Of a DNA stretch of 64,000 nt, positions 1-64,000 are shown piece after piece. Each line of letters starts with the position of its first letter. Position 1 is the stretch's first letter. The notes beneath the pieces are model-generated. The model ran no database searches. It saw only the letters and a list, made by a program, of their open reading frames with translations, and was not told the DNA's origin. This DNA comes from Brevibacillus laterosporus DSM 25 (GTDB lineage: Bacteria; Bacillota; Bacilli; Brevibacillales; Brevibacillaceae), in assembly GCF_002706795.1 (NCBI RefSeq), contig NZ_CP017705.1, positions 620,001-684,000 of the forward strand, written 5' to 3'. The translations under genes were made by a program, and so were the position numbers.

Positions 1-778
1 CCATAGACATAACTTCAAATCCATCCATGTATGCTTCTACGGCTTTAATTGCGTCAATTTCTGTCACGATTACCTTCGCACCCAAACCTTTTGCGCGCAT
101 TGCTACGCCCTTACCGCACCAACCATAGCCTGCTACAACTACAGTTTTCCCAGCCACAACTAGGTTTGTTGTACGATTGATACCATCAAATACAGATTGA
201 CCTGTACCATAACGATTGTCAAATAGATACTTGCAATACGCATCGTTAACTGCTACCATCGGGAATTCAAGCTTCCCTTCTTTTTCAAGAGCACGTAAGC
301 GTAGAATACCTGTTGTGGTTTCTTCCGCTCCACCTTTTACATTTTCTAACAAATCACGACGTTCCCCATGTAATAGAGTCACAAGGTCCCCACCGTCGTC
401 AATTAGAAAATCCGGACGAGTTTCCAGCGTTTTAATGAGAAGTTCTTTATACTCTTCTTCGGACGGATTATATTTAGCAAAAACGCGAATACCATCTTCC
501 ACCAAAGCAGCGCATACATCATCTTGTGTTGACAAAGGATTAGATCCGGTAATAGTAACTTCAGCACCACCTGCTTGTATCACTTTTGCCAGATAAGCTG
601 TTTTTGCTTCTAAATGAAGTGAGATTGCTACCTTTTTACCCGCGAATGGTTTCTCTTGTTCAAAGCGTTCCCGAATTCGGTTTAACACCGGCATGTGTTC
701 TTTTACCCAATCAATCTTTAAATGGCCGTTAGGCGCTAGGGCCATGTCTTTTACGATGCTCTCTTGAACTATAGTCAT
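1..778 (-). CDS. ahcY: Adenosylhomocysteinase (partial, N-terminal 259 residues)
   Basis: S-adenosylhomocysteine hydrolase, a cytosolic NAD-dependent enzyme splitting SAH into adenosine and homocysteine after methyl transfer. The frame is open to the left edge, so the C-terminus is missing; families of this type are about 410-430 residues. I translated it by hand: the DDGGDL motif, the GGAEETTTG stretch, [18 protein letters not shown] and the NAD-binding [10 protein letters not shown] loop are all present and in the right order. The ATG at 778 follows an AAGGAGGG site at normal spacing. It is transcribed alone on the minus strand here, upstream of nothing else visible. Together with speD further right it belongs to SAM recycling, although the genes are not linked. 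Confidence 0.97.
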
Positions 779-915
779 TTGCTAAAAACCCTCCTTTTTG
801 TAAATGTGAACCCGTCTTCTTTTATATCATACCACATAGGTAGGAATTACATCACCTTTTTATATTGAATTTTTGTGCAGTTCACCATACTCTATCATCT
901 AGGTGGAGTAATCTG

Positions 916-1998
916 TTATTCTTTTAACAAATACAACGCATATTGAATAGGACGAATTACCGCTTTCTGATAGACCTTTTTACGTTTTAATTTTCGAAAA
1001 ATGTCACGTCCAGGCTTCGGATTAATTTCGATTAAATAAGGCCGTCCTGATACATCAATTCCTACATCAAGCCCCAGCTCAATCATGCGTCCATAGTTAG
1101 ATTCCACCGCTTCAGCTGTTTGATGTGCGAGCGCGTAACAGTTGTGTAAGATCTTGGTTGCCTTAGGTTCACCAAAACGCTCTACAAGCAATTTTTGTGC
1201 ATCTTTTGCTAGCCCACCCCCATGTAGATTTGAGGTAGAGCTTTTTACCCCTCCTATGCGCATACCAAGACCCGTCACATCCCACTCTCCCCATTCCGTC
1301 TTTTGAATAAGAATGCGAGTATCAACGGTTCGCCCCGATATCAAATCAAGCTGTAGCCCTTGTTGAACAAGGAAAATCTCTTCACCCATTCTCTGAGTTT
1401 TTACCCATTCCTTTACATAACGATGAAGTTCGGTGCGAGTATTTATCTTGTGACTCACCTTATTTAAATGCAACCCTCTCCCTAATAGATCATAACCCGA
1501 AGAGGTCTGTTTGATGCGCAAGATACTTCGGCCCGCTGTTCCCTGAGCTGGCTTTACATAAATCAGTGGATATTTTTGTAGCATGTTGCTGAGTACATCC
1601 TTATCATAGGCAAACGTCTCTGGTAGCCATGGTTGCATAGAGGACTGTTGATTTAACACCTGATGTACGTTCCATTTCGAACTGAACCGACTATTAGCAT
1701 AGGTAAACAACGGACGTTTACGGAAAGCAAGATAGGCCTGATGCTGTGGCTTCGGATAGTACCGATAGCGGTCTATCACGATATCAGGCCAATCAAACAT
1801 TTTACTTTTCCATGACTTATCAGGGCCAGGAACAAATCCTCTTATCTGACGCTTTGATTCAAAAACATCCTTTGGTGAAAACAGGAACACAGTCGCCCCA
1901 AGCTTTTCTCCCTCTGTAAGCAAATGACGAAAGAATAGAGGTTCACCAAAGCGTTTGCCGTTTCTATACGTTAAAATACCGATTCGTCTCTTCTGCAC
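916..1998 (-). CDS. YheC/YheD-family endospore coat-associated ATP-grasp protein
   Basis: A 360-residue protein of the YheC/YheD group, which are spore-associated proteins with an ATP-grasp fold; the reaction is unknown. Visible features are an N-terminal domain beginning IGILTYRNG, a glycine-containing ATP-binding segment (YVKPAQGTAGRSI) in the middle, and the C-terminal metal-binding pattern LIEINPKPGRD typical of ATP-grasp ligases. I place the start at the GTG at 1998 rather than at the longer GTG at 2010, because AGAGGTGG sits 8 bases before 1998 and the upstream GTG lies inside that site. It is a single gene with no close partner. Family membership is clear; the substrate is not known. 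Confidence 0.88.
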   Translation of the reverse strand: MQKRRIGILTYRNGKRFGEPLFFRHLLTEGEKLGATVFLFSPKDVFESKRQIRGFVPGPDKSWKSKMFDWPDIVIDRYRYYPKPQHQAYLAFRKRPLFTYANSRFSSKWNVHQVLNQQSSMQPWLPETFAYDKDVLSNMLQKYPLIYVKPAQGTAGRSILRIKQTSSGYDLLGRGLHLNKVSHKINTRTELHRYVKEWVKTQRMGEEIFLVQQGLQLDLISGRTVDTRILIQKTEWGEWDVTGLGMRIGGVKSSTSNLHGGGLAKDAQKLLVERFGEPKATKILHNCYALAHQTAEAVESNYGRMIELGLDVGIDVSGRPYLIEINPKPGRDIFRKLKRKKVYQKAVIRPIQYALYLLKE

Positions 1999-2085
1999 TG
2001 CCAGTTCCACCTCTTTTGCAGGTTTTAATGGCAGTTTATGATGTAATAATTGATAGGTTCGCCTAGCCTATCCATTATTTTTGAT

Positions 2086-2337
2086 TCACTTCATTAACTT
2101 CTGCTTCATTAATTCAATATGGCGAATGCCTTTTAAAAATTTTTGTTCCGTTATCTTACCTTGTTCGTATAACCACTCCATATAATTCTGTAAAGATAAA
2201 AGATCGACCCAGGCAAGTTTTGAATATGGGTTTTGGTTAGGAACTTCTCCTGTGACATCCCCATTTTGTATCGCGTCTGCTAATTGCGTTTCACGTAATC
2301 CCACTTTATTTGAAATTTGATGTAATACTACCTTCAT
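2086..2337 (-). CDS. Hypothetical 83-residue protein
   Basis: I do not recognise this small, soluble, charged protein (MKVVLHQISNKVGLR...). The open frame is longer upstream, but the ATG at 2337 is preceded by GGGAGGT at good spacing, so I take 83 residues. It is helix-rich, has no signal peptide, no membrane segment and no cysteine pair. The first 30 residues (a short helix, VGLRETQLADAIQNGDV) could be a degenerate helix-turn-helix, and the C-terminal half is amphipathic, so a small DNA-binding or adaptor protein is conceivable; this is a guess. It lies downstream of bshC behind a terminator and so is probably transcribed separately. An imperfect hairpin at 2052-2072 follows it. Confidence 0.6.
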   Translation of the reverse strand: MKVVLHQISNKVGLRETQLADAIQNGDVTGEVPNQNPYSKLAWVDLLSLQNYMEWLYEQGKITEQKFLKGIRHIELMKQKLMK

Positions 2338-2431
2338 ACAGTACCTCCCGAACAAGCGATAGATTTGGGGTGATTCTACAACAGAGCCTACCTTATTTGC
2401 AAGCAAAGAATAGGAATATCCATCTCTATAA

Positions 2432-2464
2432 CAAAAACAGCGCTCCAATCGCTAGAGCGCTGTT
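2432..2464 (-). terminator. Rho-independent terminator of bshC
   Basis: An 8-base inverted repeat (CAGCGCTC / GAGCGCTG, arms 2438-2445 and 2455-2462) is followed on the minus strand by a run of Ts, 22 bases after the bshC stop codon. Confidence 0.85.
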
Positions 2465-2485
2465 ACCTTAATTCCATAGATAAAA

Positions 2486-4111
2486 TTATAAATAGACAAT
2501 TTGATGGGATCCATCGCGTTCGAAGTCAATCCCCACCAATCGATCCACTAAATCAGGGCCAAAGCGATTCAGGTACGTAAAAATAGGGTATACTCGCTCC
2601 TGCCAGTTGCCCTGAGGTACTACGGATTGTTCCAGCCGCTGAACGCGCTCCACTTCCACTTGATGTTTTCGAAGAACGGCTTCTTCGGTACGTTTTTGCA
2701 TAAAATCAACATCCTGTACCAGACGCTCTACATTTTTTTGAGCCAATTGTGCTAAACCTTTATCGTATGCTGTTACATCTTGTAACAGGTCCTGATACTG
2801 CATTTCAAGTTCACGTTTCTTCTGTTCAAAGCGCTGCGCAAACCCATGATCGTCCAGTGATTGTAGCCACTTCTCTTTCCAATCAGAAAATCCACTAAGT
2901 AGCGTCTCATAGCTGATTCCCTTTTGCTCTTTGATTTTGTGTAGAGCGCCCTCCATCAACGTGATCGAAGTTCGCTTCAAGACAATCGGTAGCTCATAGC
3001 CAAATGAAGCAAAGTACTTTTTAAAGTAAGCCCAATAAGCCACTTCCCCTGGACCACCCACAAAAGCCAAGGTCGGCAATAAATGCTCCTGCATCAAGGG
3101 GCGTGTCACTACATTGGCGCTAAAGCGTTCTGGAGCTTCTTGCAGAATAGATAACAATTCTGTCTGTGAATAAATCTTGCCTCCATCTTTGCTTTGAAAA
3201 CCACCTTCGACCCGCTCCATTAATAAGCGTTCCTTTTGTTCATAGAAAAAGAAGTTCGCTTGTTGTGGTTGAATGTCCAGTTGTTCAGGATAACCGTACT
3301 CTCTCAGGTCCGCCTGCGCTTGTAATAATTCCTCATTCATTTCCTTATTTTCACGGATGATTTGTTCAAAAACAGGCCGTTCGAGCTGACGGACAGTGGG
3401 TAGTGAGGATTCAATGAATACCAACCCATGTGCTCCAAACAGACGTGCCATCAATTGTGCAAACCAATCCACTAGTGTGTGTGATCGTTGAGCAGTCTCT
3501 TCTAAACAACATCGGATTGTCTCGCTATAGTCTGTCTCAGTCTCTTCAGCAAAGAAGTCTTCAATGACTCGTAACATATCTGCTTGTTCTACTGTCATAT
3601 CTGTAGCGGAGTGTTTCTTGACATGTTTTGCTTTTACTTTTACTTTGCGAATCTCCTTCGTTCGCGTCAGTTGGTAAAAATGATTAATCTCTTCCCAATC
3701 GTGGTCTTCGCCAGCAATCCAGAACATCGGGATTACTGATACCCCTAATTGTGCAGATGCCTGCTTGGCTAATTGAATCACATCAATTGCTTTATAAATA
3801 GTATAAAGAGGACCAGTAAACAGTCCCGCTTGTTGCCCTGCTACCACGACTAAGGAATCAGATTCACGAAGTTTCTCTATCATATGAAAAGCCGCTTCAT
3901 GATTTCCGATTTCTTGGTTATAAGAAACTAGAGCATCTGCCAAGAGATTGCGATGCGGATAGCGTTGCTTAGACACGTAATGCATGCGAGTAACATACGA
4001 TTTAGGGTCATAGGGAGCATATGTAAAAAAGGAGAGAGCTTTGGGGCTTTCCTTTTGAAAATCATTCTGAAATGAATTTGCTGTTGGTACATAACATTTT
4101 GTCGTTTTCAT
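2486..4111 (-). CDS. bshC: Bacillithiol biosynthesis cysteine-adding enzyme BshC
   Basis: The last enzyme of bacillithiol synthesis, adding cysteine to glucosaminyl-malate to give the main low-molecular-weight thiol of Bacillales. The 541-residue length matches the family. The N-terminal nucleotide-binding core shows VVVAGQQAGLFTGPLYTIYKA and the FWIAGEDHDWEEI motif, the centre has the LAFVGGPGEVAYWAY segment, and the C-terminal third is the long coiled coil used for dimerisation. The ATG at 4111 has AGGAG in front. Position after panE and a DUF3397 gene is the usual Bacillales arrangement (ylbQ-yllA in B. subtilis), although here the operon is broken by a regulator gene and its terminator. 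Confidence 0.97.
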   Translation of the reverse strand: MKTTKCYVPTANSFQNDFQKESPKALSFFTYAPYDPKSYVTRMHYVSKQRYPHRNLLADALVSYNQEIGNHEAAFHMIEKLRESDSLVVVAGQQAGLFTGPLYTIYKAIDVIQLAKQASAQLGVSVIPMFWIAGEDHDWEEINHFYQLTRTKEIRKVKVKAKHVKKHSATDMTVEQADMLRVIEDFFAEETETDYSETIRCCLEETAQRSHTLVDWFAQLMARLFGAHGLVFIESSLPTVRQLERPVFEQIIRENKEMNEELLQAQADLREYGYPEQLDIQPQQANFFFYEQKERLLMERVEGGFQSKDGGKIYSQTELLSILQEAPERFSANVVTRPLMQEHLLPTLAFVGGPGEVAYWAYFKKYFASFGYELPIVLKRTSITLMEGALHKIKEQKGISYETLLSGFSDWKEKWLQSLDDHGFAQRFEQKKRELEMQYQDLLQDVTAYDKGLAQLAQKNVERLVQDVDFMQKRTEEAVLRKHQVEVERVQRLEQSVVPQGNWQERVYPIFTYLNRFGPDLVDRLVGIDFERDGSHQIVYL

Positions 4112-4172
4112 TCGTCTCCTACTTTCGCCCTTTCAAATTGTTATTTTAAATTATAGCACGGCGAGCAAGCAC

Positions 4173-4204
4173 GAAAAACAGGACCCCTCCCGTGAAGTGT
4201 CCTG
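4173..4204 (-). terminator. Rho-independent terminator after the XRE-cupin gene
   Basis: A CAGGAC / GTCCTG stem (4179-4184 with 4199-4204) followed by Ts on the minus strand lies 26 bases beyond the stop of the XRE-cupin gene, separating it from bshC. Confidence 0.75.
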
Positions 4205-4230
4205 CAAGTTTATTTTTTGTCATCCATTTT

Positions 4231-4788
4231 TTAAAACCGAGGTGAAGAGACGGACCAAATGGCAATGGTTAGAGCATCACTCACGTTGGCAACCGTATGC
4301 AACTGAGCCTTGTCAAAGTAGATGCTGTCACCCGCTTCTAATTGATACTCATCCTCTGTCAATTTGACCTGTAACTGACCTTCTACTACAACTAGACACT
4401 CTTCTCCCTCATGAGAGACAAAGACATCCTTCGCCTGTTCTCCAGGCTGTAGTCGCACTTCCATGACTGCTAGCTTAGAAGCACCGCCGCCTGATAATAA
4501 CGAATACGTACCAGTAGAATCTGGAAACACCATAAGTCTACGCTTGTCTTTACGCACCACATGAATATGACTTTGCTCTACATCCTCAAAAAAGTGAATC
4601 AATGGTGCTTCTAAAGCTTTCGTAATGCGCCATAAAGATTCCAAAGATGGCTGAGAGATTCCTCTTTCTACTTGGCTTAATAAGCCTTTACTTAAACCGG
4701 TTTTTGAGGCCATAACTTCCAAGGTATATCCTTTTTCCTTACGAACGGCCCTAATTTTGTTTCCAATTAGCTCTATGGGTAACGTCAT
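4231..4788 (-). CDS. XRE-family transcriptional regulator with C-terminal cupin domain
   Basis: A small cytosolic DNA-binding regulator. Residues about 6-62 form a classical HTH_3 domain (IRAVRKEKGYTLEVMASKTG, then LSKGLLSQVERG), and residues about 105-180 form a cupin_2 barrel with the HEGEECLVVVEG and GDSIYFDKAQLHTV motifs that binds a small ligand. Regulators of this architecture often control amino acid, polyamine or antibiotic genes; the target here is unknown. Start choice is uncertain: the frame runs back to a TTG at 4800, which would abut the GAAGG site, so I prefer the ATG at 4788. It follows the DUF3397 gene by about 18 bases and may share its transcript. Confidence 0.88.
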   Translation of the reverse strand: MTLPIELIGNKIRAVRKEKGYTLEVMASKTGLSKGLLSQVERGISQPSLESLWRITKALEAPLIHFFEDVEQSHIHVVRKDKRRLMVFPDSTGTYSLLSGGGASKLAVMEVRLQPGEQAKDVFVSHEGEECLVVVEGQLQVKLTEDEYQLEAGDSIYFDKAQLHTVANVSDALTIAIWSVSSPRF

Positions 4789-4806
4789 CCTATGCACCAA
4801 CCTTCG

Positions 4807-5217
4807 TTACATGATAGACAAACCAACATGCGCGGCCTGCATCGTTTTATAGATGCCGGTTGAAAAAAGACAAAAATAGGTAAATACGAACAAAATAAAG
4901 GAAATTCGCCAGGTAGCAAAACCTATTTTTTTCCACGAAACCCTTCCACGCACCTTCATTTGTAGATAGAACAGCATTCCTGCCAAGCCAAGAAGAAACA
5001 ATAGAATTAGTATCCAAGCAGAAACCGCTTCAGGCCATAACCCTTTATAGATCTGAGTGACGGAGATAACTAAAAAAATATTCGTAATATTCACAGACCA
5101 CATAATAGCTTTTTTTTGCTGTTTTTTCCAAAAAAATACTGTAAAGAACGTGATTATGAAAGCTGCGAAAGGAAAAATTGTTAATACACCCCAAAAATTT
5201 TTAAAGAGAAAGAGCAA
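4807..5217 (-). CDS. DUF3397 family membrane protein
   Basis: A 136-residue integral membrane protein with four hydrophobic segments (roughly residues 8-29, 38-57, 67-87 and 101-123) and short basic loops such as WKKQQKKA. This matches the DUF3397 family found beside panE and bshC in Bacillales; no function is known. The start is a TTG at 5217. Its AAAGGGG ribosome site overlaps the last codons of panE, and only five bases separate the two genes, so translation is probably coupled to panE. Confidence 0.8.
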   Translation of the reverse strand: MLFLFKNFWGVLTIFPFAAFIITFFTVFFWKKQQKKAIMWSVNITNIFLVISVTQIYKGLWPEAVSAWILILLFLLGLAGMLFYLQMKVRGRVSWKKIGFATWRISFILFVFTYFCLFSTGIYKTMQAAHVGLSIM

Positions 5218-5222
5218 TGGAC

Positions 5223-6164
5223 TTATCCCCTTTGGGCCATCAAGCCTGCTTTGAGGAGAGTAGCTTTGTAGACTGCCTCCTGATGTGGTGTTGCTATATT
5301 ACGCTCTCTTCCTTGCTTTACAATATAGCCATTGATCGCTTCAATCTCCAATGGACGACAATTCAGCAGGTCCTGTAGCATCGAAGAATAATTTCTGGAT
5401 GTATTTCGGCAAATTTGTACAATTTCCTGCCAAGTAGACTCGTCAATTTTTTGCCCGTGTAGGGATGCGACTTCTTTAGCCTCTACAAATAGCCTTTTCA
5501 TAAGAGTTACTGTATCTGAAGACTCAAGCAATGCGCCATTCGGAATTTCAAATAGAGTTGTAAGTGGATTAATAACAGCATTCGCCATTAACTTTCGCCA
5601 CATCACTCCATGAATGTCGAAAACATACTTGATGGTAAGCCCAGCTACCTCCCCTACAGAAAGGAACGCTTCGATTACTGGGTCTACAGGAAGTGACTCC
5701 TGTGCTTGTCCAATAATCGAACCTACTTGCCAAATTCCCCTACCTGTATGCTCCACTTCCGTGTAAGAGTGGCGGCGAGCACCTTCCGCATGAACACCAA
5801 AATAAATTTGATTAAGAGCAAGCACCTCCTTCAGATGATCGTCGTGACCCATGCCGTTTTGCACCGCAAGGACGCGTGCACTCGGATCAATTTTACGTAA
5901 AACAGGCAATACTTCAGTAAGACTTGTCTGTTTGACCGCTAACACATAGAGATCAGCTTTCGGAAGGTCACCCTCCATCGAGACGGCTTGTATGTGAATT
6001 CGTTTCTGTTCGCCTTGTAAAGAGTGCAATAGTAGACCGTGCTTCGTTAGTTCATCCGCCTGCTGTCGCGTACGTGTGATTACCTGCACCTTTGAACCTG
6101 CTAGACACAATCTGGCAGCCAACAATAATCCTACAGACCCGCCACCAATGATTGCGATATTCAT
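5223..6164 (-). CDS. panE: 2-dehydropantoate 2-reductase (PanE/ApbA family)
   Basis: NADPH-dependent ketopantoate reductase of the pantothenate and coenzyme A pathway. The protein opens with a Rossmann motif (IAIIGGGSVGLLLAARL), has the VLAVQNGMGHDD segment around residue 100, and the C-terminal helical domain with WRKLMANAVINPLT, whose Lys and Asn correspond to the substrate-binding residues of the family. Length 313 is normal. I use the ATG at 6164 preceded by GGGAGG; the longer frame begins at a TTG inside that ribosome site. This is the ylbQ homologue of the ylbO-ylbP-ylbQ-bshC block. Many genomes hold several paralogues of this family, so the exact ketoacid is inferred. Confidence 0.9.
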   Translation of the reverse strand: MNIAIIGGGSVGLLLAARLCLAGSKVQVITRTRQQADELTKHGLLLHSLQGEQKRIHIQAVSMEGDLPKADLYVLAVKQTSLTEVLPVLRKIDPSARVLAVQNGMGHDDHLKEVLALNQIYFGVHAEGARRHSYTEVEHTGRGIWQVGSIIGQAQESLPVDPVIEAFLSVGEVAGLTIKYVFDIHGVMWRKLMANAVINPLTTLFEIPNGALLESSDTVTLMKRLFVEAKEVASLHGQKIDESTWQEIVQICRNTSRNYSSMLQDLLNCRPLEIEAINGYIVKQGRERNIATPHQEAVYKATLLKAGLMAQRG

Positions 6165-6313
6165 AAATCCTCCCAACCTTTATCAAAGAAGTTAGATATA
6201 ATCAGCATAACAAATAATCGCGAGGCGGAAAATGCCTTCCATAAAAATTTTTGTGGAATGTTTCTGAAAACTAACTTATAATCCCGTTGAAATCAACTAA
6301 AGGTGGGTATCTT

Positions 6314-7003
6314 ATGGAATATCATATTATGGGTTCTACCATGCAGGCTCTCCAATTTAACTTGCAACCCGGTGAGCGACTGTTTACTGAATCGGGTTCT
6401 ATGATTTGGATGAGTGAAAATATGAAAATGGACACTAGTTTTAAAGGAGGCATGCTTAAATCTCTTGGACGAGCCTTTACTGGAGAATCGTTAACATTCA
6501 CATTTTTTGAAGCTCAACGTACGCCAGGAATGATTGCCTTTGCACCTGCGGCTCCTGGTAAAATAATTCCGATTACCATTCACCCAGGAAACGAAATTAT
6601 CGCCCAAAAACATGCCTTTTTAGTAGGTACAGAAAACATTGATGTCTCCATTCATTTTCAAAAGAAGTTAGGCACGGGCTTTTTTGGCGGTGAAGGCTTC
6701 ATCATGCAGCGTTTAAGCGGTCGCGGAATGGTCTTTTTAGAGCTGGACGGCGAAGTCGCTGAGATGGATTTGCAGCACGGCGAGGTCATAAAGGTAGACA
6801 CAGCCCATGTTGCAGCCTATGAATCCTCTGTAGATATGAGCATCGAACGTGTAAAAGGCATTAAAAATGTTATTTTTGGCGGAGAAGGTTTATTTTTAAC
6901 AACCTTGCGTGGCCCAGGTAAGATTTGGCTACAAACCATGACTATCGCCGGATTGGCAGGTAAAATTGCAGCTAGCATGGGAAAGTCCGGTAACGGCGGG
7001 TAA
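6314..7003 (+). CDS. AIM24 family protein (TIGR00266-like)
   Basis: A 229-residue beta-rich protein of the AIM24 family, named after a yeast mitochondrial inner-membrane protein; the bacterial members have no proven role. The family pattern is visible: the opening YHIMGSTMQALQFNLQPGE, then ESGSMIWMSENMKMDTSFKGG, the GEGFIMQRLSGRGMVFLELDG core, and the ending GGEGLFLTTLRGPGKIWLQT. The ATG at 6314 follows AAAGGTGGG; an in-frame TTG at 6287 lacks a site. It is a lone plus-strand gene between panE and the yng-type operon, convergent with the latter. Confidence 0.9.
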   Translation: MEYHIMGSTMQALQFNLQPGERLFTESGSMIWMSENMKMDTSFKGGMLKSLGRAFTGESLTFTFFEAQRTPGMIAFAPAAPGKIIPITIHPGNEIIAQKHAFLVGTENIDVSIHFQKKLGTGFFGGEGFIMQRLSGRGMVFLELDGEVAEMDLQHGEVIKVDTAHVAAYESSVDMSIERVKGIKNVIFGGEGLFLTTLRGPGKIWLQTMTIAGLAGKIAASMGKSGNGG

Positions 7004-7061
7004 TTAACGGAATTGGAGACTTATGTAAATATTAACTCCCGTCGTTAGATAAGGAACGCTA

Positions 7062-7096
7062 GAAAGGGACTCCTAACCACGGAGTCCCCTTTTTTA
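7062..7096. terminator. Terminator shared by the AIM24 gene and the converging yng operon
   Basis: Arms GGGACTCC (7066-7073) and GGAGTCCC (7081-7088) are followed by seven Ts on the plus strand; on the minus strand the repeat also leads into a short T run. The plus-strand T tract overlaps the stop codon of the opposite gene. Confidence 0.85.
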
Positions 7097-8635
7097 CACT
7101 GGATAAACCGGATGCTTACGATTGGTAAAGATTTGCTGTTTGCTTTGGTAAGCATCAAAGCGACAGATTAATTCATTTCTTAGATTAGACGGCTCTACAA
7201 TAGCATCCACAATCATTTCTGAAGCGAGTAGATAAATGTCAATATCCTCTTGATATTCCTGACGTTTTTCCATAATAAATGCCTGTCGCTCCTGTGGGTC
7301 CTCAATCGCTTGAATCTTATTACTATATACAGCATTTACAGCTGCCTCGGGTCCCATCACAGCAATTTGAGCATGAGGCAATGCGAGGGTGGCATCTGGT
7401 TCAAACGCAGAACTAGCCATTGCATACAGACCTGCCCCATATGCTTTTCTTACGATAACAGAAATTTTTGGTACCGTAGCTTCAGCCATTGCCGAAATCA
7501 TTTTAGCTCCGTGACGAATAATGCCAGCCCGCTCTACCGCTGTTCCGATCATAAATCCTGGTACATCAGCAAGGAACAGGAGAGGAATATGGAACGCATC
7601 GCACAAGGTTACAAAGCGAGCAGCTTTATCTGCTGAATCAACAAATAATACGCCACCTTTGACACGCGGTTGATTCGCTATAATACCTACTGGTTTTCCG
7701 TTTATATGAGCTAAACCGGTGATTAATTCTTGAGCAAATAGCTTCTTTATTTCAAAAAATGATCCCTTATCTACCAATGTTTCAATCAACTCATACATGT
7801 TAAAAGGTGCATTCTGGTTTTCTGGAATAAGTGCATTAATATCTTGTGCTGCGTCCACTGGAGGTTTTGCTTTTACCACCGGTGGTAGCTGTTGATAGTG
7901 TGACGGGAAAAAGCTAAGGTAACGACGAGCTGACGCAATAGCTTCTTGTTCGTTAGCAGCCAGAACATCTCCACAACCGCTTACGCTACAATGCATTCGA
8001 GCCCCGCCTAGTTCTTCCAGAGATACTTTTTGGCCGATAACCATCTCAGCCATCCGCGGAGACCCTAAGTACATACTTGCATTATTTTCCACCATGATCA
8101 CGATATCACAAAAGGCTGGAATATAGGCCCCACCTGCGGCAGAAGGACCAAACAGAACGCAAATTTGCGGGATTTTACCCGATAATTTCACCTGATTATA
8201 GAAGATGCGCCCTGCTCCACGACGACCTGGGAACATTTCCAACTGGTCTGTAATTCGTGCTCCTGCGGAATCCACCAGATACAGTAAAGGCACACATAGC
8301 TTTTCTGCTGTCTCTTGAATACGAATAATCTTTTCTACCGTTCTAAAGCCCCATGATCCCGCCTTCACTGTAGAATCGTTGGCCATAACGCATACGGTTT
8401 GTCCATTTACTTTTCCGATAGCGGTAACTACTCCATCGGCCGGGAGATTACCTGCTTTATAGTTCGCAAACAATCCATCCTCAAGCGTATACTCTCCTTC
8501 ATCGAACAATAAATTCAGACGGTCGCGCACAAACAGCTTACCCTGTTCCTTTTGCTTCTCATGGTATTTCTGATCCCCGCCTTGCTTTACTTGCTCCATC
8601 CGTTGCCGCAATAGCTCTTCTATTGATTGACTCAT
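7094..8635 (-). CDS. yngE: Acyl-CoA carboxylase carboxyltransferase subunit (YngE type)
   Basis: The carboxyltransferase half of a biotin-dependent acyl-CoA carboxylase. It moves CO2 from carboxybiotin to an acyl-CoA; the gene neighbours (3-methylglutaconyl-CoA hydratase, HMG-CoA lyase) point to 3-methylcrotonyl-CoA and leucine breakdown, although propionyl-CoA cannot be excluded. At 513 residues it has both crotonase-like halves, with the oxyanion-hole glycines at GPSAAGGAYIP in the first and FLADVPGFMIGTAVE plus RKAYGAGLYAM in the second. The ATG at 8635 follows a GGGGGGA site. It is the last gene of a five-gene operon in the same order as B. subtilis yngH-yngHB-yngG-yngF-yngE. Confidence 0.92.
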   Translation of the reverse strand: MSQSIEELLRQRMEQVKQGGDQKYHEKQKEQGKLFVRDRLNLLFDEGEYTLEDGLFANYKAGNLPADGVVTAIGKVNGQTVCVMANDSTVKAGSWGFRTVEKIIRIQETAEKLCVPLLYLVDSAGARITDQLEMFPGRRGAGRIFYNQVKLSGKIPQICVLFGPSAAGGAYIPAFCDIVIMVENNASMYLGSPRMAEMVIGQKVSLEELGGARMHCSVSGCGDVLAANEQEAIASARRYLSFFPSHYQQLPPVVKAKPPVDAAQDINALIPENQNAPFNMYELIETLVDKGSFFEIKKLFAQELITGLAHINGKPVGIIANQPRVKGGVLFVDSADKAARFVTLCDAFHIPLLFLADVPGFMIGTAVERAGIIRHGAKMISAMAEATVPKISVIVRKAYGAGLYAMASSAFEPDATLALPHAQIAVMGPEAAVNAVYSNKIQAIEDPQERQAFIMEKRQEYQEDIDIYLLASEMIVDAIVEPSNLRNELICRFDAYQSKQQIFTNRKHPVYPV

Positions 8636-8651
8636 CTTTTATCCCCCCAGC

Positions 8652-9425
8652 TTATTCACCACGATATACGGGCTTTCGTTTTTCTGCAAAAGCTGCAAGT
8701 CCTTCTAGCCGGTCTTTGGTAGGCACTAGGATTTGGTAAGCATTGCTCTCAATCGCTAATCCTGTTGCCATATCCACCTCCATACCATAATCAATCGCCC
8801 ATTTAGCTTGAGCAAGGGCCATCGGTGCATTCAACGCGATCTGTTGAGCAAGAGACAGGGAAGCATCTAGCACCTGATCTGCTGGAACAATCTGATTAAC
8901 CAAGCCAATTTCTAGTGCTTCTTTGGCTCCAATTCGTCGTGCTGTCAAAATCAATTCCTTCGCTTTCCCTTTACCAATCAACCTGGGCAGTCTCTGTGTC
9001 CCTCCAGCACCCGGAATAATGCCAAGTGATGTCTCGGTTAAGCCCGTTTGTGCTGTCTCACTCATAACCCGTAAATCACAAGCAAGAGCAAGCTCTAACC
9101 CGCCACCAAAAGCAATTCCGTTTATCGCAGCAATGACAGGTACGGATAAACGCTCAATTTGGGTAAATACGTCACGAATCGTGCGAATATACTGCTGAAC
9201 TTGTGACTGTGGCATCGTTTTTCGCTCTTTTAGATCTGCTCCTGAGCAAAAGGCTTTATCACCAGCACCCGTAATGACTACAACACGGACCTTGTGATCC
9301 GTTGCTACTTCTAGCAGTAGACGCTGCAAACGCTCTAACGTCACAAAATTTAAGCAATTGTGTACCTCTGGACGCTGAATGGTAAGGATACCCACCTGAC
9401 CTTGTCTTTCAAGTTGAATACTCAT
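8652..9425 (-). CDS. yngF: Enoyl-CoA hydratase, probable methylglutaconyl-CoA hydratase (YngF type)
   Basis: A 257-residue crotonase. The oxyanion hole is formed by CSGADLKER and IAFGGGLELALACD, and the two catalytic glutamates expected in hydratases are found in the FGGGLELA and TETSLGIIPGAGGTQRL stretches. In context it should hydrate 3-methylglutaconyl-CoA to HMG-CoA, between the carboxylase and the lyase. Start ATG 9425 has AGGAGGGG in front; 16 bases separate it from yngE downstream and 13 from yngG upstream, consistent with one transcript. Confidence 0.9.
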   Translation of the reverse strand: MSIQLERQGQVGILTIQRPEVHNCLNFVTLERLQRLLLEVATDHKVRVVVITGAGDKAFCSGADLKERKTMPQSQVQQYIRTIRDVFTQIERLSVPVIAAINGIAFGGGLELALACDLRVMSETAQTGLTETSLGIIPGAGGTQRLPRLIGKGKAKELILTARRIGAKEALEIGLVNQIVPADQVLDASLSLAQQIALNAPMALAQAKWAIDYGMEVDMATGLAIESNAYQILVPTKDRLEGLAAFAEKRKPVYRGE

Positions 9426-9438
9426 ACGCCCCTCCTTA

Positions 9439-10323
9439 TCATCCTGCTGTGGACTTTAATACTTTAGATGGTAATTCTCTGCCCAATATTCTCTGAATAA
9501 ATTGACCAGCTTCTACCAGCTTATCTAATTGAATTCCGGTCTCATAACCCATTCCATGCAATAAGTACACAACATCTTCCGTGGAAATGTTGCCTGCGGC
9601 TCCGGGAGCATAAGGACATCCACCCAAACCACCAATCGAGCTATCAAACGTAGTAATTCCATGCTGTAGGGCCGCTACCACATTAGCGAGACCCGTTCCC
9701 CTTGTATCATGAAAGTGACCAGCGAACCGAGTAGCTCCCCACTCTTTTTCAAAAGCTACAAATACCTCGTGTACCTGACGCGGTGTTGCGACTCCAATGG
9801 TGTCCCCGATGGATAGCTGATATACACCCATAGCGAGAAGCCTCTCCACGACTCTCATACTTTCTGTCAAAGAAACCTCGCCCTCATAAGGACATCCAAA
9901 CACAGTTGAGATATAGCCTCGGACACGTAGTCCCATCCGCTGTGCCTCTTTCGCCACTTCTGCTAATACAGGATAGGTATCCTCTCGTGTTTTATTAATG
10001 TTCTTGAGATTGTGGGTTTCACTTGCCGACATGAAGATCGCTACCTCATCCACCTGATTCGCAGTGATTCGTTGTAGCCCCCTCAGATTGGGAGTCAGCA
10101 CACTATATTGCACACCATCTAGTCGGGGTACACCAGCAAGCACCTCTGTGGCATCGGACAATTGTGGAATCCATTTGGGATGCACAAGCGAGGTAGCTTC
10201 AATATGGCGAATTCCCGCTTGAGTCAGCTTCTTAATCAGCTCGATTTTATGTGTAGTACTGATGACCGCTTCTTCATTTTGTAACCCATCTCTCGGTCCT
10301 ACTTCATACACTGTAATCTGCAT
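9439..10323 (-). CDS. yngG: Hydroxymethylglutaryl-CoA lyase
   Basis: Splits HMG-CoA into acetyl-CoA and acetoacetate, the last step of leucine degradation. The 294-residue TIM barrel shows the N-terminal YEVGPRDGLQNE (Arg and Asp of the active site), the metal-binding GHFHDTRGTG, and the signature GGLGGCPYAPGA with the catalytic cysteine. Start ATG 10323 has a GGGGGGTGAG ribosome site. Immediately in front of that site lies a 20-base inverted repeat (10339-10358) that looks like a repressor operator, so this gene and the two after it may have their own control point inside the operon. Confidence 0.94.
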   Translation of the reverse strand: MQITVYEVGPRDGLQNEEAVISTTHKIELIKKLTQAGIRHIEATSLVHPKWIPQLSDATEVLAGVPRLDGVQYSVLTPNLRGLQRITANQVDEVAIFMSASETHNLKNINKTREDTYPVLAEVAKEAQRMGLRVRGYISTVFGCPYEGEVSLTESMRVVERLLAMGVYQLSIGDTIGVATPRQVHEVFVAFEKEWGATRFAGHFHDTRGTGLANVVAALQHGITTFDSSIGGLGGCPYAPGAAGNISTEDVVYLLHGMGYETGIQLDKLVEAGQFIQRILGRELPSKVLKSTAG

Positions 10324-10338
10324 ATGAACTCACCCCCC

Positions 10339-10358
10339 AACCGAACGATCGCTCAGTT
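10339..10358. promoter_or_regulatory. Putative TetR-type operator inside the yng-type operon
   Basis: A 20-base imperfect palindrome centred on CGATCG, with eight of ten base pairs symmetrical (AACYGARCGATCG half-site pattern). It occupies most of the 49-base gap between the biotin carrier gene and yngG. Size and symmetry resemble operators of TetR-family regulators of acyl-CoA catabolism. No regulator gene of this type is visible in the window. Confidence 0.45.
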
Positions 10359-10372
10359 TGTTTACAAAAAAA

Positions 10373-10585
10373 TTATTCTAGCTCTAGAAGTACGTCGCCC
10401 TCATTAACAAAATCTCCTACATTGACTTTAACAGTCGCTACTTTACCAGAAGATTCCGCTTGAATCGGCACTTCCATTTTCATGGATTCCAACATAACAA
10501 CGTCTGCTCCCGCACTTACCTCAGCTCCTGCTTGTGCCAATAATTGAATAACGGTCCCCGCCATACTTGCTGTTACTTGTTTCAT
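10373..10585 (-). CDS. yngHB: Biotin carrier protein of acyl-CoA carboxylase (YngHB type)
   Basis: A 70-residue single-domain biotinyl carrier. The canonical ESMKMEVPI motif carries the lysine to be biotinylated, near residue 36, and the flanking glycine-rich turns (GTVIQLLAQAGAEVSAG, VKVNVGDFVNEGD) fit the flattened barrel fold. It shuttles carboxybiotin between the biotin carboxylase upstream and the carboxyltransferase downstream. The ribosome site AAAGGAG overlaps the end of yngH and the genes are five bases apart, so translation is likely coupled. Confidence 0.93.
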   Translation of the reverse strand: MKQVTASMAGTVIQLLAQAGAEVSAGADVVMLESMKMEVPIQAESSGKVATVKVNVGDFVNEGDVLLELE

Positions 10586-10590
10586 CTCAT

Positions 10591-11937
10591 TTACACTCCT
10601 TTAGGTTCTCTCATTTGTTGGATAAAATGGGTGTCGTAGCAGCCCTTTCGAAAGGCTGGTTGTGCTAAAAGATCCTGTAAAAACGGAAGATTGGTCTTTA
10701 AACCTTCAATTTTATAGTTCTCCACCGCTTGCTGTGCTAGAAAAACCGCTTGTTCGCGTGTCTCACCTGATACGATCAGCTTAGCGATCATGGGATCATA
10801 AAACGGAGTCACAATCGTACCAGCCTCCACTGCATCATCAATACGAACGCTTTCCATCTGTGGTACGTCATAGACGGTAATCGTACCCGGTGATGGAAAA
10901 AAGGTAACAGGGTCTTCCGCATAAATTCTCAATTCTATTGCATGTCGTTTTGCTTTAACCTCTTCCTGTGTAAAAAATAACGCTTCACCCCGTGCAATGC
11001 GGAGTTGCCATTCAACTAAATCAATCCCGATCATTTCTTCTGTTACAGGATGCTCCACTTGCAAACGAGTGTTCATTTCAAGAAAGTAAAAATTGCGATC
11101 CCCATCCATGATAAATTCAACAGTTCCGGCACCAGTATATCCAACCGCCTCGGCTGCTGTTATGGCCATGGCACACACACTAGCCCGCGTCTTTTCATCT
11201 AAAAACGGTGACGGACTTTCTTCAACAACCTTCTGATGTCGACGTTGAATAGAACATTCACGTTCTAACAAGTGTAGCGTTGTTCCTTTTTGATCTGCTA
11301 CTATTTGCACTTCAATGTGATGCGGCTGTTCAATGTAACGTTCCAAAAACATCGTATCATTTCCGAAATAAGCTTTTGCGCGTCCTTTAGCGGAAAGGAA
11401 AGCTTGACGCATCTCATCATCACCGTGGCATACCTGCATACCTATGCCTCCGCCCCCTGCACTTGCTTTAAGCATGAGCGGATATCCAATTGATGCCGCT
11501 AATCGTACAGCATCCTCTGCTGTTTCCAGATGGTCTTCAATACCTGGAACAACAGGTACTCCTGCACTACGCATGAGTTGTCTAGCTTTTACCTTATCTC
11601 CCATTTGCTCGATAACAGATGCAGATGGACCAATAAAGAGCAAGCCCTCTTGTTCACATCGCTTTGCAAACTCACTATTTTCAGAGAGTAGTCCATAGCC
11701 AGGGTGGATAGCATCCGCACCTGCTTCCCTAGCGGCTTTCAGAACCGCCTCCATATTTAAATAGCTTTGTGGTACCGGTGGTGGTCCAATTCGAATCGCT
11801 TCATCTGCTTCTTTGACAAATAAAGCTTCTTGGTCAGCATCGGAATATACAGCTACAGTTGCTATCCCCATCTGTTTGCAAGTACGTATGATTCGTCTTG
11901 CAATTTCTCCCCGATTGGCGATACAAACTTTTTTCAC
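10591..11937 (-). CDS. yngH: Biotin carboxylase subunit (YngH type)
   Basis: ATP-dependent carboxylation of biotin, first gene of the leucine/acyl-CoA operon. The 448-residue protein has the biotin carboxylase N-domain (CIANRGEIARRIIRTC), an ATP-grasp domain with the glycine loop KASAGGGGIGMQ, the active-site stretch EFIMDGDRNFYFLEMNTRLQVEHPVTE, and the C-terminal domain with RIYAEDP. It lacks a fused carrier domain, which is encoded by the next gene. The start is GTG at 11937 with AAGGAGG eight bases upstream. B. subtilis has yngI and yngJ (acyl-CoA ligase and dehydrogenase) next to this gene; they are absent here. Confidence 0.94.
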   Translation of the reverse strand: MKKVCIANRGEIARRIIRTCKQMGIATVAVYSDADQEALFVKEADEAIRIGPPPVPQSYLNMEAVLKAAREAGADAIHPGYGLLSENSEFAKRCEQEGLLFIGPSASVIEQMGDKVKARQLMRSAGVPVVPGIEDHLETAEDAVRLAASIGYPLMLKASAGGGGIGMQVCHGDDEMRQAFLSAKGRAKAYFGNDTMFLERYIEQPHHIEVQIVADQKGTTLHLLERECSIQRRHQKVVEESPSPFLDEKTRASVCAMAITAAEAVGYTGAGTVEFIMDGDRNFYFLEMNTRLQVEHPVTEEMIGIDLVEWQLRIARGEALFFTQEEVKAKRHAIELRIYAEDPVTFFPSPGTITVYDVPQMESVRIDDAVEAGTIVTPFYDPMIAKLIVSGETREQAVFLAQQAVENYKIEGLKTNLPFLQDLLAQPAFRKGCYDTHFIQQMREPKGV

Positions 11938-12140
11938 GACCTCACCCTCCTTTTTGCAAAAAATTAGTCTCTTCTTTATTTTGCCACTAATTCGTCAATT
12001 GTTCTAGATGTCAGCTAAAATTTTTTCATAAAACCAAATATTTCATCAAAGCACACTTATCAGTATTCATATTAAGCATTTTTGAGTAATCAAGTGTATA
12101 ATAAAAAAGCAGATGTTATTTTTGAAAGGGGGCCATATAA

Positions 12141-12608
12141 ATGTATGAAGTAGTACGCTTGCATATTAATTACAAAACATTGGAAGAGTTCCAAAAATTC
12201 CGTGAGTTTGGTCTTGAAGAGCTGTCCATGAAAGAAGATTTGCAAGCCAATATTATCGAAAACGACTCTGAATCTCCCTTCTACGGGATTTATCATGAAG
12301 ATCGTCTAGTTGCCCGCATGAGTCTATACAAAATTGACGCAAAATACGATCGTTATTTTCAACCCCAACAAGATTATTTTGAACTATGGAAACTAGAAGT
12401 ATTACCAGAATATCGAAACAATGATTACGGAACCGCACTAGTCAACCATGCCAAGAGCTTTGGTTTACCAATTAAAACCAGCTCGCGTTGTAGAGCAGAT
12501 CAATTCTGGACAAAAATGGGATTCTTCCCTGTAAAATATAACCCGGTTCGCGATAGAGGAGAAAATCCCTACGTCTGGTTACCTACCACGGTAGGTTTGC
12601 AAGATTAA
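12141..12608 (+). CDS. ylbP: GNAT-family N-acetyltransferase (YlbP)
   Basis: A 155-residue protein matching YlbP of B. subtilis in length and setting: it sits between the RsfA-type regulator gene (ylbO) and, across the inserted operon, panE (ylbQ). The acetyl-CoA binding region is recognisable in LEVLPEYRNNDYGTALVNHAKSF and the C-terminal strand WTKMGFFPVK. Its substrate is unknown. Start ATG 12141 follows AAAGGGGG, and a TATAAT-like hexamer lies at 12097-12102. It ends in a strong terminator. Confidence 0.85.
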   Translation: MYEVVRLHINYKTLEEFQKFREFGLEELSMKEDLQANIIENDSESPFYGIYHEDRLVARMSLYKIDAKYDRYFQPQQDYFELWKLEVLPEYRNNDYGTALVNHAKSFGLPIKTSSRCRADQFWTKMGFFPVKYNPVRDRGENPYVWLPTTVGLQD

Positions 12609-12638
12609 CTTTTCTTATTTATGAAATACCTGTGAGTA

Positions 12639-12669
12639 AGCTGACGCATTCTAGTGTCAGCTCTTTTTG
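12639..12669 (+). terminator. Terminator of ylbP
   Basis: Stem AGCTGAC (12639-12645) / GTCAGCT (12656-12662) followed by CTTTTTG. It directly abuts the terminator of the opposing gene, and the shared CTTTTTGTATGTACAAAAAG between them is itself a palindrome. Confidence 0.85.
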
Positions 12670-12675
12670 TATGTA

Positions 12676-12705
12676 CAAAAAGAGCGATCCCCTTCAGGAC
12701 CGCTC
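12676..12705 (-). terminator. Terminator of the RsfA-type gene
   Basis: GAGCG / CGCTC arms (12682-12686 and 12701-12705) with further inner pairing, followed by Ts on the minus strand. Confidence 0.75.
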
Positions 12706-12724
12706 ATCCACATACTTTTATCGA

Positions 12725-13486
12725 TTATTCAATTCGCTCTAGGTTGCCATTTGAATCCATTTTAAAGACCGGCTTGGATGATTCCTCTTCTTTTAAAAAT
12801 GCCAATCGTCTTGCACGATCCATAATTTGCAACAAAGCTTTATAGTCGTTGTTTACCCCAATATGGTCCTCTAAATTTTTTCTTAGCTGTAGATTATGCT
12901 CTTTTAAATCTTTTATTTCTCGCTCACGTTGTTCCAATTCCCGTTCTAACTGCTTAGATCGGCGAACAATATCTTTATACCCCTGTAACAGTCTGATAGC
13001 GGATTCCACCTGCTGTTCCTCGCCCATCACTCTGGACGTCTCTATAGCCTGTGTGAACGTAGGTATTGGCATGGCTACAGCTGGCTTGATTTCCTGAACC
13101 TGAGCAGTGCTTTCGTGTAGATGAAGCTGTTGAGAAATAATGGAATCCAACATCGGTTCACTCTTTTGCTTTTCACGTAACTCTGGTGCACTACCTTCTA
13201 TGGGGTCAGCTGATATCTTGTTATCCAAACGGATTTCGGGCTGGATTCGTCCCAGCTTTTTCATTTGCTGACGCTGCGCTTTAGCTATAGAAATCGCAGC
13301 ATCATACTGCTTGCGCACAGTACTATTCCAACGAAACCCGCAGGCGGCGGAGGTCCGTCCCAGCCGCTGTCCTACTTCTTCAAAAGCTGCCAACTGGGTA
13401 CCACCCTCGCGTATATGGCGGAGCGTTACTTCTGCGAGTACCAGATCATCATCTTCTGTCCAAGCATCTTGTCTTGAAGCTACCAT
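12725..13486 (-). CDS. ylbO: RsfA-family prespore-type transcriptional regulator (YlbO)
   Basis: A 253-residue DNA-binding protein of the RsfA/YlbO family, which in Bacillus act on forespore gene expression during sporulation. The N-terminal 65 residues form a Myb/SANT-like helix-turn-helix with the conserved tryptophan spacing (AWTEDDDLVLAEVTLRHI ... GFRWNSTVRKQY); the C-terminal half is a coiled coil (RRSKQLERELEQREREIKDLKE in part). Start ATG 13486 has GGGAGGG. Whether it is expressed from a sporulation sigma factor cannot be read reliably from the upstream sequence. Synteny with ylbP and panE supports the name. Confidence 0.88.
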   Translation of the reverse strand: MVASRQDAWTEDDDLVLAEVTLRHIREGGTQLAAFEEVGQRLGRTSAACGFRWNSTVRKQYDAAISIAKAQRQQMKKLGRIQPEIRLDNKISADPIEGSAPELREKQKSEPMLDSIISQQLHLHESTAQVQEIKPAVAMPIPTFTQAIETSRVMGEEQQVESAIRLLQGYKDIVRRSKQLERELEQREREIKDLKEHNLQLRKNLEDHIGVNNDYKALLQIMDRARRLAFLKEEESSKPVFKMDSNGNLERIE

Positions 13487-13627
13487 ATATAAAGTCCCTC
13501 CCGTTAACTGATAAGAACGATGTAGTTCATTCTATGCTTTTCCCTACTCTTGTAGAATAACAATTACTAGAAAAAAGTATCCCCAAGCTGGCTGTTCTTT
13601 AAACGGGAGTAAATCTACTTAACCTAG

Positions 13628-14389
13628 CTACTTACCTTTACGAAAGAATGTTTGTATATACTGAAGGTGTTCTTTGCTTCCCCATAACGTCGCACATTGT
13701 TCAAGCTCCAATTGAATCGATTCTTGTAAGGATACACCTTTTTTCTTCCAAGTTAGCATGTTCATATAAGCTGAAATACTCTTCAATGGCTGCTTAGCAA
13801 TCGCTGCTGCGAATTCTAATGTCTTCTCTCTAAGCTTGTCCGCCTGATACACACCTTCCACTAACCCTATCTGTAGGGCTTCCTGAGGTCCGAGCTTCTC
13901 TCCAGTTAACAGTAACCGCAATGCGATAGATTCTGGCATTTTCGCAAAAAGACGACTACCACCTCCAAAGCCCGTGGTAATATGCATATGAATTTGAACA
14001 AAGCGAAAGACAGCCTGATCACTCATGAAGCGAAAATGACAAGCGCAGGCAAATTCAGCTCCACCACCGATAGCTGGACCATTTACCATCGCAATGGTTG
14101 GTTTACAAAAGGAATCGATTCTTGTTAATAATTGCTCAGCTTTCTGTAATAAAGGCAGGGAGTCAGCTCCCTTAACAGCACCAAATTGATGTAAATCACC
14201 ACCAGATACAAATGCGCTACCTTCTCCAGTAAACAAGATCACCTTTATGGAATCATCTTTTTCACAACTCGTAAGAGCATCCTGCAATTCATCCATCATC
14301 TCTAGGCTTAAAGCATTACGTACATGCGGACGATTGCAGATAATCTCGGCAATACCATTCTGCTTATGTACTAAGATGTTTTGGTACAC
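13628..14389 (-). CDS. Enoyl-CoA hydratase/isomerase family protein
   Basis: A 253-residue crotonase-fold protein. Oxyanion-hole regions are GSAFVSGGDLHQF and GPAIGGGAEFACACH; the second hydratase glutamate expected later is replaced in the sequence HITTGFGGGSRLF, so classical hydration is doubtful and isomerase, hydrolase or another crotonase reaction is possible. I start at the GTG at 14389 because AAGGGAG lies eight bases before it; the longer ATG at 14419 has no ribosome site. It lies alone, not joined to the yng-type operon. B. subtilis has several such orphan crotonases. Confidence 0.82.
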   Translation of the reverse strand: MYQNILVHKQNGIAEIICNRPHVRNALSLEMMDELQDALTSCEKDDSIKVILFTGEGSAFVSGGDLHQFGAVKGADSLPLLQKAEQLLTRIDSFCKPTIAMVNGPAIGGGAEFACACHFRFMSDQAVFRFVQIHMHITTGFGGGSRLFAKMPESIALRLLLTGEKLGPQEALQIGLVEGVYQADKLREKTLEFAAAIAKQPLKSISAYMNMLTWKKKGVSLQESIQLELEQCATLWGSKEHLQYIQTFFRKGK

Positions 14390-14577
14390 GATAAACACTC
14401 CCTTCGCAACTGTTTCCATTGTAGTATGGACAAGGTCGTCGCGAAAACCCGTTTCCCTTTATATTTAGGTAGAATCAATGATTTTTTAACATTTTCACTT
14501 GTTGTTAGTACTAGCAAGTACTAACATGATCGTCATGGCTTTTCTATTTTTGATATACAACAAATTTTATATACAAC

Positions 14578-14651
14578 AAAAAAACGTCCACGCGTACAGG
14601 CTTGCTTGCAAATGTGCTGGAAAGCAGTTCAAGGCCTGTTACAATGTGGAC
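14578..14651 (-). terminator. Long multi-part hairpin terminator downstream of mgsR
   Basis: On the minus strand, arms GTCCAC (14646-14651) and GTGGAC (14586-14591) enclose a second pair, ACAGGC / GCCTGT (14596-14601 with 14634-14639), and then a run of seven Ts follows. It lies 56 bases past the mgsR stop. The stem is far longer than a normal terminator, so part of it may be a separate RNA structure. Confidence 0.6.
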
Positions 14652-14706
14652 ATTCTTTTGATAAATGATAAAATAGCGGTAAATCCAATTAGTTACTCAA
14701 TTCCTT

Positions 14707-15087
14707 TTATAGAAAAAATTCTTTCATAGCTGATTGGTTGTAGCCAACAATTAGATGCTCACCGTCCGTTAAGATAGGACGCTTCAATAATGCAGGGTCT
14801 TCACTCAACATTTCTAAAAGTTCAGATACGGTCATGTCATTAATATCCATGTCCAAATCTTTAAATTTCTGACTGCGAGTCGATAACAATTCATCCAAAC
14901 CGCTTGACGTCATCTTAGCTATTTCCAAAAGTTCGCGCACGCTTGGTGGGTTTTTGAACAGGTGACGTTCTTCGTAATTCACTCCGTTTTCAGCCAACCA
15001 CGCTTTCGCTTTACGACAGGATGTGCAGCTCGGATATGTAAAAAATGTCAGCGTACCGAGATTTGCATCTTTCATAGCTGTTGCCAT
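14707..15087 (-). CDS. mgsR: Spx/MgsR-family regulator
   Basis: A 127-residue thioredoxin-fold transcription regulator of the Spx/MgsR/ArsC group, which binds RNA polymerase alpha subunit under stress. The redox switch CTSC is in TYPSCTSCRKAK, and the C-terminal part has LLKRPILTDGEHLIVGYN with the Arg-Pro-Ile seen in the family. The sequence looks closest to MgsR (YqgZ) rather than Spx, and DUF2626 (yqgY) and yqgX nearby agree with this. I use the ATG at 15087 with GGAGG at eight bases; the frame extends further upstream without a site. A SigB-type promoter, as known for mgsR, was not identified. Confidence 0.87.
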   Translation of the reverse strand: MATAMKDANLGTLTFFTYPSCTSCRKAKAWLAENGVNYEERHLFKNPPSVRELLEIAKMTSSGLDELLSTRSQKFKDLDMDINDMTVSELLEMLSEDPALLKRPILTDGEHLIVGYNQSAMKEFFL

Positions 15088-15318
15088 ATTGCATTCCTCC
15101 ATATAATAAATATCTAATGGGTAATATACATGTATTGATAAAGTCACTTTACTTTATATAGTAGATTCTAGTCCTTCATTAAACACTATGTCAATAGTAT
15201 TTAATATAAAATCTTAATAAAAATTATTTACAAATCAAAGATATATAACAGAAGCTTAACAATTCACTAGAAATGGGCTACACTATAAGACGAATGTTTT
15301 TGAAAGGGGGGATTTTTA

Positions 15319-16027
15319 ATGGAAAAGGCGCAAAAATTAACCAGCGCCCTCGCAGACCCCACACGTTTTTCTATCTATCAATATGTAACCGATTCAAGCA
15401 AACCTGTAACAGTTCATGAAGTGGCGGAACAGTTCTCCATTCACCCTAACGTAGCTCGTCTGCATTTGACTAAATTGGAAGACGTTCAATTACTCCAATC
15501 TCAACTGGACAAAAGTGGAAAGGGCGGAAGACCTAGTCGACTTTACTCGATTTCGGAAGAGGTTGTCAGCCTGCAATTTCCTCCAAGAGACTATCAGCTT
15601 TTGGCAGACATTGCTATTGAATCGCTCCTTTCCTTGGGGGTAGCAGGACAGGAAGCTTTAGTTACGATGGGAAAACGCTTTGGGTCTAGAAGCGGCTAAG
15701 CGCGCTCAGGACAAAAACAAACTGACTCCTTCACGTACACTGGAAGACAAAATGGATTGTATCTATCGAATTGCTTTAGCACAGGGTTTGCGTCCTCAGT
15801 TTGAAGTAACAGATGATCAACGAGTACGTTTCCGCGTATTTAACTGTACTTTTTCAGAAATTGCCAAAAAACATCCAGCAAACATCTGCAAAATGCATCA
15901 CGCCATGCTAGAAGGTATTTTCCAAGCCTACTTTGGGGATATTGAACTGATACCTGAAACATCGATGATTGGTGGATGCGAGTCATGTAATTATGTAATC
16001 GCTAATCTAAAAGAGCACCTGACATAA
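15319..16027 (+). pseudogene. HTH regulator with Cys-rich C-terminal domain, split by a one-base frameshift
   Basis: Two adjoining frames encode one protein of about 235 residues. The first (from ATG 15319) has a winged helix-turn-helix of ArsR/DeoR type (ALADPTRFSIYQYVT, HPNVARLHLTKLE); the second carries the C-terminal domain with four conserved-looking cysteines (FNCTF, NICKMHH, GGCESC) as in metal- or Fe-S-sensing regulators such as SufR. Removing one G from the GGG at 15682-15684 restores a continuous ...KRFGLEAAKRAQ... reading. As it stands, translation ends at a TAA shortly afterwards. The gene could be truly inactivated, phase-variable, or a sequencing error; programmed frameshifting is less likely. 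AAAGGGGGG precedes the start. Confidence 0.8.
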
Positions 16028-16046
16028 TTCTGTCAAACCTCAACCG

Positions 16047-16075
16047 TTTACACTGCTTGACATGTCCTATATAAT
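16047..16075 (+). promoter_or_regulatory. SigA-type promoter of the DUF2626 gene
   Basis: TTTACA (16047-16052), a 17-base spacer and TATAAT (16070-16075), about 46 bases before the start codon. Confidence 0.75.
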
Positions 16076-16121
16076 GAAAACGACAATCTTTTCAAAAAGT
16101 TCTGCCAAAGGGGGGATACAT

Positions 16122-16394
16122 ATGGATCGTATGTTTCGCGTACTTAGCTTCTGGACACTAATGATCGCTATTATGGCCTTCTGGGGTCAATTATTCCCGA
16201 TGTCATTGTTGTTCTTCGGATTGACTGCTATTTTCCTGGCCCTTGGTTATATGCGTCTCACGGAAAGAACCTATTTGAATCTTTTCTTCTGTTTTATGTT
16301 TGTTTCATTTGTGGGATTTACGTATTACACGTTCTACGGAATGCCACCAGCATCTGCAGGAGGAGAACATTCTTTCCTGCACTTATTAATGTAA
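16122..16394 (+). CDS. yqgY: DUF2626 family membrane protein (YqgY)
   Basis: A 90-residue membrane protein of the DUF2626 family. Two or three hydrophobic helices are visible (residues about 9-27, 28-45 and 57-74), and the conserved opening MDRMFRVLSFWTLMIAIMAF is present in shape. The function is unknown. The ATG at 16122 follows AAAGGGGGG; the frame runs further upstream but overlaps the promoter. The neighbourhood of mgsR (yqgZ) and yqgX matches B. subtilis yqgX-yqgY-yqgZ, although other genes are interleaved here. Confidence 0.87.
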   Translation: MDRMFRVLSFWTLMIAIMAFWGQLFPMSLLFFGLTAIFLALGYMRLTERTYLNLFFCFMFVSFVGFTYYTFYGMPPASAGGEHSFLHLLM

Positions 16395-16415
16395 TAGTAG
16401 TTATGAAACGGCAAA

Positions 16416-16446
16416 GAGCGAATCCCTTAACGGAATTCGCTTTTTT
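16416..16446 (+). terminator. Terminator of the DUF2626 gene
   Basis: GCGAAT (16418-16423) / ATTCGC (16435-16440) with inner CC/GG pairing, followed by six Ts. Confidence 0.85.
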
Positions 16447-16484
16447 GTTTGTCCCACTACCTTTCCCGCGTTCATTTTCTTTAT

Positions 16485-17672
16485 CTATTTGTCCAGTTTC
16501 TCCTGAATCAGGACTCGAAATAACCCCCCCAAGCCGCTAGGTAAAATTAACTGTTGGATGGCTCTATTTCGCTTCATTGCTACACTTGTAAAAGGATCAG
16601 TATCTTGATGAGCCTGAGCCTTTTCTAAGATACCATTTGCAAGTAAAAATTGATCTTGACGTGTAAACGATTTTGTAACAAGTCCTACACGATCTCCGCA
16701 CTCCATCAATCTGCTAAAATTAACATGTGCGGTTATATCCTGTTCTCCTATCCGCTCTAAATACTCTTCATTCATCTGATGCTGATAGTAGCAAGCAAGC
16801 GTTCCATTTTTGCGACTAGGATGATACAAATCTTCTGCTGAATCCCCGTAGTCAATACTAACCACTCGCCCACGCTCTAGCATGCTACTCAAGGCGTCCA
16901 TCACCTCGCTTACCCCTGCCTGTACTTCTATCCGCATCCCATCTGGTAATCCTTTTGGAAGTCCTTTTATGATAGCAGTTATTTCTGACGATACCTCGGG
17001 CATATATCCTTCAAGAAAAATAACAGATTGAGCTTCGTCTGAATCTGCTACCTCCACGGTATTCGATGCGGGTGAGATATAACTTTTTTTCTTTTTCGTT
17101 TCCATTTCCTGCTCGAAGCCAATGCCTATCTCATACCATTCGCCACGTGCTTTTTCTACTAAATGGACCGGGAATGCATCAAAATATTCATTTGAGAAAA
17201 TGACACCCTGAAATCGTTCATTTTTGGCCGCCTCCTCTACAGTTTTGTACCACATTTTTGGAAGCGAAAAAGATTGTAGACTCTCTTTTTGTATGTGAGC
17301 ATGATACGGACTTATTTCTACCATAATTACTCTTAGTCTCGCATATAATTGAGCATCTACCTCTCTGATTCTGGTCAAAATCTGTTGCATTAAGCTCCCT
17401 GTTCCTCCCCCCACTTCCATCAACACGGGGTTACTAAATTCGTTCTGTTTTAAAAATAGGAGAATAGAATCAGATAATGTCTCACCAAAGATGTCACCAA
17501 CCTGAGAACTAGTATAAAAGTCCCCTTTTTTACCTACCTTGTTTCTCTGTTTCATGTAATAGCCAAATTCTTGATGATATAAACAAATAGCCATGAATTC
17601 AACAAATCGAATCATTTTATTCTTCTGATTTTTCATTTCTTTGCATAGATATTTTCTTAGTTCTGATGTCAT
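16485..17672 (-). CDS. MidA/NDUFAF7-type SAM-dependent methyltransferase
   Basis: A 395-residue class I methyltransferase of the DUF185 (MidA) family; the eukaryotic members methylate an arginine in respiratory complex I, the bacterial target is not known. The N-terminal signature (RFVEFMAICLYHQEFGYY, then GDFYTSSQVGDIFGE) and the SAM-binding motif MEVGGGTGSLMQQIL are clear, followed by FSNEYFDAFPVH and the VSIDYGD segment. Start ATG 17672 has GAAGGGG ten bases upstream. It faces DUF2626 across a terminator and diverges from the lipoprotein operon at 17.8 kb. Confidence 0.88.
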   Translation of the reverse strand: MTSELRKYLCKEMKNQKNKMIRFVEFMAICLYHQEFGYYMKQRNKVGKKGDFYTSSQVGDIFGETLSDSILLFLKQNEFSNPVLMEVGGGTGSLMQQILTRIREVDAQLYARLRVIMVEISPYHAHIQKESLQSFSLPKMWYKTVEEAAKNERFQGVIFSNEYFDAFPVHLVEKARGEWYEIGIGFEQEMETKKKKSYISPASNTVEVADSDEAQSVIFLEGYMPEVSSEITAIIKGLPKGLPDGMRIEVQAGVSEVMDALSSMLERGRVVSIDYGDSAEDLYHPSRKNGTLACYYQHQMNEEYLERIGEQDITAHVNFSRLMECGDRVGLVTKSFTRQDQFLLANGILEKAQAHQDTDPFTSVAMKRNRAIQQLILPSGLGGLFRVLIQEKLDK

Positions 17673-17798
17673 GGATTTGCAACCCCTTCAACTACAAATA
17701 AATTCGTTAAAAATGAGACAACGTTTTTTTTTACACACAAACGAGTCAAGAACGTCTATAATGGTAGAGGTATTATGCAAAAATTTAGGAGGTTTATG

Positions 17799-18902
17799 AT
17801 GAAAACGTTTAAGACTAAGCTACCAATCTTTCTTGCTATCTTTGCTATGTTTGCCCTTCTTCTCGTTGGCTGTGGGGCTAAACAACAATCAGGAAAAGAT
17901 GTAGCACAAGAAGCTTTTAAGAAACAAATTTCCTTGAACTCTTACAGTTTTAGTGGTTCCTTAAAGTTCAAAGTGGATGCAACAGATGAGCAATTGCAAA
18001 ACGATCCGCAATCAAAAATGGTTCTAGAGGTATTAAAAAATTCCGAGCTTTCCTATCGTGGAAACCAATCTGTAGAGCCTTTCCAAACAGAACTTATTCT
18101 TGATGCTAAAGTAAATATGCAAGGTGTTAACACCACTTTCTCAATTCCAATGATTATGAATCAAGATAAAATGTGGGTTAAAGTTCCTGCCGTTAACTTC
18201 ATTCCTGGTATGGAAAAATTAGAAGGTAAATACATTGAACTTGACTATAAAGAAATGAAAGAAATGGCTGAAGCTCAAGGCCAACCAGCAGCTGTACCAG
18301 ATTTTTCACCAGAAACAATGAAAAAACAAAAAGAAGCATCTGTTAAAATCGTTGATTCACTCTTTAAACATTATGGTCCTGACTACTTTGTAGAGGCTAA
18401 AAAAGAAGATATTTCTAATCTACCTGCTGAAGTAAAAGCTGATCGTATTATCAACATGAAATTGACTAATGATAATTTGATTCCTTTCTTGAAAACAACA
18501 GTAGATAATGTGATCCCAGAAGTGGTTAAAGTTCTGTCTGAAACACCTGCTTATAAAGATATCTTAGCACAGGATTCCAATCAACTTGAGGAAATGAAAA
18601 AAGGCTTGAAAGATGTTTCTGCTGAAATTGACAAAAACAAAGATTTGATCAAATCAAACTTTAACATCCAAAAAGCAAATACTTATGTAGTAATTGATAA
18701 AGACAGCAATATCCCATACCAATTAGTAGATTGGGATGTAAAGGTTTCTGATAAAGAAAACCCTGATAAAGGTTCCATTGGTATCTCGTTTGCCTTTGAA
18801 CAAAAAACATCTAATTATAATGTAGCTCCTAAATGGGAACTTACACTTCCTAAGACTGACGAAGTTATTACACTATCTCAACTGCAACAAGGCTCCTTTT
18901 AA
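17799..18902 (+). CDS. Secreted lipoprotein, LppX/DUF6612-like
   Basis: A 367-residue surface lipoprotein. The signal peptide ends in a lipobox LVGC with the lipidated cysteine at residue 25. The mature part alternates beta strands with the LSYRGNQSVEPFQTELILDAKV-like pattern of curved beta-sheet lipoproteins, resembling the LppX/LolA-like fold, and it is rich in Lys and Gln. Function unknown; a role in binding lipids or cell wall material is only a fold-based guess. The ATG at 17799 follows AGGAGG by six bases; a TATAAT hexamer lies at 17755-17760. It is followed after 16 bases by a coiled-coil secreted protein, so the two probably form an operon. Confidence 0.72.
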   Translation: MKTFKTKLPIFLAIFAMFALLLVGCGAKQQSGKDVAQEAFKKQISLNSYSFSGSLKFKVDATDEQLQNDPQSKMVLEVLKNSELSYRGNQSVEPFQTELILDAKVNMQGVNTTFSIPMIMNQDKMWVKVPAVNFIPGMEKLEGKYIELDYKEMKEMAEAQGQPAAVPDFSPETMKKQKEASVKIVDSLFKHYGPDYFVEAKKEDISNLPAEVKADRIINMKLTNDNLIPFLKTTVDNVIPEVVKVLSETPAYKDILAQDSNQLEEMKKGLKDVSAEIDKNKDLIKSNFNIQKANTYVVIDKDSNIPYQLVDWDVKVSDKENPDKGSIGISFAFEQKTSNYNVAPKWELTLPKTDEVITLSQLQQGSF

Positions 18903-18918
18903 TTACTGACAGAAGCCT

Positions 18919-19977
18919 ATGTCTAAAAGAATCCTATTTTTCCTTTGCTTCTTGTTGGCTCTTCCTCCGTCTTTAGCTACAGCGGAGGAAGCTCTCCCTT
19001 TGGAACAAACAATTTTACAACAGCATCTAACCCAGTTGGAGTTAGAACGTAATCTACAGCTTTTAAAGCTCGATGAGAGTAAACTCAATAGGGATTTGGC
19101 AGAGCTTGAACTAGAGGCAAAGAAGCAAGAACTTACGATCTCATCTAAACGCAAACATGCTGGAAAAGTAGCTCGAGCCTATTACATGGGGAAACGTAAT
19201 GACTTGTTAACCCTGCTGTTTAGTGCAGACGATTTTAATCAGGTGCTGACAAGTGCACGGCTATTGGAAACCATTTTTACCAGTGACATGAAAAAATTGG
19301 AGAGTTTTCAAATAGAGCTAGCTCGCGCCAATGACTTGTCTTTACAAAAACAAAGTCAGCTGAAAAAGATTAGAGAATTACGGCAGATGTATGAAAAACG
19401 TCTCGCTGATATGATTGCCATTAAACTGCTGAAGGAAGAGAATCTGCAAAAATTGCCTGATTCTTCTTCTGTGGAAGCGTTAATGGAAGATCTAATTGAG
19501 GATTGGCGTTCGCGCGGCTTACCCGTGTTCCAAGACTTTTTTGGCGTGTTGGCTAGAGTGATGCAAGATCTCCCTCAGCTAATTACTCCAGATCACATTC
19601 AGTCCGAAGGCTTATTTACTCACAAGCTAACGATTACAGAAGAGGAATTTAATAAGTTCTTGCTTTCAAAAGATCCGATCTTCCAACACGCATACTTCGC
19701 GTTTGACCATAACCAACTGGAAGTAGTAGGTAACTACAATCAGGTGAATTTGAAAATTATAGGTTCTTACGAAGTGGTCTCCCCCACAGAATTAAGGTTT
19801 CATATTAATAAACTAATGTTTGATGGTTATGAACTCCCAGAAAGCACAGCAGAGGAAATGTCAAAAGAATATGACCTCAGTTTTTATCCTGCGTTAATCA
19901 ACCCAAACATTCAAGTACAGGAAGCCACTTTGGATGAACACAAGCTACAAATCAAAGTGAAATTCAATATTTTGTAG
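18919..19977 (+). CDS. Secreted coiled-coil protein
   Basis: A 352-residue exported protein I cannot name. An N-terminal signal peptide (ILFFLCFLLALPPSLATAEE) precedes a long helical coiled coil (residues about 25-170, many Leu, Glu and Lys heptads, with KVARAYYMGKRNDLLTLLFS in it), a layout like the coiled-coil parts of PcsB, CwlO or FtsX-regulated hydrolases. Residues 200-352 form a beta-rich domain without a visible catalytic motif. The ribosome site is weak (AGAAG), suggesting coupling to the lipoprotein gene just upstream. A regulator or partner of cell-wall enzymes is plausible but unproven. Confidence 0.7.
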   Translation: MSKRILFFLCFLLALPPSLATAEEALPLEQTILQQHLTQLELERNLQLLKLDESKLNRDLAELELEAKKQELTISSKRKHAGKVARAYYMGKRNDLLTLLFSADDFNQVLTSARLLETIFTSDMKKLESFQIELARANDLSLQKQSQLKKIRELRQMYEKRLADMIAIKLLKEENLQKLPDSSSVEALMEDLIEDWRSRGLPVFQDFFGVLARVMQDLPQLITPDHIQSEGLFTHKLTITEEEFNKFLLSKDPIFQHAYFAFDHNQLEVVGNYNQVNLKIIGSYEVVSPTELRFHINKLMFDGYELPESTAEEMSKEYDLSFYPALINPNIQVQEATLDEHKLQIKVKFNIL

Positions 19978-20007
19978 TGGGAATTCCTTTCCATACAAGT
20001 AAAAAAA

Positions 20008-20041
20008 GCTAGCACAGGATAAATACCTGTGCTAGCTTTTT
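20008..20041. terminator. Bidirectional terminator
   Basis: A perfect 11-base repeat, GCTAGCACAGG (20008-20018) and its complement (20026-20036), with As before and Ts after it, serves the plus-strand operon and the converging yqgX gene. Confidence 0.9.
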
Positions 20042-20059
20042 ACATATCTAAAAGAACAG

Positions 20060-20695
20060 TTATCCGAATGAACCAGAAACATACGGATTAAACGTTTTTT
20101 CCCGATCAATCGTAGTCAGTGGTCCATGCCCAGGATAGACAATTGTCTCGTCAGGTAGTTCAAATAGCTTCTCATGAATACTTTGAATCAATGTATGATG
20201 ATCTCCACCTCTTAAATCCGAGCGTCCAATCGAGTTAGCAAACAAAACATCTCCACTAAAACAATGCTGACCGATTACGTATGTCGCACTTCCCGGAGAA
20301 TGACCTGGTGTGTGTAACACTTGAATTGACAAGCCAGCTAGTTGGAGCTCTTGCCCTTCTTCTACCATGTATTCAGCAGGTTCACAGATAATGGGTGCGA
20401 ATCCAAAGCGTTGTGAGCCATTTAATTCAGGGTCTGTCAGCCAGCTTTGCTCGATCGAATGGATATAGACTGGCGCTTTAGTCTGTTCACGAAGCTCTGT
20501 CAGTCCACCAATATGATCTAAATGAGCGTGAGTTAGTAGAATAGCCACTACCTTCTCTGACTTCATTGCTTGCAATAAAGGGCCAGGATTCATACCTGGG
20601 TCAACCACAATCGTCTCCCCAGTCTCCACATTTTTAATCATATAAGCATTTGTCTCAAACGGTCCCAATTCAACAGAGCGTACTTCTATGTTCAT
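20060..20695 (-). CDS. yqgX: MBL-fold metallo-hydrolase (YqgX, glyoxalase II-like)
   Basis: A 211-residue metallo-beta-lactamase fold hydrolase, the same length as B. subtilis YqgX. Metal ligands are in THAHLDHIGG, HTPGHSPGS, CFSGDVLF and VYPGHGPLTT, the full set for a dinuclear site. YqgX-type enzymes are grouped with hydroxyacylglutathione hydrolases and may act on bacillithiol thioesters in this bacillithiol-producing organism; that is inference. Start ATG 20695 with AAGGAG. Confidence 0.9.
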   Translation of the reverse strand: MNIEVRSVELGPFETNAYMIKNVETGETIVVDPGMNPGPLLQAMKSEKVVAILLTHAHLDHIGGLTELREQTKAPVYIHSIEQSWLTDPELNGSQRFGFAPIICEPAEYMVEEGQELQLAGLSIQVLHTPGHSPGSATYVIGQHCFSGDVLFANSIGRSDLRGGDHHTLIQSIHEKLFELPDETIVYPGHGPLTTIDREKTFNPYVSGSFG

Positions 20696-20789
20696 AAAAA
20701 ACTCCTTCCCTTGCCTTAGCCGTTGTCTTTACATACAATGGCAATAATTGCTACAGTATTATAGTATCAGAGAGATAGGAGGCAAAACA

Positions 20790-21293
20790 ATGGTACCTCT
20801 TTTATATGGTGTTGAATTAGAAATGCCCAAAGGAAAACTCCCCGGATTTTATGCGCAAATCGTACATAAGATTGGTGAACAAGTAAAAGTAATCGATCGG
20901 GATAAAAAATTAATGATCGTTTCCACGGAAGACGACCAACAGCAATTATTGCAGATTGCAGCCAGATATCAAGCCGAAACCGAATGCTTCTCCTTGTGGT
21001 TGCTTCCAGAGGGCGTGGCAAACCCGAAGCTGAATGATTATGGCTTCATCAGTCTAAATGACCGTCAATACGTATACGCTAATCTCGTAAGCTTCTTTCG
21101 CTTTTCTAACAATCCTCTTACTCATGATCATCAGGAAGCATATGAGCAGATGGAGCAGTATATCCTGATTTCGTTTACTGCAAAGGATCAAACCATCTAT
21201 ATTGCAGACACGACTCACAAGGAGTTACTTGACCAATTGGCTAGCCGTTACAAAGTTGTGCTGGACTGGCATCCTGGCATTCCTTTCAAATAA
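20790..21293 (+). CDS. Hypothetical 167-residue protein
   Basis: Not recognised. It is soluble, of mixed alpha/beta character, without signal peptide or cysteine motif. The N-terminus (MVPLLYGVELEMPKGKLPG) and repeated short basic strands suggest a compact globular fold. I take the ATG at 20790, which follows ATAGGAGG by seven bases; the upstream frame has no site. It diverges from yqgX and ends in its own terminator. Confidence 0.65.
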   Translation: MVPLLYGVELEMPKGKLPGFYAQIVHKIGEQVKVIDRDKKLMIVSTEDDQQQLLQIAARYQAETECFSLWLLPEGVANPKLNDYGFISLNDRQYVYANLVSFFRFSNNPLTHDHQEAYEQMEQYILISFTAKDQTIYIADTTHKELLDQLASRYKVVLDWHPGIPFK

Positions 21294-21324
21294 ATTCCAT
21301 TTGTCTCTAACATACACATAAAAC

Positions 21325-21369
21325 AAAAAGCATCTCCTACTGCCTCATCCAGTAAGAGATGCTCTTTTA
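21325..21369. terminator. Bidirectional terminator
   Basis: AGCATCTC (21329-21336) / GAGATGCT (21356-21363) with an inner TACTG / CAGTA pair; A run on the left, Ts on the right. It sits between two converging genes. Confidence 0.88.
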
Positions 21370-21385
21370 CTTGTGAGATTAGCCG

Positions 21386-21955
21386 CTACTTAGCCAACAC
21401 ATCAAAACGATAACCAATGACCTTGTTGTTATTTAAGCTAAATGTTACTTGATACTTACTTCCTTTATACGTAAGCTCTTTATCCCCAGCTGCATCCCCA
21501 TAAAGCTGCTTAACCTTATCTATACTTTCATACATAGACAATCCTCTGTTGGTTTTAAATTTATCACCTTGCTCCTGCGGAATACCACCTACCATGATGC
21601 TGGTTACTACTCCTTTTTGGACCGTTACCAGAACCTGCGCCTGGTCTGCAAATAAAATGCCAGTAGTAATATTTCCTTCCCCTTTTGCTAACTGTTCAAC
21701 CGTTAGCGATTCACGACTAATCATATCCATAAATTCATATTTTTCCGGTTTTAAGGCAGCCATGGCTTCTTTAATGCCTTCTCCAACATGGGCTCCACGG
21801 ATTCCAAACTCCTTGGCATTTTCAGGATCAAATGTGGGAGCGAGAGTCGTGTTTTCTGTAGGAGCTGGGGATGTGGTCCCCGTAGGCTGACAACCTGTTA
21901 ACGCTACAACAGACGCAAGTACAGCACTTCCCACAATCACTTTCCAATTTATCAT
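21386..21955 (-). CDS. Hypothetical lipoprotein
   Basis: A 189-residue lipoprotein with lipobox LTGC and the lipidated cysteine at residue 22, then a Thr/Pro linker and a small domain (residues about 45-189). The pattern of two similar halves with a VLVTVQKGVVTSIMVGG strand and IDKVKQLYGDAAG recalls small repeated beta-alpha units seen in secreted Bacillales proteins. No function can be assigned. Start ATG 21955 with TAGGGGA. Confidence 0.65.
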   Translation of the reverse strand: MINWKVIVGSAVLASVVALTGCQPTGTTSPAPTENTTLAPTFDPENAKEFGIRGAHVGEGIKEAMAALKPEKYEFMDMISRESLTVEQLAKGEGNITTGILFADQAQVLVTVQKGVVTSIMVGGIPQEQGDKFKTNRGLSMYESIDKVKQLYGDAAGDKELTYKGSKYQVTFSLNNNKVIGYRFDVLAK

Positions 21956-22073
21956 ATCTATGTTCCCCTACCTTGGTATTCATTCATATGTTGTAAAGTA
22001 CAATCACAGCAATATCGATATCTTACCCTAGGGGTAATAAAGTTCGCAAGTTTTTACCCAATTTCATTCCAGC

Positions 22074-22511
22074 TTATTTCCCATCGATTTTCTGCTTTGG
22101 TTTAGGCGGTAAATGGCTACTAACCGTCTGTTGGTATCCTTGTAAGATTTTTAAGATGGAATGAAATAAAGGCGATCCGAACACAGCCACAATTCCCCAT
22201 GTCCAAATCCGCGCCCCCCATGCATCTGCTACGTAAGCTGTATTTGTTCCCATCAGAATTTGTGCGGGATCTAATCCTAATTCGGCGAAGATACAGCCTG
22301 CTGCTAAAACAGAGAATACGAGATTAAATAACTTCTTAAGATGTTGTTTTTTCCCAGCCTTACAATGTGCTTCATAGCTATCATTATCTGGTACATAATC
22401 ATACGTTAAAAAAGGAATAGCGCTTTTAGCTATCTCTGTTACCCCAGCAGCCGCACTGGAAACAGCCGTTATATAAATCAAAAAGGAAATGGTTGAATCT
22501 AATGTCACCAT
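22074..22511 (-). CDS. Hypothetical membrane protein, 145 residues
   Basis: An integral membrane protein with hydrophobic stretches at about residues 8-35, 62-82 and 100-123. The layout, with two loops containing charged residues and a C-terminal proline/lysine tail (HLPPKPKQKIDGK), is reminiscent of small phage-type or holin-like membrane proteins, but I see no diagnostic motif. The ATG at 22511 has AAGGAGGG eight bases upstream; an upstream in-frame start lacks one. Confidence 0.62.
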   Translation of the reverse strand: MVTLDSTISFLIYITAVSSAAAGVTEIAKSAIPFLTYDYVPDNDSYEAHCKAGKKQHLKKLFNLVFSVLAAGCIFAELGLDPAQILMGTNTAYVADAWGARIWTWGIVAVFGSPLFHSILKILQGYQQTVSSHLPPKPKQKIDGK

Positions 22512-22664
22512 GGTAACGTCCCTCCTTGGTACATATGTATGTCCCAAGAGAGACGGGCATGTAAACAATATTTTTATATGTAAATCTATTTTAATTATTA
22601 CTATTTTACACCAATAATAAGAAGCAAAATAAACAGGATCCTTATGAAAAACAACACGAATGAC

Positions 22665-22690
22665 AAAAACCGCCTCTTTAAAGAGACGGC
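22665..22690 (-). terminator. Terminator downstream of the ylaK 3' region
   Basis: A near-perfect palindrome, CCGCCTCTTT / AAGAGACGG (22670-22679 with 22681-22689), followed on the minus strand by TTTTTG. It would end either a long ylaK transcript or a separate RNA covering 22700-22920. Confidence 0.7.
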
Positions 22691-22801
22691 TTCTGGTCGG
22701 GTTATTTTAAATGGGTAGGCAATCCATCACTCTTCTTTAGTACATCTACCTTTTGAAAAAGCGATTTCTAAAGAAAAATTGATTAGCCATTTCATTTGGG
22801 G

Positions 22802-22917
22802 TAGTAACGATTCTCGCGTGCGACCATTCGCCTCCTGATTAAAATAGGCACTCCACTAGCATTGTCTAGTGAAATGACGCCTGATTCTTCTGGAGTGGTC
22901 CCAAACGTTCGTTACCA
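22802..22917 (-). ncRNA. Candidate structured RNA or repeat element downstream of ylaK
   Basis: The 476-base stretch between ylaK and the next gene contains no convincing gene but a highly folded 116-base block. Read on the minus strand, a nine-base helix closes it (22909-22917 with 22802-22810). Inside are CACTC/GAGTG and CACTAG/CTAGTG helices stacked on each other (22849-22897) and a GCGA/TCGC hairpin. A 38-codon open stretch runs through it but has no start codon or ribosome site in the right place. It could be a non-coding RNA, a 3'-UTR element or an intergenic repeat; I recognise no Rfam family. Confidence 0.4.
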
Positions 22918-22987
22918 ACAACCTCGACAGCTATATCTTACGTAGGACAAGATGTTTTTATACATTTTTTCGCAATGGCAAAACACC

Positions 22988-24322
22988 TTATAGAATATCT
23001 GCGGCCAATTGAGCTAACACACTACGCTCCCCTTTTTCTAACTTGATATGACCCGCTAGCTTTTGCTCTTTAAACATTTCAACCACATAGGTAAGTCCAT
23101 TATTGCTTTCATCCAAATATGGGTGATCTATTTGCTCTGGATCGCCCATTAATACAATTTTAGAGCCCTCGCCTACCCGAGTTAAGATGGTTTTGACCTC
23201 ATGTTTTGTTAAATTCTGCGCTTCATCAATGATAATATACTGACCCGGAATAGATCTCCCCCTAATGTAGGTCAGAGCCTCCACCTGAATACTCCCCATT
23301 CCATCTAGAATTTTTTCTAAGTCACCAGATTTCTTTGTGTTAAATAAATACTCTAAATTATCGTAGATTGGCTGCATCCAAGGGCGGAGCTTTTCTTCTT
23401 TTTCACCAGGAAGATAACCAATATCTTTTCCCATCGGTACGATCGGTCTTGCAACCAGCAGTTTTTTATACTTTCGTAAATCCTCAATTTGTAATAATCC
23501 TGCGGCAAGCGCAATCAGGGTTTTGCCCGTCCCTGCTTTCCCTGTCATGGTGACTAACGGAATATCATCTCGCAATAGTAGTTCAATGGCCATTTTTTGT
23601 TGAGCGTTGCGAGCTTTCACACCCCAAATATGATCATCATCGGAGACGAGAGGTTCATAATATCTCGCTTCTTCATCAATTTTACCAATTGCAGAAATTG
23701 ATGGATTACATTCATCCTTTAATATCAGGAATTGATGTGGGTAAAATTCTTCATGAGGAAAGACTGTCTCTAGAAATAGACGGCGGGTGTTGTAAAACAG
23801 CTTTATTACCTCTGAGGGAACTGTTCGTTTTTCATAGCCAAGATAAATGCTTGAATACTCCCGAACCACTCGATCCGATAAAAAGTCCTCTGCGGTTAAC
23901 CCTAATGCATCTGCTTTGACTCTCATTAAAGCATCCTTGCTAACCAAAATTACTGGACGTCCTTGTCCAGTGGTATTTTCTTCTTCTTGTAGATTAAGTG
24001 CTACTGCTAGGATTCGATTATCATTGGTCATCTCATGAAATTGTTTCTGCATATTTCCCATCGCAGAATGATTCAATTCCACCCGCAGAGTAGCTCCTGT
24101 TTCCAACTGTATGCCCTGATGCAAATGGCCATTGAGTCGCAATCGGTCCAAGAGCCGGGATACATGCCTAGAATTACGGCCAATTTCATCCATGTATCGC
24201 TTTTTTGAATCCACTTCTTCTAATACGACTGCCGGAATGACGATATCGTTGTTGTGAAAGGAGTAGATCGCCATTGGATCTTGCAGGAGTACGTTGGTAT
24301 CAATTACATAGATTTTTTTCAA
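22988..24322 (-). CDS. ylaK: PhoH-family ATPase with N-terminal PIN domain (YlaK)
   Basis: A 444-residue protein with a PIN nuclease-like domain (VIDTNVLLQDPMAIY, conserved acidic residues) followed by a PhoH ATPase domain with Walker A GKAGTGKT, the DEAQNLTKHE box and GDPEQID. Length and layout match YlaK of B. subtilis, an RNA-associated ATPase/nuclease of uncertain role, also called PhoH2. The start is a TTG at 24322, eleven bases after GGGGAGG; the nearby ATG is out of frame. The divergent gene is ylaJ, as expected from the B. subtilis yla block. Confidence 0.92.
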   Translation of the reverse strand: MKKIYVIDTNVLLQDPMAIYSFHNNDIVIPAVVLEEVDSKKRYMDEIGRNSRHVSRLLDRLRLNGHLHQGIQLETGATLRVELNHSAMGNMQKQFHEMTNDNRILAVALNLQEEENTTGQGRPVILVSKDALMRVKADALGLTAEDFLSDRVVREYSSIYLGYEKRTVPSEVIKLFYNTRRLFLETVFPHEEFYPHQFLILKDECNPSISAIGKIDEEARYYEPLVSDDDHIWGVKARNAQQKMAIELLLRDDIPLVTMTGKAGTGKTLIALAAGLLQIEDLRKYKKLLVARPIVPMGKDIGYLPGEKEEKLRPWMQPIYDNLEYLFNTKKSGDLEKILDGMGSIQVEALTYIRGRSIPGQYIIIDEAQNLTKHEVKTILTRVGEGSKIVLMGDPEQIDHPYLDESNNGLTYVVEMFKEQKLAGHIKLEKGERSVLAQLAADIL

Positions 24323-24520
24323 ATCATGATTCGCCTCCCCTTACCCATCTTCCATATTTTATGCATATTTTTTATTCTTGTTTGTTGGTTTTCTTCTCTT
24401 TCTTTGCTTTTTTTAGGGGAACCTGACCTACAGGAAGAGTGTGTAAAAGTTTACTGATAGTCCATATCTATGTAACAAGCATAAAAGATAGACGAACTCC
24501 TTGTCCGTTCGTATAAAAAG

Positions 24521-24550
24521 CAATGGAGAGCAAACACTAGGGGCATAATA
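24521..24550 (+). promoter_or_regulatory. Possible forespore (SigG/SigF-like) promoter of ylaJ
   Basis: CAATG (24521-24525), 18 bases and CATAATA (24544-24550), four of five and all defined positions of the SigG pattern GHATR-N18-CATNHTA as I recall it. A forespore promoter would suit a spore lipoprotein. Confidence 0.35.
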
Positions 24551-24584
24551 TCGGAGTGAGTTCCGTGGAAAGGATTGATCAAAT

Positions 24585-25256
24585 ATGAGACGACTTATCT
24601 CTACTCTAGCTTGTTGCTTATTACTTACAGCTTGCCAAACCAATAACCCAAAAACTGGGACACAGGGAGCAGGAACTCCTAAAACTGTTCAGAATGTAGC
24701 AGGTTCCCAACAAGGCAGTCATCCAAATGCACCAAAAACACAACGAGTTGAACAAACACAGCCTGCCCCTACCTATGATCAATCTCCGCAAGCTACAGCT
24801 GATCGTCTGGTTAAACTGGCTAATCGAGTAAAAAACGTTAAAAAGTCCACAGCCGTTGTCTTAGGCAAGTATGCCATTGTAGCCATTGACGTAGATGAAA
24901 AGTTAGATCGGCCCGAGGTCGGTGTTGTTAAATACTCTGTAGCTGAGGCACTCAAGGAAGATCCACAAGGTGCTACAGCCTTAGTGACTGCAGATGCAGA
25001 TTTACGTCAGCGTTTAGTAGAGGTACAAGCTGATATGCAGAATGGCAGACCGGTAGCTGGTATTATGGAAGAACTGGCGGATATCACGGGACGTCTTATC
25101 CCTCAATTCCCAAGTGATGTACGTCAGAAGGTACAACAACCTTCTCAGAATCGTCAGCAGCCAGGTACCAGATCACAGAAACCCGGGGCCAAGCAAATGA
25201 AGCGACCCGAAAAAGAACCTCAGCAAAAGCCAGCTCAACCCTATATGAATCAGTAA
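24585..25256 (+). CDS. ylaJ: YhcN/YlaJ-family sporulation lipoprotein
   Basis: A 223-residue lipoprotein with lipobox LTAC and the modified cysteine at residue 17. After a long Gln/Thr/Pro linker comes the YhcN/YlaJ domain (residues about 65-175): ADRLVKLANRVKNVKKSTAVVLG, then IVAIDVDEKLDRPEVG and the DADLRQRLVEVQADMQNG stretch. These lipoproteins are found in the spore inner membrane or cortex region and help germination or outgrowth. The C-terminal 40 residues are Gln/Pro/Lys-rich and low in complexity. Start ATG 24585 with AAAGGA ten bases before. Confidence 0.88.
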   Translation: MRRLISTLACCLLLTACQTNNPKTGTQGAGTPKTVQNVAGSQQGSHPNAPKTQRVEQTQPAPTYDQSPQATADRLVKLANRVKNVKKSTAVVLGKYAIVAIDVDEKLDRPEVGVVKYSVAEALKEDPQGATALVTADADLRQRLVEVQADMQNGRPVAGIMEELADITGRLIPQFPSDVRQKVQQPSQNRQQPGTRSQKPGAKQMKRPEKEPQQKPAQPYMNQ

Positions 25257-25270
25257 GCATACCCTGCCTA

Positions 25271-25318
25271 CAACCTATCCCTGCCTCACACCAGTTGGCT
25301 TTGGATAGGTTGTTTTGT
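25271..25318 (+). terminator. Terminator of ylaJ
   Basis: CAACCTATCC (25271-25280) pairs with GGATAGGTTG (25303-25312), followed by TTTTGTTG. Confidence 0.85.
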
Positions 25319-25349
25319 TGCTTCCTGCTTTTTGTCAGATTGACAGTAC

Positions 25350-25378
25350 TTGACACCATTCAGTCACATGTATGTATA
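25350..25378 (+). promoter_or_regulatory. Probable SigA promoter of the aldo/keto reductase gene
   Basis: TTGACA (25350-25355) and TGTATA (25373-25378) with a 17-base spacer; an overlapping TATATA two bases later is an alternative -10. Confidence 0.5.
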
Positions 25379-25463
25379 TAAGAACTTTCAAAGCGTAAAA
25401 CAATCATGGTAAGATAAGGCATAGTTGATTATTATTCTTATTATTAAGAAGGAGAGATTATCT

Positions 25464-26507
25464 ATGAAATACAGAACTCTTCCCGGCACAGATCTTTCTG
25501 TCTCTGAAGTAGGTTTCGGCGTATGGTCTGTAGCAACTAAATGGTGGGGCGTTTCTGATGTAGAAATGGGAAAACGCTTGCTTCGCTCTTCTTATGATGA
25601 ATATGGGGTAACTTTTTTTGATACAGGCGATGTGTATGGAAGCGGATTAGGAGAAACCATCCTAAAAGATGCACTTGGTGATATTCGCGACAAGGTTGTC
25701 ATTGCTACGAAATTTGGCTACGACATTTATAATATTCCTGGCGAACGAAAAGGGCATTCTGAATTGCCACAAAACTGGTCCAAAGAAAATATCCGTTATG
25801 CTTGTGAGCAAAGCTTAAAACGACTAGGTACTGATTATATTGACTTCTATCAATTACACAATCCACGTATGGAATCCGTACTAAGTGACGAGATTCATGA
25901 AACATTGGAGCGTTTAAAAGAAGAAGGAAAAATTCGTCATTACGGAGCAGCTATGGGTCCTGACATCGGTTGGGAAGATGAATCCATTGCAGCTTTGAAG
26001 CGTCCAGGCTATGCTGCTATTCAAATTATCAACAACATTGTAGAACAGGATCCTGCGCGTAATCTATTCCCAATTGCTGAACAAGAAAAACGTGCTTTGA
26101 TCGTTCGTGTCCCTCACGCTTCTGGTTTATTGGATGGTAGCTATGATCCTGATAAACACTTTGATAAGAGCGATCACCGTAGTCATCGCCCTACAGATTG
26201 GATGCAAGCTGGTGTTGAGGTTGTACAAGAAATGAAGCAACAAGGATTATTTGATGGCAAAGATAGAACGATTGGTCAATTAGCAATCCAGTTCTCTTTA
26301 TTCAGACCAAGTGTAGTAAGCGTTCTTCCTAACATTACGAGCGATGCAACGTTAAAAGAATTTGCACTAGCGTCTGAAGTAGCTCCACTTACAAAAGAAC
26401 AATTTGAAATGATTGATGCACTCTGGGTAAATGGGTACAACGAACGTCTGAAACAGCATATGTCTAATACTCAAACGAAACCAACACCCGTTTTACATGA
26501 AGCATAA
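25464..26507 (+). CDS. Aldo/keto reductase
   Basis: A 347-residue NAD(P)H-dependent oxidoreductase with the AKR TIM barrel: [14 protein letters not shown], the catalytic Asp and Tyr of [14 protein letters not shown], the catalytic Lys of IATKFGYD, and the [13 protein letters not shown] strand carrying the active-site His. It is somewhat longer than the usual 310-330 residues, mainly by a C-terminal extension. The substrate is unknown. The ATG at 25464 has GAAGGAGA; the longer frame has no site. It is single, with its own promoter and terminator. Confidence 0.9.
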
Positions 26508-26556
26508 TTGGCTGATTGGGTAGTTGACTCGAAAACAGTATGCTTCACACAGACTG

Positions 26557-26591
26557 AAAAAAAGTTCCTCACTAGTTGTGAGGAACTTTTT
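26557..26591 (+). terminator. Terminator of the aldo/keto reductase gene
   Basis: A 13-base perfect repeat, AAAAGTTCCTCAC (26560-26572) and its complement (26578-26590), continuing into Ts. Confidence 0.9.
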
Positions 26592-26805
26592 AGTAGGTCG
26601 AGAGGATCATTAAAATGGCGGTAAAATTAACAATAATAAGCAATTAGCCCCAAGCGTCGGATCCGAACTTCTTCATAAAAACGCACCCCCATTGACCTTT
26701 TGCAATTTTGCTTACAAATATATCTTATAATAGTAAGAAAAATATGTCAATTTAGTAATTTCTATGTATAATAAAAAATAAAAACGGGAAAAGGTGGATA
26801 TATTT

Positions 26806-27987
26806 GTGACACATGTTGGTAAGCGTTTACGTTACTTCCGTAAAAATCTACGTATGACTCAAGAAGAATTGTCTGTTGGTATTTGCAACCGTAGTTATGT
26901 TAGTCAAATCGAAAAGGGAAATGTTATACCATCACCCGAAATTCTTGATCAATTGGCTAAGCGTTTACAAACCGATTTAAAAGAATTATGGACCGAATCG
27001 GAATCACCGATTGGATTTTCTGAAGTAGAAATTCAAAACGCATTGCGGCACATTGTTAATCGCTTAGAAGCAAATGATATTGAGATTTCGCGTAAGTGGT
27101 TATTTAAATTAAAAGGTCAGCAGTTACGCACGGAAGATCAATGCATTTATTTATGGGCGAAAGCTGAACTAGCCTTACATGATCAGCGCTTTGAGGAAGT
27201 AGAGGAACTATTGCTCCAAAGCATCTCTCTTGCTCGTGATGTAGATGATCCTGTTTCCTTAGTGCGCAGTCTTCAATCCCTAGGAGATTACTATGGAATG
27301 ACTCGTCAGGCGAAAAAAGCAATACCGTTCTTAACCGAAGCACTACAATTGGTGAATCGTTTTGAGATTGGCGGTTTATTACGAATTTCCCTTCTATATA
27401 CGTCTGCTAAAATGCATGGAAGCTTAGAAGAATACTATTCGGCCATAGAGCTACTAAACCAGGCAGTTCAATTGAATGATTCATATGGGACCATGTACAA
27501 GAGTACTTCTATCTACATGGGCTTGGCTATTTGTCATCTGCATCTGCACCAACATGAGCAGGCTGAGAAATATAACCTTCTCGCCCTTGATGTGCTAAAG
27601 CTCGTACCCGATGAAAAGCTCATTGCTAATACGTATAATAACTTGGGTATTTTGTATCGCGTAACGAAATGCTACGATAAATCCGAGGAATACTTGTTAA
27701 AAGCAATTGATATTTTGCAAAAATTAGATCAAAAGCATTGGTTTAATAACGCTACAAACGAGCTAGCTCATCTTTATCGGGATATGGGTTACTATCAGCG
27801 AGCAAAGGAGCTCTGCGAAAGCATCATTCACAATTGCAACAACCCCCATTTGCTAGCTGAGATCAACCTGAATTATGCTAATATTTTGACCGATTGTGAG
27901 CATTATGAGCAAGCACTCTATCATTTAGAACAAGCTATGCAATATTTTACGGCAGAACGATCTACTCAGTATGTCGTACGTTCCTAA
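26806..27987 (+). CDS. HTH-TPR regulator of the RRNPP-like type, copy 1 (short C-terminus)
   Basis: A 393-residue regulator with an N-terminal XRE helix-turn-helix (VGKRLRYFRKNLRMTQEELS, then RSYVSQIEKGNVIPSPEIL) and about eight tetratricopeptide repeats, the architecture of PlcR, NprR and related peptide-sensing regulators. The start is GTG 26806, eight bases after AAAAGGTGG; the GTG at 26794 lies inside that site. It is a paralogue of the next gene, aligning throughout, but ends about 30 residues earlier, in the middle of the last repeat unit (YFTAERSTQYVVRS). No Phr-like peptide gene with a signal sequence was found downstream. Confidence 0.85.
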   Translation: MTHVGKRLRYFRKNLRMTQEELSVGICNRSYVSQIEKGNVIPSPEILDQLAKRLQTDLKELWTESESPIGFSEVEIQNALRHIVNRLEANDIEISRKWLFKLKGQQLRTEDQCIYLWAKAELALHDQRFEEVEELLLQSISLARDVDDPVSLVRSLQSLGDYYGMTRQAKKAIPFLTEALQLVNRFEIGGLLRISLLYTSAKMHGSLEEYYSAIELLNQAVQLNDSYGTMYKSTSIYMGLAICHLHLHQHEQAEKYNLLALDVLKLVPDEKLIANTYNNLGILYRVTKCYDKSEEYLLKAIDILQKLDQKHWFNNATNELAHLYRDMGYYQRAKELCESIIHNCNNPHLLAEINLNYANILTDCEHYEQALYHLEQAMQYFTAERSTQYVVRS

Positions 27988-28014
27988 TGAAGTACTTCTT
28001 AGAATCAGTACACA

Positions 28015-28074
28015 TTCTCAACAACCCGAAAAAATTGCTCGTTTATCTTTACTACACAAATAAATTGTTGAGAA
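28015..28074. repeat. Ten-base inverted repeat in the gap between the two regulators
   Basis: TTCTCAACAA (28015-28024) and TTGTTGAGAA (28065-28074) are perfect complements 40 bases apart. They lie between the stop of copy 1 and its terminator in an otherwise AT-rich 331-base gap. They may form an RNA hairpin or bind a dimeric protein. Confidence 0.4.
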
Positions 28075-28108
28075 CTATAATCAATTTATTATATCAATAT
28101 ATTTTTAA

Positions 28109-28152
28109 CAAACACGAAAAAGAGGCTTTATATCGCCTCTTTTTCGTGTTTG
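28109..28152. terminator. Strong terminator between the two HTH-TPR regulators
   Basis: AACACGAAAAAGAGGC (28111-28126) and its perfect complement (28135-28150); the T-rich right arm follows the plus-strand gene. The rest of the gap holds tandem TTGTATAATAA elements at 28250-28260 and 28262-28272, likely -10 regions for copy 2. Confidence 0.85.
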
Positions 28153-28318
28153 TTTATATTTGATAATGATTAAAGACCTATTAATTAGGCTAAAACTTTA
28201 ATTTTGATACTGTATATTTCTTTCACAACCCAAATTTAATTGTTACATTTTGTATAATAAGTTGTATAATAATATTATTCACGAAACAATCAAAATTAAT
28301 AACAAGGGTGTTTGCTAT

Positions 28319-29587
28319 ATGACGCAAGTAGGAAAAAGACTGCGCGAATTCCGCAAAAGGCTAAAGATGACACAAGAAGATTTGGCAGAAGGCATTTGTA
28401 ATCGTAGCTATGTCAGCCAAATTGAAAAAGGTCAGGTTATCCCATCGCCTGAAATTTTGGAACAATTGGCAAAACGACTACATACTGAAATTAAAGAACT
28501 ATGGACTGAAACTGAAAACCCTTCTTTCACGCTTGTCGAAATTCAAAATTCCTTACGCCACATTATTAATCGTATTGATGAACAAGAATGGGAAATTGCT
28601 CGTAAGTGGCTGTTAAAGCTACAAGGTGCTGTTATTCCACAATCTGAAGAGGGTGTTTATCTCTGGGCAAAAGGAAAAATAGCTGAAGTGGATGGTCGCT
28701 TGGAACAAGCAGAAGATCACTATAGCAATAGTATTGTTCTCACCCAAGATTCGGATAACCCAACTGTCTTGATTCGCGCCCTAGATTCCCTCGGTCACTT
28801 CTATTGTGAGCACGATCAACCAGAAAAAGCCGTTCATCTTTTGAACGAAGCTCTTCAATTATTAAATCGGTATGAAATTAGTGGCTTATTGCGTATCTCT
28901 GTTTTGTTGCATGTAGGTAGCATGCATAGTAAATTAGGTGAATTTTATTCAGCTATTGAACATTTACAACAAGCAAAAGAATTAAACAAAAATTACGGAA
29001 TCTTATATAAGAGCGGCGATCTTTATCTATCGCTAGGAAATTGTTATCATCAAATTCAACAATATCAAGAAGCAGAATCCTTCTATAGACAAGCTTTATC
29101 TATTTTTGAGATCGCCAACAATCCCGTTCGTTTGGCAGAAGTGCAATTAAATCTAGGGCTTATGTACAAAGAGACAATGGTTTACGAAAAAGCAGAAGCC
29201 TGTCTGAAACAAGCTCAGAAATTCTTATCTAATCAAACTGAAGACGAGCTTCTTAATTTTACACGTATAGCTTTAGCTGATGTCTATCGGTTGCAAAAGC
29301 GTTTAGATGAAGCGAAAACCCTTTGCCAATCTGTTATTTCTTCTGATAACGAAAAAATGTTGGCTGAGGCACAATTTATCTTAGCCGAAGTGATGTTAAT
29401 GCAAGGAGAAGATGATGAAGCTCTCATCCATCTAGAAAATGCTAGAGGTTATTTTACAATCAAAAATATGCAAGCGTTTTTAATTAAAACATACCAATTA
29501 TTGGGTCACATTCATTTAAAAAATCAGCGTTTTGAGCAAGCAGCTAAAATGTACGAGCGTTCTATTACTTTTACAGCTGAAGCTTAA
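28319..29587 (+). CDS. HTH-TPR regulator of the RRNPP-like type, copy 2
   Basis: A 422-residue paralogue of the gene upstream. The XRE domain (VGKRLREFRKRLKMTQEDLA and RSYVSQIEKGQVIPSPEIL) is nearly identical to copy 1, and the rest is a series of TPR helices such as YQEAESFYRQALSIFE and FEQAAKMYERSITFTAEA. Proteins of this kind are usually switched by short exported peptides or by protein partners, controlling sporulation, proteases or competence. The ATG at 28319 has AAGGGTG at eight bases; the longer frame covers the promoter. No peptide gene is apparent in the 200 bases that follow. Confidence 0.87.
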   Translation: MTQVGKRLREFRKRLKMTQEDLAEGICNRSYVSQIEKGQVIPSPEILEQLAKRLHTEIKELWTETENPSFTLVEIQNSLRHIINRIDEQEWEIARKWLLKLQGAVIPQSEEGVYLWAKGKIAEVDGRLEQAEDHYSNSIVLTQDSDNPTVLIRALDSLGHFYCEHDQPEKAVHLLNEALQLLNRYEISGLLRISVLLHVGSMHSKLGEFYSAIEHLQQAKELNKNYGILYKSGDLYLSLGNCYHQIQQYQEAESFYRQALSIFEIANNPVRLAEVQLNLGLMYKETMVYEKAEACLKQAQKFLSNQTEDELLNFTRIALADVYRLQKRLDEAKTLCQSVISSDNEKMLAEAQFILAEVMLMQGEDDEALIHLENARGYFTIKNMQAFLIKTYQLLGHIHLKNQRFEQAAKMYERSITFTAEA

Positions 29588-29622
29588 TTCTTTTTACTAA
29601 AAGTCTTACTTGATATCCACAG

Positions 29623-29660
29623 GGCTAACTATCCGATCTTTATGCATAGTTAGCCTTTTT
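29623..29660 (+). terminator. Terminator of HTH-TPR copy 2
   Basis: GGCTAACTAT (29623-29632) / ATAGTTAGCC (29646-29655) followed by TTTTT. Confidence 0.9.
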
Positions 29661-29690
29661 CATTTGCTTTTATCATTTTTTCATATATGT

Positions 29691-29728
29691 AAAAAAAGAA
29701 AGATGGAATAAACCACCTTTCTTTTTTT
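29691..29728 (-). terminator. Terminator of the flavin-split-barrel gene
   Basis: AAAGAAAGATGG / CCACCTTTCTTT around an AATAAA loop, with long A and T tracts on both sides; it could work in both directions. Confidence 0.7.
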
Positions 29729-29798
29729 GTAACCAATATTGTCGTTTTTTCAAAAGCTTGCATGAGCCCGATTCTTTTCGCTTATGCTAAGTAATAGC

Positions 29799-30251
29799 TT
29801 ATGTTCGAAGTGCTGTCATTACCTGTAGATCTAACTTGGTTGCTGCTTTTAGATCATAAGTCTTTTCATACTGAGGTTCTACACTGATACGAGAGCCATA
29901 AAACATAATATCCCTTACGCTTTCAATTTTTACTTCTAGCATGTTTAATTTAAGCGGTACGCCTTCCATTTTGTCTACTATAACCGTAGCAATTCCGTTA
30001 ATCGCATAAGTAGAACCACAGCCGATTAAGTTAAGCACTACTTTTGGTTCCTGACTTACATTTGTAAGAATCCGCGAACGACTATCCAGAGCAATTCGAA
30101 TCGTATGATTATCCATTGCCACTACCCAGGAAATTGCACTTAAAACAGGGGCCTTTGTCTCGTGGTCAATACTTCCTAACGTTACATAGCGTTCATGTTG
30201 TAGATATTCAAACAATTCTTCAGATAATGATTGTGCTACTGTTTCTGCCAT
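29799..30251 (-). CDS. Pyridoxamine 5'-phosphate oxidase-like flavin-split-barrel protein
   Basis: A 150-residue protein with the flavin-split-barrel pattern: EYLQHERYVTLGSIDHETKAPVLSAISW, a second strand DNHTIRIALDSRSRILTNVSQEPKVVLNL and GIATVIVDKMEGV. Small proteins of this type bind FMN, F420 or haem and act as reductases or oxidases; the substrate is not known. Start ATG 30251 with GAGGAGG. It diverges from the DUF5665 gene across 119 bases. Confidence 0.82.
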   Translation of the reverse strand: MAETVAQSLSEELFEYLQHERYVTLGSIDHETKAPVLSAISWVVAMDNHTIRIALDSRSRILTNVSQEPKVVLNLIGCGSTYAINGIATVIVDKMEGVPLKLNMLEVKIESVRDIMFYGSRISVEPQYEKTYDLKAATKLDLQVMTALRT

Positions 30252-30370
30252 ATCATCATCCTCCTCTTTTCATTACATATTGTTTATTGTACATGGGCTT
30301 AGGCGCTCTAGCAATGATGCCATATGAAAAAGATACCATTCTTACATCAAACATAAGGAGGAGAAATTTT

Positions 30371-30709
30371 TTGAGCACTCCACCCGCTTCACCCGATCGC
30401 CTCGTACAAGAATTAGAAAAAGCCGTAGAAGAATTGCAACAGGTTCGCCAATTAAATGCCACTCTACACAAAATAGGTCTGTATTTGGAAGATATTCGAT
30501 TCGCTGATATCGTGCTGAATTATACTACCCCTCGCCGATTAATTTGGACCAATTTTGTTGCAGGCTTAGCTAGAGGATTAGGCTTAACCATTGGTACTGC
30601 CATTGTTCTAGCGTTACTAGGCTCTCTTTTATCAAAATTTTTGTCCATTCCTATCATTGGCGATTACATAAGAGAAATTATTACGTATGTACAATCCTAT
30701 CGTCCGTAA
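30371..30709 (+). CDS. DUF5665 family membrane protein
   Basis: A 112-residue protein with an N-terminal helical coiled coil (VQELEKAVEELQQVRQLN) and one membrane segment at about residues 70-96 (FVAGLARGLGLTIGTAIVLAL), the layout of DUF5665. Function unknown. The start is TTG 30371, seven bases after AAGGAGGAG; the longer open frame upstream overlaps the neighbouring gene and has no site. Confidence 0.83.
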   Translation: MSTPPASPDRLVQELEKAVEELQQVRQLNATLHKIGLYLEDIRFADIVLNYTTPRRLIWTNFVAGLARGLGLTIGTAIVLALLGSLLSKFLSIPIIGDYIREIITYVQSYRP

Positions 30710-30723
30710 GTGTTTAGCTACCA

Positions 30724-30762
30724 GCAAAAGCCAGGACACAGTACTGTCCTGGCTTTTGCCAT
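30724..30762. terminator. Perfect 15-base inverted-repeat terminator
   Basis: GCAAAAGCCAGGACA (30724-30738) and its exact complement (30745-30759) around CAGTAC, between the DUF5665 gene and the converging secreted protein gene. Confidence 0.82.
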
Positions 30763-30811
30763 CCGTTTGGTCTGTTTTGTTAATCTCGCCAATGGCTCTC
30801 ACAATTCTCTA

Positions 30812-32266
30812 TCAAGCCTTGCGTTTTTCTTGCTCTTTCTCTTTATGTTTTTGTTCTTTCTCTTTCTTCTTTTGTTCTTTCTCTTGCTCTTTCTCTTTCT
30901 TTTTTTGTTCTTTTTGCTTTTCTTTATCATATTGCGGGTTATCGGTTGACTTTAACTTGGCATAGTTTTTAACCTCTAAATCTTTCTCATACAATACCGT
31001 ATCCCCATTATAAAAAGCAACATGTACAGCTGTAACATTATGATTTGAACCCTTGAACGGAAATTTTAACACATACTCATCCTGATGCCCTTGCTCAATG
31101 ATAGCTTCTATCTTTTGTTCATACTTCTTGCCATCTGGGAATGTTACCACTACCTTCATTGGATCTAAGGCCTGTTTCGGTAATTTCTCCAGCTTTTCCC
31201 TTAGATTATCCCATTTACCTTTTAAACGAAGCATTTTGTCTTTCCCATCGAAGTAGGCATCCCCCTGCCACTGTTTAAACATTTCCCATGCTCCATCTAC
31301 ATCCTTCCAGATATTTACTACCTGAATGGTTTGACGATCAATCAGCTTACCCTTCGAAAAGACTTCCACACTAGCAGAGGAGGGAATTGTAGCACCGGTT
31401 ACAGGCATCTGCCATGAGAAGGAACCTACATAGCTCCAGAATTGTTTGACTGGTATTTCTTTGGTTATTCCGTTATACGTAATTTTGACTTGGTCAGCGG
31501 AGCTCTTTACTTTCCCTTGGAATAAAACCTCATTCTGATGTGAGTTATATTTTGCCAAGGAGTAAATAAATGCATTCTCCGTAAGTACAGGAGCGTCTTT
31601 AATCCGCAATTTCGCACTTTCAACTAATTTATTTTGCTGGTATGCTTGTAGCGTTAGCATCTCTCCTGCGGATGTTTGCGGCATACTTACACGAAAAGTT
31701 TGCTTTGAAGTGAATTGTAGCACTTCAACTTTATTTCCTTTTTCAGTAGTAATAACCACCCTTGTTACACCTGGTTGAACCTTACCAGCAACTGTTGTCA
31801 CATCACCTGTTGTTTCTTCCGAATAGGAGTCAAATCCCTTCTCTAACGCTCGTACAGACAGGTAAATATGATCAAAATCTTCTTTGAAAATACTTTGCCA
31901 CTCATCTCCATATTCTTCAATAACATCCTTGAGCTTTTTCTCGAAGTTCATATTTGGGTCTTTTACAACAACATAAACCCGATCTTTATAATCTTGTAGG
32001 AGCATTTGTAAAAACAGCTTATTTTCCTTTTCTAAATTCTCTATGTTATATAAATAATTCTCTCGTACTTGGCCTGCCGGCATCATATTTTTTGCATAGC
32101 TAGATATACCATCCGTCGAAGCCGTTGCTGTTTTCACAGAGGTAGGTGTAAGAGCAGTGTTAGGTGCCTTGATCTCATAGTCAGCGTTGGCCATCAATGG
32201 GACGACAGCAAAAAGTACACCAGCAGAAGCTACGCCTACCGATAAAATTGTTATTTTTTTATTCAT
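30812..32266 (-). CDS. Secreted protein with highly charged Lys/Glu tail
   Basis: A 484-residue exported protein with signal peptide (residues 1-28, ending LMANA), a helical region, and several immunoglobulin-like beta domains (for example VLFQGKVKSSADQVKITYNG and VVVTFPDGKKYEQKIEAI). The last 45 residues are almost only Lys, Glu and Gln (KEKEQEKEQKKKEKEQ type), encoded by a CT-rich repeat at 30830-30920. Such tails often bind the cell wall or another polymer. I recognise no enzyme motif. Start ATG 32266 with AAAGGGG. Probably a cell-surface protein of this genus. Confidence 0.7.
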   Translation of the reverse strand: MNKKITILSVGVASAGVLFAVVPLMANADYEIKAPNTALTPTSVKTATASTDGISSYAKNMMPAGQVRENYLYNIENLEKENKLFLQMLLQDYKDRVYVVVKDPNMNFEKKLKDVIEEYGDEWQSIFKEDFDHIYLSVRALEKGFDSYSEETTGDVTTVAGKVQPGVTRVVITTEKGNKVEVLQFTSKQTFRVSMPQTSAGEMLTLQAYQQNKLVESAKLRIKDAPVLTENAFIYSLAKYNSHQNEVLFQGKVKSSADQVKITYNGITKEIPVKQFWSYVGSFSWQMPVTGATIPSSASVEVFSKGKLIDRQTIQVVNIWKDVDGAWEMFKQWQGDAYFDGKDKMLRLKGKWDNLREKLEKLPKQALDPMKVVVTFPDGKKYEQKIEAIIEQGHQDEYVLKFPFKGSNHNVTAVHVAFYNGDTVLYEKDLEVKNYAKLKSTDNPQYDKEKQKEQKKKEKEQEKEQKKKEKEQKHKEKEQEKRKA

Positions 32267-32385
32267 GGAACTTGCCCCTTTTCAAATTATCTGTTCCCTA
32301 GACGGTTCTTGATAGGAAAAAGTTGCGAAAAGTTAGCTAAAAATTATAGTGAGTGGATTAATCATACATAGGAATCATCCAACAA

Positions 32386-32423
32386 GTAAAAAGCTCTGCC
32401 GCTGTTTAGCTGGCAGAGCTTTT
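32386..32423 (-). terminator. Terminator after the ylaH-like operon
   Basis: AAAAGCTCTGCC (32389-32400) with its complement (32412-32423), followed by Ts on the minus strand, 64 bases past the last stop. Confidence 0.85.
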
Positions 32424-32486
32424 ATCTATCATCATTACTTTGACTTGTCCTTCTAGCTTTCTAGGAAATCATCGGGATACCTTACC

Positions 32487-32759
32487 TTAATCAGCATATT
32501 TAGGTTCATTCTGGATTGCAGTCAACAAAACGTCAACAGCTTCACGATCAAAAGTCATTTCATGTTGCTCATTATCAATTGTATACGTAACAAGATATCT
32601 ACCTTCTTCAATTTGAACTTGAAGTTGATCGATCTTATGATCCTCACGTAAAATCTGCTGAAAAAAAGCCTCTGTATCGCTTGCAGAACGATCGTTTTTT
32701 CGCAAATCCATGACAACTCGAATTTGCAACCAATTAAACAAGGCATCCGCTAGTCTCAT
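32487..32759 (-). CDS. Hypothetical 90-residue protein, coupled to the ylaH-like gene
   Basis: A small soluble alpha/beta protein, not recognised. The pattern of an N-terminal helix (MRLADALFNWLQIRVV) and three strands (QVQIEEGRYLVTYTIDNEQHE) could be a small ferredoxin-like or regulatory fold. Its ATG overlaps the stop codon of the ylaH-like gene (ATGA), so it is translated by coupling. Conserved coupling suggests a shared role, unknown at present. Confidence 0.7.
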   Translation of the reverse strand: MRLADALFNWLQIRVVMDLRKNDRSASDTEAFFQQILREDHKIDQLQVQIEEGRYLVTYTIDNEQHEMTFDREAVDVLLTAIQNEPKYAD

Positions 32760-33094
32760 GATTTTGCCTCTGTGTCACGAGTACGATTAGGTCTCGTACG
32801 CAATTTAACAATGGTCAGAATGATAATAGCTACAAATAATCCACCACGCACCGGTAGTTGTGTATCTAGGATGGCAAAAATAACAGAACCGAGCAAGAGC
32901 AGGATAATTAATAAAGCTGTTTTTAGTATTGGCATGCGTATCCTTTCTGCAAATCCCAGATAATAAACAAGTAATAGATACACAAAAATGATCCAATAAC
33001 GTTGTAAATCAGCCCACATAAAAAAATGATCGTACCATGTTAATGCTTGGGGATTTGCAGGGTCATAGATGGACGCTAGCTCTAACAACTCCAT
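32756..33094 (-). CDS. ylaH: YlaH-like membrane protein
   Basis: A 112-residue protein with three membrane segments (about residues 33-52, 58-76 and 83-97), containing VYYLGFAERIRMPILKTALLIILLLLG in pattern, which matches the YlaH-like family. Function unknown. In B. subtilis ylaH directly follows the typA gene (ylaG); here typA, nfo and this gene lie in the same direction, supporting the name. AAAGGAGAGG precedes ATG 33094; twenty bases separate it from nfo. Confidence 0.78.
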   Translation of the reverse strand: MELLELASIYDPANPQALTWYDHFFMWADLQRYWIIFVYLLLVYYLGFAERIRMPILKTALLIILLLLGSVIFAILDTQLPVRGGLFVAIIILTIVKLRTRPNRTRDTEAKS

Positions 33095-33114
33095 TCTCTA
33101 CCTCTCCTTTATTC

Positions 33115-33945
33115 TTATCCTTGTAGGTTGCGTACGTAAACCATTTCCTCAGCGTATTCCTGTTCATCATCAACTGGCGTTTCAAGAACAACAGGTAAAT
33201 GCTGCAATTTCTCAGAGCGTAAGAATTTTGCTAATGCATCACTACCAATTTCACCTTTACCAATCTTTTCGTGTCGGTCTTTTCGACTTCCATAAGGAAC
33301 TTTACTGTCATTAAAATGGATGCAAATTAGATTATCTAAATATCCGGTCTGCTCCATGTCCTCCAATAATTTATCAAAGGTTTCTTCATCCCATTGTCCC
33401 GCAGCAAATGCATGGCACGTATCAAAGCAATATCCAATCTTCTCTGGATATTTACTTGCTTTGCGAATCTCCACTAACGCACGAATGGTTAGGCCTAGCT
33501 CGGTACCTTGTCCAGCCGTATTTTCAAGCAATAGCTTCACTGGACCATTGTACTGCTCTAGAATCAAGTCAAGCGTTTCCACCATACGCTTGGTGCCATA
33601 TTCTTCGCCTTCCCCTACATGCTTCCCACAATGTACAACAGCACCAACAGCGCCATACGCTTCCGCAATGTGTAAATCCTCAACGATGGACCGAATTGTT
33701 ACTTCCTGCAAATCCTCTTTAGGTGTTGAGAGATTCGTAATATAAGGTGTATGGCAAACTAGCGTAATATCATGCTTGGTCATAATTTCTACGCCTTTAT
33801 CTGCATCTTTGTGATCAATCTTTTTAGGTTTGAGCCCCCGTGGGTTCTTTGTAAACACTTGAAAGGATTGTGCCCCCAAATGAACAGCTTGCATAGCAGC
33901 TTTTTCTAATCCTTTTGCTACACTAATATGACATCCAATTTTCAA
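33115..33945 (-). CDS. nfo: Endonuclease IV (deoxyribonuclease IV)
   Basis: An AP endonuclease of base excision repair that cuts at abasic sites, with three zinc ions. The 276-residue TIM barrel shows the family marks: GCHISVAKGLEKAAMQA at the N-terminus, the VVHCGKHVG strand, LLLENTAGQGTELG, YCFDTCHAFAAG, HFNDSKVPYGSRKDRHEKIGKG and VVLETPV, which together carry the metal-binding His, Glu and Asp residues. The start is TTG 33945 with GAGGTG in front. It sits between typA and the ylaH-like gene. Confidence 0.95.
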   Translation of the reverse strand: MKIGCHISVAKGLEKAAMQAVHLGAQSFQVFTKNPRGLKPKKIDHKDADKGVEIMTKHDITLVCHTPYITNLSTPKEDLQEVTIRSIVEDLHIAEAYGAVGAVVHCGKHVGEGEEYGTKRMVETLDLILEQYNGPVKLLLENTAGQGTELGLTIRALVEIRKASKYPEKIGYCFDTCHAFAAGQWDEETFDKLLEDMEQTGYLDNLICIHFNDSKVPYGSRKDRHEKIGKGEIGSDALAKFLRSEKLQHLPVVLETPVDDEQEYAEEMVYVRNLQG

Positions 33946-34024
33946 TCTATTTCACCTCGTGGTTTTCTTGTCTATCTGCTTTATGTCTAACATGTCTACT
34001 GTAGCAATCTTTGCTTGCCTAGTC

Positions 34025-34061
34025 AAAAGAAAAGCCGCCTTGGAGTGCTTCCAAAACGGCT
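34025..34061 (-). terminator. Terminator of typA
   Basis: AGCCG (34033-34037) / CGGCT (34057-34061) with an inner TTGGA / TCCAA pair, followed by Ts on the minus strand. Confidence 0.75.
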
Positions 34062-34104
34062 GTTCTTTCCTCATTCATTTGTGAGATAACAAAAATATAC
34101 TTTA

Positions 34105-35931
34105 CTACTCAAAACGTCTCGTTTTGTTATAACGCTCACGATCTGACTTGTTCAAGTATTTCTTACGCAGTCGAACGGAATGAGGTGTTACTTCACACAA
34201 TTCATCATCGTTCAAGTACTCAAGTGCTTCTTCCAACGTTAGGATACGAGGAGTTTTCATTTTAACTGTCTCATCCTTGTTAGCAGAGCGAACGTTGGTA
34301 GCATGCTTTTCTTTGATTACATTAACAGTCAGGTCGTTATCACGGCTATGCTCTCCAACAATCATACCCTCATACACATCAGTACCAGGATGGATAAACA
34401 TAGTTCCACGATCTTCTACTGACATCAAACCATATGTGCTAGAGGTACCTGTATCATTTGAGATCAATACACCTGCGCGGCGTCCACCTACGATACCAGG
34501 TACAACCGGGCGATAGCTATCAAAGGAGTGATTCAGGATACCGTATCCACGTGTAATGGTCATGAATTCTGTACGATAACCAATCAATCCGCGAGAAGGA
34601 ATTAGGAATTCTAAACGAACTTGTCCAAACCCATTGTTAATCATGTTCACCATTTCAGCTTTACGTGCTCCCAATGTTTCCATAACAGGACCCGTGTGCT
34701 CTTCTGGAACGTCGATGATAAGACGCTCAGCTGGCTCCATTTTCACACCATCAATTTCACGAATGATTACTTCTGGTTTAGAAACACCTAGCTCGTAGCC
34801 TTCACGACGCATGTTTTCAACCAAAATAGACAAGTGCAACTCACCACGTCCAGAAACAACGAATGCGTCTGCTGAATCAGATTCATCAACACGTAACGAT
34901 ACGTCTGTTTCTAGCTCGGCCATTAAGCGATCCCGTAGTTTACGAGAAGTAACGTGCTTTCCTTCTTTACCAGCAAATGGACTGTTGTTAACCAAGAAAG
35001 TCATTTGTAGTGTAGGTTCATCAATTTTCAAGAGTGGCAATGGATCTGGTTTATCAACGTTGCAAACCGTTTCCCCTACGTTAATATCTTCTAGACCGGC
35101 TACAGCAATAATATCACCGGCACGGGCTGTTTTTTGTTCAACGCGGTTCAAGCCTTGGAAACCAAATAGCTTTTGCACACGCATTCTCTTAATGCTACCA
35201 TCACGTTTTACAACGGATACTTGGTCATTTAGATTGATAACACCACGATAAACGCGACCAATACCAATTCGACCTAGGAAGTCGTTATAATCAAGCATCG
35301 TTACTTGGAATTGTAACGGCTCCTCTTCATTTGCTTCTGGAGCTGGAATGCCTTCAATAATTGTATCAAATAATGGTTTTAAGTCTTCTGATAAGTTATC
35401 CGGCTCCTTACCAGCAATTCCTTGAATTCCAGAAGCATATACGATTGGGAAGTCCAATTGCTCTTCTGTTGCATCTAAATCAATAAATAGGTCATAAACC
35501 TCATTGATTACTTCTTGTGGACGAGCATTATCACGGTCGATCTTGTTCACAACAACGATCGGCGTTACATTTGCTTCTAATGCTTTGCGTAAAACGAAAC
35601 GAGTTTGCGGCATGCAACCTTCAAAAGCATCAACAATCAACAAAACACCATCTACCATGCTCATGATACGTTCTACTTCACCACCGAAATCGGCGTGACC
35701 AGGCGTATCCAGAATGTTAATGGTGTAATCCATATATTTTACAGATGTGGTTTTCGCTAAGATTGTAATTCCACGCTCACGTTCCAGATCGTTGGAATCC
35801 ATCATACGCTCAGCCACATGTTGGTTGCTACGGAATGTACCGGACTGAATTAGAAGTTTGTCAACCAGTGTCGTTTTCCCGTGGTCAACGTGGGCAATAA
35901 TTGCGATATTACGAATATCAAGGCGTTTCAT
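34105..35931 (-). CDS. typA: Translational GTPase TypA/BipA
   Basis: A 608-residue ribosome-binding GTPase needed for growth at low temperature and stress. All GTPase motifs are present: [15 protein letters not shown] (G1), the switch region [13 protein letters not shown] (G3) and [10 protein letters not shown] (G4), followed by the EF-G-like domains and the TypA C-terminal domain ([15 protein letters not shown]). Start ATG 35931 with AGGAGG. Homologue of ylaG; genes ylaH, ylaJ and ylaK lie elsewhere in this window, so the yla block is partly conserved but rearranged. Confidence 0.97.
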
Positions 35932-36125
35932 AAGTTCCTCCTCGTCTTTGCATACACTCCATAATAACAGGTAATAGGTTCATTCACAATCTATAAAATG
36001 TGGAGAAATACCCGATTCCTGTCGAGAACTTTCGCTATTTCCTCCGCCATGCTTTGCCAATTCTTGACTGCACTCACATGTTAGACTGGAATAAATGACA
36101 CCAATGCACGGAAGGAGGCAATGAT

Positions 36126-37439
36126 ATGCCCCACGACACTGATCCATTTGTCATAACGCCTACCTTATCATCCATTTGTTCAAGTTTATTACGGCTTGCC
36201 GATCAATTTGGTCTACTGCTGATCATTCACATCACGGAATGCCAGTCCCAGACCTTCTCTTGGAGCAACGGACTTGCTGATTCTGGGCAATCTTGCATAC
36301 ATAGCGTTTTACACATCACCCTCTGGTCAACAAAAAAAGAGATGGGACAAGCCATCACCTTACACCTAACCGAATCTGCTGCGATTACTGCCTTTCATCA
36401 AGCGCGTAAAAACCTTACCTTACATGACAATAGGTGGAGAGTCTTTCAACAGTTTTGCCAACACGAAAAACAGCTTCCACCACCATCCACTCTGGAGCAA
36501 TTGGGTGAATTTCGTGATTGGCATTTCCTTATCAGTAAAATGGGCTTGGAGCACAAACGGTTTTTTCAAGAAAAAATACCATATAAATTGCGTTCTCAAA
36601 TCAAAATACAACAAGAGAAACAATGGCTCTGCCGTAGTGACGGTAGCTTTTATCAATCCCAATTTTGGAGGGTAACACTAGAAGCTACATCTCAGTTTAA
36701 CCCTCACACTAGGTTGATCCAATATCAAGATGGCGCTACCTTTTTTGAACATTGGCGTCCCGCTATGAACGAGCTCATAACAAATTTGTATAAACAAATG
36801 GACAATCGACTCTCCACGTCCCGTGAAAATCATGGACATCATCAGCAAATTGTAACTCCATCCTCAATGGAAGTCTCTAGTCCATTCTGGGTTGATACTG
36901 AGATCTTTGCAGGACTTTTGCGACTTTATTTGCAACAGCCTTCTTTTAGACGACAATGGTTACCAGCAACATCACGATTACGACTTACTCATTTGGAAGG
37001 TCATAGTTGTTATCAACCCTTTCACTACATTGGCACCTTGTATCCCTCTGTCACATTACTAGGAGAATCTGTTATTGATATGAACGAACCAGAGGACTTA
37101 ACAGGAGCTCATCTCCTTTATTCCTTACCAACGTTGCTATCCGGGGATGATTTCCCTTCCCCACTTCTTCACATTGATGAAAAAGTTCCTTCCCTTATAT
37201 TGAGCGGTTATCACCATCTATATCACAGCAAACCAATGGACAGTTATTTTTTATTAGTACAAGACTGCTATAAGCTTCCCAGTTTCCAACAGATACCAAC
37301 TGGATGGATTCATGGTCGAATTAGTAAGATTTTTTCTTCCATCATTTGTGGATGGGGTGTGAATCGTACAGTTACCGAGCCACATTCCACACAATTTTGT
37401 GTTACAGCTCCCTCTTATCTGTTACTTGAGCTAGGATAA
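36126..37439 (+). CDS. Divergent TldD-like protein without the zinc-binding motif
   Basis: A 437-residue cytosolic protein with no signal peptide. I read it as a very divergent TldD/PmbA-type protein. An N-terminal domain has FSWSNGLADSG then ITLHLTESAAITAFHQARKN (the glycine-rich family domain pattern), the middle has the CRSDGSFYQS turn, and the end (QFCVTAPSYLLLELG) resembles the family C-terminus. The HExxxH site of active TldD is absent: where it should lie the sequence is GLLRLYLQQPSF. The composition is rich in His, Gln and Ser. ATG 36126 follows GGAGG. The next gene looks like its TldE/PmbA partner. The assignment rests on pattern reading only. Confidence 0.45.
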   Translation: MPHDTDPFVITPTLSSICSSLLRLADQFGLLLIIHITECQSQTFSWSNGLADSGQSCIHSVLHITLWSTKKEMGQAITLHLTESAAITAFHQARKNLTLHDNRWRVFQQFCQHEKQLPPPSTLEQLGEFRDWHFLISKMGLEHKRFFQEKIPYKLRSQIKIQQEKQWLCRSDGSFYQSQFWRVTLEATSQFNPHTRLIQYQDGATFFEHWRPAMNELITNLYKQMDNRLSTSRENHGHHQQIVTPSSMEVSSPFWVDTEIFAGLLRLYLQQPSFRRQWLPATSRLRLTHLEGHSCYQPFHYIGTLYPSVTLLGESVIDMNEPEDLTGAHLLYSLPTLLSGDDFPSPLLHIDEKVPSLILSGYHHLYHSKPMDSYFLLVQDCYKLPSFQQIPTGWIHGRISKIFSSIICGWGVNRTVTEPHSTQFCVTAPSYLLLELG

Positions 37440-37541
37440 AAATGCACATTTTTTACCTACTCCATCTTACATTTTTTTGATCGTGAATGAAGTGGATTTT
37501 CCGTTACATTTGTTTAAAGATTCAGTAAAGGAGGGCTTTTC

Positions 37542-38732
37542 TTGAACAACTCCACATTCCCGCATGATGAAACTGCTACAGATGTATTGAGTAATTTCCA
37601 AACTAAACTACTAGCTGCTTTAGCCGCTCATTCCAGAGACTTAGCTGCTTTCCACTTTTATTTGGAAGAAGAACACTTACTTTCCCCTTTCGTTCACAAA
37701 CAGTTGCAATATCAGGGAGAGCTTCGCTTGATTTGGCAAGATGGAAGCACTTCCATACATGCTATCACTCCAACTTTATTACAGCAGCCAGAGTTGCCGA
37801 TAACAAAATGGGCTCCTTACCGTGTTTTTCGGTCTGACAATCGATACCTGATTGCTCGCGATATGATTTATGAATCCCCTATTATATATGACCACTCTTT
37901 GGCAGAACATGTAATAAACAATTCATTACCCGATCCACCAAACGGCTTTACAGCAACTATCTCTATGTATAAACGTACCTATGCTGATGCAAGGCATGTC
38001 CAAATTTCCGAGCAAGAAACCCGTTTATACTTCCAGCCTTCATTGGGCAACCCTTTTTCCTACGAATTCCGAAGACTACCTACCAAGGCCGCTTGGGAAT
38101 ATATGCAAACGGAAGCACACTGGTTTCATACCTTTAGCCTTTCGCATATGTCATTTTATACTCCAACAAAGCGTACCATTTGTTTACTAAGTCCAAGTGC
38201 CTTACAACGTTTGTTACTTCCTTGTTTTTTATCACAAGATTTTAAAATAGAGTATAAGAAGAAGTCAGCTCCTTCGCCCAGACTAAAGGCTTGGTATGAT
38301 CCGAGGCGTCAGTCTGGCGTAGGTACCCATCGTTTTGATCGCAGAGGTAGTCCCCTCTTTCGCTTTTCCCTAGATGAACCAAACTCCCTTCATCTGCTCC
38401 CTGACTTGCCAGAGCATGAGATAGCGCTTGGTTTAGTAGCACAAGCAAAGAAACGGGTATACTTTCGTTCTTGGTTACAGAATCAGCCAGAAGTGTTGTT
38501 TATCCCTAAAGTAGACATTCCTAATGATTATCATCCATTACAGACCGAGCAACTTTTTTGTCCACAAGCCACTCTTTTTCGTTATGGTAAACCGGTCCTG
38601 CAAACTACTCTGCTCTTTCCCGTTTCGTGTTCTACACTATTTTCATCCAAAAATCTAATTTCCGTTTATAAAGCCCTTTGGGATGCTCCTGGACTGGCCT
38701 TTCCTGCTCTTTCCTTGGTGTTCACTTCCTAA
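37542..38732 (+). CDS. Divergent PmbA/TldE-like protein
   Basis: A 396-residue protein, likely the partner of the gene before it. The N-terminal part contains MYKRTYADARHVQISEQETRLYF, like the family's N-terminal ADVRVE strand, then a stretch KRTICLLSPSALQRLLLPCF resembling the PVVLSPEAA segment, YDPRRQSGVGTHRFDRRGSP in the position of the DDEGV region, and a C-terminal beta segment (ISVYKALWDAPGLAFPALSL). It starts with TTG 37542 after AAAGGAGGG. The gap to the preceding gene is 102 bases. If correct, it would form a heterodimer with the TldD-like neighbour, as in known TldD/E complexes; a peptidase function is not supported by the residues. Confidence 0.45.
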   Translation: MNNSTFPHDETATDVLSNFQTKLLAALAAHSRDLAAFHFYLEEEHLLSPFVHKQLQYQGELRLIWQDGSTSIHAITPTLLQQPELPITKWAPYRVFRSDNRYLIARDMIYESPIIYDHSLAEHVINNSLPDPPNGFTATISMYKRTYADARHVQISEQETRLYFQPSLGNPFSYEFRRLPTKAAWEYMQTEAHWFHTFSLSHMSFYTPTKRTICLLSPSALQRLLLPCFLSQDFKIEYKKKSAPSPRLKAWYDPRRQSGVGTHRFDRRGSPLFRFSLDEPNSLHLLPDLPEHEIALGLVAQAKKRVYFRSWLQNQPEVLFIPKVDIPNDYHPLQTEQLFCPQATLFRYGKPVLQTTLLFPVSCSTLFSSKNLISVYKALWDAPGLAFPALSLVFTS

Positions 38733-38783
38733 GTAATTCGGTCGCCTTCTGTTAACACTACCTAATGGAGGTGGCCAACAAAC

Positions 38784-39527
38784 ATGAAAAAAATCCTGTA
38801 TACAGCTTCATGTCTTTTACTGTTAACAGCGGTTACTGCTTGCGGAACTGCTCCAAAGCAAGGTACTCAAACCCAATCTTACAGAACGAGTGGCTATGGA
38901 ACAATAGGTACCGGTAACCACAATGGTTATGGAACATTTGGTACTGGTAACTACCACGGCTATGGAACATTTGGTACTGGTAACTACAATGGTTATGGAA
39001 CATTTGGTACTGGTAATTACAATGGCTATGGAGGAACTTACCCTTATACGGGCTTTTACCAATCCTCAGACACTCGTATGCGTGGTTACGCAAACAATGG
39101 CCAACGTTACCATGGTATGTCTGCAAACCATGCTCATAATCGTGAGCTTGCCGATCGTATTACAGCATCTGCTAAGAAGGTTAAGGGCGTCCAATCAGCG
39201 ACTACCGTCGTCCATGGAAATGAAGCTGTTGTTGGTATTGAGTTGAAAGATCATAAAAATTCATCTCATCGCCGTACGATTGAACGAGAGGTAAACGATG
39301 TAGTTGCTAAAGCAGCACCTCATCATCGCGTTTATGTCACATCTGACTCCAAGATGTTATCGCGTGTAAAAAGCATCGATGGCAACTATCGCTCGAACTT
39401 TTCTAACACTAGCACTAACATGACGACCGGTCCAAATACCGTAACGGGCAATTTATCTAACGTCGGTTCAGATTTTGGTGCGTTAGTTACTGATCTTGGA
39501 CGTACAATAACTGCTCCATTCCGTTAA
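38784..39527 (+). CDS. YhcN/YlaJ-family lipoprotein with glycine-rich 11-residue repeats
   Basis: A 247-residue sporulation-type lipoprotein with lipobox VTAC (cysteine 20). Between the lipobox and the domain lies a tandem repeat of four GYGTFGTGNYN units (residues 37-80). Residues about 115-205 form the YhcN/YlaJ domain (ELADRITASAKKVKGVQSATTVV, then VVGIELKD and VNDVVAKAAPHHRVYVTSD). It resembles ylaJ at 24.6 kb in domain but not in linker. Spore inner-membrane or coat location is expected. ATG 38784 has GGAGGTGG. Confidence 0.85.
   Translation: MKKILYTASCLLLLTAVTACGTAPKQGTQTQSYRTSGYGTIGTGNHNGYGTFGTGNYHGYGTFGTGNYNGYGTFGTGNYNGYGGTYPYTGFYQSSDTRMRGYANNGQRYHGMSANHAHNRELADRITASAKKVKGVQSATTVVHGNEAVVGIELKDHKNSSHRRTIEREVNDVVAKAAPHHRVYVTSDSKMLSRVKSIDGNYRSNFSNTSTNMTTGPNTVTGNLSNVGSDFGALVTDLGRTITAPFR
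38892..39023 (+). repeat. Four 33-base tandem repeats in a lipoprotein gene
   Basis: Four near-identical 33-base units encode GYGTFGTGNYN-type 11-residue repeats. The last three share most bases, so unit number can change by slippage or recombination. Confidence 0.9.
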
Positions 39528-39530
39528 ATA

Positions 39531-39570
39531 ACAAAAACAGGGCAACGTTAACCGTCTGCCCTGTTTTTGT
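39531..39570 (+). terminator. Terminator of the repeat-containing lipoprotein gene
   Basis: ACAAAAACAGGGCA (39531-39544) and its complement (39557-39570), T-rich right arm. Confidence 0.88.
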
Positions 39571-39574
39571 ATAA

Positions 39575-39610
39575 TAAAAAATGAGGCGCCTGCTACTAGC
39601 TGGACGCCTC
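39575..39610 (-). terminator. Terminator of speD
   Basis: GAGGCG (39583-39588) / CGCCTC (39605-39610) with inner pairing, followed by TTTTTT on the minus strand. Confidence 0.8.
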
Positions 39611-39639
39611 TGCTTGTTTGTTCGATAATAATGGTTGTC

Positions 39640-40044
39640 TTATGCGTTAGTCGTTGCAGAAAGCTTCATTTCTGGTTCCACAACTTCTAATTCACCTAAA
39701 CCACGAATTAGTTTTTTAGCAAAGACTTTCTCCGGTTTTAATACAGAAACCATGTAATCAATGGCAACCTGCGGATCCACTGTCTCCCCGCATGTGTAGC
39801 AATCCAAAGCGGCAAATCCGCGCTCTGGGTAGGTGTGGATGGAAAGATGACTTTCCGACAAAAGAACCAATACAGTTGCTCCCTGAGGTGCAAATTGTTT
39901 AGACTGTACACTTAGAACAGTCGCACCGCATGCTTCTGCTGCTTCTACCATTTGTTTCTTCAAGAAATCTGCATCATTTAGTAAATCAAATTGTACTCCC
40001 CATGTGTCAATGGCAACGTGTCTTCCGAAAGTAGAATATTCCAT
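39640..40044 (-). CDS. speD: S-adenosylmethionine decarboxylase proenzyme (SpeD/SpeH)
   Basis: Supplies decarboxylated SAM, the aminopropyl donor for spermidine synthesis. The 134-residue class 1B enzyme is made as a proenzyme that cuts itself between Glu and Ser of SESHLSIHTYPE, producing the pyruvoyl cofactor; the catalytic cysteine region ALDCYTCGE is also present. ATG 40044 follows AAGGGGGAA. A strongly folded leader lies directly upstream (40089-40163), and a promoter at 40181-40209 (TTGTAT, 17 bases, TAATTT with extended TG). speA is 5 kb away. Confidence 0.96.
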   Translation of the reverse strand: MEYSTFGRHVAIDTWGVQFDLLNDADFLKKQMVEAAEACGATVLSVQSKQFAPQGATVLVLLSESHLSIHTYPERGFAALDCYTCGETVDPQVAIDYMVSVLKPEKVFAKKLIRGLGELEVVEPEMKLSATTNA

Positions 40045-40088
40045 TCTTCCGGTTCCCCCTTCCTAGCATGTGTGATAATGAAACATCG

Positions 40089-40163
40089 CTAGGACCTGCG
40101 TCATTCACTAACGGGGGCGGGTCTTTGGTCCACCCTTTGAAGTGAATCCTGGTTCCTATCTAG
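40089..40163 (-). promoter_or_regulatory. Structured 5' leader of speD, candidate cis-regulatory RNA
   Basis: In the 130-base leader, three nested helices are visible on the minus strand: CTAG...GGAACC with GGTCCTAG (40151-40163 with 40089-40096), ATTCACT with AGTGAAT (40141-40147 with 40103-40109) and GGGTGG with CCGCCC (40130-40135 with 40115-40120), with purine-rich internal loops. The rest of the 324-base gap is AT-rich promoter DNA and a terminator. It matches no riboswitch class I know. Confidence 0.5.
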
Positions 40164-40180
40164 TTTTTCCAACGAGATTT

Positions 40181-40209
40181 AAATTATCATGGTTCTGGGA
40201 AAAATACAA
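40181..40209 (-). promoter_or_regulatory. Promoter of speD
   Basis: -35 TTGTAT (40204-40209), 17-base spacer, extended -10 TGATAATTT (hexamer 40181-40186), placing the transcript start near 40174. Confidence 0.6.
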
Positions 40210-40329
40210 TACTTTTTTAAAAATAAATTCTGCAAATATTAAATTTTTTCACAAATAAATCCAAAAAAATTTCAAAAATTCTTGATCTACCAAGGCTTTC
40301 TGGGTAACGTTAGTTAATCATTTTTATAC

Positions 40330-40360
40330 AAAAAGTGGGCACCAGCAGTGCCCATTTTTT
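40330..40360 (-). terminator. Terminator of the 40.4-kb gene
   Basis: GTGGGCAC (40335-40342) / GTGCCCA (40348-40354) with Ts on the minus strand, just past the stop codon. Confidence 0.85.
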
Positions 40361-40368
40361 GATTACTT

Positions 40369-40965
40369 TTATGCTTCTAGTACAAACAAACGATGTGAAA
40401 CGGCAGATAACTTTTGATCAATTATTGATACCGTGTCTGGTTTGTGTATCCCTACCCAATTGCGTAGGTCAAGAAGACGATCCGTCTCTTCGCGCAACTG
40501 TGTAATTTCTTGTTCACTAGACGTTTGTGCATATAAATGTTGCAATTCCTTGGCGTAGCTTGCGCCGTCCTGCTCAAAAATGACGGATTCCTCGGTGTCA
40601 TTTACTTCTTCAATCTTTGTCACTGAACCTTCATCATAATGATAAATAATCGTGAAGTTTTCGTAAATTCGGTGCACAACAGCATGACCCTTAAAAGCTT
40701 TCATTGCTTTTCGCATCACGTTGGCAAGACTGATATCTTTGATTGTATAGGAACTGTCGCAAATAAAATGTTTTTCAAATTTTTGGAAGGCAAGATGTAT
40801 TTCGGAACTACCATCTACAATGACGATGTCACGATCCCCATTTTCAAATATCTGTTCCATTAAGAGAACTCTTTCCTTTGCAAAGAGTTGAACAAATTGC
40901 TTTAATTCCTGCTCTGTCATGGTAAAAAAGGCGTTTGCGTAATTTGTAGCTAAACGCTGTGCCAT
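40369..40965 (-). CDS. Conserved hypothetical protein, paralogue A
   Basis: A 198-residue soluble protein of unknown function. It is a paralogue of the protein encoded at 42030-42632: both have an N-terminal (A/V)x(D)I(S/R)LAxxxxxxxxxxKGHAVVxxI core followed by (I/V)xYxxG and a KxxxVI(F/Y)E strand, and both end in a helical hairpin. There is no signal peptide, no membrane segment and no metal motif. ATG 40965 follows GGGGAG. It has a TATAAT promoter near 41173-41178 and a long leader. Location between speD and DUF4446 does not reveal a role. Confidence 0.68.
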   Translation of the reverse strand: MAQRLATNYANAFFTMTEQELKQFVQLFAKERVLLMEQIFENGDRDIVIVDGSSEIHLAFQKFEKHFICDSSYTIKDISLANVMRKAMKAFKGHAVVHRIYENFTIIYHYDEGSVTKIEEVNDTEESVIFEQDGASYAKELQHLYAQTSSEQEITQLREETDRLLDLRNWVGIHKPDTVSIIDQKLSAVSHRLFVLEA

Positions 40966-41166
40966 ACAAATCTCCCCAATTCATTGTTTTTCCTAAATAC
41001 CAATCGGCTACGTATGTGTATCTGGTTGGTTGACTGGTAACACGGAAAAGGGAGCTAAGTATCCACAAAAGATCGCTGTAGAACCTGACCTTGCCGCCCC
41101 GTGAGTCTAAACTCAAAATGGGTAATGAAGGCGGATCACCTACTTTTATCTTTATACACTTCTCTA
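40966..41166 (-). promoter_or_regulatory. Long 5' leader of paralogue A with hairpins
   Basis: From the likely start near 41166 to the ATG is about 200 bases. CCGCC/GGCGG (41094-41098 with 41130-41134) encloses a GAGT-CTAA-ACTC hairpin (41103-41114), and CACGG/CCGTG may pair over a longer range. No known riboswitch was recognised and no gene fits in this stretch. Confidence 0.3.
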
Positions 41167-41181
41167 CTCTTTATTATACAC

Positions 41182-41218
41182 AAAAAAAAATAAAAATCCT
41201 GCCTAATAAACACAGGAT
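41182..41218 (-). terminator. Terminator of the DUF4446 gene
   Basis: ATCCTG (41196-41201) / CAGGAT (41213-41218) followed by a T-rich tract on the minus strand. Confidence 0.75.
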
Positions 41219-41305
41219 TCCAAAGAAAATAGCGATTTAGAGAGTTTATAGACAATTACATGAAAAAACCTCCTATATTATCACTATCTCGCAGATTTAT
41301 ACAAT

Positions 41306-41812
41306 TTATAGGACGGATACAGAAGAAGTCATCGCTTTTTTAATCACCATCAGCTCTTCTTCTGATAAATGGTAAACAGATGTCCCTTTTTCAATCGGCT
41401 TAGCATACGTCCGTGATTCTTCTCGACCATAAATGCTTGTAATGACTACTCCGTTTTTTTGTTCATCTAAAAATGCCAAAGAAAAACTTAAATCACTTCC
41501 CATTTCTCCAAAGGCATTGTACCGATGCACTGCAACACTTCCTGCTTGTGTCGCCATTTTTTGGGATAAGCGATTCACTACAAATTGCTGATCGCTAAGC
41601 TTTCCTTCCCATGCATCCATATCAACAAGCAAGCGATTAACTGTTTCTTCTAGGTTGTCTCCCTCGCCTCGAACAAAGAAACGATCCATTCTTTTTCGTA
41701 ACCGATTCATTTTAGTATGTAAGACGATAATATACACGAGGCTCAGCAGTATAAATCCGCATAATCCTAGAAGAACATACGGTGACTGAATCGCCAGTAA
41801 AACTTGCTGCAT
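41306..41812 (-). CDS. DUF4446 family protein
   Basis: A 168-residue protein with one N-terminal membrane segment (about residues 9-32, YVLLGLCGFILLSLVYIIVL), a short coiled coil and a C-terminal globular domain with YNAFGEMGSDLSFSLAFLDEQKNGVVITSI, the hallmark of DUF4446. The conserved domain ends with a strand and a helix carrying charged residues. It is a membrane-anchored cytosolic protein of unknown role. The ATG at 41812 follows AAAGGAAG; the longer frame has no site. Confidence 0.88.
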   Translation of the reverse strand: MQQVLLAIQSPYVLLGLCGFILLSLVYIIVLHTKMNRLRKRMDRFFVRGEGDNLEETVNRLLVDMDAWEGKLSDQQFVVNRLSQKMATQAGSVAVHRYNAFGEMGSDLSFSLAFLDEQKNGVVITSIYGREESRTYAKPIEKGTSVYHLSEEELMVIKKAMTSSVSVL

Positions 41813-41932
41813 AGAAATACTTCCTTTCTCGACCAACTCATATTTATCCATTTTACCGCCAAGCTATTAAGAGATCAATTACTTGAAACGGTTTCCAGTA
41901 AAAAAGTTACACATTTTATTGTGAGTAACAAG

Positions 41933-41969
41933 AAAAACGGCCTCTCTTCCTATCGAAGAAGCCGTTTTT
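41933..41969 (-). terminator. Terminator of paralogue B
   Basis: AAAAACGGC (41933-41941) / GCCGTTTTT (41961-41969) with inner CTTC/GAAG pairing; Ts on the minus strand. Confidence 0.85.
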
Positions 41970-42029
41970 CATATAAACTCTGTGTCTTGAAGGTTCATTC
42001 TCACCCTGCCCATTCCATCATGATTTCAG

Positions 42030-42632
42030 CTATACTTCCAGTAATAACATTTCCTTACGCAGCAATCTTAATTGTGCCTTTGAGCGTTGCACTTGCTCGT
42101 TATTTTTGCTTTGTATTGCATCGAATAGCGTCGCTAATTCATAATCAAGTTCTAGTCGTAATACAGGAATTCTTTCTTCGGCATCCCTTCTTTTCAGGGC
42201 AGCAATCACTTGGTCCATGGTCACATTACATGCTTTTTCATAGATCACTTTTTTCTCAGCTCCTTTAATCTTAACAATTCGTACGGCTTCCCCGTATCTG
42301 ATGTTTTTTACTAGGATTTGATGTTCGTTAATGATTTTGACCACTGCATGCCCTTTTGTCTGTTCAATAAATTGATACAATATCATCGCTAGCCTAATGT
42401 CCCGAACAGCGTAGTGATATTCCTCAAGCTTGTATCGTTCTCCGCTTTTAGCTAAAACTAACTGATGCCCACCGCTATCTGCTGTAATATCCATTCGAAT
42501 TGAATGAGTTGCTTCTTTAACTCTGACAGTTAATCCATTCTGATGAAGCGTATCCAATAAAGAAAGGAAAGTAGTTCGGTCAAACCAAACAATGATATTG
42601 CTGTACTCTAACTCGTTATAGGTTTTTTTCAT
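42030..42632 (-). CDS. Conserved hypothetical protein, paralogue B
   Basis: A 200-residue protein homologous to paralogue A (40369-40965). The shared core reads YAVRDIRLAMILYQFIEQ then KGHAVVKIINEHQILVKNI and EKKVIYEK; the C-terminus is a charged helical pair. Function unknown. Two ATGs compete: 42641 overlaps the GGGGG ribosome site, so I prefer 42632, nine bases downstream of it. The two paralogues flank the DUF4446 gene, but a terminator follows each, so they are separate units. Confidence 0.68.
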   Translation of the reverse strand: MKKTYNELEYSNIIVWFDRTTFLSLLDTLHQNGLTVRVKEATHSIRMDITADSGGHQLVLAKSGERYKLEEYHYAVRDIRLAMILYQFIEQTKGHAVVKIINEHQILVKNIRYGEAVRIVKIKGAEKKVIYEKACNVTMDQVIAALKRRDAEERIPVLRLELDYELATLFDAIQSKNNEQVQRSKAQLRLLRKEMLLLEV

Positions 42633-43037
42633 ACACTTCATCCCCCAAAAATATACTGAATAGTCAGATTATAAATAAGCCCTTGGGAATGGGTTGTATA
42701 TCCTATTACTGTTCAGCTATTTTTGTGACACTCCCATTCAAGTTTTTTTGGCGTTTTTTTAAAGAAAAACCAGTGAGAGATGGCGTTTCTTACGTCTATT
42801 GGATACGAATAGGGATGCTGTTCTGTTACTTACTTACCCCGATTTTAGGTCATGAAACCAAACTAGTTACATTCTGGGAAAATCCCCGATAGTCTGCTTA
42901 TTAGTGTGGTATGATATCATATGGAGAGAGATTCGCTTTCTTCACGGCTCTAGAGCCCTTTTTGCTTTGTGAGAAAGGAAAGAGGCATTTACAAATCAAT
43001 AGAACAAATCGTGTACTCATTTGAAAGGAGTTTACAT
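42633..43037. other. Gap without a confident gene
   Basis: This 405-base stretch holds the divergent promoters of paralogue B and yktB. A plus-strand frame of 55-69 residues (42683-42892) with one hydrophobic helix is present, but it has no ribosome site and only TTG or GTG starts; I regard it as unproven. Confidence 0.5.
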
Positions 43038-43670
43038 ATGAACACTTTTTCTGGCTTTCACTCCGAGGATTTTGCGGTTTTTTCCATTGAAGGATTAGAC
43101 GAGAGAATGGAAGGAATCAAAGATCAAATTCGTCCCAAATTAACCTTTCTGGGAGAACATTTTGCTCCTCAGCTTGGACTAGCACTAGGAGATGAAATGT
43201 TTTATCATGTAGCAAAACATGCACGTCGTACAGTTAATCCACCTAAAGATACATGGGTAGCTTGGGCAAATGATAAACGTGGTTACAAAAAACATCCTCA
43301 TTTCCAAATTGGACTGTGGGGCACTCATCTGTTTGTTTGGTATGCCCTTATTTATGAATCTCCGTTTAAACAAGAAATTGGGCATAACATGGAAAAGCAT
43401 TTGAAAAAAATCATGTCACTTGTGCCAGGACACTTTCATTGGTCACCAGATCATATGCAACCACATAGTACTTCACAAAATGAGCTGGGTGAAGAAGGGC
43501 TATTGCATCTTATCCAGCGTCTGCAAACGGTAAAAAAAGCAGAAATTCTTTGCGGAATCACAATTGATAAGGATGATCCAATCCTACGAAACGGTGATTC
43601 ACTTATTGCTCACTTAGAGGAAACATTCCAAGTCCTTACTCGTTTGTACATGCTAAATCGCCATGAATAG
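43038..43670 (+). CDS. yktB: DUF1054 family protein (YktB)
   Basis: A 210-residue protein of the UPF0637/DUF1054 family. It begins with FSGFHSEDFAVFSIEGLDERM, then LGEHFAPQLGLALGDEMFYHVAKHARRTVNPP, and has HPHFQIGLWGTHLFVWYALIYE, all typical in spacing. Function unknown. The ATG at 43038 follows GAAAGGAG. In B. subtilis yktB lies just beyond speA; here speA is 1.3 kb away, on the same strand, with a nitronate monooxygenase gene between. Confidence 0.88.
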   Translation: MNTFSGFHSEDFAVFSIEGLDERMEGIKDQIRPKLTFLGEHFAPQLGLALGDEMFYHVAKHARRTVNPPKDTWVAWANDKRGYKKHPHFQIGLWGTHLFVWYALIYESPFKQEIGHNMEKHLKKIMSLVPGHFHWSPDHMQPHSTSQNELGEEGLLHLIQRLQTVKKAEILCGITIDKDDPILRNGDSLIAHLEETFQVLTRLYMLNRHE

Positions 43671-43716
43671 AAGTATTTACTAGTAAATAAAGATGCTTTC
43701 TACTATCTATATGCAA

Positions 43717-43764
43717 AAGAACAGGTCCTTTTTCATGTAATTGTAAAGAACCTGTTCTTCTTTT
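43717..43764 (+). terminator. Terminator of yktB
   Basis: AAGAACAGGT (43717-43726) / ACCTGTTCTT (43750-43759) followed by CTTTTT; it probably also ends the converging gene. Confidence 0.85.
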
Positions 43765-43789
43765 TAATAAAAAATTAATAACAGTGTCG

Positions 43790-44758
43790 TTACTTGCCTT
43801 GGAACATTTTTTGCATATTTGTTTGAAATGCATTGACATCCCCCATCATTCGATCGAACAACTCCTGAACAGTAGGAACATCATGGATTAGGCCAACCAC
43901 TTGTCCTGCCCAACCAAATCCATGCTCTGCATCCCCCTCATAGATAAACCGACGATTGTTCCAACCACTAATATATTCTCGCAAGCCTTCATATCCTACA
44001 CCTTGTTTCTCTAGTTCGGAAATATACTCAGAGCCTTTTGTACGTACTACACGCGCAGGAGTGCCTAGTGAGCGTTTAATCACAGTGGTATCATGCTCAG
44101 TAGCCTGAATAAGCGCCTCCTTGTAGGCAGCATGTGCATGAATACACTCTTTCGTAGCTATAAACCTCGTCCCCATTTCCACACCTTCTGCCCCTAATGC
44201 AAGCGCTGCCAAAAGTCCTCGACCATCACCAATTCCTCCACTTGCAAGTACAGGGATATTAACCGAATCAACAACACGAGGAACGAGTACTAAGGTTCCA
44301 ATATCATCTCGCCCTAAATGACCACCACCCTCCTGACCAACTGCCATCACTGCATCAGCCCCAGCAGCTTCCGCTTTTTGTGCTTGTCTAACTGTTGATA
44401 CAAGCACCAAACGTTTCATGCCATGTCCATCCGTTCGGCGAATTAGAGGTTCTGGATTCCCTCCTGTAATACTGATAACACCAATACCTTCTTCTATAGC
44501 CACATCTAACATTTCTTCATATGGTCGCTCATGTTGTCCAATAGCAAAATTAACACCAACAGGCTTTGTGGTCAATGTGCGCACCTTTTGAATCTCAGTC
44601 CGCAAAGCATCTGGCGAAGAGAGTGACATAGCTGTTATCTGTCCTAGTCCACCTGCCTCGGATACTGCGGCTGCTAATTCGGCATACGCCAGATGTGCTA
44701 ATCCTCCTTGTACGATGGGGTACATTATAGTAAGTAACGAGGTAATTCTGGTCTCCAT
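43790..44758 (-). CDS. Nitronate monooxygenase family flavoprotein
   Basis: A 322-residue FMN-dependent TIM-barrel oxidoreductase of the NMO/2-nitropropane dioxygenase family; related FabK enzymes reduce enoyl-ACP. Signature parts are YPIVQGGLAHLAYAELAAAVSEAGGLG, VISITGGNPEP, GADAVMAVGQEGGGHLGR with the active-site histidine, and VPVLASGGIGDGRG, which binds the FMN phosphate, then GAEGVEMGTRF. Start ATG 44758 with AGGAGG. Neighbours do not suggest a pathway; a detoxifying role for nitronates is the usual assumption. Confidence 0.9.
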   Translation of the reverse strand: METRITSLLTIMYPIVQGGLAHLAYAELAAAVSEAGGLGQITAMSLSSPDALRTEIQKVRTLTTKPVGVNFAIGQHERPYEEMLDVAIEEGIGVISITGGNPEPLIRRTDGHGMKRLVLVSTVRQAQKAEAAGADAVMAVGQEGGGHLGRDDIGTLVLVPRVVDSVNIPVLASGGIGDGRGLLAALALGAEGVEMGTRFIATKECIHAHAAYKEALIQATEHDTTVIKRSLGTPARVVRTKGSEYISELEKQGVGYEGLREYISGWNNRRFIYEGDAEHGFGWAGQVVGLIHDVPTVQELFDRMMGDVNAFQTNMQKMFQGK

Positions 44759-44925
44759 TGCTAATTCCCTCCTTTCCTTTATTCTTAAACTTTCTGCTTA
44801 AAAAGGGATAAATCCTGCCACCATAGGGTTTATGCAAAAAAAATACTTGCTTTCCCCCCCTAATTTGCTATACTCAATTTTGTTGTTTTTCAAACAATTA
44901 TAAAATAAAGTGAGGCGATACGATA

Positions 44926-46398
44926 ATGAAACAGGATAAGACCCCCTTGTTTAGCGGATTGGTGGCACATGCAGAGAGGAATCCCATTCAATTTCATATT
45001 CCAGGCCACAAAAAAGGAACGGGAATGAATCCTACGTTCCGAGAATTCATTGGAGAGAACGCGTTATCGATTGATTTAATCAATATCGCCCCACTAGATG
45101 ACTTACACCATCCAAAAGCAATGATTAAAGAGGCACAGGATTTGGCAGCAGAAGCCTTTGGTGCCGATCATACCTTTTTCTCTGTTCAAGGGACAAGCGG
45201 AGCTATCATGGCAATGATCATGGCGACTTGCAACCCTGGAGACAAGATTATTTTGCCTCGAAATGTGCATAAGTCTGTGACAGCTGCCATTATTTTTGCC
45301 GGTGCCATTCCAGTATTTATACATCCAATCATGGATGAACAGCTAGGGATTGCTCATGGCATTACGCCAAAAGCAGTTCGAAAAGCATTAACTGCACATC
45401 CTGATGCAGCTGCCTTATTGGTAATAAATCCTACTTACTTTGGAATTGCAGGGGATTTACAACAAATCGTAGAAATAGCCCATGAGTATAATATCCCTGT
45501 TCTAGTAGATGAGGCTCACGGTGTTCATATACATTTTCATGAAGATATGCCATTATCCGCTATGCAGGCAGGCGCAGACATGGCTGCTACCAGCGTTCAC
45601 AAGCTAGGAGGCTCTCTTACCCAAAGCTCTATTTTAAACGTAAGAGAAGGGCTTGTAGACGTCGACAGAGTGAAAACCATTCTGAGCATGCTAACAACAA
45701 CCTCCACTTCTTACATTTTGCTGGCTTCTTTAGACATGGCTAGACAACACTTAGCCATACACGGAAAACAAATGATAGAAAATTCTATTCGTATGGCTAG
45801 CGCCGCTAGAGAAGCCATTAACAAAATTCCTCGACTACGTTGTGTAGGGAAAGAAATATTAGGAATGCCGGCTGAGTACGCAATGGACCCAACTAAATTG
45901 CTCATTCATGTACGTAATCTCGGTATTACTGGCTGGGAAGTCGAGAATTGGTTACGCGAAAAATATAATATTGAAGTTGAGATGAGCGATCTCTACAACA
46001 TTCTTTGCTTTGTGACAGCTGGAGATACAGAAGAAACCATTGGTACACTAGTAGCTGCCTTACAGCATTTAGCTGTTGAATTTGCTCATGCCCAACCAAG
46101 TGATTTGGTTGAAATTTCACTTCCTGAAATTCCAGTGATCTCTCTTTCTCCACGTGATGCTTTTTATTCTGAAACAGAAATTGTCCCTCTGGAGCATGCA
46201 GAAGGTCGAATTATTACGGAATTTATCATGGTGTATCCTCCTGGGATTCCAATTTTATTCCCAGGCGAGGTTATCACATCTGATAACATTCATTACATCA
46301 AAGAAAACCTCCGTGTAGGTCTGCCTGTACAGGGTCCTGAAGATGAAACCATTCAAACCATCAAGGTTGTCAAACGCCAAGCGGCAATACATGAATAA
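44926..46398 (+). CDS. speA: Arginine decarboxylase (SpeA type)
   Basis: A PLP-dependent Orn/Lys/Arg decarboxylase, first enzyme of spermidine synthesis through agmatine. Exactly 490 residues, as B. subtilis SpeA. The substrate-side motif FHIPGHKKGTGMNP, the VQGTSGAIMAM segment, the HPDAAALLVINPTYFG strand, VDEAHGVHIHF and the PLP lysine in ATSVHKLGGSLTQSS are all present. A lysine substrate cannot be excluded from sequence alone, but the nearby yktB and SR1 genes repeat the B. subtilis speA locus. Start ATG 44926, GTGAGGCGA in front. Confidence 0.93.
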   Translation: MKQDKTPLFSGLVAHAERNPIQFHIPGHKKGTGMNPTFREFIGENALSIDLINIAPLDDLHHPKAMIKEAQDLAAEAFGADHTFFSVQGTSGAIMAMIMATCNPGDKIILPRNVHKSVTAAIIFAGAIPVFIHPIMDEQLGIAHGITPKAVRKALTAHPDAAALLVINPTYFGIAGDLQQIVEIAHEYNIPVLVDEAHGVHIHFHEDMPLSAMQAGADMAATSVHKLGGSLTQSSILNVREGLVDVDRVKTILSMLTTTSTSYILLASLDMARQHLAIHGKQMIENSIRMASAAREAINKIPRLRCVGKEILGMPAEYAMDPTKLLIHVRNLGITGWEVENWLREKYNIEVEMSDLYNILCFVTAGDTEETIGTLVAALQHLAVEFAHAQPSDLVEISLPEIPVISLSPRDAFYSETEIVPLEHAEGRIITEFIMVYPPGIPILFPGEVITSDNIHYIKENLRVGLPVQGPEDETIQTIKVVKRQAAIHE

Positions 46399-46410
46399 CA
46401 CATAAAAAGG

Positions 46411-46449
46411 TCCTCTCCTTGCCATTATGGACAAGGAGGGGATTTTTTT
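46411..46449 (+). terminator. Terminator of speA
   Basis: TCCTCTCCTTG (46411-46421) / CAAGGAGGGGA (46432-46442), then seven Ts. Confidence 0.88.
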
Positions 46450-46558
46450 GGCCCTTGTCTAATAAACTTCGAAACTTTTCTAGACTCTATGACGTATAGT
46501 AAATAGATAGAACTTACATAAGATATGCCCTACGTCGCCTGAGAAAAGGAGAAATGAC

Positions 46559-47074
46559 ATGAACACTACTACCACATCCACCACCACGAATCCCTATTCC
46601 TACCTTCTATGGATTGGGTATCTTATCCTTGCTATTGGCGGCTCTGCTTTATATGGAGCTAGTCTCAGCTTACATTTTGATCATTGGTCATTTGATCTCG
46701 GTGCGTACTGGGTCATTATATCCGCTAGTTGTAGCTGGATTCTTTTATTCGGAACCACTTATCTAATCGGTTATAAGAAAATCAGTCTACGTTGGCTGAT
46801 CCAAATTAGTTTGGAGACTGTCGTATACGGTGTTACTGTACTACTTGCTGCCTCTTTAGTTAACCTAATTGCAAGAGGATTACAATTCCCAAGCTTACTG
46901 ATGGTGACTCCCAATATCTTACTTGTCCTCTTCTCCAACATCTTAATGGCCAATCATTATATTGGCGAAATGAAAACGCAGCATTTTTCTCCGCCACTAT
47001 CCCTTCTATTGTGGCTAACTCTGTTAGATGGGTTCGGCATTTTCTTTCTATACTTTTTCGGTAAAATGTTTTAA
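46559..47074 (+). CDS. Hypothetical membrane protein with five segments
   Basis: A 171-residue integral membrane protein, not recognised. Hydrophobic helices run at about residues 15-37, 49-72, 79-107 (split), 114-132 and 146-168, with a Thr-rich N-terminal tail. Short loops contain few charges. ATG 46559 has AAAAGGAG. It follows speA but behind a terminator, so it is likely its own unit. Confidence 0.75.
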   Translation: MNTTTTSTTTNPYSYLLWIGYLILAIGGSALYGASLSLHFDHWSFDLGAYWVIISASCSWILLFGTTYLIGYKKISLRWLIQISLETVVYGVTVLLAASLVNLIARGLQFPSLLMVTPNILLVLFSNILMANHYIGEMKTQHFSPPLSLLLWLTLLDGFGIFFLYFFGKMF

Positions 47075-47103
47075 TTAATAGATAACGGTTCACTGATTAG
47101 ATA

Positions 47104-47140
47104 AAAAGGCTGATAGGATATTACATCCTACCAGCCTTTT
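47104..47140. terminator. Bidirectional terminator
   Basis: AAAAGGCTGATAGGAT (47104-47119) pairs with the right arm at 47125-47140; A and T tracts on both sides. It separates the membrane protein gene from the opposing beta-propeller gene. Confidence 0.88.
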
Positions 47141-47149
47141 TGTTTAGTA

Positions 47150-49063
47150 TTAATCCTCATCGTCCTCATCGTCGTCATCGTCGTCATCAGAACCAAGTAC
47201 AGATGTATATAGACCTTCATCATCACGGTCATCCACCCATACTAAACGATTGCCACCAATTGCGATCTCAGAAGGATCAGCCTCACTAACAAATGGAGAT
47301 CTGAAACGTTGTCTATCCATGTCATACATGACATATTTATCTACTGCGTCTCCACCTTTTTCTACTTCAGTCTCATAGAAAATAATATTATTTGATACGA
47401 TTGGATTCTCTTGATCGCCTTCTTCTTCATACAGAAGATCAGTACGATTCATCTTGAAGGAATACACGAAAATGTCCTTGTCTTTTGTATCACTATTGTA
47501 AGCAGACCAAGCTGCATATCTGTCGCCAAGACCGATACCTTTTGCATTTTCCACTTCTTCCTTCATAATACGGCCGCCATCTTCATAATCGTAAATGACA
47601 ATATCTTGGTACTTATCGTCGTCTCCATCAATCAAAGCTACAGCCTGATTATTGATAGCTACACTGCGAATGCCACCTTTGGAGTCATGCAGTTCAGAAG
47701 TTTTATTCTTTTTCAAGTTTGTTAGGTTAACAGTATTCGAACGTTTTCCACCACTTACCCAAACAAAATGGTCTTTATAAATTGCATACAAGCCCTCTAC
47801 TACGTCTGTTTTCTTTGTAGTAATCTTCGTTGATTCACCTGTTTCAATATCGTAGGCCACTAATACCTTATCGTCATTATCGTAGTAAACCACATAAGAA
47901 TCACTTACCACTGGATGCTCAGCTTCATGCTTTTCTGGGGAGATTGTAATCGTTTTGCGATTTTTTGCATCATACAGCATTACGCGAGACTCTTTTTTAC
48001 CTTCCTTCACAAAAGCCACATAGTTTTTGCTAGCTGCTGGAGAGGATACATTTTTTAAATTTTCGCCCTTGCCCAGCGTTTTGCTCTTCTCTTTTTTCGT
48101 ATCAAATAATTTCAATGTCAAATTATTGGTTTTACCAGAAGCATATAGCACATAACGCCCGCTCATCACAGGAGGCATTTTATGATTGAAATCATTATTG
48201 ACTTTAATCAAATCATCTTTGTTTGTATCTAGGTAATACAATGAGCTGCCCGATCCATATAACAGATAACGTCCGTTAAAATCAAACAGCTCTTCAGTTC
48301 CTTTTTCATGAGTTAACACTTTGCTTTTACTGCTCTCTACTTGCGTTTTTTCAATATTTCCGGTTGATTTGTTTAAGAAAGCAATGTCATCATCAGAAAT
48401 GACGGGATTTGTTGGTTTAGATTTTCCCCAGTACGTTAGGTTCTCTTTGGAAGAACCCAATTGATTTTGATACAGTTCGGATCTTCCATTACGTTCATCT
48501 TGCCAAACCACTTGGTCATCATAAACGGAAGGATGGCTTGCTTTTCCGCCTGTAGATATGCGATATTCTTTGTCACTTCCTACTTCAATCGCATAAATAT
48601 TTGTTCCACCATCACGCTTGTCTTTCCAAACTACAACATTGTCCTTAAAAACTATTTCTTCTGGATCAGTTACTCTTGCATCTTGGTTTGTAAGAACACG
48701 TTCTTTATCTTTTTTTAGATCGTACGCATATAGTTCATATCCATTTTTTTCCTGTTGAGCCCACACTATTGTATTTCTATCAATACGCGGAGCTACCTTC
48801 TTAGAACTATTGCTAGAAATTTTCTTTTTGATACTTTCATCATCCACATCATAAACCACGATGGAATAATTCTTCCCAGATTCTTCTACCCATACAGCAT
48901 AATCTCCATCAAAATCCATACCATAGGGAGCAGCTGCAGTATCGCCATTCACTAAAATCTTTTCCTCATCATAATTAGAAGCGAAAGCTGGATTCACACT
49001 GCTAACCAATGTCGTTGCCATGGCAAAAACAGCTATCCATCGCTGAAAGCTTTTCTTCCTCAT
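47150..49063 (-). CDS. Secreted TolB-like beta-propeller protein with acidic tail
   Basis: A 637-residue exported protein. The signal peptide ends near residue 28 (SSVNPAFAS). The body is a long series of beta-propeller blades with the recurring unit (V/L)xYDxxxxxxxxI...xxxPxxxxxxVVWxD, for example KASHPSVYDDQVVWQDERNG, similar to TolB/WD40-like repeats in Bacillales surface proteins. It ends in an acidic run (DDDDDDDEDDED) that may bind cations or anchor the protein. No catalytic motif. Start ATG 49063, GAGAGGAG. Role in the cell wall or outside is inferred from the signal peptide. Confidence 0.8.
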   Translation of the reverse strand: MRKKSFQRWIAVFAMATTLVSSVNPAFASNYDEEKILVNGDTAAAPYGMDFDGDYAVWVEESGKNYSIVVYDVDDESIKKKISSNSSKKVAPRIDRNTIVWAQQEKNGYELYAYDLKKDKERVLTNQDARVTDPEEIVFKDNVVVWKDKRDGGTNIYAIEVGSDKEYRISTGGKASHPSVYDDQVVWQDERNGRSELYQNQLGSSKENLTYWGKSKPTNPVISDDDIAFLNKSTGNIEKTQVESSKSKVLTHEKGTEELFDFNGRYLLYGSGSSLYYLDTNKDDLIKVNNDFNHKMPPVMSGRYVLYASGKTNNLTLKLFDTKKEKSKTLGKGENLKNVSSPAASKNYVAFVKEGKKESRVMLYDAKNRKTITISPEKHEAEHPVVSDSYVVYYDNDDKVLVAYDIETGESTKITTKKTDVVEGLYAIYKDHFVWVSGGKRSNTVNLTNLKKNKTSELHDSKGGIRSVAINNQAVALIDGDDDKYQDIVIYDYEDGGRIMKEEVENAKGIGLGDRYAAWSAYNSDTKDKDIFVYSFKMNRTDLLYEEEGDQENPIVSNNIIFYETEVEKGGDAVDKYVMYDMDRQRFRSPFVSEADPSEIAIGGNRLVWVDDRDDEGLYTSVLGSDDDDDDDEDDED

Positions 49064-49168
49064 TTTGTAACTCCTCTCGACAAAATATTTCCAATATCTT
49101 TATCCTTCTTATTATTTATCATTTAAATGTAGAAGTAAATAAAAATATTTGACAGGAAATGAAAAAGC

Positions 49169-49193
49169 AAAAAACACACTCAAAAAGAGTGTG
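49169..49193 (-). terminator. Terminator of the SR1-like RNA
   Basis: CACACTC (49175-49181) / GAGTGTG (49187-49193), loop of five As, then TTTTTT on the minus strand, 50 bases beyond the SR1P stop codon. Confidence 0.88.
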
Positions 49194-49242
49194 CTACATA
49201 ATCAATGAAATTAGATATATTCAAAAAATACATCTTCAAAAC

Positions 49243-49365
49243 CTATTCGTGTTCATTATCATGCTGATGGCACGGGCAATCACATAAACCATAAAGCGTT
49301 TTCACCTGTGGTGATTCCAAATGTTCAATGATGTCTCCGCATTTCTGACAAACGATTGTCGTCAT
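49243..49365 (-). CDS. sr1P: GapA-binding peptide SR1P
   Basis: A 40-residue peptide of the SR1P family, which in B. subtilis binds GapA and helps RNase J1. It reads MTTIVCQKCGDIIEHLESP then QVKTLYGLCDCPCHQHDNE; the TIVCQxC start, the E-x-x-x-V-x-TLYG core and the clustered cysteines are the family marks. The ATG at 49365 has AGGGGGC in front. The cysteine pairs could bind zinc. The speA and yktB genes close by repeat the B. subtilis sr1 setting. Confidence 0.9.
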   Translation of the reverse strand: MTTIVCQKCGDIIEHLESPQVKTLYGLCDCPCHQHDNEHE

Positions 49366-49412
49366 GATAAGCCCCCTATGGAATAAATGTACTTGCAAAT
49401 GAACTGAATTAT

Positions 49413-49423
49413 TATGTCACATT
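49413..49423. promoter_or_regulatory. CcpN-like box in the SR1 leader
   Basis: TATGTCACATT fits ten of eleven positions of the CcpN box TRTGHYATAYW as I recall it. It lies just downstream of the SR1 start. Confidence 0.5.
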
Positions 49424-49434
49424 AGTTTTATAAA

Positions 49435-49445
49435 TGTGTTACATT
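49435..49445. promoter_or_regulatory. CcpN-like box overlapping the SR1 transcription start
   Basis: TGTGTTACATT, again ten of eleven positions, covers the +1 region directly behind the -10 hexamer, a position suited to repression. Confidence 0.55.
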
Positions 49446-49446
49446 A

Positions 49447-49475
49447 ATCTTAATACGTCATACTTTAACTGTCAA
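49447..49475 (-). promoter_or_regulatory. SigA promoter of the SR1-like RNA
   Basis: Minus-strand TTGACA (49470-49475), a 17-base spacer and TAAGAT (49447-49452). Confidence 0.75.
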
Positions 49476-49550
49476 TAGGCTAATGAATGTAACTGTTTGG
49501 CCCGTTTTTTATTGCTATAATCCCAAATCAATTATTAGCCGAATAATTAG

Positions 49551-49561
49551 TATGTCACATT
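49551..49561. promoter_or_regulatory. Third CcpN-like box
   Basis: An exact second copy of TATGTCACATT, about 80 bases upstream of the SR1 promoter; it may help repression by looping or control another start. Confidence 0.35.
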
Positions 49562-49591
49562 AACTTTAAATCATTTAATAAAGCCAAAACA

Positions 49592-49620
49592 ACAGCCCCC
49601 TTCATTGCGAAGGGGGCTGT
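49592..49620 (-). terminator. Terminator of the DUF3055 gene
   Basis: A perfect 12-base repeat, ACAGCCCCCTTC (49592-49603) and its complement (49609-49620), followed by TTGTTTTG on the minus strand. Confidence 0.85.
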
Positions 49621-49648
49621 CATATTCCAACTATCTACTGTATCTAGG

Positions 49649-49945
49649 CTAGTATTGATCCTGAAAAGGCATGGACGGTAAGTTATCACGAAAGAATTGA
49701 GAGAGCTCATTTGCTTGGGTCAGACAAGTCAATTTAAAGATTTGTTGCAGATGCTTTGGATTCATGGTGTCTTCTGAACTTAGTAGCGTTGATTGCCCTG
49801 TCTGCATACATACCACCAGTGGTTTCCCGAAAAAACGATGTGTATACACGATTCCAAAATCATAGCGAGTTGTGTCGGTTGCAAAGCCTAGAAAACGAAC
49901 TTTAGCATCTTCGTTCACGTCATACAACAATTCCATTGCTTCCAT
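49649..49945 (-). CDS. DUF3055 family protein
   Basis: A 98-residue cytosolic protein. The family pattern is clear: LYDVNEDAKVRFLGFATD, then TRYDFGIVYTHRFFGKPLVVCMQTGQS and LSQFFRDNLP at the end. Function unknown; widespread in Bacilli. ATG 49945 follows GGGAGGG; a second ATG three codons on has no better site. Confidence 0.88.
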   Translation of the reverse strand: MEAMELLYDVNEDAKVRFLGFATDTTRYDFGIVYTHRFFGKPLVVCMQTGQSTLLSSEDTMNPKHLQQIFKLTCLTQANELSQFFRDNLPSMPFQDQY

Positions 49946-50171
49946 CGCGATACCCTCCCATCTTGTATGATCTTTTATCTCCTCATCTATTCTATCTTTA
50001 CCTAGTTATAAGCCCAACGATGGCTTTATTAGAATATGAGATGGAAGATAAAAAAGTTCCTTTCGATCAAGCCCATTCCTTACATTTGAAAAAGTTGCAC
50101 ATTCAAATGTAACCTTTTTTAAATAATTTGAAACTTTTACCTTTTATTTCCGTACTTATTACAGAGGATAT

Positions 50172-50696
50172 TCAACCGGCAGAGCTTTGATTCTCAGGAA
50201 AACGCTCTTCGCCTTCCTGGATCCATCTCACCTTATCTGCTCCGTGCAATGTCTGAGCAAGGAATGATATACATTCAAAAAACAGTTCTACTACTACAAC
50301 AGAGTAACGTTCTTTCAATTTTTCCAAAGCCTCTGTCAAACGGAAGAGACTAGGCGTATTTTTCCTACTTTTTTCAATAACCTGACGACCTGCGCCTGTA
50401 GGATACACATGAACAACCCTTCCATCAATATCGGATTTCTCAATGCTTACTAATTGTTTTTCCATCAGCTTTTTTATATGAATAACAATAGATGAGGGAT
50501 GCCAAAACGTCCAATCAGCAATCTGTGTAACACGTACTCCTTCGTAGCAGCAAATGATCCACAAAATATTTAATTGTACAGATGAGTCCAAATTCGCTGC
50601 CTTTGCAGCTCTTTCCCAATCGTCTTTGTTCACAACATTGATTGCTCGTAATGTATTTAACGCTTCATGCACCTGTCGTACCGCTGTATCCTTCAT
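50172..50696 (-). CDS. MarR-family regulator, ScoC/Hpr-like
   Basis: A 174-residue winged-helix regulator. The MarR core runs from VQLNILWIICCYEGVRVTQIAD through the recognition helix SSIVIHIKKLMEKQLVSI to the wing DGRVVHVYPTGAGRQVIE. The LNILWI and tail arrangement recall the ScoC (Hpr) transition-state regulator, but I cannot confirm orthology. The start at ATG 50696 follows GGGGGA; upstream methionines in the frame have no site. It diverges from the DUF1885 gene. Confidence 0.82.
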   Translation of the reverse strand: MKDTAVRQVHEALNTLRAINVVNKDDWERAAKAANLDSSVQLNILWIICCYEGVRVTQIADWTFWHPSSIVIHIKKLMEKQLVSIEKSDIDGRVVHVYPTGAGRQVIEKSRKNTPSLFRLTEALEKLKERYSVVVVELFFECISFLAQTLHGADKVRWIQEGEERFPENQSSAG

Positions 50697-50877
50697 TTTC
50701 CCATTCCCCCAACTGATTTTTGTCTCTCTACAAGTATAAATTTTCATCATTGTACTATTTTCAGAAAATATAATCAATTGCTTTCCGTTTTTTGTGTCCG
50801 CTTGCAGAAGCCTGAACTGTAATGCTACACTTAAAGTAGAAAAAATCCGTACTTTTGATATGGGAGTGAACTGATTC

Positions 50878-51306
50878 GTGAATATGCAATCCGCCTATGT
50901 ATATCTAGTAGATGGTTCCATCGCCTCCACGGTTACTCTTGATGATGTCAAAACATTTTTACAAAAATACCAAGATAAAACCAGTAAAACAGGTCAACAA
51001 TTGGATTGGAGTTATACAGATGCCTCCTTTCCCTATCATATCGAAGAACCAGCGGAAGGAAAAGACACATTTTTCATTTTAAAGGGTAAAGATCAGAATC
51101 TTTATAAATATGTGATCATTGGCGTAGGCACACATCTAAAAGACGATCAGGAGCGCGCTTTCATTCAGGTTAGTATTCCCGACACGGCAACTCAAAACGA
51201 TAAAAGTAAAGGCAACGAATACTGTCGCTATTTGGCCCGTGAACTAAAAGGAGAACTTCATCTATTCAACGGAAGAATTCAATATTTTCAGCCACGTAAG
51301 CCTTAA
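50878..51306 (+). CDS. DUF1885 family protein
   Basis: A 142-residue protein starting MNMQSAYVYLVDGSIASTVT, with central FFILKGKDQNLYKYVIIGVGTH and a C-terminal ARELKGELHLFNGRIQYF strand, matching DUF1885 (a small Bacilli family of known fold but unknown role). It starts at GTG 50878 after GGGAGTG. It lies between the MarR gene and the glucosaminidase, probably as a separate unit. Confidence 0.85.
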   Translation: MNMQSAYVYLVDGSIASTVTLDDVKTFLQKYQDKTSKTGQQLDWSYTDASFPYHIEEPAEGKDTFFILKGKDQNLYKYVIIGVGTHLKDDQERAFIQVSIPDTATQNDKSKGNEYCRYLARELKGELHLFNGRIQYFQPRKP

Positions 51307-51443
51307 ATTTGTATTTTTTTAGCGTTTTGTACATATGTCCAAGCAAAATGGCACCCCCCCAATATGATACATAGTGGAGGTGCTTATATCATTATAAGTG
51401 CCTTCTTTGACTCCAACATTCAGTCTAAAGGAGGTGCTTTTTT

Positions 51444-52082
51444 ATGGAACGCTCTGATTTCATTTCGCTTGTAAGTGCACCAGCTCAGCTTGCCTTTGAA
51501 AAGTATCATATTTACGCCTCCATAACCATTGCTCAAGCTATTTTAGAATCTGGATTTGGTAACTCCATCCCAAGAGATCCTGCTACAGGTCGGATATCCT
51601 ACAACATTTTTGGAATAAAAGGGGTAGGACCAGCAGGCTCTGTACATGTAGAAACAAAAGAATATCTTCAAGGTACATGGGTGACGAAAACACAAGAATT
51701 CAAAGCCTATAACAGCTTTCTTGAATCCATTGAAGATCATTCACAAATCTTGTTAACCCCTCGTTATAAAACGGTTATTCAAGCAACTACCCCTTTTCAA
51801 GCAGCCCAACATCTAAAACTAGCCGGCTACGCTACCGATCCAGAATATGCGGAAAAGCTACAAAAATTAATCGAAGCCTACAACCTAACCCAGTATGATC
51901 AAAAAAAGGCCCCATCCGAGGAATTTGTAGCCACTTGGAAGCTAGAAGTAGGTAAGCGTGCCCTAGCAGAGGGAATCATCACGTCCCCTGAATGGTTAAA
52001 TGACTTAGATAAACCTATGCCTGTCTGGGCTGTATTAGCAGTAGTGCTACGTGTGTATGACAAATGTCGTGAAGGTAAATAG
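51444..52082 (+). CDS. Glucosaminidase-domain protein without signal peptide
   Basis: A 212-residue peptidoglycan hydrolase of the FlgJ/LytD (GH73) family. The catalytic glutamate is in AQAILESGFGNS, followed by the family landmarks SYNIFGIKG, TQEFKAYNSFLESIEDHSQIL and LAGYATDPEYAEKL. The C-terminal 60 residues are helical and could bind a partner. There is no signal peptide or membrane anchor, so export must use another route, as for phage endolysins with a holin. ATG 51444 with AAAGGAGG. A holin-like gene occurs at the right edge of the window, but 12 kb away. Confidence 0.85.
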   Translation: MERSDFISLVSAPAQLAFEKYHIYASITIAQAILESGFGNSIPRDPATGRISYNIFGIKGVGPAGSVHVETKEYLQGTWVTKTQEFKAYNSFLESIEDHSQILLTPRYKTVIQATTPFQAAQHLKLAGYATDPEYAEKLQKLIEAYNLTQYDQKKAPSEEFVATWKLEVGKRALAEGIITSPEWLNDLDKPMPVWAVLAVVLRVYDKCREGK

Positions 52083-52100
52083 ATGCGTGATGAAAAAACA

Positions 52101-52134
52101 AAAGACAGGTTCCCTAATCGGGTCCTGTCTTTCC
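52101..52134 (+). terminator. Terminator of the glucosaminidase gene
   Basis: AAAGACAGG (52101-52109) / CCTGTCTTT (52124-52132) with an inner CC/GG pair. Confidence 0.8.
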
Positions 52135-52142
52135 TATAGGTG

Positions 52143-52508
52143 TTACGAAAGTATTTCGGATCTGGTTAGCGAATAGAATCTTCCGTCTACCATACGTATG
52201 CCGAGATCGACACAATATTTGCACCCTTCCATTACTCCGTAGAGAATCCAATTGCTTGCTCGGTAGTTAATGTCATAATCTGTGTAGCTGTCTAGCCCGT
52301 CATTTTTAATTTCAATCCGGTACGTTACATCATACAGACGCAGAACTAACGGTAACTCATGGAATGGAATGGAAAATTCTTGCTCAATCTCTTGTTGGTA
52401 TTCCTCCGTCACAAGCCAAGAGGCTAAAATGGATTGGGAGTCTTTCCATGCAATACGTATACTCGGGCCGTCTGTATCTGTTGATGACCGCGTGGCTTTT
52501 GTCTTCAT
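52143..52508 (-). CDS. DUF4912 family protein
   Basis: A 121-residue protein with the DUF4912 pattern: IRIAWKDSQSILASWLVTEEY, LVLRLYDVT, YRIEIKNDG and the closing strand GVMEGCKYCVDLGIRMVDGRFYSLTRS. The fold resembles a small beta-sandwich with a helix; some authors link it to polysaccharide or nucleotide binding, which is unproven. ATG 52508 has AAAGGAAAG. It faces the glucosaminidase gene across a terminator. Confidence 0.83.
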   Translation of the reverse strand: MKTKATRSSTDTDGPSIRIAWKDSQSILASWLVTEEYQQEIEQEFSIPFHELPLVLRLYDVTYRIEIKNDGLDSYTDYDINYRASNWILYGVMEGCKYCVDLGIRMVDGRFYSLTRSEILS

Positions 52509-52604
52509 TCGCTTTCATCTTTCCTTTCTTACATTACATAATAGAAATTACTTCTAACTATTATATCATCAGGTAGCTAATTTTGAAAACGGTGGAAGAG
52601 CATT

Positions 52605-53198
52605 TTATTTCCCTACTGTAAAGGAATTTTCTCCTACAACGATCATGTTTGCATCTTTTTCTTTTTTCATTGTCAATTGTACTTTATACGTACCGTTCTT
52701 TTTTAACTTTGTGGATACAAAGGGTTGGGAGAAAAAGAATCCACCATCGCGAACAGAGTAGGATTTCTCCTTGCTGCTATCCACCACATTGCCATCTGGA
52801 CCGATAATATTTACTTTAACACTCATATCTTTAGCATCAACGACATTATCTACTTCTACATACACTCCGAAGTTACGTGGAATGTTCTTTTCCAGAAAAC
52901 CTGTTACCGGATTAGTCAGCACGATATCATTGTTTTTATTTTGCTGAACTCCTTCTAACACCATAATATTCACGTTCGGCTTATCGATGAACAATTTGCC
53001 TGTCTCTCTATCATAAGTAGCAAAGCCACCAAGGCTATTAATTAATTCTTGTGTCGCATCAAGTGTTGAAGCCGTAATTTCTATTTTGGTATTGCGCTCA
53101 CCATTGAAATATGTACGTATGCTTGTATCTCCCCATGCAGTCGTTGCTGTAGCTACAACGATGATAGTTGCAAAGCCTGCTATCCATTTCTTTTTCAT
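52605..53198 (-). CDS. Secreted protein of unknown function
   Basis: A 197-residue exported protein with a signal peptide (residues 1-23, ATATTAWG). The N-terminal half contains INSLGGFATYDRETGKLFIDKP, like the start of copper-amine-oxidase-type wall domains, and the rest forms an Ig-like sandwich (VYVEVDNVVDAKDMSVKVNIIGPDG, then YKVQLTMKKEKDANMIVVGENSF). No catalytic residues are apparent. GGAGG before ATG 53198. Likely a wall or exported adhesin-like protein. Confidence 0.7.
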   Translation of the reverse strand: MKKKWIAGFATIIVVATATTAWGDTSIRTYFNGERNTKIEITASTLDATQELINSLGGFATYDRETGKLFIDKPNVNIMVLEGVQQNKNNDIVLTNPVTGFLEKNIPRNFGVYVEVDNVVDAKDMSVKVNIIGPDGNVVDSSKEKSYSVRDGGFFFSQPFVSTKLKKNGTYKVQLTMKKEKDANMIVVGENSFTVGK

Positions 53199-53349
53199 CT
53201 AAATTCCTCCATCAATCATAATATATAGAAAGCCGAAGCTGTACTTGTATGCTTTCACATCAAAAGGATATTTGTTCCTTTTTGTTTTCTCTATATCTTA
53301 GACGCACCATACCTTAAATAGTTGTGGTTAAAAAAGAACTTTTTTACCT

Positions 53350-53472
53350 TCATCCACAGTATCCACAATATGTTCTCAACGTTTATTCACAAGTGGATAA
53401 TAGTGATCTGATGCCCATTCTGATCGAAAGGCTTACTTTTCCCTTCTATAACTTAGATTAGATTGTGGATAA
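53350..53472. promoter_or_regulatory. Cluster of DnaA-box-like sites
   Basis: Five matches to the DnaA box TTATNCACA fall within 123 bases of a gene-free 332-base gap. Two are perfect (TTATTCACA at 53383-53391 and TGTGGATAA at 53464-53472) and three have one mismatch (near 53350, 53359 and 53393). They could titrate DnaA or form a secondary control site. The gap otherwise holds only AT-rich DNA. Confidence 0.5.
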
Positions 53473-53497
53473 CCAAGGCTTATTTTTGCATATAACA

Positions 53498-53521
53498 AAA
53501 GACGACCCACAGGCCGTCTTT
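53498..53521 (-). terminator. Terminator of the diaminopimelate operon
   Basis: AAAGACG (53498-53504) / CGTCTTT (53515-53521) immediately after the last stop codon of the operon; Ts on the minus strand. Confidence 0.75.
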
Positions 53522-53530
53522 CGTTACTTT

Positions 53531-54673
53531 TTAGTTGTTTTCATTTGACATAACGTTTGCATATTGGCGAAAGAAACGGGTAACGATTTCGATTGCATTC
53601 CCGATGGCCTGTTCGTTTGGCTCCAGCTTAGCATGATGTAATCCATAGAGAGTATCTACGCCAAGCCAAAATAAAAAGCCTGGGATATCAGCCAAAAAGT
53701 ATCCGAAATCCTCTCCAGTCATCGCTTCCGAGCACTGAACCAGCGTAACATCATCCTGCTGTTCCAACCAGGTCATAAATCGTTTTGAAAGCCTTGGATC
53801 ATTGTATACCTGACAGTACATGGCACCGTAATCAATTGTCGCTTCACAATCAAAGCCTATCTCTATCCCTTGAACAAGCGATTCGATCCGCTGTTTAATC
53901 TTATGCATAGAATCCTGAGACAGTGTGCGAATCGTTCCTTCTAATCGAGCTACCTCAGCAATAATATTCTGCTTTGTACCGCCCTCTATTTTACCTACCG
54001 TAATTACTCCGGCATCTAGTGGATTCACATTGCGTGCAACAATCGTTTGTAACTGGGTCACAAGATGGGCCGCTACAACTACCATATCATTGGCAAGATG
54101 CGGATAAGCTGCATGCCCCCCCTTCCCCTTCACCTCAATAAATAATTCTGAAGTGTTGGCAAAGAAAACCCCTTCTTTCATTGCAATGGTTCCAACAGGA
54201 TATTCTGGTGCGATATGCAGAGCAAAGATAGCCTCGGGTTGATAGCGACGAAATTCAGGGCTTGCTAGCATCGGTTCCGCACCGCCCGGCCCCTCTTCTG
54301 CAGGTTGAAAAACAAACAATAGATCATCTACAGCAGGACTTTTGGCAAACTCACTCAGAATACCAAGCCCAATTGCCATGTGGATATCATGTCCGCATGC
54401 ATGCATATATCCTGGATGTTCCGAGCGAAAATCATAGCTGGTATCCTCTTCAATCGGTAGTCCATCCATGTCAGCACGCCAAGCTAGCATCCGCTCTGGA
54501 GATGTCCCATTCACTTTAACCAGCACACCCGTTTTCCAAGTCGTCACTTCAATATGCTCCTGGGGTAATTGAGCAATAAACGAAAGCAAAAACTGCTGCG
54601 TTTTAACCTCAGAAAATCCAGGTTCTGGGATTTTGTGTAGCTCACGACGAATAGCTACAAAGGGAGATGACAT
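53531..54673 (-). CDS. ykuR: N-acetyldiaminopimelate deacetylase (YkuR type)
   Basis: An M20-family metallo-amidohydrolase of 380 residues that removes acetate from N-acetyl-LL-diaminopimelate in the acetylase branch of lysine and cell-wall synthesis. Metal-binding motifs [21 protein letters not shown] and [11 protein letters not shown] are present, and the dimerisation domain contains [18 protein letters not shown]. It abuts the aminotransferase gene (the stop codon is directly followed by ATG 54673, with a GGGAGAG site in that gene's last codons), so translation is coupled. Being third in the dapH operon under a lysine riboswitch makes the substrate assignment firm. Confidence 0.93.
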
Positions 54674-55894
54674 TTACATAATCTCTCCCTTCACGTGGGC
54701 CGTTTGCTCCAAGACTTCACGGAAACAAACCATAAATTGATCAATTTCCTCGCTGGTTAGGGTGAGCGGAGGTAACAGGCGAATAATCGTTTTCTGCGTA
54801 ACATCAATTAAAAAGCCCGCTTCTAGCATCCCTTTTTGAACTTGGCTGACCTCTTCTGGAGTAAGCTTCGTCTGGATACCAAGCATCATACCTTTACCTC
54901 TAATGTCAGATAGGAGCTGTGGATATTCATCAACTAAATGGGCTATGCGATCCCACAAATAATCAGCTTGCTTTTTACCTTCGTCAAGTAATCCATCTTT
55001 CAACAATGCTCCCATAACCGCATTGCCCAATGCTGCACTCAATGGAGATGGGGCAAACGTTGTTCCATGATCTCCCGGCTTGAAAAGATTCGCCAGTTTT
55101 TCTCCAGCGATCACCCCACCAAGCGGTAATCCACCGCCTACACCTTTGGCAAATAAGATGAGGTCAGGTTGTACTGACGTATGCTGGTAGGCAAATAGTT
55201 TCCCAGTTCGCCCCATGCCTGTTTGAATTTCATCCATGGCATATAGCACGTCACGTTCTTTACACAGAGCAAAAGCTGCTTCCAAAAAATGCTCAGAAAG
55301 CGGTATGACTCCACCTGATCCGAGAACAGGCTCCATTAACAAGCAAACAGGTGAATACGTAGTGATAATCTCTTGCAACCCTTCTATATCACCAGGAGCT
55401 ACCTCATATACAGGAAAGGTTGGCAGAGGGTAATCCTGGTAAACATGGGCTTGTCTTGTTAGTTTGACAGCTCCAAGCGTTCTACCGTGGAAACTATTTT
55501 TTAGCACAACAACCCCAGCGTTCTCTCTTCCGGTCATTTTAGCCCATTTATGGACAAGCTTAATCGCCGCTTCTGTTGCTTCAGCCCCTGAGTTACTAAA
55601 AAATACTTTTCCTGGAATTGTATGCTTAACTAACTGCTCTGCCAATGTGATGGCTGGCTTGTTCAAAAAAATGTTGGAGATATGCAAGAATTTTTCTCCC
55701 TGTTCTACAAGAGCTTCTACAATTTTGGGATGAGAGTGGCCTAGAACAGAGACAGCCAGACCAGTAAACAAATCAAGATACGCTTTTCCCTCTGTATCAA
55801 GTAAATAATTGCCTTCTCCCTTTTCAATTGCAATCGGCAATCGTTTGTAGGTGGACATCAAATAGGTTTCATCTTTTTGTAGCCAATCCGTCAT
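54674..55894 (-). CDS. Class III aminotransferase, probable N-acetyl-LL-diaminopimelate aminotransferase
   Basis: A 406-residue class III PLP aminotransferase, closest in pattern to acetylornithine aminotransferase (ArgD). Motifs: LDLFTGLAVSVLGHSHP, FFSNSGAEATEAAIKL, SFHGRTLGA, MDEIQTGMGRTG and the PLP lysine of ILFAKGVGGGLPLGG. It sits between dapH and the deacetylase under the lysine riboswitch, so it most likely makes N-acetyl-LL-diaminopimelate from the keto acid, a job done by the class I enzyme PatA in B. subtilis. An arginine role in addition is possible since ArgD-type enzymes are often bifunctional. ATG 55894 has AAAGGGGCG. Confidence 0.88.
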   Translation of the reverse strand: MTDWLQKDETYLMSTYKRLPIAIEKGEGNYLLDTEGKAYLDLFTGLAVSVLGHSHPKIVEALVEQGEKFLHISNIFLNKPAITLAEQLVKHTIPGKVFFSNSGAEATEAAIKLVHKWAKMTGRENAGVVVLKNSFHGRTLGAVKLTRQAHVYQDYPLPTFPVYEVAPGDIEGLQEIITTYSPVCLLMEPVLGSGGVIPLSEHFLEAAFALCKERDVLYAMDEIQTGMGRTGKLFAYQHTSVQPDLILFAKGVGGGLPLGGVIAGEKLANLFKPGDHGTTFAPSPLSAALGNAVMGALLKDGLLDEGKKQADYLWDRIAHLVDEYPQLLSDIRGKGMMLGIQTKLTPEEVSQVQKGMLEAGFLIDVTQKTIIRLLPPLTLTSEEIDQFMVCFREVLEQTAHVKGEIM

Positions 55895-55967
55895 GGGAAG
55901 ACGCCCCTTTATTCAGCTCAATCAATTACTAGCTGATATGATATATGCCTTACGGTTTCTTACATAT

Positions 55968-56678
55968 TTATAGCTGACGAAGTTCTTGCATAATCTCCGT
56001 TTTGGACTTGGTTTTTGCATCAATCTCTTTAATGATTCTTGCCGGTGTACCCGCCACTACTACGTTCGCAGGAACATCCTGTGTAACGACAGCTCCCGCA
56101 GCAACCACTGAACCTTGGCCAATACGTACACCTTCTAAAATAACAGCATTTGCTCCAACCAATACATCATCTTCAATGATGACAGGAGTCGCAGAAGGTG
56201 GCTCGATGACGCCCGCTATGACAGCTCCCGCTCCTATGTGGCAGTTATTACCAACCGTTCCGCGTCCGCCAATAATAACACCCATATCGATCATAGTACC
56301 TTCTCCGATAGAAGCACCGATATTGATCACGGCGCCCATCATAATAACCGCATTATTTCCAATGTGTACCTGATCACGAATGACAGCGCCCGGCTCAATA
56401 CGTGCCTGAATTTCTTTTGTATCTAGCATCGGGATTGCAGAATTACGACGATCGCTCTCTACTACATAGTCTTCAATACTGTCCTTATTTGCTTCAAGTA
56501 CAGGCTGTACGTCCTTCCATTCGCCAAACAACACACCTACATTGCCTGTAATAAAGGTTTTTGTATTTTTACCAAAATCAATTCCTTCTAAATTACCCTT
56601 TACATGTACCTTCACAGGCGTCTTCTTCTCGCTCTTTTGAATAAAGCTGATAATTTCGTGGGCATCCATCATGTTCAT
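55968..56678 (-). CDS. dapH: Tetrahydrodipicolinate N-acetyltransferase
   Basis: Acetylates 2,3,4,5-tetrahydropyridine-2,6-dicarboxylate with acetyl-CoA, starting the acetylase branch towards diaminopimelate and lysine. The 236-residue protein has the family's N-terminal domain, then a left-handed beta helix of hexapeptide repeats ([52 protein letters not shown]). ATG 56678 with AGGAGG. It is the first gene of the operon and is preceded by a lysine riboswitch and its terminator, so the whole operon should respond to lysine. Confidence 0.96.
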
Positions 56679-56761
56679 CGATTGTTTCCTCCTACCAATT
56701 TGGTTTATGTAATAGCTTTTGCAAAATTACTGTTTGGAAAAAGAATAACCCCTTGATAAGC

Positions 56762-56795
56762 AAAAAAGCAATGAGCGGATTCGCCTACTCATTGC
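56762..56795 (-). terminator. Attenuator terminator of the lysine riboswitch
   Basis: GCAATGAG (56768-56775) / CTCATTGC (56788-56795) followed by six Ts on the minus strand, between the aptamer and dapH. It forms when lysine is bound. Confidence 0.88.
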
Positions 56796-56817
56796 TGGTT
56801 TTACCATGGCAACTCAT

Positions 56818-56992
56818 AAATAGCGCTCCACGAAAGGCACACCTTTCATGACAAGACGTACGTTATTCACGTACACCCCAGCCGTAGATTGCCGGTCAGC
56901 AACGACTTCGGCGCATTGACCTTTTATCCTGTTCTCATCGTCCCGGCGATGTAAAGCAAACAGGATGACTCATCCGCTGCGCACCTCTATTT
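56818..56992 (-). promoter_or_regulatory. Lysine riboswitch (L box) aptamer
   Basis: Read on the minus strand this 175-base element has the L-box landmarks in order: AGAGGTGCG near the 5' end, the AAGG...GCGCCGAAG part, GGCTGGG, a hairpin with GTACGTGAATAACGTAC, and the 3' GGAGCGCTAT. Its P1 stem pairs AAATAG with CTATTT (56987-56992 with 56818-56823). Lysine binding favours the terminator that follows, switching off dapH and the next two genes. Confidence 0.92.
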
Positions 56993-57020
56993 TGGATTAT
57001 TCTTATGTAATTTTCACTTC

Positions 57021-57049
57021 ACTTTATCAGATAAACCCTTACCTGACAA
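57021..57049 (-). promoter_or_regulatory. Promoter of the lysine operon
   Basis: TTGTCA (57044-57049), 17 bases and an extended -10 TGATAAAGT (hexamer TAAAGT 57021-57026), about 30 bases before the aptamer. Confidence 0.75.
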
Positions 57050-57071
57050 CCGCTTTGTACAAATGGATTTT

Positions 57072-57338
57072 TTAAGCAAATCGGTATAAAAGAAAAAGGG
57101 AAACGGGTACGATCACAAACGCTGTAGCAACAATCCCAACCCAACTGATCCATTGCTTAGAACGTTTACCAATTAATAAATGAACAAAACTAAAATAGAT
57201 GGGAAAAACTCCAGTTCCAAAAGCAACTAATAAAAATAAGGAACTAAATTGTTCTCCTCGGTAAAACCTTAATCCATAGAGGAACCAAACAAACCAAACA
57301 GCTAGAAGCACAAGTCCAATCAGATATGGTTTACGCAT
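57072..57338 (-). CDS. Hypothetical membrane protein, 88 residues
   Basis: A small protein with three hydrophobic segments (residues about 4-22, 31-51 and 65-86). Not recognised. The ATG at 57338 follows AAAGGAGAG, and the longer upstream frame has no site. Its stop lies 23 bases upstream of the lysine operon -35 on the same strand, so it could read into the operon unless terminated; no clear terminator is visible between them. Confidence 0.65.
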   Translation of the reverse strand: MRKPYLIGLVLLAVWFVWFLYGLRFYRGEQFSSLFLLVAFGTGVFPIYFSFVHLLIGKRSKQWISWVGIVATAFVIVPVSLFLLYRFA

Positions 57339-57430
57339 GAACGCTCTCCTTTTTAAGAAACTACCTAATTCGAATCCTTTCCATTTATTTATAACATACA
57401 ATTCAGCAAATTTAAAAATTACAGAAGTAA

Positions 57431-57455
57431 AAAAGCACCCCCTTTAAGGAGTGCT
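57431..57455 (-). terminator. Terminator of the 60-residue membrane protein gene
   Basis: AAAGCAC / GTGCTTT with an inner CCTT/AAGG pair, followed by TTTTTT on the minus strand. Confidence 0.75.
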
Positions 57456-57484
57456 TTATCCATTTTTGTGTTTACATTTGCTGA

Positions 57485-57667
57485 TTACGCTTTTTTCTTC
57501 TGTGAGTGAGGAGTCTCCTTCATAAAGCTAGTATCGTATTCAACCCATACATGCTCCTCATCGTGCTTTGTTGTATCCTTCATAAGACCTTTATACAAGT
57601 AGTAGAACAAGATGAAAGAGAAGACTATGAAACCTATGATCGGATACATAGCAATGCCGATTTCCAT
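57485..57667 (-). CDS. Small membrane protein, 60 residues
   Basis: A 60-residue protein with one membrane helix (MYPIIGFIVFSFILFYYLYKGL) and a charged cytoplasmic tail rich in Lys, His and Glu. Not recognised by family. The ATG at 57667 has AAGGGGAAAT. A transcription terminator follows. Small single-helix proteins of this sort often assist respiratory or transport complexes, but nothing here indicates which. Confidence 0.62.
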   Translation of the reverse strand: MEIGIAMYPIIGFIVFSFILFYYLYKGLMKDTTKHDEEHVWVEYDTSFMKETPHSQKKKA

Positions 57668-57765
57668 GGTTTTATTTCCCCTTTCCAAATCATTACCAAT
57701 ATTATACTTTATTTGACAGAACATTCAAATGACTTTAGACACATTTTAGACATATTTTTATTCAC

Positions 57766-57799
57766 AATAAAAGCTCTCGCTACTAATTCGCGAGAGCTT
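57766..57799 (-). terminator. Terminator of the WG-repeat gene
   Basis: AAGCTCTCGC (57771-57780) / GCGAGAGCTT (57790-57799), then Ts on the minus strand. Confidence 0.82.
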
Positions 57800-57807
57800 C
57801 GACACAG

Positions 57808-58983
57808 CTATTCCAAATCCCCTGGAAACTCCTTCATAACTGAACTTTTCCAAACGATTTCACCTTGTTTATTTACATAACAAAAGCTATATCCTTGTTC
57901 GTCATGGGTCACCTCATAAGCTAAGCCATTGTGAAATACACCGCCTGATTCAAACTGAGGTTTAATGACCATTTTACCTTGCTTATTAATAAAACCATAT
58001 TTGCCATTCACCTTGACGGAAGCGAGTCCTTCTGAAAAAGGTAATGTACGTTCATAGGTAGGTGGAAGTAAAAACTCCCCTTTTTTGTTAATATAGCTAG
58101 CTTTATAATCTCCGTCCACAGCTACCATCACGTCGGCTACTCCTTCTGAAAAGCTTCCAGGTTCAAACCCATCTGGTTTCACAACTTCCTGGCCTTGCTT
58201 ATTGATGAGACTATATCCTTTTTCTTCACCTTCATATACTAAGGCTAGCCCCTCTTGAAATGGATTAGCAATTTGATAGGTAAAGGGAATAATGACTTTT
58301 CCTGTTTGGTCAAGATAACCTGCTTTTCCATCCTTATACGCTACAGTAGTGCCTTCTTGAAAGCCCCAGACAATCTCATATTCTGGTTGAATCACGATTT
58401 GCCCATGCTTATTAATAAAACCATATTTATGATTTTCACCAATGGCAGCTAGACCATTTTGAAAGCTACGAGCAAATTGGAACTTTGCTGGAATCACCAT
58501 CTTATTATCTTTGCTGATAAAACCAAAATGAGCCCCTGTTTTAACAGCAGCTACTCCTTCTGAGAATGAATCTGCTTCGTCATATTGAGCTGGGATAACA
58601 AATGAGCCCTGTTGGTTGATAAATCCGTATTTCCCATCCTTCTTAGCAACGGCAAGCCCCTCATGAAATTCACCAACCACTTCAAATTGAGGAGCGATCA
58701 CTACCTTTCCAGTTGCATCAATAAAACCATGTTTATCTTGATCCTGAATGGAATATAGGCGAACCTCTTGTCTATCATCAGCTGAAACAGTTTCTTTTAC
58801 ACCAGAGGGGCTTGTTATCGTTTGTGCTCCTGGTACTGTAGCCCCTGTTGTCTCTTTGGACACCTGAGCTACAAATGCTGGTTTCTCGGCTGCCAGTAAA
58901 AAATTTTGTGAACCCGCTACATGTATTAATGGCAGACAAAGTACTGCGACAATACCTGTTTTTGTCCATTTAGAGATGTTCAT
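57808..58983 (-). CDS. WG-repeat secreted protein
   Basis: A 391-residue exported protein with a signal peptide and nine KWG/WG-type repeats of about 37-40 residues. Each repeat has the consensus (Y/F)GFI(N/D)xxGxxVIxPxFExxxxFxEGLA, ending DEQGYSFCYVNKQGE. WG repeats form beta-rich chains; their role is not known, and most are on the cell surface. The ATG at 58983 follows AGGTGG; an in-frame start further upstream has no site and no signal peptide. Confidence 0.85.
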   Translation of the reverse strand: MNISKWTKTGIVAVLCLPLIHVAGSQNFLLAAEKPAFVAQVSKETTGATVPGAQTITSPSGVKETVSADDRQEVRLYSIQDQDKHGFIDATGKVVIAPQFEVVGEFHEGLAVAKKDGKYGFINQQGSFVIPAQYDEADSFSEGVAAVKTGAHFGFISKDNKMVIPAKFQFARSFQNGLAAIGENHKYGFINKHGQIVIQPEYEIVWGFQEGTTVAYKDGKAGYLDQTGKVIIPFTYQIANPFQEGLALVYEGEEKGYSLINKQGQEVVKPDGFEPGSFSEGVADVMVAVDGDYKASYINKKGEFLLPPTYERTLPFSEGLASVKVNGKYGFINKQGKMVIKPQFESGGVFHNGLAYEVTHDEQGYSFCYVNKQGEIVWKSSVMKEFPGDLE

Positions 58984-59296
58984 ACTATCCACCTGCTTCC
59001 GCAAATTTCCTATCATTATTGAAGAAGAGACACGTCGTTTTTACTAAGTTACTCGCTATGTATTCTTTACATAAAAAATAAGTGCTATTTATTAAAGTTG
59101 TCTCATTCCTTGGCCTCGTCTTTTAGGCTTTCCTGTTTACTTATTTATTAGACGTACTCAGTTGCCAAAACGTTTTCATCTTTTTTTTACCAATTTTTTT
59201 ACGTAAAAAATAACGCTATACCTACATTCTGATCTGAGCTTATTATTGGTAAAAGAAAGCAAAAAAAACACTGGATTAGCTCCAGTGCTCTTTCAT
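58984..59296. other. Gap of 313 bases between the WG-repeat gene and the transporter operon
   Basis: AT-rich promoter region of the WG-repeat gene on the minus strand plus the transporter operon's terminator at the right end. I see no gene or further structured element. Confidence 0.6.
59261..59287 (-). terminator. Terminator of the amino acid ABC transporter operon
   Basis: CACTGGA (59269-59275) / TCCAGTG (59281-59287) followed by eight Ts on the minus strand. Confidence 0.85.
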
Positions 59297-60040
59297 TTAA
59301 GCTTGTATACGACGTAAAAATTGGTGAGTTCGTTCGTTTTTCGAATGCTCGAAGATTTCTTCAGGAGTTCCTTGCTCCAAAATGACACCACCATCCATGA
59401 AAATAATGCGATCGGCTACATCTCGCGCAAAATTCATTTCGTGTGTCACGATCACCATTGTCATACCTTCTTCTGCCAACTGTTTCATGACCTTCAATAC
59501 CTCACCAACCAATTCTGGGTCTAGCGCAGAAGTTGGTTCATCAAACAGTAACACTTCCGGATCTAATGCCATCGCACGGGCAATACCTACCCGCTGCTGC
59601 TGTCCTCCAGATAGCTGATGAGGATACATGTTCATCCGATCAAAGAGGCCCACTTTTGTAAGCATTTCCTCCGCTCTCGCCTTCGCTTCTTCCTTAGAAC
59701 GTTTTTTAACGATAACCTGTCCTTCCATCACATTTTCTAACGCTGTCATGTGTGGAAAAAGATTATAACTCTGAAAAACCATTCCTGACTGCTTACGAAC
59801 AGGAAGCAACTCCTTTTCCTTCATTTTAGTAGTAGGAATAAAGTCTAGACGTTGGTCTCCTATTTGCATGCTTCCTCTTGTAGGTATTTCCAAAAGATTC
59901 ATGCATCTAAGCAGTGTAGTTTTTCCAGAACCTGAGGGACCTATGATGACGACGGTTTCCCCTTTATTAATAGTTACAGATATGTCCTTTAATACTTCAA
60001 TTTGTTGAAAGCTTTTATGAAGTCCTTTTATCTCAATCAT
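59297..60040 (-). CDS. tcyC: Amino acid ABC transporter ATP-binding protein (cystine type)
   Basis: The 247-residue ATPase of a polar amino acid importer. Walker A is [12 protein letters not shown], the signature [14 protein letters not shown], Walker [15 protein letters not shown], then VTHEM with the switch histidine. It powers the permease and substrate-binding protein encoded directly upstream; 15 bases separate it from the permease gene. The transporter looks like the cystine (Tcy) type; the name is given by analogy. Confidence 0.93.
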
Positions 60041-60055
60041 GCTGGTTCTCTCCTC

Positions 60056-60736
60056 CTACCTAGCCATACGGCGTTCCAGACGATGTTCCACACGGCTTTG
60101 CAATGCTGACAATATCGTACTGAAAAACAGATAGATGACCGCAACCTCGCAGTATAGTACCAAGGGCTCGTATGTCATCGCAGTAATCTGTTGCGATATC
60201 TGAAACATCTCTGTCACCGTAATGGTAGCGGCTAGAGAGGTATCTTTCACTAAACTGATAAACGAATTTCCAAGCGGAGGTATCGCTACACGAAGAGCTT
60301 GTGGAAGAATAATTCGACGTCTTGCCTGATTTCTGGTCATCCCAATTGTATATGCCGCTTCCCACTGCCCCTTAGGCACCGATTGGATAGCTGCACGGAT
60401 AACTTCGGAGTTATACGCTCCCACACTCAAGGAAAAACCAATAATGGCAGCAGGAAATGGATCAATTGTAATGCCTAGCTTAGGTAACCCATAGAAAATA
60501 ATAAATAATTGCACTAACAATGGGGTACCTCGAACAACCCATACATAAAAGCTGGAAATTCCATACAACAATTTATTCGTGGATAAACGAGCAATCGCTG
60601 TAAAAAAGGCAAGTATTAATCCTATGATAAAAGAAAGTAACGTAAGAGGTATCGTGAACAAAATTCCCGCCTTTAACAGCGGGAAAAATGAATCCACGAT
60701 AATACCGATAATACGATCAGATTGTTCCACTTCCAT
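60056..60736 (-). CDS. tcyB: Amino acid ABC transporter permease (cystine type)
   Basis: A 226-residue integral membrane subunit with five hydrophobic segments and the EAA loop (EAAYTIGMTRNQARRRIILPQALRVAIPPLGN in pattern) that contacts the ATPase. The HisMQ family N-terminal region TIPLTLLSFIIGLILAF is present. Fifteen bases separate it from the substrate-binding protein gene, so all three subunits share one transcript. Confidence 0.92.
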   Translation of the reverse strand: MEVEQSDRIIGIIVDSFFPLLKAGILFTIPLTLLSFIIGLILAFFTAIARLSTNKLLYGISSFYVWVVRGTPLLVQLFIIFYGLPKLGITIDPFPAAIIGFSLSVGAYNSEVIRAAIQSVPKGQWEAAYTIGMTRNQARRRIILPQALRVAIPPLGNSFISLVKDTSLAATITVTEMFQISQQITAMTYEPLVLYCEVAVIYLFFSTILSALQSRVEHRLERRMAR

Positions 60737-60751
60737 TCAGTCCTATCTGTA

Positions 60752-61579
60752 TTATTTGGAGACGTCTGCACCAAAATATTTCTCGGATATTTTCAAATAA
60801 GTACCATCAGCTTTCATCTCTTGCAGAGCCTTATTTACTGCTTCAATTAGTTCAGGATGTTTGCCTTTTGCAAACATAATCCCATTTTCAGTAGCATTAG
60901 GATGCTCAGCTGCAATTTTAATTTTCACATCAGGCTTTTGTTTTTTAAAGTCGAGGAAAGATAAACCGTCGTTAACTGTTGCATCCACTCGTTTGGATAA
61001 TAAAAGTTCAATAGCTTGGTTAAATCCTTCTGATTGTACAATTTCAGCTCCATTATCTCGGGCTAGGTCTGTTAAATTACTTGTTAATGTCTGTGCTGAT
61101 TTTTTTCCTTTTAAATCTGCAAAAGTCTTGATTTCATTATTATCTTCATTAACAATTAGCACCGCTTTTGACACGATATACGGATCGGAGAAATCAAACT
61201 TTTCTTTACGATCCGCTCGAATGCCCACCTCGTTTACAACCATTTCAAAACGATTTGCTTCAAGTCCTGCAATCATCCCGTCCCATTTGCTTTCAATAAA
61301 TTCAGGTTCTACCCCAAGACGTTTTGCAACTTCACGAGCGATTTCCACATCAAAGCCAGTCAGCTGTCCTGTAGAATCATGGAAGGTGAAAGGTGCGTAG
61401 GTACCTTCCGTACCAATGCGAATCTTCCCGGCTGTTTTGATCGCTTCCAAGGAGTTTTTCGCTGTTGTGTTTCCCCCTTGCTCGCCTGTGGCTCCCTGAT
61501 TAGATGACCCACAACCAGCTACAAATAGAGAGAGCGCTAAAATAGAAACAAGTGCAGTAGAGTACCAAGCTTTCTTCAT
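60752..61579 (-). CDS. tcyA: Amino acid ABC transporter substrate-binding lipoprotein (cystine type)
   Basis: A 275-residue lipoprotein anchored at cysteine 23 (lipobox VAGC). The periplasmic-binding fold is that of the cystine-binding group: IRIGTEGTYAPFTFHDSTGQL, GFDVEIAREVAKRLGV, SKWDGMIAGLEANRFEMVVNE, RKEKFDFSDPY, then LKGKKSAQTLTSNLTDLARDNG and RVDATVNDGLSFLDF. These match TcyA/FliY-type cystine binders better than glutamine binders. ATG 61579 with GGGGG. The promoter at 61624-61652 drives the operon. Confidence 0.9.
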   Translation of the reverse strand: MKKAWYSTALVSILALSLFVAGCGSSNQGATGEQGGNTTAKNSLEAIKTAGKIRIGTEGTYAPFTFHDSTGQLTGFDVEIAREVAKRLGVEPEFIESKWDGMIAGLEANRFEMVVNEVGIRADRKEKFDFSDPYIVSKAVLIVNEDNNEIKTFADLKGKKSAQTLTSNLTDLARDNGAEIVQSEGFNQAIELLLSKRVDATVNDGLSFLDFKKQKPDVKIKIAAEHPNATENGIMFAKGKHPELIEAVNKALQEMKADGTYLKISEKYFGADVSK

Positions 61580-61623
61580 TTGTTAAACCCCCAGTTATCT
61601 TATCGTATTTTACCCCTTTAAAA

Positions 61624-61652
61624 ATCATAGTAACATTTTCGCAACTTGTCAA
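61624..61652 (-). promoter_or_regulatory. SigA promoter of the cystine transporter operon
   Basis: TTGACA (61647-61652), 17-base spacer, TATGAT (61624-61629). Confidence 0.8.
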
Positions 61653-61686
61653 TAATGATTAGAGTAAATTTTTGCATGAAATGTAT

Positions 61687-62871
61687 TTATCTTTGTATCG
61701 ATTCATTCTTTCCCCCAAGATGTGTTACCACTAGGTTTTGTCTTTTTCCGTATAGGTATGTAAGAAGCCCCGTACATACCGTGAAGATACTCATTAGTAT
61801 AAGAAAGGAAGATAACCCAATAAAATCCAAACTTGCAGACGTAATAAGCATAGCCACCTGAATAATAATACGGTCCACAATTTCTTTAAAACTAAAAAAA
61901 CGTCCCTGTACCATTTCTGGTAACCTTTTTTGAAACACGGTAGTTACCATCGGGAATATAAAGCCTAATGTAAAACCAAGCAATCCAAATGAAAGTAAAA
62001 CCATGACTGAACTTGTACTAAATGACATTCCCCATTCTGCAATTCCAATGACCACTACGAGCAAGGATGATATCCTTACTAAGTTTACTTGACTTACCAA
62101 TTTTTGTACGAAAACTCCTGCAAGAAGTACACTTGAACCTTCTACCGCATAGATATATCCCATAATCGTCGAGGAATCCTGCAATTTACCAAAAGCCAAG
62201 ACCAATAGATTAAATCCGCCTAAGAAGAGTGTCACTACCCCAGTGCTAATCAGCCCAACGGTTACCGATGGCTCTTTTTTCATTATTTCAAAAACTTCTG
62301 TGAATTTCAGTTTTTCACCTGTTTGTTTGCGTTTATGATGCGATTGCGGAATTCGAACAAACAATACAATGATTACTAGCATCAGAAAACCGATAAACGC
62401 CCCCATAGTAACCGTCTGCATCGTAAACAATGTTAGTAGCAAGCCCCCAACAGCTGTACCCGCAATTCTAGCCATGGTAGCAATGTTCATATAAAGTGTG
62501 TTTGCAGACAGAAGATTAGCCTCTCCAACCAAAGCTGGTAAGCCTGCCCGTACTGTTGGTAAATACATGGAACCAGCTACTTGATTTACAATTAACGAAG
62601 CAACTAGCCAGCCAATAGAAGTGTAACTAATAGCAAAATACATAAAAACAGGGGCCAAACATCTGATACAGGAAGAGGCAATCAAAATCTTTTGCTTATC
62701 GTACAGATCAATCATTTTCCCTACTGTTGGTAAAAATAGAATGCTAGCAAGCATCCCTGTCATGAGTAACAGGCCGGTTCCTAAATTGGTTTTCATAATC
62801 TGTGACATAAACTGTAGATTTAGTAACAGACATACCCACATAGTTATTCCAGCAACGATTTCTCCTGACAT
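61687..62871 (-). CDS. MFS transporter
   Basis: A major facilitator protein with about 12 hydrophobic helices and the cytoplasmic loop motif between helices 2 and 3 (GKMIDLYDKQKILI), as in macrolide or drug exporters of the MFS_3 group; substrate unknown. The first helix appears shortened: from ATG 62871 (no ribosome site in front) the protein begins MSGEIVAGITMW. The frame continues upstream as IQPIHKNKSFLLL, the usual family beginning, and the only start-like codon near a CGGAG site is an ATT at 62910. The true start is therefore probably 62910. Confidence 0.78.
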   Translation of the reverse strand: MSGEIVAGITMWVCLLLNLQFMSQIMKTNLGTGLLLMTGMLASILFLPTVGKMIDLYDKQKILIASSCIRCLAPVFMYFAISYTSIGWLVASLIVNQVAGSMYLPTVRAGLPALVGEANLLSANTLYMNIATMARIAGTAVGGLLLTLFTMQTVTMGAFIGFLMLVIIVLFVRIPQSHHKRKQTGEKLKFTEVFEIMKKEPSVTVGLISTGVVTLFLGGFNLLVLAFGKLQDSSTIMGYIYAVEGSSVLLAGVFVQKLVSQVNLVRISSLLVVVIGIAEWGMSFSTSSVMVLLSFGLLGFTLGFIFPMVTTVFQKRLPEMVQGRFFSFKEIVDRIIIQVAMLITSASLDFIGLSSFLILMSIFTVCTGLLTYLYGKRQNLVVTHLGGKNESIQR

Positions 62872-63012
62872 TAATAAAAGAAATGACTTGTTCTTATGAA
62901 TGGGTTGAATTGTAATCAGCTCCGTTATGTACGTGTTGTATAATAACTTAATTGTAGTGATCTGGGCTCGTTTTGCAATGACTGATTTTCCTCAATTTTA
63001 TTTCCATATAAA

Positions 63013-63044
63013 AAAGCCCTCTTCACGTTAGCAAAGAGAGGCCT
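63013..63044 (-). terminator. Terminator of the YbjQ-like gene
   Basis: AGCCCTCTT (63015-63023) / AAGAGAGGCCT (63034-63044), then Ts on the minus strand. Confidence 0.75.
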
Positions 63045-63083
63045 TTCTTCGGGTATCTGAATCCAATGATTTTCAATAAAAAA

Positions 63084-63398
63084 TTAACGAATTCGAACGG
63101 CTGTGCCAGAGGCAACAACCATCAACATACCGTTACCGATCGTTTCATAATCTAAATGAATACCAATAATTGCATTAGCGCCTATTTGAGTAGCCTTCTC
63201 TTTCATCTCGCTAATGGCAATATCTCTTCCTTCTGCTAGCTTGTTCTCATAGGCACCGCTTCGGCCGCCAATAATATCTCGGACTCCTGCCATGAAATCT
63301 CGAACAATGTTGGCAGCCATAATTGCTTCGCCCGTTACAATATCAAGATACTCCTCGACATCTCTACCCTGAACAGTGTGTGTTGTGGTTATTAGCAT
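63084..63398 (-). CDS. YbjQ family heavy-metal-binding-domain protein (UPF0145)
   Basis: A 104-residue protein of the YbjQ/UPF0145 family, related in fold to heavy-metal-binding domains but without a proven role; members form pentamers. The family marks are VQGRDVEEYLDIVTGEAIMAANI, DFMAGVRDIIGGRSGAYE and ATQIGANAIIGIHLDYETIG. ATG 63398 follows AAGGAGG. Only 78 bases upstream is a tiny zinc-ribbon gene on the same strand, probably in the same operon. Confidence 0.9.
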   Translation of the reverse strand: MLITTTHTVQGRDVEEYLDIVTGEAIMAANIVRDFMAGVRDIIGGRSGAYENKLAEGRDIAISEMKEKATQIGANAIIGIHLDYETIGNGMLMVVASGTAVRIR

Positions 63399-63476
63399 GT
63401 TGTCCTCCTTAAGCTGTTAGATCTCTTGTCTTAACAAGTATTACGTCTCACAGTGACTGCAGGTTTCAAATTTGTG

Positions 63477-63626
63477 CTAAAGAAAATCTCTTTTTGCTGG
63501 AATCACAATAGTTTCAGTAGCATTTTGCACCTCTACAATAATTGGCTTTACCTCTGAACTGCCACATATCGGGCACCTTTGTTTATCATGAAATATACTA
63601 CAGCAATAAATGCAGGTAAATTTCAT
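63477..63626 (-). CDS. Zinc-ribbon mini-protein, 49 residues
   Basis: A small gene I read by hand. It encodes MKFTCIYCCSIFHDKQRCPICG and then SSEVKPIIVEVQNATETIVIPAKRDF. The two knuckles, CIYCC and CPICG, form a complete CxxC-x(n)-CxxC zinc ribbon of rubredoxin type, followed by a short beta tail. The ATG at 63626 is preceded by GGGAGGAGGAG, a very strong ribosome site. It lies directly upstream of the YbjQ-like gene and may serve as a partner or metal-site adaptor for it. Confidence 0.8.
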   Translation of the reverse strand: MKFTCIYCCSIFHDKQRCPICGSSEVKPIIVEVQNATETIVIPAKRDFL

Positions 63627-63797
63627 CTGTCACTCCTCCTCCCAGTACGCTGTATTATACGCTTTCTTTCTTAAAAAAACTGTCTATTTTTGTAAAACAC
63701 TCGTAAGAAAATATATATCTCCAGTCTCTTTCTTTTATGTATGAACGAGGCAAGGTACTTTGTGCATGGACAAAGTACCCTGTAACCATAAAATTAA

Positions 63798-64000
63798 TCA
63801 TTTTCTTTTTATCTTCTTTACACTTTCCAGCGCTCGCAATAAAAAATCCGGTACAGGCAAACCTAACCGATGACAGTTTTCTATTATGGAAATCCCTTCA
63901 TTCCCAATCATAAATAAAATGATTGTATCTCGTAAGAATCCTTGACTACTCCCGCTGATTAAATCCAATTGATTCGCTATAATGATAAAGGCAAACATGC
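63798..64000 (-). CDS. Phage holin family protein (partial, C-terminal part)
   Basis: The C-terminal 67 residues of a protein that continues beyond the right edge. The segment has a hydrophobic helix (FLRDTIILFMIGNEGISIIENC) and the tail GLPVPDFLLRALESVKKIKRK, the NEGISIIEN and PVPxxLxxALExxK marks of the holin family that includes the phage phi-type and toxin-secretion (TcdE-like) holins. An internal ATG at 63998 is not the true start. It may belong to a prophage or to a host-lysis system beginning to the right of this window. Confidence 0.8.
   Translation of the reverse strand, partial: MFAFIIIANQLDLISGSSQGFLRDTIILFMIGNEGISIIENCHRLGLPVPDFLLRALESVKKIKRK

Follow-up and report, generated by a model that had tools for sequence, protein, structure and literature searches.

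Two adjacent genes of Brevibacillus laterosporus DSM 25, referred to here as A and B, apparently encode a non-catalytic, lineage-restricted variant of the known TldD/TldE fold. In our preferred reading, which we regard as fairly probable, the two proteins form a shell of the TldE type that has no catalytic activity and serves to bind peptides or proteins. The window (the whole stretch of 64,000 nucleotides that was analysed) carries A at 36126..37439 (forward strand, 437 residues, ATG start) and B at 37542..38732 (forward strand, 396 residues, TTG start), each with a GGAGG-type ribosome-binding site just 5' of its start. A first-pass annotation had described two adjacent ORFs of 437 and 396 residues at 36126-38732, adjoining typA and a spore lipoprotein. 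The ORF coordinates match this description exactly, and both neighbours were confirmed. The gene at 34105..35931 (reverse strand), which we take from its sequence to be typA, lies upstream and is divergent from A, and the gene 3' of B (38784..39527, forward strand) codes for a ylaJ/yhcN-type sporulation lipoprotein (PF09580, E 1.2e-17). A gene downstream of the pair is, judging from its sequence, presumably speD-like. The lipoprotein has N-terminal repeats rich in Gly, Tyr and Asn (TFGTGNYNGYG units), and its length varies among close relatives (247, 257 and 266 residues).

According to the ORF tables, the same order is found in all ten genomes that carry A: divergent typA, which occupies the same position in 10/10, then A, then B if present, and then the ylaJ-type gene. 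In the eight genomes measured, the distance between A and B ranges from an overlap to 103 nt, the overlap of genome G036 (-44) being inexact because its B start is uncertain, and B ends 49-60 nt before ylaJ. A and B are probably co-transcribed. The pair does not consist of chance ORFs, as frame, order and place are kept in 10 genomes among A homologues that are 18-77% identical to the A protein of the window. One of the regions read, in G032 (L101:1433-3916), is unlike the others in having extra ORFs of 454 and 314 residues between the ylaJ-type and speD-like genes.

The window proteins belong to a family missed by the sequence libraries tried. Searches of Pfam, NCBIfam, PHROGs, PADLOC and PDB sequences named no family for A or B, and single-sequence searches gave no TldD/PmbA match over the curated cut-offs of Pfam or NCBIfam. 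Weak lines to lipo_CT253 (0.045), pAgo (0.018) and Mig-14 (0.035) were judged to be chance. At the level of the family, PF19289 weakly matches five of eight B members (best 4.6e-4), and the B protein of G002 reached 21.0 bits in a genome search with a cut-off of 22. In the other direction, the B profile, which did not include the internally deleted B of G003 (149 aa) and to which G001 contributes no B, found the canonical TldE of G053 at 4.0e-5, a hit that coincides with a PF19289 match.

Profile-profile comparison was made without the structure models. A scored 94.5% against TldE, 12.5% against TldD and 95.4% against both together, and the corresponding values for B were 46.9%, 20.9% and 67.3%. 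With larger sets (38 TldE-type and 8 TldD sequences, divided solely by the presence of HE..GH), A scored 91.4% against TldE and 13.2% against TldD, and B 82.9% and 47.8%. Among the controls, none of 240 column shuffles exceeded 1.6%, and none of the six runs with reversed profiles exceeded 0.4%. As a test of similarity to TldD/TldE, the profile comparison was therefore positive for both proteins, with A at 91-95% and B at 47-83% against TldE or mixed sets. Compared directly with each other, the A and B profiles stayed below 1%; hence, A and B are not recent duplicates.

The structure models point in the same direction. Single-chain AlphaFold models built from the A and B family rows alone (alignments of 10 and 8 rows, respectively) had mean pLDDT values of 80.4 for A and 78.5 for B and a pTM of 0.75 each, with A divided into an N-terminal domain (about 10-240) and a C-terminal domain (about 244-437). 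In Foldseek searches of the PDB, each model retrieved 16 chains at E<=0.001, and all of them were TldD, TldE or PmbA. The best hits were an E. coli TldD chain for A (9.5e-19) and Thermococcus kodakarensis TldE for B (6.2e-13); TM-scores were moderate (0.39-0.62) and rmsd values ran from 6.8 to 9.6. Full-length alignment of the predicted models with VIA-align placed A residues 13-437 on 1VL4 with a Z of 20.6 (rmsd 4.3, 369 residues aligned) and B residues 15-393 on the same structure with a Z of 17.6 (rmsd 5.1, 354 aligned). Over the TldD, TldE and PmbA chains, Z ranged from 19.3 to 20.6 for A and from 12.0 to 17.6 for B, at sequence identities of only 8-14%. The best chains of any other fold had Z values of only 4.9 (A) and 3.1 (B), none near the TldD/TldE rows, an absence that does not in itself amount to proof. 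Altogether, the predicted models support a full-length two-domain TldD/TldE fold for both proteins, and the comparison with TldD/PmbA structures thus bore out the proposed fold, with no other family at E<=0.001.

Which of the two subunits A represents is a separate matter. The first-pass annotation had read A as TldD-like and B as PmbA/TldE-like. For B this holds: it is TldE-like by sequence profile and also by model, which lies nearer to TldE (Z 17.6) than to TldD (12.2). For A, however, the sequence is far closer to TldE than to TldD (94.5% vs 12.5%), and the model is about equally close to both (Z 19.8 for TldD, 20.6 for TldE). The A-then-B order parallels that of tldD and tldE. A degenerate TldD is therefore a possible description of A, one that the gene order fits, to which the model is neutral and against which the sequence favours TldE. 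Since both proteins are TldE-like by sequence and TldE has no zinc site, a degenerate TldD origin of A is not proven. If A and B are both of TldE type, nothing has been lost from A, and the pair would simply be without a catalytic partner.

The absence of the zinc motif, as described in the first-pass annotation, was upheld. Neither HExxxH nor HExxH occurs anywhere along the length of the 10 A or the 9 B family members, and the canonical TldD of G001, which served as a control, has HEACGH. The reversed motif HxxEH appears once in the A protein of G002 and once in the B protein of G038. When the residues at the HExxxH position were inspected, the A segment aligned with the central HExxxH helix of TldD (36885..36920, forward strand, residues 254-265) reads FWVDTEIFAGLL, where only D257 is invariant and the TldE alignment is approximate. 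The corresponding B segment (38181..38216, forward strand, residues 214-225) reads CLLSPSALQRLL, and the B proteins of some relatives have LIHHGLGVHL there. The metal ligands of E. coli TldD are H262, H267 and C454, none of them conserved in TldE (PMC5810440). As regards the third of these, a Cys near the C terminus, there is no invariant Cys in A or B, but the alignment to TldD is weak in this part (36.8% global). Neither subunit has HExxxH, so the proposed shell cannot work as the metallopeptidase known from TldD/TldE.

The distribution of the pair is narrow. A is found in 10/39 and B in 9/39 genomes of the bacterial family to which the window belongs, spread over four of seven genera. Two close relatives share 75-77% identity with the window A, and the other seven rows share 18-26%. 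Run over 299 Bacilli genomes, the A profile gave eight matches, all in this family; run over 398 genomes, the B profile gave ten, namely eight in the family, the canonical TldE of G053 and a frame in G082. The G082 frame (185 aa, 4.4e-5) was taken as chance. In the other Bacilli families of these same samples (299 genomes for the A profile, 398 for the B profile), the pair was not found. A scan of genome contigs, which used two short peptide patterns and may miss distant relatives, returned three loci, all in Brevibacillus records (B. dissolubilis, B. fulvus and a MAG), and a scan of viral contigs returned no relatives. Among the genomes sampled, the pair thus occurs in a single Brevibacillus family, always between typA and ylaJ.

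We also read 20 regions around speD. In sixteen of them, out of 18 that lack A, the pair is missing and the region holds typA, a single lipoprotein-type gene and speD; the lipoprotein-type gene was recognised by a tblastn match to the window YlaJ in 11 of these and judged by eye from an ORF of 192-218 aa in the other 5. As for the remaining regions, both genes are present in G032, A stands without B in G001, the interval from typA to speD contains no ORF of 100 aa in G007, and the stretch of G031 gave no typA. On a typA tree of 27 genomes, four of them with a partial gene, A presence is patchy and several branches lack it, with some branch supports as low as 0.10. One fixed site together with many absences suggests one old insertion followed by repeated loss.

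Such losses raise the question of whether A and B are the decaying remains of an ancient TldD/TldE peptidase that one lineage after another is losing and that has ceased to matter, a reading which we consider somewhat unlikely. A is absent from 29/39 genomes. B was not found in G001, and in G003 (L013:1369-1818) a 741-nt in-frame internal deletion leaves a B of 149 aa next to an A that stays open; B is therefore dispensable in these two genomes. Between the window genome and G004, dN/dS was 0.231 for A, 0.319 for B and 0.196 for ylaJ, with a value of 0.025 for the part of typA compared; typA thus changes far more slowly than either A or B. Between G004 and G003 the values rise to 0.34 for A and 0.475 for B, which fits relaxation. 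Against decay, the reading frames remain open across lineages that share only 18-26% identity, the window-genome ratios are not near 1, and the invariant residues number 20 in A and 23 in B. These ratios indicate that A and B are fast-evolving yet under purifying selection. The first-pass description of the pair as conserved has to be qualified by the fast evolution, the occurrence of A in only a quarter or so of the family (10/39) and the condition of B in G001 and G003.

The neighbouring lipoprotein gene makes a role in sporulation or germination worth considering. Here the pair, perhaps made in the mother cell, would serve sporulation or germination near the YlaJ-type lipoprotein, a proposal that we find unlikely and that would be compatible with a non-catalytic shell. 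In Bacillus cereus, YlaJ influences SleB-dependent germination (PMC12331253), and the short distance between the end of B and ylaJ, given above for eight genomes, fits such an association. A sigma-E-like pattern (ATA, 18 nt, CATACACT) precedes A at 35930..35958 (forward strand), overlapping the typA start codon and the region upstream of it. Before A, the sigma-E-like pattern is present in pair-bearing genomes only, in 7/10 under loose and 4/10 under strict terms, with 0/16 in pairless genomes (G020 gave no typA start for this count). One further sigma-E-like match occurs in G032, where 0.01 was expected.

Several observations weaken the link with sporulation. The CATAC half of the sigma-E-like pattern alone is present in 8/10 pair-bearing and also in 10/16 pairless genomes; considering this and the overlap with the typA start, the site may belong to the typA control region. 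In addition, the pair-bearing genomes are related to one another, so the contrast does not amount to 26 independent cases. The ylaJ gene has its own sigma-G-like element (TAAGTA to AACACTA; 38730..38760, forward strand), a loose pattern match only, which overlaps the B stop codon. Before ylaJ, the strict sigma-G-like pattern was found in 6/8 of the pairless genomes shown and in 0/10 of the pair-bearing ones, and the loose pattern in 7/8 and 6/10, respectively, the weaker element of the pair-bearing genomes lying at the B stop codon or close to it; in the gap between typA and A, a sigma-G pattern was found in 0/10 pair-bearing genomes. Furthermore, the sixteen genomes with typA, a lipoprotein-type gene and speD manage without the pair. 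An extended -10 pattern before A, which was picked post hoc, is present in 7/10 genomes against 1.67 expected, with three of the seven being close relatives, and this hints at possible vegetative transcription.

A new catalytic site in place of HExxxH, which would make the pair an active enzyme, appears very unlikely when the invariant residues are considered. Over 8 lineages, 20 columns of A are invariant (A25, D26, G29, W46, F90, H91, A93, E114, H143, RSDG 170-173, R182, D257, G292, P298, H300, G361 and G409), and 23 columns of B are invariant over 7 lineages, at mean pairwise identities of about 22-31%. H91, E114, H143, D257 and H300 of A would be eligible for chemistry, and some of them stand at positions that are variable in TldE. 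However, the invariant residues of B include neither His nor Cys, and in the model the invariant His residues of A are distributed over different N-domain helices and the C-domain, so that they may not meet.

D26, H91 and H143 of A fall on N-domain helices of the model, and in the alignment to canonical TldE the positions opposite D26 and H91 are variable. In the solved structures, these helices lie on the outer surface of the sheet (PMC5810440). The placement in the model hints that D26, H91 and H143 could mark a new outer binding surface.

Canonical TldD/TldE pairs are rare in this group. The window genome gave no match to PF01523 or PF19289, that is, no recognised canonical TldD or TldE, and within the bacterial family only G001 and G007 (2/39) exceed the PF19289 cut-off. 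This model is uncommon in the sampled Bacilli (8/61 genomes) and usual in the phylum sample (93/119). In G001 (L141:3844-11600), the canonical pair, with HEACGH, lies near class II aldolase-type and cytochrome oxidase genes, and a lone A without B stands at typA. In G007 (L142:619-9820), the canonical pair, with HEVCGH, is accompanied by two ORFs matching parts of PF04738 (lantibiotic dehydratase) and by an MFS exporter, and the locus looks like a RiPP-type cluster. The idea that A and B act as additional TldE-type partners of a true TldD encoded at another place in the genome is hardly credible, since their TldE-like sequences and the coexistence of A with a canonical HExxxH-bearing pair in G001 have to be set against the absence of such a pair from the other nine of the 10 genomes with A, and in the window genome it fails unless a TldD lies beyond the reach of both family models, PF01523 and PF19289.

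We therefore return to a non-catalytic TldE-type shell and to how it compares with known systems. With TldE/PmbA proteins of known structure (1VL4, Thermotoga maritima TM0727; 6J6A, T. kodakarensis; 3QTD, Pseudomonas aeruginosa), A and B share the full-length predicted fold and the lack of a zinc site; unlike them, they are only 8-14% identical to these structures, are missed by Pfam and NCBIfam and have no canonical TldD partner found in the genome. With the E. coli TldD/TldE heterodimeric metalloprotease (5NJ5, 5NJC, 5NJF), they share the fold of both subunits and an arrangement as adjacent, co-directional genes, whereas E. coli TldD binds metal through the three ligands given above and A and B lack HExxxH. 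Compared with the canonical pairs of G001 and G007, they belong to the same superfamily and the same bacterial family and are likewise paired genes, the TldD gene being first in the canonical pairs; the canonical pairs differ in having HEACGH or HEVCGH and in lying elsewhere, near cytochrome oxidase genes or with a split lantibiotic dehydratase. According to the description of the E. coli complex, TldD/TldE is a proteolytic chamber in which TldD is the sole catalytic subunit, and TldE-type homodimers are hollow, with no recognisable catalytic site and no activity reported as of that description (PMC5810440). Our searches found no literature on TldD and PmbA in Brevibacillus or on TldD as a pseudoenzyme, and among the TldD/TldE matches listed (titles and abstract openings) no such family was named.

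In the preferred reading, A and B are divergent members of the TldD/TldE (PmbA) superfamily and fold as TldE-type subunits. These subunits would probably come together in a hollow dimer, either of A with B or of like subunits, presumably devoid of any other catalysis. Such a shell would most likely bind unfolded peptides, or a protein partner through its outer helices, inside some Brevibacillus cells. A more specific version, which we put forward only tentatively and hold to be possible, is that of a pseudo-peptidase peculiar to Brevibacillus. It would be a heterodimer of TldE fold that has no zinc chemistry and has been re-used either to hold peptides inside a shell or to regulate by binding proteins, with D26, H91 and H143 of A marking a new interaction surface on the outer N-domain helices and possibly with mother-cell expression during sporulation. 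As a natural pair under selection in a genome with no recognised zinc subunit, A and B would make it possible to examine whether the TldD/TldE fold can serve a purpose other than proteolysis.
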